Positions 1 through 36,062 of a stretch of 36,062 bases of DNA are shown piece by piece (within the stretch, counting starts at the first letter, position 1; each line of letters opens with the position of its first letter). The notes under the pieces are model-generated. The model was not told the DNA's origin and made no database searches. It saw only the letters and a program-made list of their open reading frames with translations. The position numbers were made by a program, and so were the translations under genes. Origin of the DNA: a virus; IMG/VR virus record IMGVR_UViG_3300044632_002118, positions 1 through 36,062 of that record, one strand, 5' to 3'.

Positions 1-127
1 GCCCACGCATCACCGCAAGCGCGGTCTTCGAAGGCGCGCTCGGCTTGGCGGTTCCATGCGGTGTCGGAGGTGCGGGCCTTGGGGACAATGCCGGTTCCCA
101 CGGCGCGCTGGGCGAGGTGCTCGATGA
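1..127. repeat. Terminal direct repeat, left copy (assembly overlap of a circle)
   Basis: Bases 1-127 are identical to 35936-36062. The portal reading frame continues without interruption when the two copies are overlaid. The simplest reading is that the contig is a closed circle of 35,935 bp and the repeat is an assembler overlap; 127 is also a common maximum k-mer size. A true 127-bp physical terminal repeat is less likely because it would fall inside the portal gene. Confidence 0.93.
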
Positions 128-356
128 GATAGGAGGCGGTGCCGAAATTGTTGTAGAGCCAGCGGGCGCGCTGCATGAGCTCCATGCGAGTCCGTGGCGC
201 GAGTTCGCGCTTGGGCTCGTAGGTATTCATGACAATCAAGGAGCGCTCGCGGGAGTGCTCCGCTCCTTCAAAGGCCGCTGCTTGTGGGTCTCTGCGAGGA
301 CGGCCGGCACCGGGGCGCGGACCACCCCAACTTGATTTCTTGATTTTCGGAGCCAT
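1..356 (-). CDS. Portal protein, N-terminal part (continues at 36062)
   Basis: This is the 5' end of the portal gene. Starting at ATG 356 the frame runs through base 1 and, across the circle junction, into 35935-34837, giving about 484 aa in total. The N-terminus has a GGPRPGAGRP motif followed by RR, then a region beginning MNTYEPKR (a possible second start at residue 43) and helical sequence (RMELMQRARWLYNNFG) typical of lambda gpB-type portals. The upstream gpW-like gene ends 17 bases before the start. The portal forms the dodecameric DNA channel at one capsid vertex and docks the terminase. Family assignment is firm; the choice between Met1 and Met43 is open. Confidence 0.88.
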   Translation of the reverse strand, partial: MAPKIKKSSWGGPRPGAGRPRRDPQAAAFEGAEHSRERSLIVMNTYEPKRELAPRTRMELMQRARWLYNNFGTASYLIEHLAQRAVGTGIVPKARTSDTAWNRQAERAFEDRACGDAW

Positions 357-370
357 TGACTCCGAGGGCC

Positions 371-378
371 GTGTCAAA
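371..378 (-). other. TTTGACAC octamer before the portal start
   Basis: Minus-strand TTTGACAC lies 14 bases upstream of the portal ATG (356). Its TGA is the stop codon of the gpW-like gene. It is one of six exact copies in the genome, all on the minus strand. Confidence 0.6.
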
Positions 379-646
379 CGGGGGTCGTGAAAAACGAGCG
401 GTCGAGGACCGTGCAGAGTTGCCGGCCGTTTGGCTCAGCGAGGATTTCTTCGAGGGCTTGGAGGAGGAGCCATTTTGGAAACGAGACCTGTCCGCTGGAG
501 GCGGTGCCGTCGCCGCTGATGCTGGTGATGACGACCTCCTCGGAGGCGGAGAGGAACGCGGCGTCGGCGAGTGCCTGGAGTTCGGCGGTGTTCTTGGTGC
601 GGCGCAGGTAGGATTTAACGCCGCTGATTTTGTCGAGGTCGGTCAC
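374..646 (-). CDS. gpW-like head-tail joining protein
   Basis: A 90-aa protein directly upstream of the portal gene, the position of gpW between terminase and portal in lambda. It begins with GTG at 646 (MTDLDKISGVKSYLRR). gpW-family proteins are 60-90 residues long, predicted helix-strand-helix, and join the head to the tail connector. The match rests on size, position and the helical N-terminus (LRRTKNTAELQALADAAF). No strict signature residues can be checked by eye. A TTTGACAC octamer sits 12 bases before the GTG. It could instead be an unrelated small virion protein. Confidence 0.55.
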   Translation of the reverse strand: MTDLDKISGVKSYLRRTKNTAELQALADAAFLSASEEVVITSISGDGTASSGQVSFPKWLLLQALEEILAEPNGRQLCTVLDRSFFTTPV

Positions 647-658
647 GCCTCGGCGGGC

Positions 659-666
659 GTGTCAAA
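659..666 (-). other. TTTGACAC octamer before the gpW-like gene
   Basis: Minus-strand TTTGACAC followed by GCC, 12 bases upstream of the GTG start at 646. Same octamer as at 371, 18853, 32037, 32777 and 34263. Confidence 0.6.
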
Positions 667-680
667 GATTCAGCAGTTTA

Positions 681-708
681 ACCACAGAGAGCACAGAGGA
701 CACAGAGG
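681..708 (+). repeat. CACAGAGGA-type 9-bp-period repeat, copy 1
   Basis: Three units with 9-bp period (ccacagaga, gcacagagg, acacagagg). A second copy in opposite orientation lies at 12454-12481. Repeats of this kind occur scattered through several bacterial chromosomes, which suggests host-derived DNA. That association is from memory and was not searched. Confidence 0.75.
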
Positions 709-845
709 GGGAGGAATGCAGGGACGGTGCGCGCTTCCTTTTCAAGCGTGGGCTTTCGGGAGTCTTGGGCCATGAATGACCGCCCATCCCACCGTTGCAT
801 GTCGCTCCGGTCGTGTGTCCGCCTGCCTGCGTGGAGGCGGAGGAG

Positions 846-1100
846 TCAAAGAGGGATTAGGTGAATTTTGTTCGCTTTGAACTCCATGGCGAGTTCGTAT
901 TTTTGTCCGCCGCCGCTGTCTGGGAGTATCGACTCGATATACTTCCCGCGTGACTGATCGCCTCGGGCGCGGTCGAGCTTGTCCCAGGATTCTTCCGACA
1001 TCGCCACGGTCTTTGGAACATAGGTTCGGCCCTTTCCAGAGCCTGACTTTCGCCCGGCTCCTTTGCGCGCGCCGCCGTGGGTGGTGGGCTTTTTGCTCAT
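846..1100 (-). CDS. Small RHH-like DNA-binding protein with GGARKGAGRK tail
   Basis: An 84-aa basic protein. Residues 9-18 are GGARKGAGRK, a Gly/Arg motif common in small phage DNA-binding proteins and also present at the portal N-terminus here. The following segment (KTVAMSEESWDKLDR, then SRGKYIESIL) has the strand-helix-helix pattern of ribbon-helix-helix proteins. The start at 1100 overlaps the stop of the upstream 48-aa gene by ATGA. A role in regulation or DNA packaging is possible. The fold is inferred from pattern only. Confidence 0.6.
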   Translation of the reverse strand: MSKKPTTHGGARKGAGRKSGSGKGRTYVPKTVAMSEESWDKLDRARGDQSRGKYIESILPDSGGGQKYELAMEFKANKIHLIPL

Positions 1101-1243
1101 GGCCTTGGGTAATAGCCGGAGGGCGTGTCCACTTGGGTGATGTTTGGATTCTTTTGCAGGATTTCGGCGGCCTGCGCGGGGGTGATTTCCTTTGAGACGA
1201 CGGCTCGCGTTCCGATGGTTTTGAATTTGATTTCGGTTTTCAT
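1097..1243 (-). CDS. Small protein, 48 aa
   Basis: Begins MKTEIKFKTIGTRAVVSKEI and ends GYYPRP. It is tied to both neighbours by ATGA overlaps (start in the stop of the 52-aa gene, stop in the start of the RHH-like gene), which is the main reason to call it real. No family is recognised. It contains a short predicted helix (PAQAAEILQKNP). Confidence 0.55.
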   Translation of the reverse strand: MKTEIKFKTIGTRAVVSKEITPAQAAEILQKNPNITQVDTPSGYYPRP

Positions 1244-1398
1244 TTTTTTAAGCGGGTGGATTTGAGGTTGTGAGCGATGAGAAGGCTTTCGGATTTTTCG
1301 ATGGCAAAGGTCAGTTCCTCGAGCGTGTTCTTCAACTGCTTCCCGAAAATGACAAGGTAAGATAGGGCGTTGTAGAGTTGTTTTTCTGAGGTTTTCAT
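1240..1398 (-). CDS. Small helical protein, 52 aa
   Basis: Begins MKTSEKQLYNALSYLVIFGK and continues with an amphipathic helix (LKNTLEELTFAIEKSESLLI). The stop overlaps the next start as ATGA. The leader before the ATG is CA-rich (CCAACCAACGACAAAA) with no Shine-Dalgarno. Function unknown; a small coiled-coil accessory protein is the best description. Confidence 0.55.
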   Translation of the reverse strand: MKTSEKQLYNALSYLVIFGKQLKNTLEELTFAIEKSESLLIAHNLKSTRLKK

Positions 1399-1417
1399 TT
1401 TTGTCGTTGGTTGGGGG

Positions 1418-1642
1418 TTACAAATAGGAATCTGTGAGAATCAAATCTGATCCTTGAATGACATGATTTCCTGTTGTCATTAAATTCAGAGCTAAGTGGA
1501 ACGAGTTGATTTTTGTGCAGTTGTCGCCCGCTATTGAACGGCACAAACGGATTTGAGTTTTGTGATCAAGAATTTCTCCATTTGAAATCTCCATTTCGCG
1601 CAGTTCTTTTCGGATCAAGGTTTTCATGGTTTCGGTTTTCAT
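1418..1642 (-). CDS. Small protein, 74 aa, unknown
   Basis: Chosen start is ATG 1642 (MKTETMKTLIRKEL), overlapping the stop of the upstream 63-aa gene as ATGA. A second in-frame ATG, also starting MKT, lies 15 bases later. The open frame extends further upstream to 1924, but that part runs through AT-rich DNA and the neighbouring gene and looks non-coding. No family recognised. Confidence 0.5.
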   Translation of the reverse strand: MKTETMKTLIRKELREMEISNGEILDHKTQIRLCRSIAGDNCTKINSFHLALNLMTTGNHVIQGSDLILTDSYL

Positions 1643-1830
1643 TTTGCTGTTTTTTTCGATGGTGTTGGTTGTTGTCTGCGCCACTCTTTGTAGGCGGCAG
1701 CATTGGCTTCTCGTTGTGTATGAAACGGGCCGAAATCTTCGCGCAATGTGTCTTCTTGATGAATTGATACAAAGATACCTTTTTTTGTTGGATAAGTATG
1801 GAAGTCGTGGCGATTGGTCATTGTTTTCAT
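1639..1830 (-). CDS. Small protein, 63 aa, unknown
   Basis: Begins MKTMTNRHDFHTYPTKKGIFVSI and ends basic (SKKTAK). The middle (GPFHTQREANAAAYKEWRR) resembles small phage proteins in which one aromatic/basic helix follows a beta hairpin, but I cannot name a family. It is the first gene after the AT-rich gap and starts the run of four ATGA-linked genes whose products all begin MKT or MSK. Confidence 0.5.
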   Translation of the reverse strand: MKTMTNRHDFHTYPTKKGIFVSIHQEDTLREDFGPFHTQREANAAAYKEWRRQQPTPSKKTAK

Positions 1831-2143
1831 ATTTTGATTTTTCGTTTTGGTTTTTGGTTTTCGTCTCCGGCGTTGCGCCTTCGACCTGAGATGAGTTTCT
1901 CACGAACTTGATTTTTGTAAACAATTATTTTCAAGAAAATGAAAATATTTTTTAAGCCGATTTAAAAATATTCGTTGACAGCAATTTAAAAAACAAGGCG
2001 CCCGTAGAACCGCTTAAAACCTAGCTCGGCGGGCGGAGCGTTTTATTTTTCTATTAAGGCCCGCAGAGGCAGTATTTATGCGGGTTTGCGGGCGACCTGC
2101 GAGCCAGTGTTTATGCGGCTCTGAGGGCAGCTCACAAAGATGA
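1831..2143. promoter_or_regulatory. AT-rich intergenic region downstream of the large terminase
   Basis: About 310 bases with no supported gene. The part at 1910-2000 is markedly AT-rich (runs of TTTTTAA/AAATATT) compared with the GC-rich flanks, so it could hold the promoter for the small-gene block and head genes; no clean -35/-10 pair can be assigned. Near 2050-2120 the element CAGTRTTTATGCGG occurs twice. Bases 2011-2027 nearly repeat 16206-16222 next to attP (16 of 17 identical). Confidence 0.45.
2011..2027 (+). repeat. 17-bp repeat shared with the attP region
   Basis: CGCTTAAAACCTAGCTC here and CGCATAAAACCTAGCTC at 16206-16222 differ at one base. Just beside it, the minus strand at about 2090-2070 also matches the bases preceding 16214 (CCCGCNAACCCGCATAAA) in inverted orientation. 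Confidence 0.7.
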
Positions 2144-3844
2144 TCAGTTTTTCAAAATGTGCCACGCGATGTGGCAGAGTTTTAGCGCGTCCATGTAGTG
2201 ATCCTGGGCGACGCTCTTCCAAATCAAATCCGTTCCGCTGGCGGTCTTGCGGGGGACGAGGCGTTGACCGCTGAGGCCACGAAGGAAGTCTTCGCTGACA
2301 TCGGCGGGGATTTTCACCGGCGGCTTGGCGTTGCGGATGCGGTCGGTGAAAAGTTCGGTTTTGATGGCGTGGTCCACGAAAGTATAAAGGACGATGTTCG
2401 AGAATTCGGGAATGGCGGTGCGGGAGATTTTGGATCCGAAGGTTGCGCCTGATCCTTTCGCCGGGTGGTAGAATCCGGAGGACGCTTGGCAGGCGGCATA
2501 AACGCGGAAGGTGGCAAATCCGCTGTCGAGGAGGCCGCACTCGGGCGCGAGCTTTTGTCCGCTCGGCGTGGTGTATTCGCGCTTCGGGGCGTCGAGGAGG
2601 AGGTCTTCGACGGCGAGGGTAGTTCCGTAGTCGAGGACATACGAGGAGCCGTCTTCGGCGAAGGCGGTCGTGACCCAGTGCTGGCGATCCTGGCCGATGT
2701 CAGCGCAGGTCACAATGACGCGGGGTTCGATGGGGCAGGATCCGCGCTGGTAGTCGCCACGAAGGGCGAGGATGTTCGACTCGCCGATGCTGGTTTCGAT
2801 TTGTTCCCACGGCATGGCCATGGTGGAGTTCGTGAAATCTTGCAGGCCGTTCAGCGTGTCCTTGTCTTTCAGGAATTTGATAGCGAGGGCGCCGAAGGTG
2901 CAGGATCGCCAGGGGGCGTAGAGGGAATTTAGGTGGAAGGAGCGATGGCCAAAAGATGCGGATGAGTTGGTGGGTCGCCACTCGCCGTGGCGAAGCATTC
3001 GGGTCTTGTGGCCGTCAGTGATTTTTCCCTCGCACGCGATGCATTGGTAGAAAGTTGACGAGCGGACGGCTTCCATGTCCCATTTCCCGTCGCGCTTGGC
3101 GTTCTTGTCCCATTTGACTTGGGTAAAATCCAGTCGTTGCATTTCCTCGCAGTGGGGACATGGAACGAAATAATACCGCTGGTCGCCGGCGAGGAACGCC
3201 CTCCAGATTTCGCCCTCCGGAAGGGTGGGCGTGCTGGTCATGACGCGGAGCGCGTTCGTGTAGGATTTCGTTCGGTTTGTGGCGAGGGCGACGGCGCTGG
3301 ATTCTTTGTCGGTGGAGTCTGAGAATTTGTCAGTTTCGTCCATCACGAGCAGCCCGGCGGGGCGGCTGGCGAGCGACGAGGGGGAGTTGGATCCGACAAA
3401 GGTGAGCGTGGCGTCGCGGAATTGCTGCTCGAGGGTTTTGTAGCGGTGGGTGTTAAATGGCTTCAAGGCGACGAGCGGGTGGCAATCTTCCACCATCGGC
3501 TGCCAGCGGTTCTCGGAAAAACTGCGAGCCATGGTCTCGGTGGGCATGACCCAAAGTGAGGGGAAGGGATTGTTGACCATGCGCCAGGCAGTCCCGATCA
3601 TCATGGCGGTGGTCTTGCTGGTCTGTGTGCCAAAGCAGAGCGTGAGGTCGGAGACTCGGGGATCGGCGAAACAATTCAGCGGCTCGCGGATGTAGGGAGT
3701 CAGGAGCGTCGAATACGGGCCGGGCGTTTCAGTCTGTCGCCGCGTCAGCACGATCTCGTCCTCCGCCCATTGCCAAACCTCTCGGGTGTCCACGGGGGCG
3801 AAGACATCGCGGAGGCTGCGGTCGAGTTGTTGACAGAGAGTCAC
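2144..3844 (-). CDS. Terminase large subunit, GpA family
   Basis: A 566-aa DNA-packaging motor and nuclease of the lambda gpA type. Visible features: Walker A-like FGTQTSKTTA at about residues 71-80 (the relaxed form used by GpA proteins), Walker B LLVMDE at about 165-170, a Cys4 zinc-ribbon-like pair (CPHC ... CIAC) in the 230-280 region, and a C-terminal nuclease domain with acidic residues (VTCADIG near 387, final DHYMDALKL). The start at 3844 overlaps the upstream small-terminase gene by ATGA. Length is somewhat below lambda gpA (641 aa) but within the family. It cuts concatemers and translocates DNA into the prohead through the portal. Confidence 0.93.
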   Translation of the reverse strand: MTLCQQLDRSLRDVFAPVDTREVWQWAEDEIVLTRRQTETPGPYSTLLTPYIREPLNCFADPRVSDLTLCFGTQTSKTTAMMIGTAWRMVNNPFPSLWVMPTETMARSFSENRWQPMVEDCHPLVALKPFNTHRYKTLEQQFRDATLTFVGSNSPSSLASRPAGLLVMDETDKFSDSTDKESSAVALATNRTKSYTNALRVMTSTPTLPEGEIWRAFLAGDQRYYFVPCPHCEEMQRLDFTQVKWDKNAKRDGKWDMEAVRSSTFYQCIACEGKITDGHKTRMLRHGEWRPTNSSASFGHRSFHLNSLYAPWRSCTFGALAIKFLKDKDTLNGLQDFTNSTMAMPWEQIETSIGESNILALRGDYQRGSCPIEPRVIVTCADIGQDRQHWVTTAFAEDGSSYVLDYGTTLAVEDLLLDAPKREYTTPSGQKLAPECGLLDSGFATFRVYAACQASSGFYHPAKGSGATFGSKISRTAIPEFSNIVLYTFVDHAIKTELFTDRIRNAKPPVKIPADVSEDFLRGLSGQRLVPRKTASGTDLIWKSVAQDHYMDALKLCHIAWHILKN

Positions 3845-4098
3845 AAACCCAAGTCGTCAAGTTTCATTTCGGGCCGCGCGCCGTTCTTGTTCAGTATCGC
3901 CAGCATGGCGTCGGCGCTGGTTTGCTGAATCGACAGCGACGGGTGCGGCACGACCGCGCCGCGCATATCGCGGACGACTTGGCCCTCGGCATCGATTCGC
4001 CGGATGGCTTCCTTGTAGTTTTTCAGGTGGGACTCGTAAATTTCCACGACGCCAAACGGCGTTTGGGAATTCAAGTGTTCATGGCTTTTTGATTTCAT
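3841..4098 (-). CDS. Short P27-like small terminase subunit
   Basis: An 85-aa protein starting MKSKSHEHLN, immediately upstream of the large terminase with ATGA overlap. The pattern is that of the C-terminal half of P27-family small terminases: a YESHLKNYKEAIRRID helix, EGQVV, then HPSLSIQQTSADAMLAIL followed by GARP. Typical P27 proteins are about 130-170 aa and carry an extra N-terminal helical region absent here. It overlaps the 3' end of the PLD gene by 20 bases. A longer in-frame upstream extension overlaps the PLD gene fully and is not favoured. It may be the operative small subunit or a remnant. Confidence 0.6.
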   Translation of the reverse strand: MKSKSHEHLNSQTPFGVVEIYESHLKNYKEAIRRIDAEGQVVRDMRGAVVPHPSLSIQQTSADAMLAILNKNGARPEMKLDDLGL

Positions 4099-4738
4099 GG
4101 GTAGTTTCTGGAATGACGGTGTCGCGGATAAAGTCGGCTTGGACCATCTTGTAGGGGCTAGCCTGCTCGATGGCTTCGAGTTCCAACATGGGGCTGTGGT
4201 TTTTATTCTCGGGGATTTCCAAGAAAATCTCGTCCACCACACGGGTCAAAAAATCCGCCAGGCTCGGGTCCGTGGAAATCTCGATGTTTTCCAAGCGGGG
4301 GTTTTCGTTCAAATTCATGCTGGTTCGGGCGACGACCTTCCACTTGTCGTTGGACACTACGAAAAACTTGGCGTGAGTTCGAACGGCGCGAATACACTCC
4401 ATCCCGAAAAGTTTTCGCATGTGGTAAACATATTCAGGTTGTCGGCTTTCAAACGACCTGTCCACGATCATGCGGTAGCGTAGAATTTCCGCACTATCCA
4501 TCATGGCCTTGGTCTTTTCCAAGTGCGCGTCGGCGGCTGTCCAAGTGGACAAATCGACATTGGCCGGTCCGGTTTGGGACAAGACATGGACAAGAGCATC
4601 GACAAGTGAAAACTGGCCGAAGGTCAAAATGTAAATGTCCTGCTGCGGTTTGAGTTCGCCGATGGCCTCGGCGGCTGTAAGCGATTTGGCCAAACGAATG
4701 TCGCGGCTGGCCGGCTTCTTGTGAACGCGGGCCTTCAT
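4079..4738 (-). CDS. PLD-superfamily (HKD) nuclease-like protein in the terminase operon
   Basis: A 219-aa protein with one phospholipase-D-type motif: HAKFFVVSNDKW followed by ARTSMNLNENPRLENIE. This is the H-x-K ... (S/T)-x-N pattern plus the downstream ExxE-like segment of single-HKD nucleases such as Nuc, which act as dimers. The acidic residue after the HxK is spaced more widely than in the classic HxKxxxxD form. The N-terminal half has alternating strands (IYILTFGQFSLVDAL, NVDLSTWTA), as in the PLD fold. The start (MKARVHKK, 4738) overlaps the 50-aa gene's stop by ATGA. Its location among packaging genes suggests DNA processing during packaging or host DNA degradation, which is inference. 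Confidence 0.75.
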   Translation of the reverse strand: MKARVHKKPASRDIRLAKSLTAAEAIGELKPQQDIYILTFGQFSLVDALVHVLSQTGPANVDLSTWTAADAHLEKTKAMMDSAEILRYRMIVDRSFESRQPEYVYHMRKLFGMECIRAVRTHAKFFVVSNDKWKVVARTSMNLNENPRLENIEISTDPSLADFLTRVVDEIFLEIPENKNHSPMLELEAIEQASPYKMVQADFIRDTVIPETTHEIKKP

Positions 4739-4887
4739 GATTTTTTCTCCCATCTTTTTTTTCTGGCTTCCATTAGGCGCTCGGTGCGCTTGGCGATTTC
4801 GGCGGTGGTGAGTTTCTTCTTTTTCCCGGCGGCAAGTTTCCCAAGGGCAACAGCTGCTGGGTTTTTCTTCGGTGGTTTTTGTTTCAT
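4735..4887 (-). CDS. Basic 50-aa protein coupled to the PLD gene
   Basis: Begins MKQKPPKKNPAAVALGKLAAG, followed by a lysine-rich stretch and the helix LTTAEIAKRTERLMEARKKRW. Strongly basic, probably nucleic-acid binding. ATG 4887 is followed by a frame whose TGA overlaps the PLD start as ATGA. The alternative reading that extends the PLD frame back to 4897 gives a low-quality Cys/His-rich N-terminus. A possible promoter (TTGACA at 4919-4924 region, weak TAGAAA downstream) lies before it. Confidence 0.65.
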   Translation of the reverse strand: MKQKPPKKNPAAVALGKLAAGKKKKLTTAEIAKRTERLMEARKKRWEKKS

Positions 4888-4943
4888 CACCGCTCAATTT
4901 CTAACAAAAGGGCTTTTGTGTCAAGCAAGTTTTTTTATTTTTT

Positions 4944-5636
4944 TCAGCCTTCATAAATCCCCTTGAAAAGCAGTCGCATCCAGTTTTCAAGAATTCCCTG
5001 GGCGTGCGGGGGATCGTTCGGGTTGAGTTGCGCGGCGAGGGCTGCTGGGGCAGCGAGGAGTTTTTGGCGGAGGTCGGAAAAGACGGAGCGATGGATGCGA
5101 GTGGCGGCTTCGACACTCATGGTTTTCCCATCCCGCTCCATGATGTCTCGAAATCGTTCTTCGAGAAGTTGCTGGCGGGTAACGATGGCGTTGAGAGTCT
5201 GCACCCATTTTTGCGCCATGGCTTCGTCGCCGCGTTGGTGGCAGGCGGTTATTCGGCTCTCGCAATACCGCCTGGAAGACCGCACGGCCTTGAGGGCGTC
5301 CAAACAGGATCGCTCGCCGACGATAATTTCCTCGGGCCTCTCGGCAAGAGTTTCCGCCAGCTTAGTGGCTTCCGGGTCTTCATTGGGTTCAGGATCGTGA
5401 GTGGGTGAAGGCGGGGATGATCGCGAAACAGATTTCGTGATGTCAGGCTCAGGCTTCTCCGGGGCAGGCGGTCGCGGTGTGGACGGCCGACCAGCGGAAC
5501 GGGCGGCGTTGCGCTGGCGCCAAATGCTCCCGGCTTCCAAATCGGCGGGCATCCCGCGCTTGCGCCATCGGTGGATGAGCGAGGGCGCGACGCCTTCATG
5601 GGCGGCTTGTTGTCGGACTGAAACGGCGGTGTTCAC
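4944..5636 (-). CDS. Nu1-like terminase small subunit
   Basis: A 230-aa protein. The N-terminus (residues 1-45) resembles the winged-HTH of lambda Nu1: VRQQAAHEGVAPSLIHRWRKRGMP, then GSIWRQRNAA. A Pro/Glu-rich linker (about 48-90) precedes a helical C-terminal half (VGERSCLDALKAVRSSRRY ... ENWMRLLFKGIYEG) that would oligomerise and contact the large subunit. GTG at 5636 is the chosen start. Nu1 recognises cos DNA; three GTGAACA boxes cluster at the start of this gene. A second small-terminase-like gene lies downstream, so which one is used is open. Confidence 0.72.
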   Translation of the reverse strand: MNTAVSVRQQAAHEGVAPSLIHRWRKRGMPADLEAGSIWRQRNAARSAGRPSTPRPPAPEKPEPDITKSVSRSSPPSPTHDPEPNEDPEATKLAETLAERPEEIIVGERSCLDALKAVRSSRRYCESRITACHQRGDEAMAQKWVQTLNAIVTRQQLLEERFRDIMERDGKTMSVEAATRIHRSVFSDLRQKLLAAPAALAAQLNPNDPPHAQGILENWMRLLFKGIYEG

Positions 5637-5671
5637 TCGATGCTGTTCACTATGTCAAACGCCGGTGAACA
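5630..5671. repeat. Cluster of three GTGAACA boxes (possible terminase recognition site)
   Basis: TGTTCAC at 5630-5636 and 5644-5650 and its complement GTGAACA at 5665-5671, overlapping and upstream of the Nu1-like start codon. In lambda the Nu1-binding R sites also adjoin the nu1 gene, so these are candidates for cosB-like or regulatory sites. The cohesive-end site cannot be located from sequence alone. Confidence 0.4.
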
Positions 5672-5744
5672 CTCAGGGAACTAACGAGCGACTGGCAAAC
5701 TGCGATGGTTGAATGGTTTCGGTAGGGTTCCCATGCCACCCCCC

Positions 5745-5972
5745 TCATGATGGCTCGGCCAGCTTGGCCTCGATGCGCTCGATCCATTTGTCGTCTTGCT
5801 TTGGTTTCTTTTTCTTCAATGGTTTGCGCTTAGGTTTGGATAGCCATGGGAACTTTGTTTCGTGCGCCTGTTCGATGGTGACGAACCGATGCCCGTTCAG
5901 ACATAGTCTGCGCCTGTATCCGTCGCGGGTTGCGATGACTCGGGTGTCGGTGCCACAGGTTGGGCAGGTCAT
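5745..5972 (-). CDS. Zinc-ribbon protein with NrdR-like N-terminus
   Basis: A 75-aa protein. Residues 1-35 (CPTCGTDTRVIATRDGYRRRLC, then GHRFVTIE) match the zinc-ribbon pattern at the N-terminus of NrdR repressors, although the second CxxC is reduced to C-x2-H (CLNGH). The rest is Lys/Pro-rich with a helix (DDKWIERIEAKLAE). There is no ATP-cone domain, so it is not a full NrdR. Probably a small nucleic-acid-binding regulator. It is last in the early-gene run and is joined upstream by ATGA. Confidence 0.65.
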   Translation of the reverse strand: MTCPTCGTDTRVIATRDGYRRRLCLNGHRFVTIEQAHETKFPWLSKPKRKPLKKKKPKQDDKWIERIEAKLAEPS

Positions 5973-6355
5973 GGATTGACTAACCCAAAATCAGAAAACC
6001 TATTGCTTATGTTTGATCTTATACCGCCATAAGAATCAAATCGACCCATGCCGCTGTCTGACTTTGTGTGTAAAACTCTGTCAGGTATTTCAGCCTCACA
6101 ATCTCGGATTAAATCTAGTAAATCTCTTTTATCGTGATGGTTTCTTATTTGAATCTTCTCAACAACGGCTCGTTGCTCTCTGATTAACACCCTTAATTCT
6201 GCCGTCTTTTGTTTGTTGTTATCTAATTTAGAATCAGCTAAATCATTTTTATACTGCTCAATAGTGCCTTTTGCTTGTGATAATTCCATGCAGCTTTCCC
6301 TGTATCTTGATTTGCATTTGTTTAACGCTTCCAGTTTTTTAGTGGATATCTTCAT
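5969..6355 (-). CDS. AT-rich coiled-coil protein, 128 aa
   Basis: Starts MKISTKKLEALNKCKSRYRE at 6355, overlapping the upstream stop by ATGA. Residues 5-85 are a continuous charged helix predicted to form a coiled coil; the C-terminus (GMGRFDSYGGIRSN) is Gly/Ser rich. Codon use is clearly more AT-rich than in the genes either side, which points to separate acquisition. No family recognised. Confidence 0.6.
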   Translation of the reverse strand: MKISTKKLEALNKCKSRYRESCMELSQAKGTIEQYKNDLADSKLDNNKQKTAELRVLIREQRAVVEKIQIRNHHDKRDLLDLIRDCEAEIPDRVLHTKSDSGMGRFDSYGGIRSNISNRFSDFGLVNP

Positions 6356-6783
6356 GCCAGTAGCCCCCTGATCCGTGCCGCTGTCGCCTCCATGGGTGTG
6401 AGGAGTTCGAGGGCGCGGGCGAGCCGGTCGCGGTCCCACTTGCCGATGTCATCGCTCATCTTGCGCTCCCAAAGTTGGAACTTTTGCGACAGCCCCTCGA
6501 TGGTGACGATCGCCGTGGTTTTGTCCGCAGGATTCAGCGTGGGCTTTTCTGGTGGCAGGGGTATGCCTAAACTTAATTCCAACTGCACTTCTGAATCATG
6601 CGCATATTCTTCTCCCCATCGGGCTGTTGCGTAATCTAGCGATTCAGCCCGCCATTTTGCGGCCATTTTTTTGCAAATCAGAATCTTTTTGTGGATCACT
6701 TCCCACTCTTGTTGAGTTGTTTCTTGCGTTAAAGTGACCCCCATTGGAGTCAGTGATGGATGTTCTACGAGTTGTATTGTCAT
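6352..6783 (-). CDS. Hypothetical protein, 143 aa
   Basis: Starts MTIQLVEHPSLTPMGVTL at 6783 after a CA-rich leader (AAACCACAACACC). Contains two helical parts (EWEVIHKKILICKKMAAKWRAESLD and a C-terminal WDRDRLARALELLTPMEATAARIRGLL). Joined to both neighbours by ATGA. No family recognised; it sits among regulatory-sized early proteins. Confidence 0.6.
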   Translation of the reverse strand: MTIQLVEHPSLTPMGVTLTQETTQQEWEVIHKKILICKKMAAKWRAESLDYATARWGEEYAHDSEVQLELSLGIPLPPEKPTLNPADKTTAIVTIEGLSQKFQLWERKMSDDIGKWDRDRLARALELLTPMEATAARIRGLLA

Positions 6784-7283
6784 GGTGTTGTGGTTTTGAG
6801 TGATGCTCTGTATCTGGCAATGGCTGCCGACTTGGCAGCCGTGTGTGGATCCGTGGCTTTCGCCCGGAAGGTTTCTCTGGAGGAGTTTCGTTTGCGGAAC
6901 TTCGTGCAGTCGAATGTGTCGCGCTTTCCGCTGAGGACATCGCGCACGCCGACCGTGTAATGGCTCACGAGCGCCCTGGTGACGCCCAGCTCCCGAGCCA
7001 CCTGCGCCTGGGACATCTTGCCGTTGAGCTGGTCCAGCCCAGCCGCGAACGCGATCGCGTTGGCCATGACCGGCAGGTTGTTCGTCTCTAGCAAAAGCCC
7101 GACCACTTTGCCAAGGGTCAGCGCCTGCTGACGCACCTCGGCGGCTTGGAGCATGGCGATGACCTTGCGGGCCACCGCGGGCGTCGTGCCGAGTTCATCG
7201 GCGAGGGTGTCCTCGGGTGTGTCGAGGTCGTAGTCTGGCATATAGGCAGGTTCGCCGTTTCTTGCGGTGAATGAGTTATTCAT
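6780..7283 (-). CDS. HTH DNA-binding protein, 167 aa
   Basis: Starts at ATG 7283 (MNNSFTARNGEPAYMPDYDLD). The centre has a clear helix-turn-helix (SQAQVARELGVTRALVSHYTVGVRD), preceded by a helical region that may dimerise (VRQQALTLGKVVGLLLETNNLP). The C-terminal tail is basic (KFRKRNSSRETFR). Probably a late-gene regulator or replication-linked transcription factor, since it lies downstream of the resolvase and before the packaging genes. A TTG start 12 bases earlier is possible. Confidence 0.7.
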   Translation of the reverse strand: MNNSFTARNGEPAYMPDYDLDTPEDTLADELGTTPAVARKVIAMLQAAEVRQQALTLGKVVGLLLETNNLPVMANAIAFAAGLDQLNGKMSQAQVARELGVTRALVSHYTVGVRDVLSGKRDTFDCTKFRKRNSSRETFRAKATDPHTAAKSAAIARYRASLKTTTP

Positions 7284-7488
7284 GAGAGTGTCCAAAGTTG
7301 AATCCCGATCGCTGGCGTGCGGCCTCGATCTTCCGTCGTTCGGGCGTCTTGGCCCAAAAGCGATCGCAGGCGGCGGACATCTCCTCGAGCATGTTGGCGA
7401 GCCAGGCTTCTCGGAATTCCCGATAGCCCATCGTCATCTGGATAATCTTCCCGCGCCCTCCGAATTTCGGCTTTTTGCGTTTGCTCAT
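7276..7488 (-). CDS. Small basic protein, 70 aa
   Basis: Starts MSKRKKPKFGGRGKIIQMTMGYREF. Contains a helix (REAWLANMLEEMSAACDRFWAKTPERRKIEAARQ). The start overlaps the RuvC-like stop by ATGA and its 3' end overlaps the HTH gene by 8 bases. Function unknown. Confidence 0.55.
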   Translation of the reverse strand: MSKRKKPKFGGRGKIIQMTMGYREFREAWLANMLEEMSAACDRFWAKTPERRKIEAARQRSGFNFGHSHE

Positions 7489-7919
7489 GGCTTGGCCGTC
7501 CTCCGGTTGAATTCGGCAATCAGGAGCGCGTCCGCGGTGGCATGCGTGATCTTCAAAGTCGGGAAAAGCTCTTGCGCCCGGCGCTTGCTCACATTCTTAT
7601 CGCCCTTGGTCAAACACCCCATTGCCTTCTGCCATGCCTGCGGGCGGATTCGCTCGTAAGGCACCCGCAGAGCGGTCAGAACCGCTTGGAGGCGTCCATA
7701 CCCCTCCCCGAATGTGAAAGCCGATTTAACGCCCATCTGCGGCGAGGAGTGGACTAACTCCAGCACCGCCCGAGGCTCCGCCAGCGAAATGGCATCGCTG
7801 AGGAGGTCGATCAGGTCTCGGTCGGTCTCGGGCATTTTGTGCGCCCATGCGTCGCCGAGGGTTGGGATGAATGCGATACCGCCGGAAAGTCCGGGGTCTA
7901 TTCCTATGTAGAGTTTCAT
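7485..7919 (-). CDS. RuvC-like Holliday junction resolvase
   Basis: A 144-aa protein of the phage RuvC/RNase H-fold resolvase type. GIDPGLSGG at residues 6-14 carries the first catalytic Asp, LELVHS the second acidic position, and ATADALLIAEF near 130 the C-terminal Asp. Length fits (RuvC about 150-175 aa). It would cut branched replication or recombination intermediates before packaging. Its start overlaps the helicase stop by ATGA, placing it in the replication operon. Confidence 0.82.
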   Translation of the reverse strand: MKLYIGIDPGLSGGIAFIPTLGDAWAHKMPETDRDLIDLLSDAISLAEPRAVLELVHSSPQMGVKSAFTFGEGYGRLQAVLTALRVPYERIRPQAWQKAMGCLTKGDKNVSKRRAQELFPTLKITHATADALLIAEFNRRTAKP

Positions 7920-9217
7920 TTGTTAGTTGTTTGATTGTCAGAGATTCGTTCGGAAAATGTCGCCGTGGCACCGTTCATTCGGACCGGCACGGCCCCGCCT
8001 CGCTCGCCGTCGCGGTTTTTGATGATGGTCAGGAATTGCTCCTCCGGCTGGCCTCCCACGAACCACACATGGTCCGAGTGGTGCCCGATCGCACGGGACT
8101 CGCGGAGCTTCGGCGGGTTGTCGTCGTTGAGCTGGGAGGCCGTCGCCACCGCGACATTGAGGTGGAGGGCCAACGACTTGAGCCGCTTCGACACCTCCGA
8201 GACATGCTGCTCGCGGGTCTCGTTGGATCCGAGCGCCCGGAGGTGAATGAGTTGGATGTAATCGACGATGATCAAGTCCGCCTTGTCCTTCGCCACCAAC
8301 TCCCTCGCCGCCCCATCGATCGCCTCCCACTCGGTCAGGTTGCTCTCGACCTCAAGCGGGTAGTGCGCCAGCTCCTGAGCGTAGGCCGTGAATTTGTTCG
8401 ACATCCCCTGCGACTTCTCCCCTTCGCGGTTGCTCATGCGAAGAATCCCGACCGGAAACCCACACATGGCCGAGAGCATCCGCCCCACGACCTGAGTCGC
8501 CGGCATTTCGAGCGAGAAGACCGCCACGCGCTTGCCAGCCCGCAGAGCATGAAGCGCCATTTGGAGGAGCATGATCGACTTGCCGCCCGATGTCGGCGCG
8601 GCCACGGTCAGGAGTTCCCCACGCTTGAGGTGCGCCACGCGGTCCAGCGATCCGATCCCCGAGCCAAAGGTCTCCACCGGCTCGGTCTTCTCCAGGTCGG
8701 CGATCAACCCGTCGATGAGTTGCTTCATGCCCACGCGGGGCGTTTCCTGCATGGCCGCCGCGCCATTGAGCGCCTCCGCCACGGCAGCGATGTCGCCCTC
8801 CTGCCGGAGAAACCCCTCCTCCGCCTTGCGGATTGCGGCCAGCGCCGTGCGGTAACGCCTCGCATCCATCAACGCCCCGCGATGCCATGCCGCCGTCCCC
8901 GAGTCGCCCGTTGGCATGACATCGTGCAGGTCATTGAGTTCGTGAGCGCCGCCCGCCGCGTCGAGTTGACCCGTGGCCTCGAGTTGCGCCAGGACCGCCA
9001 TGAAATCCGTCTTCACGCCGTCCTCGTGCAGCTTGCGGATCGTGCCGAGGATCAGTTTGTGCTTCTCGTAAAAAAACAGGTCCTCCGGCCAGCTCATCGC
9101 GTCCAGGTTGGCAAAGTTCTGCATCAGGCACGAAATCGCGGCGCGTTCTGCCGGTTCGTTCAGAGGGATCGCCGCTTTCGGCATGATGGGAATGATTTTC
9201 TCCATGATTGCGTTCAT
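7916..9217 (-). CDS. DnaB-like replicative helicase
   Basis: A 433-aa protein. The N-terminal DnaB domain (about 15-110, NEPAERAAISCLM) is followed by the RecA-like ATPase: Walker A APTSGGKSI near 206, VFSLEMP, Walker B LIIVDYIQLI near 320, and ATASQLND. This is the normal DnaB length class. It unwinds the phage replication fork after loading by the initiator. Start 9217 overlaps the initiator stop by ATGA. The long plus-strand frame over this gene is a GC-driven shadow. Confidence 0.92.
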   Translation of the reverse strand: MNAIMEKIIPIMPKAAIPLNEPAERAAISCLMQNFANLDAMSWPEDLFFYEKHKLILGTIRKLHEDGVKTDFMAVLAQLEATGQLDAAGGAHELNDLHDVMPTGDSGTAAWHRGALMDARRYRTALAAIRKAEEGFLRQEGDIAAVAEALNGAAAMQETPRVGMKQLIDGLIADLEKTEPVETFGSGIGSLDRVAHLKRGELLTVAAPTSGGKSIMLLQMALHALRAGKRVAVFSLEMPATQVVGRMLSAMCGFPVGILRMSNREGEKSQGMSNKFTAYAQELAHYPLEVESNLTEWEAIDGAARELVAKDKADLIIVDYIQLIHLRALGSNETREQHVSEVSKRLKSLALHLNVAVATASQLNDDNPPKLRESRAIGHHSDHVWFVGGQPEEQFLTIIKNRDGERGGAVPVRMNGATATFSERISDNQTTNK

Positions 9218-9672
9218 AGGGACATGGGGGCTGGCGTGCTGCCGTAGGCAGACGCCTTATTATTCTTCTCTTCTCTGGTAACGCTTTTGTAACGCTGTGA
9301 GCGTTTCTCTTCCGTTACATCACCGTTACCGCGATGCTTGTTGACTCGACGCCCTACAAGTGCTCGCTCCTTAGCGGTTTGAGTGTTGTGGCGGTCAAAG
9401 TTCACAAAGGTGATTTTCGCATCTTTCACGCGCAACCACCCCGCTTCGACGAGGCTTTCCGCGAAGCACTCATTGCCAGCCATTTTGTTCAAATGTGAGA
9501 AAGCCGCGATTGTTGTAACGCCGTCAGCGTTACAATTCCGTGACGCCCAACCCCACACCTGGATCAACGCCCCCACCACCGCATTCGGCGCCATCTTGGT
9601 CGCCTCAGCGATCTGTAAAACCTCGGGTTTCTCGGGTAAGTGCAGCTCTACTTTAATCCATTCTCCGGCCAT
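9214..9672 (-). CDS. Replication initiator-like protein
   Basis: A 152-aa protein next to the helicase gene. The N-terminus (MAGEWIKVELHLPEKPEVLQIA ... VVGALIQVWGWASRNC) resembles the winged-helix domain at the start of many phage replisome organisers. The middle (FVNFDRHN) and charged tail also fit. The gene contains six GTAACG/CGTTAC boxes, a common arrangement when an initiator binds within its own gene as lambda O does. It would open the origin and help load DnaB. The C-terminal domain of larger homologues is missing. Confidence 0.68.
   Translation of the reverse strand: MAGEWIKVELHLPEKPEVLQIAEATKMAPNAVVGALIQVWGWASRNCNADGVTTIAAFSHLNKMAGNECFAESLVEAGWLRVKDAKITFVNFDRHNTQTAKERALVGRRVNKHRGNGDVTEEKRSQRYKSVTREEKNNKASAYGSTPAPMSL
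9277..9535. repeat. Iteron-like GTAACG boxes; candidate replication origin
   Basis: GTAACG at 9278, 9289 and 9515 and its complement CGTTAC at 9313, 9324 and 9528. The pair at 9513-9535 forms a perfect 9-bp inverted repeat (TTGTAACGC, 5-base spacer, GCGTTACAA). All lie inside the initiator-like gene. The clustering and dyad suggest initiator-binding sites, but some of it could reflect codon choice. Confidence 0.5.
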
Positions 9673-9673
9673 A

Positions 9674-9889
9674 TTATTTCTTTCCCTTCATAGTGTTCTG
9701 ATTCCGCTCGATGTATTTCCGCACCTTCTCCATGTCCGCCTCCGCCTCTGCCTGTTCTGCCAGCGAGTAAGTGTGCCGGTATTTCGGCAGCGGCTCCGCC
9801 CGTTGAATGCGCGGCCCGATCGGGCAGCCGTTCAAGCAAATGGAGAGGCGGAGGGAGAGGTCTTGGGTCATGGGTGTTTCATTTTGCAT
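9674..9889 (-). CDS. Small protein, 71 aa
   Basis: Chosen start MQNETPMTQDLSLRL at 9889, after a CA-rich leader (ACAACACCAACAA); a second start at MTQ (9871) is possible. The C-terminal half is helical and charged (SLAEQAEAEADMEKVRKYIERNQ). The open frame continues upstream only because the pentamer array has no stops, so the Ala/Gly/Arg-rich extension up to 10177 is rejected. Stop lies just before the initiator gene. Function unknown. Confidence 0.55.
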   Translation of the reverse strand: MQNETPMTQDLSLRLSICLNGCPIGPRIQRAEPLPKYRHTYSLAEQAEAEADMEKVRKYIERNQNTMKGKK

Positions 9890-9908
9890 TTGTTGGTGTT
9901 GTCGTTTT

Positions 9909-9945
9909 GCAAACTGCGGCGCTCCGTGAAGCGCCGTGTGTTTGC
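9909..9945 (-). other. Hairpin H2 of the hairpin-pentamer element
   Basis: On the minus strand the outer stem is GCAAAC/GTTTGC, the internal loop ACA/CA, and the inner stem CGGCGCT/AGCGCCG (7 bp, perfect) with a 6-base loop. The outer stem and internal loop match hairpin H1; the inner stem is entirely different in sequence yet still pairs. It directly follows array A in the minus direction. Confidence 0.75.
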
Positions 9946-10040
9946 CAAGCCGTGCCTTGCCTCGCCATGCCTTGCCCAGCCAAGCCCGGCCTTGCCGCGC
10001 CGCGCCATGCCTGGCCTCGCCAAGCCATGCCTTGCCAAGG
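9946..10040 (-). repeat. Pentamer array A, (GCNNG)n
   Basis: Nineteen consecutive 5-bp units, 18 of which fit C-N-N-G-C on the plus strand (GCNNG on the minus); the middle two bases vary freely (TT, AT, AA, TC, GT, GG, CG). A 5-bp period cannot be a codon repeat, and all frames are open only for lack of stop combinations. It leads in phase into hairpin H2. Confidence 0.85.
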
Positions 10041-10079
10041 CAAACTGCTGCACCTCCGAAGAGATGCAGTGTGTTTGCC
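10039..10079 (-). other. Hairpin H1 of the hairpin-pentamer element (UUCG loop)
   Basis: On the minus strand GGCAAAC pairs with GTTTGCC, followed by internal loop ACA/CA, inner stem CTGCA/TGCAG, then CTC-TTCG-GAG. The C(UUCG)G tetraloop forms only in RNA read from the minus strand, which is the transcribed strand here. Same architecture as H2 with a different, compensated inner stem. Confidence 0.78.
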
Positions 10080-10158
10080 GCGCCCAACCCCGCCGCGCCA
10101 TGCCCAGCCCCGCCGCGCCCCGCCACGCCCCGCCGCGCCTCGCCCGGCCTCGCCGCGC
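10079..10158 (-). repeat. Pentamer array B, (GCNNG)n
   Basis: Sixteen 5-bp units, 15 fitting C-N-N-G-C on the plus strand, richer in C/G at the variable bases than array A. It leads in phase into hairpin H1. With array A and H2 it makes two tandem [array-hairpin] units filling the gap between the genes at 10168 and 9889. Confidence 0.85.
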
Positions 10159-10167
10159 ATTGTAAAA

Positions 10168-10728
10168 TCATTCCCATTCAACCATGTAGCGGCCAAAGAT
10201 TGGGCGAAAGGTTCCAAGCCCCAAGATTCCACCTTGGTCCAGCATGGTTTGGAGGCATGCGGATGTGAGCAAGGTGTTTTCTTGGTGCGTGAGTTGGATT
10301 TTGATTTTCCAACCCGTCGGGAGCATCGGCCGCTCTTTAGGGTTAGGCACTCCATCCTTGACCCTTGCGACATGCTGTAAAATCTCGATCCTTGGGTCTT
10401 GAATTGTGTAAGGCGTGCCCTCCGCATCGAGGATTTGGGCGTTAAGCGGATCCTCTCCAGTCGCCTCGATTGAGACAAAAGACATGACTCCAAGAGCAAC
10501 ATCACGCGCCTGCTTTCCGTAAAAACGCTTGGCCACCGATGGCGTGTTTTGTGCTGCCAGTAGCGAATAAAGGTTGAGGACGGGAATGACCAAATGGCCC
10601 GACGGTGTGGTGTAGAATTTTTCCATCACCGGCAGTTTCGTTTTGTTGTCTCCCGCGTAGCGGTCGAACATGATGGGCCGGATGCCGCGAAGCGTGGCCG
10701 TAAGTGTAGTTGTTTTGATTTCCTTCAT
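10168..10728 (-). CDS. Unknown early protein ending in a Gly-rich FRP/FGR motif
   Basis: A 186-aa protein (MKEIKTTTLTATLRGIRPIMFDRYAGD). The opening beta-strand and the C-terminal GGILGLGTFRPIFGRYMVEWE-like segment recall phage proteins with a ferredoxin/RAMP-like layout (a strand start, then a Gly-rich loop with Arg near the end). I cannot name the family with confidence. It lies between the GIY-YIG/SSB genes and the repeat element, so a role in DNA replication or recombination is plausible. Its first 227 bases overlap the 3' part of the GIY-YIG frame. Confidence 0.6.
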   Translation of the reverse strand: MKEIKTTTLTATLRGIRPIMFDRYAGDNKTKLPVMEKFYTTPSGHLVIPVLNLYSLLAAQNTPSVAKRFYGKQARDVALGVMSFVSIEATGEDPLNAQILDAEGTPYTIQDPRIEILQHVARVKDGVPNPKERPMLPTGWKIKIQLTHQENTLLTSACLQTMLDQGGILGLGTFRPIFGRYMVEWE

Positions 10729-10996
10729 ATTTTTTTATCGTTTCTAATGCCTCACTGCGTGAGAGTTTGAACCACTCGCCATTGCCGCTCGGTTTCACGA
10801 GCCGCAGGTGGGCAATGGCGAGGTGGATCCTCTTTTCCAAAATGGTCTTTTCTCCTGGCTTGGCCTCAACCCAGCCGAGGATTTCAAGCGCCCGAGGAGA
10901 CCACACATGAGCCGCCCACAGCCGAAGCCGTAAGTCGTTCTCCGTGCAGCCGATCTTGCACTCGCTTCCATTGTGAAAAAAATAAACCCGGTCCAT
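10502..10996 (-). CDS. GIY-YIG-type (T5orf172/MUG113-like) protein
   Basis: Start MDRVYFFHNGSECKIGCT at 10996. Residues 3-85 follow the T5orf172/MUG113 pattern: VYFF...CKIGCT, RLRLWAAHVWSPRALEILGWV, a Glu-rich helix (EKTILEKRIHLAIAHLRL) and GEWFKLS. These GIY-YIG relatives are presumed nucleases; here the usual first Tyr-Ile-Gly pair is degenerate. The domain ends near residue 95 (LETIKKYEGNQ); the remaining 70 codons overlap the next gene in another frame and look like read-on sequence, so the true product may be functionally about 95-100 aa long. Confidence 0.66.
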   Translation of the reverse strand: MDRVYFFHNGSECKIGCTENDLRLRLWAAHVWSPRALEILGWVEAKPGEKTILEKRIHLAIAHLRLVKPSGNGEWFKLSRSEALETIKKYEGNQNNYTYGHASRHPAHHVRPLRGRQQNETAGDGKILHHTVGPFGHSRPQPLFATGSTKHAIGGQAFLRKAGA

Positions 10997-11006
10997 TTGT
11001 GTTAGT

Positions 11007-11441
11007 TCAGAACGGGATGTCGTCGGTCTCTTTGGCGGGTTTGGCCTTCGGCGCGGGGGCCGAGGATTTGGGTGACATCCAGCGCTCAAGGGTGTTAAAG
11101 CGATGGCCGGAGTCGGCGCCATCTTCCTCGCCAAGAACGACCGTGGCCGTCTTGCCGATGAAATCCTCGGGCTGCACATCGATGTCCTCCCCTGGCACCA
11201 CGGCGAACCCGCAGGCTTCGCGCACTTGGTCAATCTTCCACCCAGCTTTTTCGGTGAATGTCAGGTGCTCATGGACTTCCGGCCCCTTGGCGCCTTCGCC
11301 GATCTCGACGCGGCAGATGAGTTTGATCATCGGGTTTCCGGCCTTGGATAGCTTCTCCATGGCGTTGACGATTTCGACTTTGTAGGTTCCCGGCTCCACG
11401 AAATAGACGGGTTTCGGTTCACTCTGTTTGTATGTTGGCAT
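11007..11441 (-). CDS. DUF669/SSB-like DNA-binding protein
   Basis: A 144-aa protein. GTYKVEIVNAMEKLSKAGNPMIKL and HLTFTEKAGWKIDQVREACG match the DUF669 pattern of phage recombination modules. The extreme C-terminus is acidic and ends DDIPF, the tail used by single-strand-binding proteins to recruit partners. It lies directly after the nuclease and Sak4-like genes, so it probably coats single-stranded DNA for them. Located in the cytoplasm; length typical. Confidence 0.8.
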   Translation of the reverse strand: MPTYKQSEPKPVYFVEPGTYKVEIVNAMEKLSKAGNPMIKLICRVEIGEGAKGPEVHEHLTFTEKAGWKIDQVREACGFAVVPGEDIDVQPEDFIGKTATVVLGEEDGADSGHRFNTLERWMSPKSSAPAPKAKPAKETDDIPF

Positions 11442-11442
11442 A

Positions 11443-12492
11443 TTATTTTTTGGATTTGATTTGGCGCAGGGTGGTTATCGGTGACCCTGCTCGCACCGCT
11501 GACTCGTCCATCTCCACGCCGGCGTCGGCGCAGAACTGGCGAAATTTGTCGGCGCCCATCTTCCCGCCGAGGGCGAGGATGAGCGTTTCTTTTGAAACAT
11601 TGGCGGAGGCCCGTGCGATGGCATCGGCCTCCACGAATTGACGGCCCGCGCCGGTCGTGACCTTCCAGCCCGGAATGTCCTCGCCAGCTGCGAGGCGTTC
11701 TTTCAGAGCATCGATGACCGGCTCCGCGATCTGCTTCTCGGCCAGCTTCCAGTTCGCGGCGAAGGCGGATAGCTCCACCGGATTGGCGAGGATTTGGTCG
11801 CGGATGTCGGAGAGTGCGAGGTCGGACTTGACCAAGGCCAAAGCCTCGGAGGATTGGCGAACCAAGGCCCGGCAGGAATTGGAATGAGCACACCAGCCGC
11901 AATACTCATTCGGCGTCGGCTCCGCCAACCGGCTGCTGGCGTTTGCGATCACCGCCGAAACGGTCGCCTCGGCTTGCTCCCTGGTGAAGGTGTAAGTCCG
12001 CCTAACTCTCTGATCGACATAAACGACATGAGCCGTCCACGAGTCGGCGAAATGCTCGTGCATGCAGGCCAGCGCATAGGCCGCGAGTTGTTCGCGGTAG
12101 TTGCGAACTTGGCCCGTTTTTACATCTGCCACCCACTGAGCGCGAACGCAAACCGCGTCGGCCGTTCCGGGTTTGGAAAGGCCCGGAACCTCCATGCCGA
12201 GATATTCTTCTCGCGTCTCGACATGGTAGCCGCCCGACAGGGTGCGGAGTTCGTCCACGCCCCACCGCGCCACTGCCTGATCTTCGGCGGCGAGGCCGTC
12301 GTAGGTGGTCGGATCGTCAACCAAAAGCTCCCTGATGGCTTTGTCTAGTAGCGTCCCACGCTCCGCTGCTGGGCTGGTGCCAGGCGCGCCCGTAAAGAGC
12401 GCGCACTCGCCCAGCTTCGGCAGGGAACTCGGACTGATCTCCTTTACCACCAACTCTGTGACCTCTGTGTCCTCTGTGGTCAATCCGCTCAC
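11443..12492 (-). CDS. PD-(D/E)XK nuclease (DUF2800/RecB-like)
   Basis: A 349-aa protein starting with GTG 12492, whose GTGA overlaps the ATPase stop. SSLPKLGECALFTG and AAERGTLLDKAIREL match DUF2800-type N-termini; the nuclease core has GTADAV followed by WVADVKTG (the D...DxK pair) and REQLAAYALA. A Cys cluster (CGWCAHSNSC) follows, as in Cas4/RecB-like enzymes. Codons 4-12 (TTEDTEVTE) are encoded by the CACAGAGGA repeat. It probably resects DNA ends for Sak4-mediated annealing. Longer starts up to 12750 lie wholly inside the ATPase gene and are rejected. Confidence 0.82.
   Translation of the reverse strand: MSGLTTEDTEVTELVVKEISPSSLPKLGECALFTGAPGTSPAAERGTLLDKAIRELLVDDPTTYDGLAAEDQAVARWGVDELRTLSGGYHVETREEYLGMEVPGLSKPGTADAVCVRAQWVADVKTGQVRNYREQLAAYALACMHEHFADSWTAHVVYVDQRVRRTYTFTREQAEATVSAVIANASSRLAEPTPNEYCGWCAHSNSCRALVRQSSEALALVKSDLALSDIRDQILANPVELSAFAANWKLAEKQIAEPVIDALKERLAAGEDIPGWKVTTGAGRQFVEADAIARASANVSKETLILALGGKMGADKFRQFCADAGVEMDESAVRAGSPITTLRQIKSKK
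12454..12481 (-). repeat. CACAGAGGA-type 9-bp-period repeat, copy 2 (in coding sequence)
   Basis: Minus strand reads accacagagg, acacagagg, tcacagag. It encodes TTEDTEVTE near the N-terminus of the nuclease. The period of 9 keeps the frame open. It is in the opposite orientation to copy 1 at 681-708. Confidence 0.75.
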
Positions 12493-13421
12493 GCCGCCAC
12501 CTCCATTTGTGCGGTCGCCTTGGAGATGAGCGCCTGCGGGCGGGATTTGATTTGTGCCAGCAACTTCGGCGAGGCATTGCGCCAGGTCTCGCCCTCTTGG
12601 ATGGATCCGTTGCCGGTCAGGAAGGCATTCACCGCCTCCTCGTTGGCTTCCAACAACTCCATGGCCGCCATCGTCTCGGCACCGAGGATTTCGACAGGCG
12701 CCGAGGTTTTGGGTGCAGGTTTGCCAAAGACATGCGCCACGGACTCCCACTCCATTGGCAACTCCTCGGCGAGGCCCGAGCGGGTCTTGGCGTCGTAGGC
12801 TGCCGAGTGCGTGGTCAGGATGATGCGCTCCTTGCCCCCGATGCCCTTGGCCTTGCCGCCGTCTTGGGTGACCGATTTTGTTTTGAATCTAAAAAACCAA
12901 AGCTCATCCGCCCATTCTTTGACCAGCGGCGAGGACTGCTTAGACAGCTTCAACTCGTAACGGTCATAAGCGGCGAGAATGTCCGGCGGTTCGGTTCTCT
13001 GAACCTTGGAATGCGCCAAGACCACGACATGCTTGCCGGCGTCGATGAGCATATCGAGAGCGGTCAAAAACCGGCTGACCTTTTCCGCCGCCATCACCCA
13101 GCCCTTGCCGAATCCGAAATCCTCGACGCTCTGCTTCTTGTTCGTAGCGAGGAGGTCTTCAACCGCCAACCGCTCCGCCCAATCGGCGCTGTCGATCACG
13201 ATCGTCTCGTAGTCCGTCCGGCTGGCCTCGTTGATGCACTCGCCGAGTTCTTTCCAAGTCGAGACCGCCACACGGTCAACGGCGAGGTGGTTGCTGCCGC
13301 CCTCGATGTCGAGGAACAAGGGAGAAGGGAACTTGCTGGCGAAAGTCGTCTTACCGACGCTTTCAACCCCGTAAATCACGACCCGCTGGGGCCGTTGTTG
13401 TTTTCCTTTTACAATTTTCAT
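12489..13421 (-). CDS. Sak4-like RecA-fold ATPase
   Basis: A 310-aa protein: Walker A GVESVGKTTFA at residues 18-28, FLDIEGG, Walker B TIVIDSADW near 95, a conserved VVVLAHSKVQR segment (sensor-like His) and Tyr-rich YDRYELKLSK. This is the pattern of phage Sak4/AAA_24 proteins, which promote single-strand annealing together with SSB. A C-terminal extension (about 230-310) is Ala/Glu rich. It heads the recombination operon, with a CA-rich leader (ACCAACAACAAACAAACC) and no clear SD. Confidence 0.85.
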   Translation of the reverse strand: MKIVKGKQQRPQRVVIYGVESVGKTTFASKFPSPLFLDIEGGSNHLAVDRVAVSTWKELGECINEASRTDYETIVIDSADWAERLAVEDLLATNKKQSVEDFGFGKGWVMAAEKVSRFLTALDMLIDAGKHVVVLAHSKVQRTEPPDILAAYDRYELKLSKQSSPLVKEWADELWFFRFKTKSVTQDGGKAKGIGGKERIILTTHSAAYDAKTRSGLAEELPMEWESVAHVFGKPAPKTSAPVEILGAETMAAMELLEANEEAVNAFLTGNGSIQEGETWRNASPKLLAQIKSRPQALISKATAQMEVAA

Positions 13422-13514
13422 ATCACTCTGGTTTGTTTGTTGTTGGTCAGCGTTTTTTGGGATGCGCTGCCCCCCTTGGCCCCTGCGTCCCCCTTGGGGA
13501 CTAGCGAGGCAAAA

Positions 13515-13685
13515 TCAGTCGAAATCCTCGTAATTGTCCCAATCGCGCCCGAACTCCTCGCGGCGGTAGTAACGCTCTTGTCGCCGGCGCTCCGTCATGC
13601 GCCCGTCACGGAAGCCGATGCAGTAGCAGGCCCACATCGAGCCAAAGGCGATGGATGAAAGCAGGACGGCCTCCCACGCGCTCAT
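13515..13685 (-). CDS. Small membrane protein, 56 aa
   Basis: Starts MSAWEAVLLSSIAFGSMWACYCIGF: one N-terminal transmembrane helix, followed by an Arg/Tyr/Asp-rich cytoplasmic-type tail (RRRQERYYRREE ... DNYEDFD). Start 13685 overlaps the DUF551 stop by ATGA. A possible superinfection or membrane accessory protein; no family recognised. Confidence 0.6.
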   Translation of the reverse strand: MSAWEAVLLSSIAFGSMWACYCIGFRDGRMTERRRQERYYRREEFGRDWDNYEDFD

Positions 13686-13876
13686 TTCTCGCCCTCCTCC
13701 GGTGGATTTGGGAACGGCATCCAGTGCGTGATGTCGGGCTCGATCCGGCAGGCATTCAGCCACCGCCAGACGCGGCCGTCGTGAAAGCCTGCCTCCACAT
13801 GGCCGTCCTCAGCCGCGACAATGACATCGGTGTCGCTGTCCGGCATTTGATCCTCCACGGAAAGCCAGCCGCTCAT
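13682..13876 (-). CDS. DUF551-like protein, 64 aa
   Basis: MSGWLSVEDQMPDSDTDVIVA at the start and ITHWMPFPNPPEEGEK at the end match the DUF551 signature (W-x-S/V-x-D-x-x-P ... THWMPLPxPP). Length is right for the family, which is frequent in temperate phages and has no known function. ATGA overlaps on both sides. Confidence 0.82.
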   Translation of the reverse strand: MSGWLSVEDQMPDSDTDVIVAAEDGHVEAGFHDGRVWRWLNACRIEPDITHWMPFPNPPEEGEK

Positions 13877-14022
13877 CGGACGACCTCCACCCGGCTCGGG
13901 ACGCCGCCGAATTGTTGAGCGAAACGCTCCCGAGCCTCGAAGGCCGAGAACGCCCAGAAATACTCCCCCACCCTGTGCCTGAGGAAATTCAAGCCCTCGC
14001 AGTGCCAGAGTCGCTTTTTCAT
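13873..14022 (-). CDS. Small protein, 49 aa
   Basis: Starts MKKRLWHCEGLNFLRHRVGEY and continues FWAFSAFEARERFAQQFGG. The start overlaps the upstream 35-aa gene by ATGA and the stop overlaps DUF551 by ATGA. The FSAFEARERF segment resembles small phage proteins that describe a beta hairpin plus helix; no family assigned. Confidence 0.58.
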   Translation of the reverse strand: MKKRLWHCEGLNFLRHRVGEYFWAFSAFEARERFAQQFGGVPSRVEVVR

Positions 14023-14126
14023 CGTGCCAACCTCCAGGTGATGACCGCCGCGATGGCGACCGGGACAAACTTGAAAGCCGCGTCGATCGAGTAGCCGAGG
14101 CAGCGGAGAAGAGTTTCGCAGTCCAT
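14019..14126 (-). CDS. Very small membrane peptide, 35 aa
   Basis: Starts MDCETLLRCLGYSIDAAFKF, then VPVAIAAVITWRLAR, a short hydrophobic helix. Its ATG overlaps the upstream stop as TAATG and its stop overlaps the next start as ATGA. Support is from this double coupling; function unknown. Confidence 0.5.
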   Translation of the reverse strand: MDCETLLRCLGYSIDAAFKFVPVAIAAVITWRLAR

Positions 14127-14359
14127 TACGCGGCCCTCCGTTTCCGTGCTGGGATCGTCGTGCGGTTAGCGGTGGAGGCGTTCCGATAACCCCACCAGTC
14201 GAGGAAGGATTCCCTGACGATGTGCCAGCCACCGCACCGGCCCCGTGGGAGGCTTGCCGCAAATTCACCGCGCTTGATGTAGTCGCGGATCGAGCGGCTG
14301 GAAAAACCCGAGAGGCGCCGAGCCTCGTCCATGTTGATGTAGACATCGGAGAGGTTCAT
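14126..14359 (-). CDS. Excisionase-like MerR/HTH_17 protein
   Basis: A 77-aa protein: YINMDEARRLSGFSSRSIRDYIKRGE, then a wing with GGWHIVRESFLDWWGYR. This is the winged-HTH of phage excisionases and HTH_17 proteins. The basic tail (RTTIPARKRRAA) could contact DNA. It sits in the early operon close to the regulators and would direct excision at attP or control transcription. Coupled by ATGA to the RHH gene. Confidence 0.72.
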   Translation of the reverse strand: MNLSDVYINMDEARRLSGFSSRSIRDYIKRGEFAASLPRGRCGGWHIVRESFLDWWGYRNASTANRTTIPARKRRAA

Positions 14360-14523
14360 GCTGCCTCCTTTTCGAGCTTCTCGATGAGTAGATGACGAAC
14401 GAACCCGCTAAGGCTCATTCCGCGTTGATAAGCGTGCTTGCGCGCTTGGTTGATCAGTTGTGGCGGGAGTGAGATCCCCGCCGCTTTTGCTTTTTTGTTC
14501 TCCGGGACTGGTCTGTTAGCCAT
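14356..14523 (-). CDS. RHH regulator facing left (Cro-like position)
   Basis: A 55-aa protein starting MANRPVPENKKAKAAGISLP. AAGISLPPQLINQARKHAYQRG and MSLSGFVRHLLIEKLE form a ribbon-helix-helix. It shares AGISLxPxLI with the plus-strand RHH protein at 14629, so the two are likely paralogues that compete for the operators between them. It is the first gene of the left early operon. Confidence 0.75.
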   Translation of the reverse strand: MANRPVPENKKAKAAGISLPPQLINQARKHAYQRGMSLSGFVRHLLIEKLEKEAA

Positions 14524-14527
14524 GCGC

Positions 14528-14546
14528 CAACAATTGCTAATTGTTG
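14528..14546. promoter_or_regulatory. Operator-like inverted repeat CAACAATT-N3-AATTGTTG
   Basis: Perfect 8-bp arms with a 3-base spacer, just upstream of the minus RHH start codon. A binding site for one of the two RHH proteins is likely. Confidence 0.65.
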
Positions 14547-14566
14547 ACGCATTCAAAGAAAAAAAT

Positions 14567-14580
14567 GGGGTGATCACCCC
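14567..14580. promoter_or_regulatory. Operator-like palindrome GGGGTGATCACCCC
   Basis: Perfect 14-bp palindrome in the divergent spacer. Its half-site GGGGTGAT recurs at 14608-14615, overlapping the start of the predicted -10 of the plus-strand promoter. Confidence 0.68.
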
Positions 14581-14592
14581 AATGGCTAAAAA

Positions 14593-14620
14593 TTGACAAT
14601 TATTAGAGGGGTGATATTTT
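14593..14620 (+). promoter_or_regulatory. Promoter of the plus-strand RHH gene, leaderless
   Basis: TTGACA at 14593-14598, 16-bp spacer, TATTTT at 14615-14620. The ATG at 14629 begins 9 bases after the -10, so transcription would start at or next to the start codon, giving a leaderless message as for lambda cI from PRM. A GGGGTGAT half-site lies inside the promoter. Confidence 0.55.
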
Positions 14621-14628
14621 CTATTGAC

Positions 14629-14958
14629 ATGAATCCGAAAAAACCGATTTCGCGCAAATCCAAGAGCGCGGGAATCTCGCTAGAGCCTGATCTAATCAAG
14701 CGCTCCAAGGATTTCGCGGAAAAAAATGGATTCGGCAGTTTGTCGAATTGGGCGCGTTTTTTACTCACGCAAGAACTCCGTAGGGCGGATGGAAATCCGA
14801 GCTACAAGCTCGAAGAAATTGGCAAACCAACCGCCGAAAAGAACGGTTCAAAGGGAAAAGTCCAGTCGGGTGCTGGTGTAGTGATCGAGCCGGGATCCGA
14901 AACTTCCGCTTCTGGTCACTCAATTCCCGCAAAGAAAAACTCCCAGAAGACTGGATAG
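14629..14958 (+). CDS. RHH repressor, the only plus-strand gene
   Basis: A 109-aa protein. The N-terminal RHH domain (SAGISLEPDLIKRSKDFAEKN, then SLSNWARFLLTQELRR) resembles Arc/CopG-type proteins; the C-terminal half is polar and low-complexity. Its orientation opposite to all other genes, and operators shared with a divergent RHH gene, make it the likely lysogeny repressor. ATG 14629 is preferred over in-frame 14593, since the latter lies in the promoter. Confidence 0.7.
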   Translation: MNPKKPISRKSKSAGISLEPDLIKRSKDFAEKNGFGSLSNWARFLLTQELRRADGNPSYKLEEIGKPTAEKNGSKGKVQSGAGVVIEPGSETSASGHSIPAKKNSQKTG

Positions 14959-14980
14959 GGCAGGTTCACGATTTAACGCA

Positions 14981-15041
14981 ACCCCCAGACACCCCAATGC
15001 CCGTCATGCGCTGGCCCGATTTGCTGGGGGGTGGGGGGTAA
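14981..15041. terminator. GC-rich hairpin between convergent genes
   Basis: AACCCCCAG pairs with CTGGGGGGT across a loop of about 35 bases, followed on the plus strand by a GGGGTAAAAG tail. It lies between the ends of the RHH repressor and the integrase, where a bidirectional terminator is expected. There is no strong U-run, so this is tentative. Confidence 0.4.
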
Positions 15042-15080
15042 AAGACTGATTGTTATTTCTTTACGATACCCCTGCGAAAC

Positions 15081-16100
15081 CTAAGCCCTCCACCAAGCCC
15101 GCCAGTCCGCTTTGCGAGACGGCACCGCGTAGGTTTTGAGAACGAGCGCCGTCGACGAATGCCCCATCTGGTGCGCCGTCTTCCCTGCATCCTGGCAGCG
15201 CCCGAGGTGGTAAGTGGCGTAAGAGTGCCGGAGAGCGTTCTCTGGAAGCATAGCCCACGGCACCACGCCCTCGTTGTTGAGCCGCTCAATCAAAGCCTCC
15301 CTCTCCCGATAAAGTCGGAGCGATTTCGCCGGCACGATCAGCCCCGATTTTCCTTTGAAGAAATCCTTCCGCCTCGCCAGCGGCTCCGTGAAATCAACGA
15401 TCCGCTCCGGCAGGCCGCTTGATTGTTTCGAAACCTCCCGCCGCACCTCGATCTGGCCGGACTTCGGATCGACATCCTCCCACCGCATTCGATGGACCTC
15501 GATGGACCGCAACCCAGCAAAGGCACCGAGAAGAAACCAAGCCCGAAGCGCGTCGCTCATTGTGGCATCCAGAATCGCCCGGAGTTCCTTCGCCGAGATC
15601 AGTGACCTCTTCGACTCAGCCTCCGGCGCCACCACCCGTCGAAATGGATTCCGATCCAGGAGCTCCATGTCGACGCACCACCGAAAGAACCCGGAGGCGT
15701 AACGATGCCACCCCGCCCGCGTCGTCGGCGCGCCCTTAATCTTCGCAAACACCCTAGCCGCCTGCATCGGAGTGACCGCCGCCACCGCGCCAGGAAAAGC
15801 ATCCAAAAGCTCCCCACATATTTTTTCCAACTTCTCACGATGCCGCTCCGAAGCCCCCGCCTTGGAGGCGATGTAATCCCGCACCGCCGACTTCATAGAC
15901 ATGCCCCTCGCCTGCTCCTCCGAAAGCGAATCGGTCCCACCCTTCTGAAGTTTCTCCAGCAACCCCGGCCCCGCCGCCCAAGCCTCCGCCTCGGTGCGGT
16001 AAAACCGGCGAATCCTTTTGCCAAAAATTTTCTGCGGGATCGTCAGCTTCCAAGGCGTCGAGGGCCGCTGCGGGTAAGGTGTCACAAGGAAGGCGCTCAT
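15081..16100 (-). CDS. Tyrosine integrase
   Basis: A 339-aa site-specific recombinase from ATG 16100 (MSAFLVTPYPQRP); an in-frame ATG at 16196 would add 32 residues but these are encoded by the attP arm repeats. Core-binding domain about 75-165; catalytic domain with Arg in GLRSIEVHRMRW, LRHSYATYHL (box II His-Arg), MGHSS and the nucleophile Tyr in LKTYA. It integrates the phage at the tRNA-Leu copy of the attP core lying just upstream. Length typical. Confidence 0.9.
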   Translation of the reverse strand: MSAFLVTPYPQRPSTPWKLTIPQKIFGKRIRRFYRTEAEAWAAGPGLLEKLQKGGTDSLSEEQARGMSMKSAVRDYIASKAGASERHREKLEKICGELLDAFPGAVAAVTPMQAARVFAKIKGAPTTRAGWHRYASGFFRWCVDMELLDRNPFRRVVAPEAESKRSLISAKELRAILDATMSDALRAWFLLGAFAGLRSIEVHRMRWEDVDPKSGQIEVRREVSKQSSGLPERIVDFTEPLARRKDFFKGKSGLIVPAKSLRLYREREALIERLNNEGVVPWAMLPENALRHSYATYHLGRCQDAGKTAHQMGHSSTALVLKTYAVPSRKADWRAWWRA

Positions 16101-16205
16101 GCTGTTGCCCGAACTGTTGCCCGTGTTGCCCGAAATCGCAACTATTTTCTTCCAGTAGCCGCCAATAGCCGCCGCTAGATTCTTGATGCCAACCACCCGC
16201 CAACC

Positions 16206-16222
16206 CGCATAAAACCTAGCTC
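16206..16222 (+). repeat. 17-bp repeat beside the attP core, second copy near 2011
   Basis: CGCATAAAACCTAGCTC, 16/17 identical to 2011-2027. It lies 20 bases from the tRNA-derived core. Its role is unknown; integrase/excisionase site or common promoter element are possibilities. Confidence 0.6.
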
Positions 16223-16241
16223 AAATCGATGTAAAGCACTC

Positions 16242-16297
16242 TGCCGGCGGCGGGACTCGAACCCGCACTCCGCTTTCGCGAAAACGGATTTTAAGTC
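16242..16297 (-). other. attP core: 3' part of a tRNA-Leu(UAA) gene
   Basis: Minus strand reads from the anticodon loop (GACTTAAAATCC, anticodon TAA) through the variable arm and T arm (GTGCGGGTTCGAGTCCCGC) to the acceptor end GCCGGCA. The 5' half of a tRNA is absent, so this is not a functional tRNA gene but the segment that restores the host tRNA after integration. Confidence 0.8.
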
Positions 16298-16358
16298 GGT
16301 TTTTTGGGTTTGTTTTTCAATGACTTGCGGGAGTGTTGCCCGCTGTTGCCCTGTTCTA

Positions 16359-16604
16359 TCAAATGGGCCTGTAGAAATTCACGTTGGCGCGCCTTCCGTT
16401 GACCAAAATTTTGGCGACTTTCTTTTCGAGGATACCAGAGCGGACGCCTTTATCGGCGAGCTGGCAACCGGCTTCGCCTTTCAGCTTTGATAGCTCGGAA
16501 ATTTCCATGTTTGTCATCCAGCCTTCCTTTTTCAGTTCGGAGGGGTCGCATGCGGCCGTCGACTGAAAGAAGGCGCCCCAGGCTTTTTCTACGGCAGAAG
16601 CCAC
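16359..16604 (-). CDS. Small winged-helix-like protein, 81 aa
   Basis: Chosen GTG start at 16604 (MASAVEKAWGAFF), overlapping the phosphoesterase gene's 3' end by 16 bases; ATG at residue about 30 (MTNMEISELSKL) is an alternative. The C-terminal part (EGWMTNMEISELSKLKG ... ILEKKVAKILVNGRRANVNFYRP) looks like a helix-turn-helix plus wing. Last gene before attP. A small regulator is plausible. Confidence 0.5.
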   Translation of the reverse strand: MASAVEKAWGAFFQSTAACDPSELKKEGWMTNMEISELSKLKGEAGCQLADKGVRSGILEKKVAKILVNGRRANVNFYRPI

Positions 16605-17320
16605 GGTTGGTTTTTTTGTCTTTCGCACAGGTTGACGGTTGTTGAGTTGTCGGTGAAGTAGCCCCACGCGAATCCGTTGCTATGGGCGAGGGATGCGCGG
16701 CGGGTGGAGCTGTAGTCCATGTCGAGAGTGCAGATCGCTCCGAGGCAGTAGCCGGTGGGAGAATCGACGCGGCGGCCGCGCTCGATGCCTACTCGGTGCA
16801 GGTGTGCCATCAGAACCTTTCCATATGTCTCTGCGTGATCCCTCACGGCAGATACGTTGCAGCTATAACCATGCACCAGCGCGAGGTCTCCCAGCCGGTG
16901 GACGCCTTTGGTGTTGTGGTAGGGGTAGATTTTCGCCTTGAGCTTTTTGGCGCAGTCTCCGAGTTCGTTGAGGACGGTCTGCGCGGCGTGGGCGTGGACG
17001 GCGTTGGGGGATTCGGCCATGCGGTTCAGGCGGGCCTCGTGGTTTCCGAGCATTATGACATTCGGAGAAAATTCATAGAGGAACGAAATTCCCTCGCTGA
17101 CATCTTGGGCGATGTTGCGGGCGCGGTCTTTGCTGTCCACATCGGAGGCGACGCCTCCGCGCATGGCGGCGAGGTCGATAAAATCGCCTAGATGCGCTCG
17201 GAAGTCTGGACGAAATTTCTTGGCAAACGACAAGACGGCGCGGCGGCTTTCGGGGCAGATGAGTTCGCCGTGTGAGCACCCGACAGCCATCCACTTTTTC
17301 CATTTTTTGATTGGCGTCAT
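16589..17320 (-). CDS. Calcineurin-like metallophosphoesterase
   Basis: A 243-aa protein from ATG 17320 (MTPIKKWKKWMAVGCSHGE). Metal-binding motifs in order: GCSHGE, LGDFID near 45, GNHEARL near 100, ALVHGYS, and AHLHR near 170. The GDxx...GNHE signature is clear. Substrate unknown; lambda-type phages carry protein phosphatases of the same superfamily. The gene stands between the lysis genes and attP, a usual place for lysogenic-conversion (moron) genes, but it is coupled by ATGA to the upstream gene rather than having its own visible promoter. Confidence 0.82.
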   Translation of the reverse strand: MTPIKKWKKWMAVGCSHGELICPESRRAVLSFAKKFRPDFRAHLGDFIDLAAMRGGVASDVDSKDRARNIAQDVSEGISFLYEFSPNVIMLGNHEARLNRMAESPNAVHAHAAQTVLNELGDCAKKLKAKIYPYHNTKGVHRLGDLALVHGYSCNVSAVRDHAETYGKVLMAHLHRVGIERGRRVDSPTGYCLGAICTLDMDYSSTRRASLAHSNGFAWGYFTDNSTTVNLCERQKNQPWLLP

Positions 17321-17574
17321 GGGAGGTCGGGGATTTCGTTGTCTTTGCGAAGTTCCCAGATGTAACTGCGGATTTTTTCGAGCGTGTCGGGGCAGGCTTG
17401 GCAATCGCGGCCTTCGTCGTCTCGCCATTGCCGAAACTCGCCGGATTCGTGTTTAAGGAAGGCGCGAATTTCGTTAAGAAGGTCATCGATTATTAAAATC
17501 GTGTCCATGCCTTTGACGGCGCAGATGTGCTCGCAGCGTTCTTCGGGCAGGGTGAATTCAAGTGTGGCTTTCAT
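17317..17574 (-). CDS. Hypothetical protein, 85 aa
   Basis: MKATLEFTLPEERCEHICAVKG at the start, then helices (TILIIDDLLNEIRAFLKHE and LEKIRSYIWELRKDN). Similar in outline to small phage proteins of about 90 aa with MKATLEFNLPEE starts that accompany late genes; not assignable by function. ATGA overlaps on both sides. Confidence 0.65.
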   Translation of the reverse strand: MKATLEFTLPEERCEHICAVKGMDTILIIDDLLNEIRAFLKHESGEFRQWRDDEGRDCQACPDTLEKIRSYIWELRKDNEIPDLP

Positions 17575-17810
17575 GCTTCCTCCTCCTCTTCTTCGTCCTC
17601 ATCCTCGAGCGGCCAGAGGATTTCGTCGGCTTCGCGGACCAATGCGCGGGCCGCGTAGTCGTTTCCAAATTTGAAGTCCATGTAAAAGGTTTCTCCTTCG
17701 TCCTCCCAAGACACGATGCAGAGGGAGACATCGAAATGCTCCGCGAGAAGGGCGCGGGCTTGCATCATCACGGCCTCGCGGTCTTTTGGCGGGGCTGTTT
17801 TTTTTGCCAT
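17571..17810 (-). CDS. Hypothetical acidic protein, 79 aa
   Basis: Starts MAKKTAPPKDREAVMMQARALL and ends with a run of Asp/Glu (EDEDEEEEEEA). The centre (FDVSLCIVSWEDEGETFYMDFKFGN) is predicted beta. Its ATG abuts the amidase stop. Function unknown; acidic tails can mimic DNA or bind basic partners. Confidence 0.6.
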   Translation of the reverse strand: MAKKTAPPKDREAVMMQARALLAEHFDVSLCIVSWEDEGETFYMDFKFGNDYAARALVREADEILWPLEDEDEEEEEEA

Positions 17811-18418
17811 TACAGGACGCGGTTAAGTGCCGCTAAAAGCGCGGCGTGGGCCGATGGGGAGCAGTCGTCTTTGCGGCCGGGGGAGACATCGGCGTGGCGA
17901 AGTATATTGGCCAAGGGGATGTTGTTTTCGCGGAGGATTGGGAGGAGATATTCGACGGCGCTGAGGAGGGCGTCTTCGCTCAGCGGCGTCGTGTAGGTAT
18001 CACCTTCCCAGGCGAGGCCGATGGAGAAGCTGTTGACATCTTTTCGGCCTTGCCACGAGCTGACCCCGGCGTGCCAGGTGCGTTGGCTCGGCAGGGCGAG
18101 GGCGGTTCGTTTGCCGTTGCGGGCGATGATGCAGTGATACGAGACTTTGCTGGCGGGGTCGCTGCACCAGGAGACGCTGCCCGCGTAGGCTCCGCTCGTG
18201 TGGTGCAAGATCACATGGGTGGGCTTGATCACGCGGCCGGCGCTGATGTTGGGGGTGCGCTTGTTGGTTTGCTGGTAGTATTTCGGCTCGGGCTTGAGGG
18301 TGCCGGAAGTTTTGGCGGGGGAGGTTTTGGCTGGCTTCGCGGGCTTCGACTCAGGCGCGGGCGCGGGGGATTGCGCCGGGCGTGGCAACATGAAGAAGCG
18401 GGCGAGGAGCGAAATCAT
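17810..18418 (-). CDS. N-acetylmuramoyl-L-alanine amidase (endolysin)
   Basis: A 202-aa protein of the Amidase_2 family. After a Pro/Ala/Lys-rich N-terminus (about 10-45) come zinc ligands in HVILHHTSG, the RTWHAGVSSWQG segment, SIGLAWEGD, and HADVSPGRKDDC with the third His and catalytic-site Lys. It cleaves the amide bond between muramic acid and the peptide stem. The first 12 residues are hydrophobic but too short for a clear signal, so export is expected through the holin. Coupled by ATGA to the lipoprotein gene. Confidence 0.88.
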   Translation of the reverse strand: MISLLARFFMLPRPAQSPAPAPESKPAKPAKTSPAKTSGTLKPEPKYYQQTNKRTPNISAGRVIKPTHVILHHTSGAYAGSVSWCSDPASKVSYHCIIARNGKRTALALPSQRTWHAGVSSWQGRKDVNSFSIGLAWEGDTYTTPLSEDALLSAVEYLLPILRENNIPLANILRHADVSPGRKDDCSPSAHAALLAALNRVL

Positions 18419-18666
18419 TTGTCCTTCAGAGCAGGCAGGGTTTTTTGGAATTCGCCGAATGCGTTCCAGAGGTCTCGGTTGGCGGCTTCGCTTTCGGTCA
18501 GGCGCGGCTCAAAGCGCACGGTTGCGCGGATGTGGAGCGTGCCAGCCTCGCCGATGCGGTCGCCGAAGGGAGGCATCGGGACGGCCACGCATCCGCTCAT
18601 AAAACTAATCGCCAGAAAAACCCACGCGAGCATCACTGCGGTCGCGGCGACCTGTTTGGGGTTCAT
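18415..18666 (-). CDS. Lipoprotein, possible outer-membrane spanin
   Basis: An 83-aa protein with an N-terminal hydrophobic segment (VAATAVMLAWVFLAISFMSGC) that ends in a lipobox-like FMSGC. After cleavage a short periplasmic protein would remain (VAVPMPPFGDRIG ... FGEFQKTLPALKDK). The position between holin and amidase genes suggests an o-spanin of a diderm host, with the 85-aa protein at 18864 as a possible inner partner. Spanins are recognised mainly by topology, so this is tentative. Confidence 0.55.
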   Translation of the reverse strand: MNPKQVAATAVMLAWVFLAISFMSGCVAVPMPPFGDRIGEAGTLHIRATVRFEPRLTESEAANRDLWNAFGEFQKTLPALKDK

Positions 18667-18839
18667 TATTTTCCTTTTCGGAAAATGTTGATCGTTCCGA
18701 CTAGGCCGAGGCCGGCGGCGATGATTTGGTTTTGCATCTCTGGCTCGAGCTTCACGCCGAGGGCTACGGCGACGAGGATGAGGCCGCGCCAGGTGCTGTT
18801 TTCCGAAAGACGATCGAGGACAAAGTAGATTGCGTTCAT
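18666..18839 (-). CDS. Holin-like membrane protein, 57 aa
   Basis: Starts MNAIYFVLDRLSENSTWRG; hydrophobic segments LILVAVALGVKL and QIIAAGLGLVGTINIF end in a basic tail. The STWRGL...EPEMQNQIIAAGL pattern is shared with small two-segment phage holins. TAATG overlap with the lipoprotein start. A TTTGACAC octamer lies 13 bases upstream. It would permeabilise the inner membrane to release the amidase. Confidence 0.72.
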   Translation of the reverse strand: MNAIYFVLDRLSENSTWRGLILVAVALGVKLEPEMQNQIIAAGLGLVGTINIFRKGK

Positions 18840-18852
18840 CGTCTGGGCGGAG

Positions 18853-18860
18853 GTGTCAAA
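18853..18860 (-). other. TTTGACAC octamer before the holin start
   Basis: Minus-strand TTTGACACCTCCGCC, 13 bases upstream of ATG 18839. The same 15 bases with one change occur at the end of the RHH-like gene at 846. Confidence 0.6.
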
Positions 18861-18863
18861 GGT

Positions 18864-19121
18864 TCAACGGCGCTCGAGGCCACGGATGCGGCCTTCGTGG
18901 TCGGCGAGGAGGTTGTCGTGGCGCTTGTCTGTTTCGGCGTTGGCTTCCATGCGGATCAGGACGGCTTCGATTTTTTCCACGCGTCCGCTGAGCTTTTCGG
19001 ATGCGCTTTCAAACTCACTGCGGCTTACGAACTGGCTTTGCAAAAGAATCACCACGAGTATCCCAATGGGTGTTACCCACCGGGATGCGAGGTCGAGGGC
19101 TTTGGCGACGCTCTCGCTCAT
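18864..19121 (-). CDS. Membrane-anchored coiled-coil protein (i-spanin-like)
   Basis: An 85-aa protein: one transmembrane segment near residues 15-30 (VTPIGILVVILLQSQFV) and a long coiled coil (SEFESASEKLSGRVEKIEAVLIRMEA ... GRIRGLERR). The topology fits an inner-membrane spanin or a holin accessory. Its start overlaps the tail-fibre stop by ATGA. Confidence 0.6.
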   Translation of the reverse strand: MSESVAKALDLASRWVTPIGILVVILLQSQFVSRSEFESASEKLSGRVEKIEAVLIRMEANAETDKRHDNLLADHEGRIRGLERR

Positions 19122-20320
19122 GAGTTCGCCTGGGCGATGAGGTTGCCGACGATGGCCGTGGTGGCCACATTGGCGAGGCGCTCGGTGTTGAGCGCATCGG
19201 TCTTCGCTTTGATCGCGGCGACATCGCTGTTTGCTGGGGCCGTGTAGGCCGAACCGGCGAGTCGGGTGCTGATGGCTGCATCCACTCGGGCGAGTTCCGT
19301 GGCGAGTTCGGTGCGAACTGCCGTGGCCACCGTGCTGGCGCTTGGGGCGTTGCCTGCGCCGGAGATTGGCGCATCGATGCGGGCGAGTTCGGTGGCGAGT
19401 TCCACGCGCACCTCGTCGGCGATGGCGGCGGCTGTTGGAACGGTTGGCGCGTTGGTCAATGTCGTGACGGTTGCCAAGGTGCCGGATGGCGCGAGGCGGC
19501 TGGAGACGGCGGCATCGATGCGGCCGAGTTCGACCGAAAGCTCGGTGCGGACTTGGCTGGCGATTTCGGCTTCGGTCGGGACATCGGGCGAGTTGGTCAA
19601 TGTTGTGACCGTGCCGCCGGTGATTTCCTTGGTGCTTGCGGACCAGACGGCTGTTGCCACAGAGGCCGCGCTCGGAGCGGAATCGGTCGGGATGCTGTCG
19701 ATCTTACCTCCGGTGCGCTCGAGGTCGGCACGGACGGCAGCGACGAGGGAGACTTCGCTGAGGTTGGTGTTCCCGATTGCGCCCACGATGGCGTTGAGGA
19801 CGGCTTGGCCGTCTGCCTCGTTGAGGAGCGATCCTTCGACGGCGGTTGCGATTTGCGCGGTGGTTGGGATGTCGGATACCGCTGCGGGCGAAGCCGGTAG
19901 GCTGTCGGTTTTGCTCTTAATTGCGGTGATGTCCGAGTTTGCTGGCGCTGTGTAAGACGCCGAAGCGAGACGGCTCGAGATGGAGGCGTCGAGGTTCGAG
20001 ATTTCGGTCAGCTCGGTGCGCACGGCGGTGGCTACCGAGGCCGCGCTCGGCACGCTCGGCAGGTCGCCGGTGGTCAGAGTCGAGAAAGGGACTTCGGCGG
20101 TGCCGTCCCACACGATGCTGCCACTGCCAACATTGGCTCCGGCGGCGAGGAAGGCGACTTGGTAGGTGCCAGCCGTGCCGGTCATGTTTCCGCTGTAGAA
20201 TCCCGTGCTGCCGGTTTCGGGGCAGCTAATGGCAGAGCCTACGGCGGCTCCGGCTTGGTAGCGTTGAGCGGTGACGGTGAGGCCCGATTTTGCGAGGGCG
20301 ATGTTGAGTTCGTTAGCCAT
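19118..20320 (-). CDS. Repetitive tail-fibre/appendage protein, 400 aa
   Basis: Start MANELNIALAKSGLTVTAQRY. A globular N-terminal domain (about 1-95) has SGNMTGTAGTYQVAFLAAG and SIVWDG segments. The rest is built from modules with VRTELxxELxRIDAxISSRLA followed by YTAPANSDxxAIKxKTD or TVTTLTNxPxVPTxAxIA. Such heptad-like repeats form trimeric fibre shafts. Upstream frame to 20368 overlaps the neighbouring gene and is not favoured. Confidence 0.72.
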   Translation of the reverse strand: MANELNIALAKSGLTVTAQRYQAGAAVGSAISCPETGSTGFYSGNMTGTAGTYQVAFLAAGANVGSGSIVWDGTAEVPFSTLTTGDLPSVPSAASVATAVRTELTEISNLDASISSRLASASYTAPANSDITAIKSKTDSLPASPAAVSDIPTTAQIATAVEGSLLNEADGQAVLNAIVGAIGNTNLSEVSLVAAVRADLERTGGKIDSIPTDSAPSAASVATAVWSASTKEITGGTVTTLTNSPDVPTEAEIASQVRTELSVELGRIDAAVSSRLAPSGTLATVTTLTNAPTVPTAAAIADEVRVELATELARIDAPISGAGNAPSASTVATAVRTELATELARVDAAISTRLAGSAYTAPANSDVAAIKAKTDALNTERLANVATTAIVGNLIAQANS

Positions 20321-20324
20321 GGTT

Positions 20325-20738
20325 TTAGGAGTTGAGGATGGTGAGTGTTTCAGTGAGCGTTGCCTCAAAGGAGTGCGGGGCGGCGGGCCAGTTGCTGGCA
20401 GCTGGGGCGAGGCCGTTGGCGATCATGCCGTCAAGCCAGCCTTGGACTGCAACGAGCTTGGGCGAGGATTTCGCGGAGGCGTCGAGGCGGAGCTTTTGGT
20501 AGAGGAGAGTTGTGGAGCGGTTGCCGCCGTAGCCTTGGGAGTCGGTCCATTCCTCGGCGGTGTAGGTGGGAGCGGATGGCGTGATCCATTGACCGTCTTG
20601 CCACGCTGCATCTTCGCTGGGCTTTGCAGGCGCTGGTTGCCATTGCTCGGCTTTGGGGTTCCCTGCTGCGATGAGTGCGGCGATGTAGCTCTCAGGGAGT
20701 TCGCGTAGTTCGTTGGTGGTGGTGTTGAGGTAAATCAT
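20325..20738 (-). CDS. Small tail-tip protein, possible fibre chaperone, 137 aa
   Basis: Start MIYLNTTTNELRELPESYIAAL at 20738, overlapping the lectin-like gene's stop by ATGA. Middle is Pro/Gln/Trp-rich (AEQWQPAPAKPSEDAAWQDGQWI); the C-terminal half is helical (SPKLVAVQGWLDGMIANGL). Small proteins of this type after a receptor-binding gene often serve as fibre-assembly chaperones, which here is an inference from place and shape. Confidence 0.5.
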   Translation of the reverse strand: MIYLNTTTNELRELPESYIAALIAAGNPKAEQWQPAPAKPSEDAAWQDGQWITPSAPTYTAEEWTDSQGYGGNRSTTLLYQKLRLDASAKSSPKLVAVQGWLDGMIANGLAPAASNWPAAPHSFEATLTETLTILNS

Positions 20739-21373
20739 GGGTAGATGCGTGGATGGTTGGCGACGGTTGAGTTGGTGTCGGTAAGTGTCATTCCGCGTGC
20801 GAGGTCTTGGATGTCGCGTATAAGCGGGGTGTAATAAACAAGGGACTGCGGGCGCACCTTGTCGCAGGTCATTCCTTTGGCGAGGGATGCGACTTCTTCG
20901 GCGGTCAGCGAGGCTTGCCACATTCCGAGTTCGGCAAAGTCACCCGATGACCAATAAGTTGAAATCTTGCCTATTCTATATGAATCTAAAGCTGAATTGT
21001 TTGAAGTTCTTGCTGGTATTCCTCCATTTCCAGAAAAACTTAAAGATATTTGAATCCCATTCAGATACCCCTTGATTCTGTTTGCGTCACCAGACAATGT
21101 GCCGTTAAATACCATTGCAATATGGTTCCATCCTGAAATATTTCGCGGAGAATAAGCAAATGTCATCAAACCGTTTCTAATATCAAAATAAATATTGTTG
21201 TCCGAAAAATGATAGATTCCTAACTGATGGGTTGGGTTATCATTAAAACCAAAACTTTGTATAGTTGATCCGCTTGGTCTTCTGATCCACCCTGCCATTG
21301 AAAAATTGGTAAGATTTTTGGCAACCGTCGTCGTGCCATTAATTTGCTGATTAGTTGCAAATGCCCGTGCCAT
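20735..21373 (-). CDS. LamG/concanavalin A-like lectin-fold tail protein
   Basis: A 212-aa protein. FSMAGWIRRPSGS ... SGWNHIAMVFNGTL ... KGYLNGIQISLSFSG ... DFAELGMWQASLTAEEVASLAKG is the LamG/Laminin_G_3 jelly-roll pattern (W-H-I-A-x-V-x-N, Y-L-N-G, AELxxWxxxLTxEEV). Probably binds host surface glycans. The coding region is clearly AT-richer than its neighbours, a usual sign of exchange in receptor-binding genes. Confidence 0.82.
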   Translation of the reverse strand: MARAFATNQQINGTTTVAKNLTNFSMAGWIRRPSGSTIQSFGFNDNPTHQLGIYHFSDNNIYFDIRNGLMTFAYSPRNISGWNHIAMVFNGTLSGDANRIKGYLNGIQISLSFSGNGGIPARTSNNSALDSYRIGKISTYWSSGDFAELGMWQASLTAEEVASLAKGMTCDKVRPQSLVYYTPLIRDIQDLARGMTLTDTNSTVANHPRIYP

Positions 21374-21374
21374 A

Positions 21375-22199
21375 TTACGCCGCGCTCCTTATTTCGACGG
21401 CGATCAACTCGGCATCGCCTGTCATGGTGTCGTTTGTGGCGTCGTCCGCGTTGCGGAAGACTCTGATGCGGAATGTGTCGCCGGCGGTGATGCCGTCTAT
21501 GGCGGTGACGGTGATCGATGTGAGGGTGGCGATTCCGCTGGTTCCGTTGGCTGCTCCGGTGGCCTCGGTGGCGGTGTCGAAGGAGTCGGCATCGAGGTCG
21601 GTGGTGCAGCGCTCGATCTGCACTCCCCAGCGGCAGTTGCCGGAGGTGGCGGAGGTGGCCATCCAGGCGAGGCGGATTTCAAGGCCAGAGGCGAGGTTGG
21701 CATTTTCGGGGATGACGCCGGAGAAAATGGCGGATTCGTCGGTGGCGGCGTCGAAATCGAGGACGGCGATGGAGTTGCGGGTGTCGAGGGTGGCGAAGGC
21801 GGTGGCGGGCGGCTGGTTCTCGCGGGGGGTGAATCGGGCGAGGGTTTTGCTGGCTAAGGTGTAGTTATTGGTGACGGGCACTGTGTCAGCGTTGAGCATG
21901 CTGCCGGAAATCGAGAGGGCGGTGCCGAGGGTGAGGTGGGTTAGTTTGCTTTCGCTGTCGTCCCAGAAGAGGAGCTTGTCGCTGCCTGCATCGTCAGCGG
22001 TGATCTCGCCAGCGGTGATGGAAAGGACATCGGCGGCGCTGGTGCCGATGGTGGTTTGCGCGGAGGCGTTCAGCGTGCCGCCGGTGAGCGAGAGGCCGGT
22101 GCCGAGGGATATCTCTTCGGCGGGGCCGGTGCCGGAGGTGGAGCGCCCGAGGAGGCGGTCGGTGGCGATGATGGGTTTGCCGGAGCTGGTTGCGATCAT
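21375..22199 (-). CDS. Tail-fibre protein, 274 aa
   Basis: MIATSSGKPIIATDRLLGRSTS followed by EISLGTGLSLTGGTLN and KLTHLTLGTALSISGSMLN, a shaft repeat common in phage fibres. Residues 130-274 form a beta-rich domain (NSIAVLDFDAATDESAIFSG ... CRWGVQIERCTTDLDADSF ... ITAGDTFRIRVFRNADD), likely a trimeric tip. Followed directly by the lectin-like gene. Confidence 0.75.
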   Translation of the reverse strand: MIATSSGKPIIATDRLLGRSTSGTGPAEEISLGTGLSLTGGTLNASAQTTIGTSAADVLSITAGEITADDAGSDKLLFWDDSESKLTHLTLGTALSISGSMLNADTVPVTNNYTLASKTLARFTPRENQPPATAFATLDTRNSIAVLDFDAATDESAIFSGVIPENANLASGLEIRLAWMATSATSGNCRWGVQIERCTTDLDADSFDTATEATGAANGTSGIATLTSITVTAIDGITAGDTFRIRVFRNADDATNDTMTGDAELIAVEIRSAA

Positions 22200-22231
22200 G
22201 GATAAAAGTTTTAAGTTTTAAGAATTAAGTT

Positions 22232-22612
22232 TTAAGAGAAAGTCAGTGAGGTGCGGTTGCTCCACGCGCCGGTGGCGCTGGATTCGGTGCTGGTGGTGCC
22301 TGCGGAGTTGAAGATGGTGCGGGAGATTTCCCAGTTGGCGCTGTCGTAGACGCTGCCGGTGTTCGGGAAGTCCGAGTAAAGTAGGAAGCCGAGGAAGGTG
22401 GTGGTGCCGTCGCTCGAAATATCAAAAGACCAGACGCGGTCGGGGGCGTCTTTGGTTCCGGCCAGCTTGTAGACTTCGCCGGTGGAGGGGTTGCGGCTGT
22501 AGAGGCGGCGGTCGGCGTGGTTCACGCAAATCTCGCCGAGGGCGAGGTCGGTCGTGTTCGGGATGCGCCCGGTGACCGTGCTGCGTTTTGGGATGATTTG
22601 AGGATTTGCCAT
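22232..22612 (-). CDS. Small tail protein with duplicated C-terminal module, 126 aa
   Basis: MANPQIIPKRSTVTGRIPNTTDLALGEICVNHADRRLY is the N-terminal motif of many phage fibres (IxPKRSxxxGxxPxxxDLxxGExxxN). The C-terminal 70 residues (WSFDISSDGTTTFLGFLLYSD ... FNSAG ... GAWSNRTSLTFS) match the last 70 of the 25523 fibre protein. It looks like a short fibre or collar made of an N-cap plus this module. Confidence 0.72.
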   Translation of the reverse strand: MANPQIIPKRSTVTGRIPNTTDLALGEICVNHADRRLYSRNPSTGEVYKLAGTKDAPDRVWSFDISSDGTTTFLGFLLYSDFPNTGSVYDSANWEISRTIFNSAGTTSTESSATGAWSNRTSLTFS

Positions 22613-22640
22613 GTGGCGGGTTTTGTTTTGCGGAGTTTTG

Positions 22641-22684
22641 AACCCCCGCTTGGCGAGGCGCTATTTGAGCGCCCCGCCGGGGTT
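22641..22684. other. Intergenic hairpin upstream of the 22612 gene
   Basis: AACCCC pairs with GGGGTT and, inside, GGCGCT (22657-22662) with AGCGCC (22668-22673) around a 5-base loop. There is no U-run on either strand. It may modulate expression between two fibre genes. Confidence 0.5.
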
Positions 22685-22694
22685 GGGTTAGTTA

Positions 22695-23612
22695 CTAGTA
22701 GCTGCCGCCGTCGATGGTCGTCTCGAGGGCAGTGATGCGGGTCTCGTGGTCGGCCACATCGGCCTCTACGGCGTCCAGGCGGCTGTCAGCGCTGGCGTTT
22801 TCGAGGGTGGTGATGCGGTTGCTCAACGAGGTATCGGCTGTCGAGCGGGTCGAGCTTTCGGCGTCCAGATTCGACTGGACGAGGGCGATGTCGGCTTCGA
22901 GGCCGGACACATCCGAATCGCGGGCAGCGGCTTCGGCTGAGACAGCGGCGATGCGCGCGGATTCCTCGGAAACGATATCGGCTTCCGCTGCGGTGACTCG
23001 TGTGGTCAGCGCGGAGAGGTTGCTCGATACGGTGTCGATGTTACCCTGCAGGCTGGAGTCGCCAGAGGTGCGGGCAGCGGTCTCGTCGTCGATCGAGTCG
23101 TTGATCGACAAGATGGCGGCTGCCAGGGAATTGTCGTTTTCCAAATCTACGCTGTTCACGAGCGAGACAATCTCGGCGAAACTATCCTTGTCGGCCTGTG
23201 AGGCAGAAAGGATCGCATCGATGCGGCCTTTCTCGGTCGAGATTTTGCCGTCCAAAGCGGTGTCGGCTGCTTCCAAAGTGGAAACGGCGGAGCTGATCGC
23301 GGACTGGCGGGCTGATGTCTCGGCGGCGATGTCGTCGGCGAGGTCGCTTTCGGCGCCTTGAGCGCGGGAAATTTCCGCATTCAGGTTCGTGGTGAGCGTC
23401 GAATCCGCTGCGCTGCGCAGGTCGGCTTCTGCTTCGACCGCGTCATTGACGAAGGTCTTTTTGGCGAAGACGCCTTCACCGCCGATAGGCAAAACGCCTT
23501 CGGAGGTTCCGATGTATAAAACCTTGTTGAGGGTGTCGAAGGCTGGCTCAGAGCCCTGCAGATTTACGGGCTGGCCACTGCCTCTTTTCAGTTTGATGAT
23601 AGGGTTCGGCAT
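22695..23612 (-). CDS. Coiled-coil tail-fibre protein, 305 aa
   Basis: N-terminus MPNPIIKLKRGSGQPVNLQG with PAFDTLNKVLYIGTSEG is the anchor seen in major-tropism-determinant-like fibres. The rest is a long coiled coil with recurring AAETSARxSAIS / EAARDSDVSGLEADIALVQSNL units. It ends abruptly (ETTIDGGSY) without a globular tip. It would form a trimeric shaft. The CA-rich leader contains CCAACCAACCACCACC. Confidence 0.75.
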   Translation of the reverse strand: MPNPIIKLKRGSGQPVNLQGSEPAFDTLNKVLYIGTSEGVLPIGGEGVFAKKTFVNDAVEAEADLRSAADSTLTTNLNAEISRAQGAESDLADDIAAETSARQSAISSAVSTLEAADTALDGKISTEKGRIDAILSASQADKDSFAEIVSLVNSVDLENDNSLAAAILSINDSIDDETAARTSGDSSLQGNIDTVSSNLSALTTRVTAAEADIVSEESARIAAVSAEAAARDSDVSGLEADIALVQSNLDAESSTRSTADTSLSNRITTLENASADSRLDAVEADVADHETRITALETTIDGGSY

Positions 23613-23667
23613 TTGATTTTTTTAGGTTGGTGGTGGTTGGTTGGGCTGTTCGTGGGTGGGTGAGTTG

Positions 23668-23895
23668 TCAAAAATTGCCCGCGTCGATAACCGGGATCAT
23701 CAAGGCGTAAGCGGATGCGGAGGACGACCAGCGGTAGGGCATGCCCTCGTCCATCGCCATGTAGAGGCGGTCGGATTTTCCGACGCTGGGGAAATTTGAG
23801 CGCGTGGGATACTCGACGACGATGCCTGGCAGGGTGAGGTCGAAGCTCGAGAGATCGAGTTGCTGGCTGAGGTTGCTCTCGGTGATTGTCGTCAT
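23668..23895 (-). CDS. Small tail-region protein, 75 aa
   Basis: MTTITESNLSQQLDLSSFDLTLP at the start, with YPTRSNFPSVGKSDRLYMAMDEG, a motif resembling the 'PxxGxxxxLYIxxDxG' segment of fibre-tip domains. Start overlaps the large fibre gene's stop by ATGA. Probably an accessory fibre domain expressed separately. Confidence 0.6.
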   Translation of the reverse strand: MTTITESNLSQQLDLSSFDLTLPGIVVEYPTRSNFPSVGKSDRLYMAMDEGMPYRWSSSASAYALMIPVIDAGNF

Positions 23896-25523
23896 GTGTA
23901 GGAGAGCGATGTGCGGTTAGCCCACGAGCCGACGGCGGTGGCGGTGGCGAGGATTTGGCCGGCGGCGTTGAGGGTGGATAGCTTGACGGTCCAGGTGGTG
24001 GCGGTCTCGGGCAGGGCTGGCGCGGCAGGTCGGTCGGCATTGAGGAGGCGGCCGCTGTAGGTGGTCAGGCCGTTGGCGCTGATGTCGAATGCGTAGAGGT
24101 AGAGCGTGGGGTCAATGGGCGGCTGGACGGTGCGAAGGCCGAGGGCGGTGCAACTGATCTGCATTCCGGCGGCGGGCGGTTCGTCGAAGGTGATCGTGCC
24201 GGTGGCTTCGCTGACGAGGTAGTCGGTGGTGGGGGTTTGCGTGACGCCGTTCAAAGCCACGAGGACATGCTCGGGATCGCTGCTGACAAGGCCGTCGATC
24301 GGGAATGTGACGCTGGTGCCGTCGCCGATGCGGACGGTGGTGTTGATCTGAAGGCCGGGGGCCGAGGCGATGATGTAGGACGAAAGGCCGGTGATCTCGG
24401 TGGCGGCGTGGGTGTGGATCGTGTCGGCTTTTGAAATCTCGACCCAGAGCTTGAATGCGGGCGAGGCCGATGGATCGAAGACAGCCCAGTAACTGCCAGG
24501 CGGTGGATAACCGGGATTTGGCTCGCCGATGCGGATGTAGAGTTCGCCGTTGTAGCTGACGACTTGGCCGAGGGAGTAGTCGGCTCCGTTGTTGTAGACC
24601 CCTTGGTAATCGACTGGCTCGGGTTGGAGGGCGGTGTCGGCGAGAGCGCCTTGGGCGGCGGTGGCTTTGCCGTCGATTTCGGACTGGAGGGTGTTGATCG
24701 CGGCGGCTGCTTCGGCGATGGAGTCAAGGGACTCGGTGCCGAGGTTGCTGGCGAGGAGGTCGATCCGGTCGCTGAGGGCGGTGTCTTCGGTGGCAAGGGC
24801 GGCGAGGTCGGCATCGAGGCCGGTGATCTCGCTCTTGAGGTGCGTGTGGGCGGAAGGTGCGAAGGTCGGTGGCTTGCCGGTGAGCGATGACCAATCGACG
24901 GGCGGGGAGACGGCGACGACGGCCGAGGCAAAGTCGGTGATCTGGCTGGCGGTGTGCGTGTGGGCCGAGGGAGGGAAGGTGGCGGGCTTGTTAAGGACGC
25001 TGTCCCAAGTGGGAGGCGGGGCGAGCTGCGCGATGGCCTGCGCGGTGCGCAGGGGGGTCATCCACTTTTCGTTGTCGGTGCCTGCTTCGGCTTGCAGTTG
25101 AGTGGCTTTGCCGTCTGGCAGCGCGGCGGGTGTGGCCTCGTCGCCGAGGATGACGCTGTTTTGCACTTCGACTTGGAGCGTGGCGGTGCGGAGGGCTTGC
25201 GTGGGTGCGGTCCAGCGGATCTCGAGATAGGCGCTGATGCTGGCAGGGTCGGAAGAAAATGCGGCCTCGACCGGCAATGTATTTAGATCGAGTATGGTTT
25301 GGCCGGGGGCCGCCAGAGCGAGAAAGTTGGAGTCGGAGAACGAGGACTTGAGTGCGACGGTGGTCTGCGTGCCGAGGATGGGATCGACGGCCACGCCGTT
25401 CTCGACAAACACGACCTCGATGGGGACTTGGTCGCGGCGTTTTAAGACGAGCGTCTGGAGCGCGACATTCGACGCGGCGGACTTCACGAACCGCCGGTTT
25501 TTTGAATCAAGGAAAAGTTTCAT
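23892..25523 (-). CDS. Large tail-fibre protein, 543 aa
   Basis: Start MKLFLDSKNRRFVKSAASNV at 25523. After an N-terminal beta domain (about 1-140), WDSVLNKPATFPPSAHTHTASQITD and WSSLTGKPPTFAPSAHTHLKSEITG repeat (the HxH shaft motif that can bind metal in fibre trimers), a coiled coil (ALATEDTALSDRIDLLASNL), YQGVYNNGADYSLGQVVSYNG (a carbohydrate-binding-like segment), and a C-terminal module duplicated in the 22232 protein. Earlier start at 25550 is possible. Confidence 0.8.
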   Translation of the reverse strand: MKLFLDSKNRRFVKSAASNVALQTLVLKRRDQVPIEVVFVENGVAVDPILGTQTTVALKSSFSDSNFLALAAPGQTILDLNTLPVEAAFSSDPASISAYLEIRWTAPTQALRTATLQVEVQNSVILGDEATPAALPDGKATQLQAEAGTDNEKWMTPLRTAQAIAQLAPPPTWDSVLNKPATFPPSAHTHTASQITDFASAVVAVSPPVDWSSLTGKPPTFAPSAHTHLKSEITGLDADLAALATEDTALSDRIDLLASNLGTESLDSIAEAAAAINTLQSEIDGKATAAQGALADTALQPEPVDYQGVYNNGADYSLGQVVSYNGELYIRIGEPNPGYPPPGSYWAVFDPSASPAFKLWVEISKADTIHTHAATEITGLSSYIIASAPGLQINTTVRIGDGTSVTFPIDGLVSSDPEHVLVALNGVTQTPTTDYLVSEATGTITFDEPPAAGMQISCTALGLRTVQPPIDPTLYLYAFDISANGLTTYSGRLLNADRPAAPALPETATTWTVKLSTLNAAGQILATATAVGSWANRTSLSYT

Positions 25524-25571
25524 GCCGCTCGATGAGCGGCGGACTGTCAAATCGGCAACGCTTCCGAGCGT

Positions 25572-25847
25572 TTACTGGAGCGGCTCGGAGACTGCTTCCC
25601 ATTTGCCGAGCGGGCAGGACTCGGTGGACATGCGGAGCTTTGCCCAGGTCGAGCAGCCGCACTTGCGGCAGCGGCCCGTGGCGTTCAGCGCGGCGGCGTC
25701 CCATTCAGGGCATTCGCGGCAGGTGGCTTCGCGGGCGGCGAGTGCTTCGGGTGGGGTGGTGGCGAAGCCTGCGCGAGCGAAGCGGTGCGCGGCATGGCCG
25801 AATCGGGCGAGCATTTGGGCGCGGCGTTGTAGAATTTCGGGCCTCAT
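25572..25847 (-). CDS. Cys-rich zinc-finger-like tail-region protein, 91 aa
   Basis: After an N-terminal helix (EILQRRAQMLARFGHAAHRF) come CRECPEW, GRCRKCGCSTWAKLRMSTESCPLGKW, a four-to-six-Cys zinc-binding pattern found in small proteins encoded among phage tail genes. ATG 25847 overlaps the upstream stop as ATGA. A -1 shift at the C9 tract just upstream would fuse it to the preceding protein. Confidence 0.65.
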   Translation of the reverse strand: MRPEILQRRAQMLARFGHAAHRFARAGFATTPPEALAAREATCRECPEWDAAALNATGRCRKCGCSTWAKLRMSTESCPLGKWEAVSEPLQ

Positions 25848-26302
25848 GTAAAAACAACAACCGGGGGGGGGACGGGCATCTGACCTCCATCAGTGTAATA
25901 GTAGTAATCAAAGCCAGTTATCGCGTTAATAGTAAAATTCCCAGTAACAGTTGAGCTACCTAATGGAAATGCGCATATTTCTGGATTTCCAGTTTCTGCG
26001 ATGCCGTTAGGAGTGGCGCTATAAATAATAAATTGAAAGCACCCATCAACATAACCTGCATCGTAAGAACTGGCGACTGTAGCCCAACTAGTCTCGCTAT
26101 AACGGAAAAAATCCTGCGGCTCCGGATTTTCTCCATTGATAGAAAACGATTCCGCTGTTGCATTGGCAGCAAGCTCACGCAGTGCCTGTGGGATCGTAAT
26201 ATAGCACTCATCACACGGGTTACAACACCCGCACGACACCGCGCGGAGGCCGCCGTCGGTTTTGATTTTGATGGCTCCGGAGGATGTGCGGCCGAGGGTC
26301 AT
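25844..26302 (-). CDS. Tail-region protein with Cys cluster, 152 aa
   Basis: MTLGRTSSGAIKIKTDGGLRAVSCGCCNPCDECYI: a CGCCNPCDEC cluster follows a short basic start. The middle is beta-rich and AT-rich in codon use (DFFRYSETSWATVASSYD, GCFQFIIYSATPNG). The C-terminus (MPVPPPVVVFT) is encoded over a C9 tract. Unknown function; probably a tail-tip component. Confidence 0.58.
   Translation of the reverse strand: MTLGRTSSGAIKIKTDGGLRAVSCGCCNPCDECYITIPQALRELAANATAESFSINGENPEPQDFFRYSETSWATVASSYDAGYVDGCFQFIIYSATPNGIAETGNPEICAFPLGSSTVTGNFTINAITGFDYYYYTDGGQMPVPPPVVVFT
25863..25871 (-). other. C9 homopolymer near a gene end (slippage site)
   Basis: Nine G on the plus strand (nine C in the message), 17 bases before the stop of the 152-aa gene. 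Gain of one C, or a -1 ribosomal shift, enters the frame of the next gene and gives PGCCFYMRPEIL..., a fusion of both proteins. Homopolymers of this length are prone to slippage. Confidence 0.5.
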
Positions 26303-26303
26303 A

Positions 26304-26327
26304 GTGAGAATGAGAGTGAGAATGAGA
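26304..26327 (+). repeat. Two tandem 12-mers, GTGAGAATGAGA
   Basis: Two perfect copies in the 36-base gap before the 152-aa gene (minus strand TCTCATTCTCAC). No gene in it; possibly an unstructured leader. Confidence 0.7.
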
Positions 26328-26338
26328 GTGTAAAAGGG

Positions 26339-26617
26339 TCAGCACTCCTCCGTAGCGATCCACGCCAACGCGCCATCCACCGCGCCGAGGACATGGGTGC
26401 CTTCTCCCGGCACGGGAGGGATTTTTAGCTTGCGGCCTTGGAAGCCTCCCGGTCCTGTGAATTGCTCGACAAGGCTCGAGTGGGCATCCAGCGCGGCGTA
26501 TACGAAGTTTTTATGCAAGTCCGCCCCTCGGAGTTGGTAGGGATACCCTTTCGCCGGTCCGGCGGTTGGCGGGGTGTTGGCTAATTCCTGAAAATCAACT
26601 GGGATGTGAATCGGCAT
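26339..26617 (-). CDS. Tail-region protein, 92 aa
   Basis: MPIHIPVDFQELANTPPTAGPA, then GYPYQLRGADLHKNFVYAALD and LKIPPVPGEGTHVLGAVDG. No family recognised by eye. Its position between tape measure and fibres fits a small tail-tip or baseplate-hub part. Stop lies 36 bases before the next start. Confidence 0.6.
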   Translation of the reverse strand: MPIHIPVDFQELANTPPTAGPAKGYPYQLRGADLHKNFVYAALDAHSSLVEQFTGPGGFQGRKLKIPPVPGEGTHVLGAVDGALAWIATEEC

Positions 26618-27204
26618 CAGTAGTCGTATTTCACGAAATAAGAGCAGTTTGATTCGTAGGTGGCCGTAACCTCGTCAAATTCGCCGTAATTTTGCACGCT
26701 GAGCTGAGCGAGAGGGTAACTGGTGCCAATGGGAGAAAATCCTGCCGTGGAAAAAGTCTCGCTATTATTTGGCGCAACGATGTGCAGGAGTTCGATATAA
26801 AAAGCCCCCGCAGCAGGAGGGATGCCTGGGCTTCCGGCGGGTTGCGCATTTTTTACCGTCGCGGTTTTTGCGAAATATTTTGCGGTGCCTTGGAGTTTTT
26901 GTGAGGGGTCGTCAGGATTTTTATAAATAACAAATTGCGCGTCTTTTATTATTCCTGATTGCACGACACTCGAGGAGTCATTCGCTGAATACGCGACGAC
27001 GGTGCAGGAGGAGGTGCCGTCGGAGTTGGTTTTTACTTCAGGAGCCGGGAAAACGATGTAATCATCTTCTGCCACTTGTGGCGCGGAGGTTTTTTTTCCT
27101 AAAGCGAGGTATTCCGTAATTTTCTCAAGCAATCCGGATGGGCGTTGGCGATAAGTGACGGATTGCTCAATCCAGTCTTTTTCTCCGTAAAGTGTTGTTG
27201 GCAT
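26617..27204 (-). CDS. Tail-tip protein, 195 aa
   Basis: MPTTLYGEKDWIEQSVTYRQRPSG then LGKKTSAPQVAEDDYIVFPAPEV; mostly beta strands (AYSANDSSSVVQSGIIKDAQFVIYKN). It directly follows the tape measure gene, where distal tail proteins are coded in siphoviruses. There is no recognisable Dit signature. Length is shorter than lambda gpM/gpL. Probable tail-tip component. Confidence 0.58.
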   Translation of the reverse strand: MPTTLYGEKDWIEQSVTYRQRPSGLLEKITEYLALGKKTSAPQVAEDDYIVFPAPEVKTNSDGTSSCTVVAYSANDSSSVVQSGIIKDAQFVIYKNPDDPSQKLQGTAKYFAKTATVKNAQPAGSPGIPPAAGAFYIELLHIVAPNNSETFSTAGFSPIGTSYPLAQLSVQNYGEFDEVTATYESNCSYFVKYDY

Positions 27205-27209
27205 AGTTT

Positions 27210-29849
27210 TTAGACGAGAGCCGGAGTTGGGAGTTTGCGGTTGAGTTCGGTCAGAAGGCCTTTGATATCGCTGACGAGTCCGGTGAGGCCGGAGGTGCCG
27301 CCCTCGCTGTTACCGCTGCCGGAGCCGTCGAGGGTCATCTTGATCGGCTCGGCGAGGGCGGTGCGGATGGCGGAGATGGAGTCGGCGGCGTCGAGGGTGA
27401 GCTTGATGGCTCCGGCGGAGAAGGCCGAGAGGGTTTCTTTGAGCGGGTTTGTGTCGCCGTCGAGGGGGACGGTGGCGGTTTTGGTGGAGAGGTCGGCGAT
27501 CTTTTTCTCGGCGGTGGTCGTGTCGGCGTCGGCGGTGATGGTGGCTTTTTTGCCGTTCGCGTTGAGGATGGCGTTGAGGGCTTCCTTGGCGGCTTCGGCG
27601 TCTTTCACGCCGAGCGATTCGACGATCATCTTGGTGCGCTTCTCGCCGATGATGCCTTTTAGCGCGTCTTTGAGTTGATCGATATTCTCGAAGCCTTGTT
27701 TTTCGAGAAGGGCTTTTGCGGTCTTGGTGCCTTTGAAAGAATCTAGGTTGCCGATGGCGCTTTTCAGGTCGTCTTCGCCGGTGATCTGCATGGCCAGTTG
27801 CGCTTGGGCGGGCGTGGCTACGGCATCGAGGTTCATCTTTACTTCTTCGAGGCTCTTGGCTCCCAGGACATCCATGGCGACCTGATGGTTCTTGTTGATC
27901 GTCTCCATGTTTTGGAGCGTGGCGAAGGCGTCTTGGACATTGTCCTTGCCAGTGACCTCGAGGGCGACGGCGATGGCTTTTGGGTTGGAGTTCGCGGAGA
28001 GTTCGGCGAGCAGGTCTTTCCAGCGGGTATCGTCCACCGTGGTCGTGATGGTGACGATGGCGCTGCGGTCGCCGATGCCAGCGGCGGCGTTTTTGGCGTT
28101 GACGAAATTGTTGGCGAGGCGGGCGGCTTCGTCGGCATTCACGCCGAGCTTGGTCTTGTATTCCTCGGTGAGCTTGGCGATTTCCTGCTGGCCTTCGAGT
28201 TGTTGCTTTTCGCTTTCAAGGGTCTTGACGAGTTGCTCGTTGCCTTCGGCTTTGGCGGCGTTGATGGCGGTCTCGAGTTCGACAAGGGCGACGGCGTTGG
28301 CTTGTTCGGTGGCGGCAGCGGCCTCGGTAGCGGCGCGGAGTTCTTGGCGCTTGGCGAGTTCGGCTTCGGTTTGTGCGGTGGTAGCAGCGCGCTGATCGTT
28401 GGTGGCGGCGACTCGCGTGGCGATTTCGGCCTCGAGAGTCGAGATTTTCGTCTGAAGCCCTTCGAGGTCGGCGAAAAGCGGCGGGACTTTGGCGTAGTTT
28501 TCTTCGAAGGATTTGGGAAGGGCGGCTCCTGCTTCGGTGAATTGAGTGGCGATGCGCCCGGAGGCATCTTTTAGATTTTGCTCAATCTTGATTCCCGCCT
28601 CATACGAATCATTGGCAACATTAAAGAGAGAGTCAGACAGCCCTTGGGTAAGGATATTCCCGGCAAAAGCCTTGGCGAGATTATTGGCAATGCTCTGCGT
28701 GATCTTTGTTCCAAGAAGTTCAAAAGCCGAAATCGCTGTAGAAATTAACGCGCCGGATGGGGAAAAGATTTTCCCAAGGAAATCACCGGCGGTCTGAAAC
28801 GCCCCGACGAGGCTTTTATAAATCTCGTTGCCGGTCTGCATCGCTTGCAGTTTTGTCGTTTCCCAAAAAAGCTGAAACCCTTTGGAGGTTTCGCCGATGT
28901 TTATGGCGTCGATGGCGGTCTGGAATGATTTTGCGGCGGATGATGAGGCAATGAATTTTTCGGAAAATTGTTTTCCCAACTCAGCGGCTTTCCCTGCAAG
29001 GCCTTCTACTAAGACGATGGTAGCGGAGAGGTATGGCTTTAAGCTGTCGATGATGGGTTCTCCGAACTTGGCAAGCGCTTGGGTCACATTATCGGAGAAT
29101 GTAGAGAGCAGGCCTCCCCAAGTGCTGGATTGGAGCTTCATGGAGCCGCTGAATCGGCCGAGTGCTTCTTCTGCTATGGCCCATGCTTCGACATTTTTTC
29201 CAGAAGCAGAAAGGGCTTCTATTTCCGAGCGGGTATCGCCGGAGATGGCTCCGAGTTCTTGGAGTCTCTGCATGACATCGCCAACGGGGCGGCCAGACTG
29301 CAAACCGTCGTAGAGGCGGCCAATCGTGGTGGACATTTCTTCGAATGGCGTGTTGGTGCCGGAAGCGACATCGCCGACGAGTCGGAGGCCTTCGGATGTG
29401 GCGAGCGCGCCTTGCGTTAGTGTCTCGAGAGTTCGAGAGGCTTTGGCGACTTCGGGCAGTTCGAATGGTGTTTCTGCGGCAAACTTGGAGAGATCGGCGA
29501 TGCGTTTTTGCGCGGCGTCGGCAGACCCGAGGAGCGGGATAAATGCCGTCTCCAGAGTTTCCATCTGCGCGGCGGCACTGATCGCTGAACCGAAGGAACC
29601 GACCAGCCCGCTGATCGAATTCGTAACTGCGGAGAGGCCGAAGGAGGCTGCGGCTTTGAATCCCTCAAAAGCGGCTTGGCCTACGGCGACGGCTCCGGCC
29701 ATCGAGGCAAAGGACTGGCCGACTCCAGCGGCGGAGTTCTTGGTGTTGGATTCCAGATTTTTGAGGGAGCCTTGAATCTTCCGCAGACCTTGCTCGATGC
29801 CGTCTGTCTCGGCTCCGATTTTGACTGTGATTGCGGATCCTTCGGCCAT
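27210..29849 (-). CDS. Tape measure protein
   Basis: An 879-aa protein, the longest in the genome, after the G/GT chaperones. Features: a hydrophobic segment near 50-95 (MAGAVAVGQAAFEGFKAAASFGL), a TMP core with METLETAFIPLLGSADAAQKRI (typical of the family), a coiled coil at about 465-590, then roughly 40-residue repeats (VTGKDNVQDAFATLQNM, VLGAKSLEEVKMNLDAV, ITGEDDLKSAIGNLDSF). The helix length sets tail length; by the usual 0.15 nm per residue this suggests a tail near 130 nm. Confidence 0.92.
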   Translation of the reverse strand: MAEGSAITVKIGAETDGIEQGLRKIQGSLKNLESNTKNSAAGVGQSFASMAGAVAVGQAAFEGFKAAASFGLSAVTNSISGLVGSFGSAISAAAQMETLETAFIPLLGSADAAQKRIADLSKFAAETPFELPEVAKASRTLETLTQGALATSEGLRLVGDVASGTNTPFEEMSTTIGRLYDGLQSGRPVGDVMQRLQELGAISGDTRSEIEALSASGKNVEAWAIAEEALGRFSGSMKLQSSTWGGLLSTFSDNVTQALAKFGEPIIDSLKPYLSATIVLVEGLAGKAAELGKQFSEKFIASSSAAKSFQTAIDAINIGETSKGFQLFWETTKLQAMQTGNEIYKSLVGAFQTAGDFLGKIFSPSGALISTAISAFELLGTKITQSIANNLAKAFAGNILTQGLSDSLFNVANDSYEAGIKIEQNLKDASGRIATQFTEAGAALPKSFEENYAKVPPLFADLEGLQTKISTLEAEIATRVAATNDQRAATTAQTEAELAKRQELRAATEAAAATEQANAVALVELETAINAAKAEGNEQLVKTLESEKQQLEGQQEIAKLTEEYKTKLGVNADEAARLANNFVNAKNAAAGIGDRSAIVTITTTVDDTRWKDLLAELSANSNPKAIAVALEVTGKDNVQDAFATLQNMETINKNHQVAMDVLGAKSLEEVKMNLDAVATPAQAQLAMQITGEDDLKSAIGNLDSFKGTKTAKALLEKQGFENIDQLKDALKGIIGEKRTKMIVESLGVKDAEAAKEALNAILNANGKKATITADADTTTAEKKIADLSTKTATVPLDGDTNPLKETLSAFSAGAIKLTLDAADSISAIRTALAEPIKMTLDGSGSGNSEGGTSGLTGLVSDIKGLLTELNRKLPTPALV

Positions 29850-29851
29850 GG

Positions 29852-30529
29852 TTATGCGGTGGCCTTGAGGCCGGGGTATTTAGCGGCGATGTCGCTGGTT
29901 TTTTTGAAGACTCCGAGGCGGAGGTTTTTCTTAAAGAAATTCGTGCGACCTCGCATGGCTGCGCGGATGGCATCACGCACGCTGCCCGAGTAGGTGCGGG
30001 AGTTGGTGATTTCGATAAAGAATGAGGAGCCGTCTGTCTTTTCGGTGCCTGTGGCGTCTTCTGGGTAGTCGCCTTTTTCCGTCTTTGCCTTTTCGACATA
30101 GGAAGGAACTGAAATCGTAATGCCTAATTTCTGGGCGACCTGCATCCAGCTTTTCTTTGCGAGTCCGCGAGCACCCTTGGTTATTGCGATCTCGTCTTTG
30201 ATTTGCTTTTGAATCGCCGCCCACACCGCGCCTGGGAGTTTCCAGCCTTTCGGGGCCTGTGGTGTCCACCAAGAAGGGCTTCGCCAACTGCTGCTAGTGT
30301 TTGTTAGGTAGGTTTTCCCGTTTACGGTTCGGACCCGTGTTTCTTTAACACTGCGCTCGATGAGTTTGACCTGCGCGGCTTTGGTTTTCTTCACCGCCGC
30401 CTCGAGGATCGATTGGGTCTCGGCGCGGATGATGTCTTGAAACGACGCGCCGGTGATCTTCGACATCTCCCGCATGGCGCGGGTGAAGTCGCTGGCGACG
30501 ACATTGAGACTGGCGGAGGCTTTAGGCAT
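29852..30529 (-). CDS. Tail-region protein, 225 aa
   Basis: MPKASASLNVVASDFTRAMREMSKITGASFQDIIRAE begins a helical part, with a basic core (KTKAAQVKLIERSVKETRVRTVNG) and RTYSGSVRDAIRAAMRGRTNFFKKNLRLG at the end. It overlaps the T frame by 8 bases and the tape measure gene begins 2 bases after. Resembles in layout the gp10/minor-tail proteins but no signature can be confirmed. Unusual place, between GT and tape measure. Confidence 0.55.
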   Translation of the reverse strand: MPKASASLNVVASDFTRAMREMSKITGASFQDIIRAETQSILEAAVKKTKAAQVKLIERSVKETRVRTVNGKTYLTNTSSSWRSPSWWTPQAPKGWKLPGAVWAAIQKQIKDEIAITKGARGLAKKSWMQVAQKLGITISVPSYVEKAKTEKGDYPEDATGTEKTDGSSFFIEITNSRTYSGSVRDAIRAAMRGRTNFFKKNLRLGVFKKTSDIAAKYPGLKATA

Positions 30530-31159
30530 CGAGGTTTTGGAAAGCGGCTTCTATCGCAGCGAGGGAGTCAAAATCGGTCGCTCGGTTGTTTCGTCCCCAG
30601 ACTCGCTTGCGGCCATGCGCGAAGTCGTCGGCGTGGAGGATTTGAAGGCCGGCCGCGAACGGGAGGTCTTCCAAAATCTCTCTGAAGCCCCAGCCGGTGA
30701 TCTTGGCGATGCGGTAGACATAGCTCGCGAGCCAGCCGGGGCTGTTTAGTTTCCCGCCGAATCCTTGGCGCCGGGTTGGCTGGAGTAGCTGGCGAAATAC
30801 TCGTTGGTCCGCTCGAGGCAGAGGCTTTGCAGGTCGGCGATCTCTTGGGCGCTCGGAGATTGTTTTTCCATCCAATCATCGACGGCGGAGGCGAAGCGGG
30901 GGAAGTCGTTCACGACGGCGCGCACGCTGGCCTTTGGCACGCCATGGATGAAGCCGAATCCGGAGGCGCGCCACATGATGTCCATGTCGGTGGTGAGGAT
31001 TTTGTTGCGCTGCATCCAGCTGATCTCGAGCGCGGCGGTCGGGCGGAGTTCCCAGCGGGAGAGCTTCTGCGGGCCGCCGGTCATCGCTTGCTCGCGCAGG
31101 ACTTCGTCGTCGGTCTCGAGGGTTTCGTTCGTGGTGGATTTGTCGTTTTTGTTTTTCAT
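30522..31159 (-). CDS. GT-type tail assembly chaperone, -1 frameshift product
   Basis: A 212-aa fusion: the G protein up to Gly-Asn at the slippery site GGGAAAC (30755-30749), then -1 frame LNSPGWLASYVYRIAKITGWGF ... AAFQNLDA, ending at 30522. The T frame has no start codon of its own, begins exactly at the slippery site and ends just at the start of the next gene. Lambda GT uses GGGAAAG in the same place. GT binds the tape measure protein and recruits tail tube subunits. Confidence 0.82.
30746..31159 (-). CDS. G-type tail assembly chaperone
   Basis: A 137-aa protein, start MKNKNDKSTTNETLETDDEVL at 31159. Helical, with RPTAALEISWMQRNKILTTDMDIMWRASGFGFIHG and FASAVDDWMEKQSPS. The last codons are GCG GGA AAC TAA, which hold the slippery heptamer. 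Position just after tail tube and before tape measure is diagnostic. ATGA overlap with the 134-aa gene. Confidence 0.78.
   Translation of the reverse strand: MKNKNDKSTTNETLETDDEVLREQAMTGGPQKLSRWELRPTAALEISWMQRNKILTTDMDIMWRASGFGFIHGVPKASVRAVVNDFPRFASAVDDWMEKQSPSAQEIADLQSLCLERTNEYFASYSSQPGAKDSAGN
30749..30755 (-). other. Slippery heptamer G GGA AAC (-1 frameshift site)
   Basis: Zero-frame codons are GCG GGA AAC TAA; slipping one base back gives GGG AAA and continues CTA AAC AGC. The heptamer is X XXY YYZ with AAC in the A site, and the stop follows at once. GC-rich sequence downstream could form a stimulatory structure. Confidence 0.85.
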
Positions 31160-31560
31160 AAAAATTTGGCGAAGCGCTTTTTGTCGGCCTCGGTGGCGTT
31201 CTCGGAGATCGAGACGATTTTCCCGTTGCGCTCGAAGACGAGCTGGCGCGGCGTGGCCTTGACGACGCTGACGAGCGTGTCGCGGTTCTTGAGGGCGGCG
31301 AGGATGTAGGCCACGGGGTGCTCGGGGTTTTTCTCGAGGAAGATGTCGGCATCGCGGAACCACTCCATGACCTGGTTGGCCTGCTGGCCGGAGGTGGGAT
31401 GGTTGGCCACGAAATGGAAGACGGTCGTCTCGTCGCCCGAATCGCGGCGGATGCGTGTGGCGGGAGCGGCGGGGTTCTCCGGCTCGAAGCCGAGCGTTAG
31501 CAAGATCGTGGCGAGCTTGAGGTCGCGGGTGCTGAAAACTGCCAGTGGTTTTGTCGTCAT
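31156..31560 (-). CDS. Tail-region protein, 134 aa
   Basis: MTTKPLAVFSTRDLKLATILLTLGFEPEN, then FVANHPTSGQQANQVMEWFRDADIFLEK and a basic end. Looks like small phage proteins encoded between tail tube and chaperones; the middle has a helix (EWFRD). No family assigned. ATGA overlap with the G gene. A stable hairpin precedes it. Confidence 0.55.
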   Translation of the reverse strand: MTTKPLAVFSTRDLKLATILLTLGFEPENPAAPATRIRRDSGDETTVFHFVANHPTSGQQANQVMEWFRDADIFLEKNPEHPVAYILAALKNRDTLVSVVKATPRQLVFERNGKIVSISENATEADKKRFAKFL

Positions 31561-31573
31561 TTTTCGTAGGGAG

Positions 31574-31603
31574 GCCCGGCGCGGTGATTCACACGCGCCG
31601 GGC
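31574..31603. terminator. Perfect 10-bp hairpin after the tail tube gene
   Basis: GCCCGGCGCG and CGCGCCGGGC around a 10-base loop, in the 61-base gap between the tail tube and 134-aa genes. There is no U-run, so it is better seen as an attenuator, RNA-stability or processing hairpin that lowers expression after the abundant tail tube. Confidence 0.5.
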
Positions 31604-31621
31604 GCTGGGTGCGGGCTGGGC

Positions 31622-31990
31622 TTAGGAGGCGGTCATCGCGGTCTCGTAGGAGCGCGCGGTGAGCGAAACGGTTTCAAACTGCTCGGCGGCAAAGTTGCTC
31701 GTAAGGCCGGTCACGATCGTGGTCGCGCCAAGGGTGACCGATGCTGGCATCGTGACGGTGAGGGCGCTGCCCACGCTTGCGCTAAAGGATCCGGTGCGCA
31801 TGCCTTCGATGCTGATTTCTTTAATCACTTCCGACATGGCCACCGCAACCACCCCTCCCTGATCATCCTTGACCTCTGAGAGCGATGCGGTTTCGTTGAC
31901 ACTGAAGCTGGTGCATATGATGCCTGACACGCTTGGCGTGCCATATTCGGCTGTGGATACTGCGGATGAGCGATAGAGAGTTGCGGCCAT
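31622..31990 (-). CDS. Major tail (tube) protein, 122 aa
   Basis: MAATLYRSSAVSTAEYGTPSVSG, then strands typical of tail tube folds (IICTSFSVNETASLSEVKDDQGGVVAVAMSE ... ISIEGMRTGS ... TMPASVTLGATTIVTGLTSNFAAEQFETVSLTA). Small, beta-rich, with its own long CA-rich leader (AACCAACCCAACTACCACC), and placed between tail completion and chaperone genes. Tube rings are hexameric. Shorter than lambda gpV (246 aa) but in the range of short tube proteins. Confidence 0.78.
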   Translation of the reverse strand: MAATLYRSSAVSTAEYGTPSVSGIICTSFSVNETASLSEVKDDQGGVVAVAMSEVIKEISIEGMRTGSFSASVGSALTVTMPASVTLGATTIVTGLTSNFAAEQFETVSLTARSYETAMTAS

Positions 31991-32036
31991 GGTGGTAGTT
32001 GGGTTGGTTTGGTTGCGGGTTTCGGAAGGGGGTCGC

Positions 32037-32044
32037 GTGTCAAA
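32037..32044 (-). other. TTTGACAC octamer at the end of the tail-completion gene
   Basis: Minus-strand TTTGACACG. Its TGA is the stop of the 135-aa gene; the tail tube ATG lies 46 bases on. Confidence 0.55.
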
Positions 32045-32447
32045 TGCCGGAGGTCGTGAAGGCGAGGGTCAGCGCGGCGGTGGTGACCCACCGGCCATCG
32101 GATTGCGTGTCATCGACCGAGCGGAGGTCGGCTCCGGCGAGGGTCAGGTCGGGCTCGAAGGCGTCGGCGAGATCGGCGGCGGAAAGCAGGGAGGCGCGGA
32201 GGGAATCGGCGAGCGCGGCGTGGGCTTCGAGGGATCCTTCGATGACGGAGGGAGTGACCAGCACGATGCTCGCGGTCGCTTTGTAGAATCCACGGGCGAC
32301 GGCTTCGGTGGATTCGCACCCGGCGAGGAGGACGCTCTGGTCCTGCGGGATGGTGTCGGCGGATTGGCCGGTGTGGACCGGGATGCCGTCAAAGGCGGGC
32401 TGGCTGCGGAGCCACGCGGCGAGGGAGGTTTCGACCGGTATGTTCAC
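32040..32447 (-). CDS. Tail completion/terminator protein (gpU-like position)
   Basis: A 135-aa protein: VETSLAAWLRSQPAFDGIPVHTGQ and PQDQSVLLAGCESTEAV, then beta strands with SIVLVTP and GRWVTTAALTLAFTT. This strand-helix layout is typical of the tail terminator proteins that cap the tube (lambda gpU). The start overlaps the head-tail protein stop by ATGA. Confidence 0.6.
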   Translation of the reverse strand: MNIPVETSLAAWLRSQPAFDGIPVHTGQSADTIPQDQSVLLAGCESTEAVARGFYKATASIVLVTPSVIEGSLEAHAALADSLRASLLSAADLADAFEPDLTLAGADLRSVDDTQSDGRWVTTAALTLAFTTSGI

Positions 32448-32764
32448 GCGGCACCTCCTGGGGACATCGTTGCGAGGTATTCGCCGGGGGCGTGGGTCTC
32501 GCTGATCTGCGAGAGGAAATAGGTCTTGGCGCTGAAGGTGACGGCTTCGCCTCGGCGGGGTGGCGATTGCAGGTCGGCGGCGAGGAAGCGGATCGAAAAC
32601 TCACCGCCTTGCCGGAGACCGCCAGTCTCCAGGTCGAGGCCGATGGAGACGGGAGCGAGGCAGACGCGGATCTCAGCCTGGCGGAATTTGACCGTGGTGC
32701 CGTGCGCGGTTTGGCGCAGTTGCGCGGAGCGGAGAGCGAGGGCGTTGCGAGCGGTGGGCGACAC
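32444..32764 (-). CDS. Head-tail joining protein (gpFII-like position)
   Basis: A 106-aa protein starting with GTG 32764 (MSPTARNALALRSAQLRQTAHGTTV). Beta-rich, with GGEFSIRFLAADLQSPPRRGEAVTF. It is the first gene after the capsid gene, like the head-completion or joining genes of lambda. A TTTGACAC octamer lies 12 bases before the GTG, partly inside the end of the terminator's U-run. Confidence 0.6.
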   Translation of the reverse strand: MSPTARNALALRSAQLRQTAHGTTVKFRQAEIRVCLAPVSIGLDLETGGLRQGGEFSIRFLAADLQSPPRRGEAVTFSAKTYFLSQISETHAPGEYLATMSPGGAA

Positions 32765-32776
32765 GAACCTTGCGGC

Positions 32777-32784
32777 GTGTCAAA
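32777..32784 (-). other. TTTGACAC octamer before the head-tail joining gene
   Basis: Minus strand TTTTCTTTTGACACGCC, following the terminator stem and 12 bases upstream of GTG 32764. Confidence 0.55.
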
Positions 32785-32823
32785 AGAAAAGCCCCCGCCG
32801 GGAGTGAGACCGGCGAGGGCTTT
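32782..32823 (-). terminator. Intrinsic terminator after the capsid gene
   Basis: Minus strand: AAAGCCCTCGCCGG, short loop, CCCGGCGGGGGCTTT then TTCTTTT. A strong stem with one internal mismatch and a U-rich tail, located 33 bases after the capsid stop. It probably reduces read-through into the tail genes. Confidence 0.82.
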
Positions 32824-32855
32824 GTGCGGGCGAGGAGCGCGGGGTGCGCTTGGAA

Positions 32856-33704
32856 TTACGCTGGGACGATGAGCGCCATGGTGCCGTCGGTGAGGCCTTT
32901 CGACGCACCGAACATCACTTCGAGCGATGCAATGAGTGAGCGGGTGCTCTTGTCGCTGTAGACATTGTAGCTGACGGTCAGGCCGATCTGATCGAGCGTG
33001 ACGCTGTCGCTGACGAGGTAGTCGTTATCCGCGAGGGCGGGGACGCCTGCGGCCATGACGAGCGCCTCGGGCGAGCATGCAAAGCCTTTGAGGCCTGCTT
33101 CTCCGCCGAATGCGGTTGCGTAGTGGACGCCATTCTCGAAGCCGTAAGCTCCATCACCGAGGTTGAGGGCGGTGGTGCTGGTCGGGATGAGGTTCGAGTA
33201 GATGACGGGCGAAACGACGAGCCCCTTGCGGATGCTCTTGTGAACCGCTGCCCAGAGAGCAGGGAGGTCTCCGGAGGTCGGGTTGATCGAACCTTCTGCG
33301 CCATCAACAACAGCTGCGCCGAAGTTGGCGACGGTCACGGGAGTTGTGGCCAAGGTCCAGATTTTGTCGGCGATGGCGTCAACATTGATCTGGATGAGGC
33401 GCTCCAAGCGGTGCGCGCTTTGGAGGTCGCTGTAAGCGAGGCCGAAGGGCTGGTAGATGTGGTCGAGGACGACGCTGGCTTTGCCGAGGGTCGTGCCGCC
33501 GATGCTGTTGAAGGTGGTGGGGTTCACCGATGTGGACGCAGTCGCGGAAGCGATTGGCACATGGATGGTGTCCTTTGGCTTCTTAACTTCCGAGCTGAAG
33601 TCGGAGGCGAAGAGGTTGAGCGCGGAGAGGCGCTTGCTGAGGACGGTTTTTGTTTGCTGAGCGATGGAGTCAGCAACCAGGGAGCTGTCGATTGTGTTGG
33701 GCAT
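32856..33704 (-). CDS. Major capsid protein
   Basis: A 282-aa protein downstream of the protease-scaffold gene. Visible parts: MPNTIDSSLVADSIAQQTKTVLSKRLSALNLFASDFS with early beta strands (DTIHVPIASATAS), LDHIYQPFGLAYSDLQ, a helix (RLIQINVDAIADKIWT), and PALWAAVHKSIRKGLVVSPVIYSNLIP. It resembles P22-coat-5/HK97-fold capsid proteins in layout. It has a terminator just after it and a CA-rich leader (CCAACCAACCACCACA). The assignment to the capsid role is firm from position, the subfamily is not. Confidence 0.82.
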   Translation of the reverse strand: MPNTIDSSLVADSIAQQTKTVLSKRLSALNLFASDFSSEVKKPKDTIHVPIASATASTSVNPTTFNSIGGTTLGKASVVLDHIYQPFGLAYSDLQSAHRLERLIQINVDAIADKIWTLATTPVTVANFGAAVVDGAEGSINPTSGDLPALWAAVHKSIRKGLVVSPVIYSNLIPTSTTALNLGDGAYGFENGVHYATAFGGEAGLKGFACSPEALVMAAGVPALADNDYLVSDSVTLDQIGLTVSYNVYSDKSTRSLIASLEVMFGASKGLTDGTMALIVPA

Positions 33705-33739
33705 TGTGGTGGTTGGTTGGTGTTGGGTTTCTCCTTGGC

Positions 33740-34840
33740 TCAGGCCTTGGAAATTTTATTGCGGTGCTGCCAGATGGCGGCTTTGTGTTTCTCGAAGAGG
33801 GCCGAAGCGGTTTTGCGGTCTCCGGCTTCCACGGCGGCGATGTATTCGGCGACGGGGTCGGAGGCTTCGGGGCTGGCGTTGTCGATGACTGGCACGACGC
33901 GGGCGGCGGAGAGGCCGAGGCTGCGCTCGAGGCGTTGCAGGGCTTCGCGCTCGGTGTCGAGTTGGGCCTTGTAGCTGCGGGCTTCCGCAAGGGCGCCGTC
34001 GCGCTCGGCGAGGGCGGCGTTGTATTTGGCGAGGATCTGGTCTGCTGCGGCGATCTTGGCGACGGGGCTTTCGATCGGCTCGATGACTTCGGGCTCGGGG
34101 GTAGGCTCGGCTTCGAGGACGGTCTCGACGGCGGGCTCGGCGGCCGGGGCTTCGACAACTTCGGGGGCGTTTTCGCTGACGACGGTGTCGAGGATTTCGA
34201 CCTCGGGCTCGGCGGCGGGTTGGGTTTCGGCTTGGCTCTGCATAGATTTTGCTTTGGCGAAGGTGTCAAATCGGGCACGGAGTTGGGCGGGGGTCGCAGT
34301 GGCTGCGGCAGCCACGCCTTCCTCGATGGCATCGGCGAATCCGAGGGCGACGGCTTCGACGGCATCCAGCCATGTTTCTTGGTCCATCATTTGGGCGATG
34401 CGGTCGGCTTCCATGCCGGTCTTGCGCACATAGGCGTTGCGGAGGGAGTCTTTGAGTTTGTCGAGGAGATCGGCTTCGCGGCGGAGCTGGTCCGAGTCGC
34501 CTGCACTGACGGTCCACGGGTTGTGGATCATCATGAGCGCGTTGTCGGCGATGTAGACGGGCGCGCCTGCCATGGCGATGACCGAGGCCATGCTGGCTGC
34601 GAGCGCGTCGATGTGGACGGTCAGACCGCCTTTGTGTCGGCGGAGGGCGTTATAAATGGCCGTTCCCTCAACCACGGACCCACCGGGCGAGTTGATGCGA
34701 AGGTGGATGTGCTGGCCGTCGAGCTTGCCGAGGTCGCTGAGGAACTCTTTTGACCCTGCGCCGAAAGCACCGACTTCATCGTAGAGGTGAATCGTTGCCG
34801 TGCCGTCGTTGGATTTTTCCAATGCATAGAATTTGATCAT
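33740..34840 (-). CDS. ClpP-like head maturation protease fused to scaffold
   Basis: A 366-aa protein. Residues 1-185 are a ClpP/S49-type protease: RINSPGGSVVEG (49-60), catalytic Ser in DALAASMAS (Ser82), and His in LMMIHNP (His105). Residues about 200-290 are a Pro/Glu/Val-rich linker; the C-terminal part (VAKIAAADQILAKYNAALAERDGALAEARSYKAQL) is a coiled coil acting as scaffold. Lambda makes the scaffold Nu3 from an internal start within gene C; here an internal ATG at 34243 (MQSQAETQPAAE) has a TTTGACAC octamer 19 bases upstream. ATGA overlap with portal. Confidence 0.88.
   Translation of the reverse strand: MIKFYALEKSNDGTATIHLYDEVGAFGAGSKEFLSDLGKLDGQHIHLRINSPGGSVVEGTAIYNALRRHKGGLTVHIDALAASMASVIAMAGAPVYIADNALMMIHNPWTVSAGDSDQLRREADLLDKLKDSLRNAYVRKTGMEADRIAQMMDQETWLDAVEAVALGFADAIEEGVAAAATATPAQLRARFDTFAKAKSMQSQAETQPAAEPEVEILDTVVSENAPEVVEAPAAEPAVETVLEAEPTPEPEVIEPIESPVAKIAAADQILAKYNAALAERDGALAEARSYKAQLDTEREALQRLERSLGLSAARVVPVIDNASPEASDPVAEYIAAVEAGDRKTASALFEKHKAAIWQHRNKISKA
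34263..34270 (-). other. TTTGACAC octamer inside the protease-scaffold gene
   Basis: Minus strand TTTGACACC, in a frame coding Phe-Asp-Thr, 19 bases before the in-frame ATG 34243 that could start a separate scaffold protein. Confidence 0.5.
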
Positions 34841-36062
34841 GGTGTGGGTTGGGTTGGTTGGGTGAGAGCTTCGGCTTGGGCGGGGAAGACATCGCCGAGG
34901 TTGAGGCCGAGGGATTCGCATTTTTCTTTGCGGCGAATGTAGGCGCTGAGGATGTCGTCCTCTTCGGCTTCGGCATCGAGGCCGTGCAGGTTGCAGTAGC
35001 GCTCCCAGCTCATGTAACCGGAGTCGAGAAGCTGGGCGTAAAGCCTGCCATCTCTGCCATTATCGACCGTGATTTTTCGCGGGGCGACGAACTCACAGCG
35101 CCACCAATCATCTCCAGGGTAGGGCAAACGCCCGGCTTGGATTTCTTGGTAGATCCAGAATTTCCAGAGCGGTCGGCAGAATTGATCGATCAGCATTTGC
35201 TGGAGCCGCTCGAGGAAGTTTTGGGCGACTTCCAGGAGGCCGCGAAATTCGGTGCCTGCGCTGCCGACGAAGATCATGAGTGCCTCGGGCGGGAGGCCCA
35301 TGCCTCGGGCGATCTCGCCCATGATGGTGCGGATGAATGGCTCGAAGGCTCCGGCGGGGTGTTCGTTTTTGAAAGATTGGATGGACTCGCCGGGCTTGAG
35401 GCGCGGGATGAGCGTGCCGTTGTAGAGGGCTTCGGTGCTGATCTCTTCGCCGTTGGGGCCGGTGATCATCTTGCCTGCGCCGAGGCCGATCTTTTGGGCT
35501 TCGTTGCTGGTGACGACAAATCCGATCTGGGCGCCTGCTTTGGCGGATCCTTTTTCGTAGGCGAGATATTCGACAAGGTCGTGGCAGTTGGTGATGGCGT
35601 TATGCAGCCACGAGACTCCACGGGGGTATCCTGCCCGGCGGATGTGCCGGAAGTGCAGCATGTCGGCGGCTGGGACATCTTGAAATTTTCCAGAGGCCCG
35701 GTCGGTAATGACGCGATAGCTGACGGGGGCGTTGAAGCGGTCGAGAAGAACGCCGTCGAAAGCGCGCTCGTTGCTGTTGGCCGTGGATCCGACCGCCTCG
35801 GCGCCGATGAATCGGACGCGGGTGCCGCCTGCTTGGGTGGAAAGAAATTGCGCGAAGAAATCGCCGTCGCAGGCGACTTGGCGGAGGATGAGAGATTGCG
35901 CACCGTAGAAATTCACCTGGGCGCTGGCATCGAAAGCCCACGCATCACCGCAAGCGCGGTCTTCGAAGGCGCGCTCGGCTTGGCGGTTCCATGCGGTGTC
36001 GGAGGTGCGGGCCTTGGGGACAATGCCGGTTCCCACGGCGCGCTGGGCGAGGTGCTCGATGA
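34837..36062 (-). CDS. Portal protein, main part (starts at 356 across the junction)
   Basis: The remaining part of the 484-aa portal gene. Residues follow the lambda gpB/phage_portal_2 pattern: GTGIVPKA, FDASAQVNFYGAQSLILRQVACDGDFFAQF, HFRHIRRAGYPRGVSWLHNAI, GAQIGFVVT, PEALMIFVGSAGTEFRGLLEVAQNFLERLQQM and DQFCRPLWKFWIYQEI. The last 30 residues (AEALTQPTQPTP) overlap the protease gene by ATGA. It forms the DNA entry channel and nucleates head assembly. The window end at 36062 repeats bases 1-127, so bases 35936-36062 are counted twice. Confidence 0.92.
   Translation of the reverse strand, partial: IEHLAQRAVGTGIVPKARTSDTAWNRQAERAFEDRACGDAWAFDASAQVNFYGAQSLILRQVACDGDFFAQFLSTQAGGTRVRFIGAEAVGSTANSNERAFDGVLLDRFNAPVSYRVITDRASGKFQDVPAADMLHFRHIRRAGYPRGVSWLHNAITNCHDLVEYLAYEKGSAKAGAQIGFVVTSNEAQKIGLGAGKMITGPNGEEISTEALYNGTLIPRLKPGESIQSFKNEHPAGAFEPFIRTIMGEIARGMGLPPEALMIFVGSAGTEFRGLLEVAQNFLERLQQMLIDQFCRPLWKFWIYQEIQAGRLPYPGDDWWRCEFVAPRKITVDNGRDGRLYAQLLDSGYMSWERYCNLHGLDAEAEEDDILSAYIRRKEKCESLGLNLGDVFPAQAEALTQPTQPTP
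35936..36062. repeat. Terminal direct repeat, right copy (assembly overlap of a circle)
   Basis: Identical to 1-127. The portal frame is intact across the join when one copy is removed. Confidence 0.93.

What the first reader, a model, noticed from the sequence alone, without database searches (positions are those of the whole stretch)
9909..10158. Two [pentamer array + hairpin] units with compensated inner stems
Between genes ending at 10168 and starting at 9889 the minus strand carries array B (16 x GCNNG), hairpin H1, array A (19 x GCNNG), hairpin H2. Both hairpins share the outer stem GCAAAC/GTTTGC and the internal loop ACA/CA, yet the inner stems differ completely (CTGCA/TGCAG plus a CTC-UUCG-GAG cap versus CGGCGCT/AGCGCCG) and each still pairs. 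Conservation of structure rather than sequence is the mark of a selected RNA (or cruciform) element. The UUCG cap fits the transcribed strand. Thirty-three of 35 pentamers keep C..GC while the middle two bases vary, so the 5-bp spacing, half a helical turn, matters more than the sequence. I infer a functional non-coding element in the replication/recombination region (protein array, recombination or origin element, or regulatory RNA). I do not know of a named element with this build.
Basis: partly seen in the sequence, partly recalled or inferred. Interest (0 to 1): 0.82.

Follow-up and report, generated by a model that had tools for sequence, protein, structure and literature searches.

The report
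Phage guide RNAs of VIPR system
The repeat-and-hairpin stretch encodes two guide RNAs of VIPR, a CRISPR-related phage weapon first described in a 2026 preprint: variable letter pairs between fixed GGC motifs spell a DNA target, probably in a rival virus, and the gene next door makes the matching protein.

Summary
In detail: on the minus strand lie 16 + 19 YNNGG pentamers, each array ending in a nested hairpin.

Each array plus hairpin is a vrRNA of a VIPR system (PMC13142463): GGY/NN guide repeats followed by a structured 3' tail. Evidence: (1) the gene 11 nt upstream (10168-10728) is a Vipr. Its family profile matches SUSP1 Vipr (hhalign 2.9e-30; PDB 36pp 1.9e-37), and its AlphaFold model (pLDDT 93.7) matches Cas7/Csm3 RAMPs. 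(2) 118 loci, fetched by array or tail motif alone, encode this protein; 449 of 450 nearby arrays share its strand. (3) Close relatives have identical GGY, tail and flank, but NN identity at chance. (4) 37 distinct tails covary strongly (98.7% paired; 79 double changes against 21.6 shuffled).

New here: the hairpin tail occurs with two Vipr lineages only 20-27% identical. Inner stems differ even between tails of one locus, and a GIY-YIG gene sits upstream.

Not shown: transcription, and any natural target. Eight-NN searches of IMG/VR and near-match searches of 388 genomes of the likely host phylum gave nothing convincing.

New member of a known, very recent kind.

The parts
10078..10157 (-). 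vrRNA1 guide array (array B), 16 YNNGG repeats; NN = GC GA CG GA GC GG GT GG GC GG TG AT GC GG TG GC
   Evidence: sequence; guide extraction; longest run against simulation
10040..10078 (-). vrRNA1 3' tail hairpin H1 (outer stem GCAAAC/GTTTGC, ACA/CA internal loop, 9-bp inner stem, UUCG loop)
   Evidence: covariance model hit 62.5 bits; covariation
9945..10039 (-). vrRNA2 guide array (array A), 19 YNNGG repeats; NN = TT AA AT TT GA CA AT GC GC AA CG TT TG AA AT GA AA AC TT
   Evidence: sequence
9909..9945 (-). vrRNA2 3' tail hairpin H2 (same outer stem and internal loop, different 8-bp inner stem, CACG loop)
   Evidence: covariance model hit 55.5 bits
10168..10728 (-). vipr: 186-aa RAMP protein (phrog_4652) with C-terminal glycine-rich loop (GGILGLGTFRPIFGRY); ends 11 nt before the first pentamer
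10502..10996 (-). putative vipr-accessory gene (vap): T5orf172/MUG113 (GIY-YIG superfamily) domain at its N terminus; its frame runs about 224 nt into vipr
   Evidence: Pfam 7.7e-8; homologues in 23 loci; frame check

Best explanation
The stretch encodes two vrRNAs (118 and 131 nt) of a phage-borne VIPR system, with the Vipr gene (10168-10728) directly upstream and a GIY-YIG-domain gene upstream of that. Inferred working: the minus strand is transcribed through vap, vipr and the two array-tail units, and the units are released as separate RNAs that end in the hairpin tail. Vipr subunits line up along the pentamers, hold the GGY triplets and present the NN pairs. The NN series pairs with double-stranded DNA that carries the same dinucleotides separated by one skipped base, and the complex represses (or, if the GIY-YIG protein is an active partner, cuts) that DNA, most likely a competing phage, prophage or satellite. 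Shown here: the anatomy, Vipr family membership, strand and position linkage, hypervariable NN, covarying tails. Inferred from SUSP1 and P. fulva VIPR: expression, RNP assembly, one-base skip, repression. Unknown: the natural targets.
For: VIPR as described: phage RAMP protein of about 20 kDa, 9-16 YNNGG repeats with conserved GGY and hypervariable NN, structured 3' tail (PMC13142463). Window protein family against SUSP1 Vipr: phrog_4652 matched by 67 of 68 members and by SUSP1 Vipr at 1.4e-96; hhalign 2.9e-30; profile hits PDB 36pp 'SUSP1 Vipr protein' at 1.9e-37. Model pLDDT 93.7; best PDB matches are type VII Cas7 and Csm3 subunits (E 1.7e-6; 110 matches at E<=0.001). SUSP1's own GGTNN vrRNAs read directly. 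118 loci, fetched by array or tail motif and not by protein, encode Vipr; 449 of 450 arrays are on the vipr strand and 105 of 118 loci have one within 500 nt. Orthologous last vrRNAs of window and L034: GGY identity 1.00, tail plus flank 1.00, NN 0.29. Tail covariation: 98.7% of cells paired, 79 double-change cells against 21.6 shuffled, 0/500.
Against: No natural target was found. Exact 8-NN searches (one-base skip) of IMG/VR with three windows of guide A and three of guide B gave only hits that do not extend convincingly, and 13-NN searches with up to 3 mismatches in 388 genomes gave four weak hits. A pooled test of 354 guides against 4.8 Mb of held DNA did not recover the skip rule. No transcript data. 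19 repeats exceed the published 9-16. The tail is nested, not the SUSP1 pseudoknot, and differs between the two units. Single-sequence similarity to SUSP1 Vipr is weak (E 0.024 in phmmer); the link rests on profiles and fold.
Confidence: 0.93

Rival explanations
1. A VIPR locus whose RNAs serve something other than attack on competitors, for example regulating the phage's own or host genes, or arrays that no longer have a target.
For: No target found in IMG/VR or in 388 genomes of the likely host phylum; types and roles of VIPR vary.
Against: Intact GGY with fully replaced NN between near-identical relatives looks like diversifying guide use, not decay or a fixed own target; neither guide matches the window itself well (best 22/38 and 22/32).
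Confidence: 0.12
2. A DNA element: replication origin or recombination site, with the pentamers as protein-binding steps and the hairpins as cruciforms.
For: Neighbouring replication initiator, DnaB, Sak4 and exonuclease genes; inverted repeats.
Against: Arrays follow vipr and its strand (449:1); G-U pairs are frequent among kept pairs and loops are mostly UNCG-like or CACG, which fits RNA rather than DNA; NN is random between relatives while GGY is fixed.
Confidence: 0.02
3. An ordinary cis-acting mRNA feature: intrinsic terminators or a leader that controls the downstream gene.
For: It lies between two co-directional genes.
Against: No terminator-like site in 9600-11600; no Rfam match; does not explain the pentamers or the link to a RAMP protein.
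Confidence: 0.02

Closest known systems
VIPR (Viral Interference Programmable Repeat), type II examples of Escherichia phage SUSP1 and a Pseudomonas fulva prophage (PMC13142463)
   Same: Phage-borne; small RAMP Vipr of the same family; vrRNAs made of tandem YNNGG with fixed GGY and hypervariable NN and a structured 3' tail; several vrRNAs per locus; accessory gene next to vipr.
   Different: GGC repeats (SUSP1 mostly GGT); 16 and 19 repeats; first array 11 nt after the vipr stop and arrays joined head to tail; nested two-stem tail with covarying inner stem, not a pseudoknot; GIY-YIG-type accessory gene. The VIPR type could not be assigned because the paper's supplement was not available.
Class 1 CRISPR-Cas (types III and VII; Cas7/Csm3 RAMP subunits)
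   Same: RAMP fold with glycine-rich loop; RNA guide with a variable part and a structured constant part; oligomeric RAMP backbone expected.
   Different: No CRISPR array, no cas operon, a single RAMP gene, guide information non-contiguous.
TIGR-Tas (PMC12045711)
   Same: Compact RNA-guided system in phages with tandem guide arrays (abstract only).
   Different: Different protein (here a RAMP) and different array layout; only considered, not a match.

Membership tests
VIPR | Vipr protein: small RAMP (about 20 kDa) with glycine-rich loop, homologous to SUSP1 Vipr | tested here: met
   phrog_4652 shared with SUSP1 Vipr; hhalign E 2.9e-30; PDB 36pp E 1.9e-37; Cas7/Csm3 fold matches
VIPR | vrRNA of tandem YNNGG: GGY conserved, NN hypervariable | tested here: met
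   16 and 19 units; GGY identity 1.00 against NN identity 0.17-0.55 between orthologous units
VIPR | 9-16 repeats per vrRNA | tested here: inconclusive
   16 in array B fits; 19 in array A exceeds the published range; array runs in relatives mostly 8-18
VIPR | Structured 3' tail after the repeats | tested here: met
   Nested hairpin, strong covariation. Not the SUSP1 pseudoknot, and not invariant within the locus
VIPR | vrRNAs in intergenic sequence beside vipr | tested here: met
   First array 11 nt after vipr stop; same strand in 449 of 450 arrays of the wider set
VIPR | vipr-accessory (vap) gene, predicted to act on DNA | tested here: inconclusive
   Upstream T5orf172/MUG113 (GIY-YIG) domain, linked to Vipr in 23 loci; identity with vap1-6 not checkable without the supplement
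VIPR | NN series matches a DNA target with one skipped base, typically in competing mobile elements | tested here: inconclusive
   No convincing target in IMG/VR, held DNA or 388 genomes
VIPR | vrRNA transcribed and bound by Vipr | not testable with these tools
   Needs RNA sequencing and pull-down
VIPR | Assignment to one of the seven published types | not testable with these tools
   Type definitions are in supplementary data that could not be read
Class 1 CRISPR-Cas | Identical repeats separated by contiguous spacers, with a multi-gene cas effector operon | tested here: not met
   Tandem pentamers and two non-identical hairpins only; one RAMP gene; no other RAMP found among the neighbouring genes scanned

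The most novel reading that the evidence does not exclude
The hairpin tail is a separable module. The same tail (GCAAAC-ACA-[covarying stem, UNCG-like loop]-CA-GTTTGC) serves two Vipr lineages that are only 20-27% identical (at least two changes forced on the tree), while the GIY-YIG accessory gene is found only with the window's lineage. The tail would then be read by a host or other phage factor, for example a processing RNase, rather than by a lineage-specific Vipr, and this phage VIPR may cut rather than merely repress its target.
Probability: 0.35. Interest if true: 0.65.

Novelty: new member of a known kind. Interest (0 to 1): 0.55.

Why it matters
VIPR has one public description in the library searched, a preprint of April-June 2026 that characterises two closely related systems. 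This locus belongs to an uncultivated phage whose nearest cultured relative by terminase infects Akkermansia. It adds a lineage with a well-defined, covarying tail RNA and a GIY-YIG partner, gives a covariance model with which to find tails, and shows that tails and Vipr proteins do not evolve strictly together. That makes two open points testable: what recognises the tail, and whether phage-borne VIPR can use a nuclease. The near-complete NN replacement between otherwise near-identical relatives raises the question of how guides are renewed; one guide looks like a recombinant of two guides of a sister phage.

Tried and rejected
Rfam: no match in the window. Host genomes by array plus tail motif: 0 hits, then 11 single-site chance matches with no array. 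DNA similarity of the element in phage and plasmid records: none, partly because low-complexity filtering is on. Vipr by tblastn in phage and plasmid records: none. Targets: six exact 8-NN windows in IMG/VR; extensions looked like chance. The best one (guide B, 11 NN in L506) lies across a tyrosine-integrase-like gene of a high-GC record, in a frame other than the apparent coding one, and does not continue 5'. Two homologous genes in likely Verrucomicrobiota genomes match guide A over 13 NN with 3 mismatches, but the flanking NN do not match: inconclusive. Pooled guide-against-DNA test at skips 0-3: the excess at skip 1 is explained by loci that had been fetched with the same guide patterns. 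Intrinsic terminator or promoter: none or chance. Structure of the accessory protein from a single sequence: unusable (pLDDT 37.6).

Full report
What is there. On the minus strand, starting 11 nt after the stop of a 186-aa gene (10168-10728), lie 16 YNNGG pentamers (10157..10078), hairpin H1 (10078..10040), 19 more pentamers (10039..9945) and hairpin H2 (9945..9909). Runs of this length are far outside chance: 19 in-phase GGC units against 3-4 in first-order simulations of the window. The window is an IMG/VR virus record with terminase, lambda-type portal, tape measure, DnaB, replication initiator, Sak4, exonuclease and integrase-like genes.

Recurrence. Three pentamers plus GGCAAACACA occur in 37 other viral contigs. 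Downstream of the arrays the same hairpin returns with different inner stems. On 37 distinct tails the structure pairs in 98.7% of cells. Seven of nine inner pairs have compensatory changes, with 79 double-change cells against 21.6 in shuffles (0/500), and sliding the partner by 1-3 columns drops pairing to 31-49%. RNAalifold, without being given the structure, predicts the same two helices apart from the terminal outer pair. Loops are mostly UUCG, UACG or CACG. A covariance model gives 71 matches in 99 sources.

Identity. A literature search for pentanucleotide arrays in phages brought up PMC13142463, which describes VIPR: a phage RAMP protein, Vipr, guided by vrRNAs of 9-16 YNNGG repeats (GGY fixed, NN hypervariable) and a structured 3' tail; NN pairs with dsDNA with one skipped base per unit. 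The window fits. Its 186-aa gene is the gene most widely shared by the array-bearing loci: an iterated profile search finds it in 118 loci that were fetched by array or tail motif, not by protein. The family is phrog_4652 (67 of 68 members), which SUSP1's Vipr also matches (1.4e-96). Profile comparison with SUSP1 Vipr gives E 2.9e-30, and the profile finds PDB entry 36pp, 'SUSP1 Vipr protein', at 1.9e-37. The AlphaFold model (pLDDT 93.7) is closest to type VII Cas7 and Csm3, and among viral models to one annotated as a Cas-associated RAMP. SUSP1's own vrRNAs can be read beside its vipr.

Linkage and variability. In the 118 loci, 449 of 450 arrays lie on the vipr strand, 105 loci have an array within 500 nt, and the median downstream distance is 33 nt. 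Between window and L034 (Vipr 98% identical) the last vrRNA has identical GGY, tail and flank, while NN identity is 0.29, the chance level. This is what a guide region under turnover looks like. Guide B shares two seven-NN blocks with the two guides of L008, one with each; shuffled guides rarely reach six. I infer that it arose from, or gave rise to, those two by recombination inside the arrays.

Accessory gene. Upstream, 10502-10996 encodes a T5orf172/MUG113 (GIY-YIG) domain with homologues in 23 loci. Its frame runs about 224 nt into vipr in the close relatives, but frame 2 of vipr is often open anyway, and in L078 the frame closes 23 nt into vipr, so the overlap is probably incidental. The paper names nucleases as accessory proteins of some types; whether a GIY-YIG is among them could not be checked.

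Two Vipr lineages, one tail. In a maximum-likelihood tree, tail-1 loci fall in two distant Vipr clades (at least two changes forced by starred branches), 20-27% identical to each other. In both, the tails sit just downstream of vipr. A second tail type (AGGGCGGC stem) belongs to a sister clade of the window. L037 and L014 (second lineage) still share a gene 78% identical to window 7485-7919, so these phages are related and vipr, or the RNA block, has been exchanged. Possible readings: tail exchange, vipr exchange, or an ancestral tail lost or unrecognised in the lineages between. The accessory gene follows Vipr, not the tail.

Host and targets. The nearest phage terminase among cultured phages is that of Akkermansia phage Moulinsart (34%). 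In 388 genomes of the phylum of a Lentisphaerae MAG, five carry Vipr, at least two with arrays beside it. Targets under the one-base skip were sought with three 8-NN windows of each guide in IMG/VR, with 13-NN near-match patterns in those 388 genomes, and with 354 guides on 4.8 Mb of held DNA; nothing convincing was found. So the skip rule was neither confirmed nor contradicted for this lineage.

Mechanism. Shown: gene and RNA anatomy, family membership, structural conservation, guide hypervariability. Taken from the paper for relatives: expression, RNP formation, one-base skip, repression, use against competing phages. Inferred here: co-transcription with vipr and release of each unit at the tail, because the first array starts 11 nt after vipr, the second starts at the end of tail 1, and no promoter or terminator is seen.

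Verdict. The kind is known; the member is new, with a tail and partner gene worth following.

Noticed in passing
IMG/VR contigs L051-L165: GGCNN arrays are very common in uncultivated phages (scan stopped at 120 stretches); about 35 array loci have no recognisable Vipr in the fetched flank, and a few are simple repeats (for example L102, L137, L138).
   Followed up: partly
L120 (Gordonia phage Trine, MH271318), 5000-5575 and array at 4885-4932: A cultured actinophage encodes a Vipr homologue next to a GGCNN array in which the GGCAC unit dominates; a convenient experimental system.
   Followed up: partly
L004, L006, L007, L015, L016, L021, L036, L039: A second tail type, GGCAAACACAAGGGCGGCAC...GTGCCGCCCTCAGTTTTGC, in viruses whose Vipr, where complete, is sister to the window's lineage; in L006, L007, L015, L016 and L036 a second array lies about 1 kb upstream.
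   Followed up: partly
window 10078-10157 against L008 1906-2100: Guide B equals the first part of one L008 guide joined to the second part of the other L008 guide, a sign of guide shuffling between tandem vrRNAs.
   Followed up: partly
window 10502-10728: The GIY-YIG gene's frame stays open about 224 nt into vipr in all close relatives; probably incidental, but an overlapping C terminus is not excluded.
   Followed up: partly
L453-L457: Five of 388 genomes in the phylum of the Lentisphaerae MAG carry Vipr; L455 and L456 show GGCNN arrays in the fetched flank.
   Followed up: partly
L061 6934-7138: Arrays (minus strand) followed closely by tRNA-like 3' ends (..GGTTCGACTCC..), as if tRNA-like elements served as tails or processing sites.
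   Followed up: no
L033, L035, L010, L011, L031: In the second lineage a 156-167-aa gene without a Pfam match (L033 copy tested) lies between two vrRNA clusters; possible other accessory gene.
   Followed up: partly
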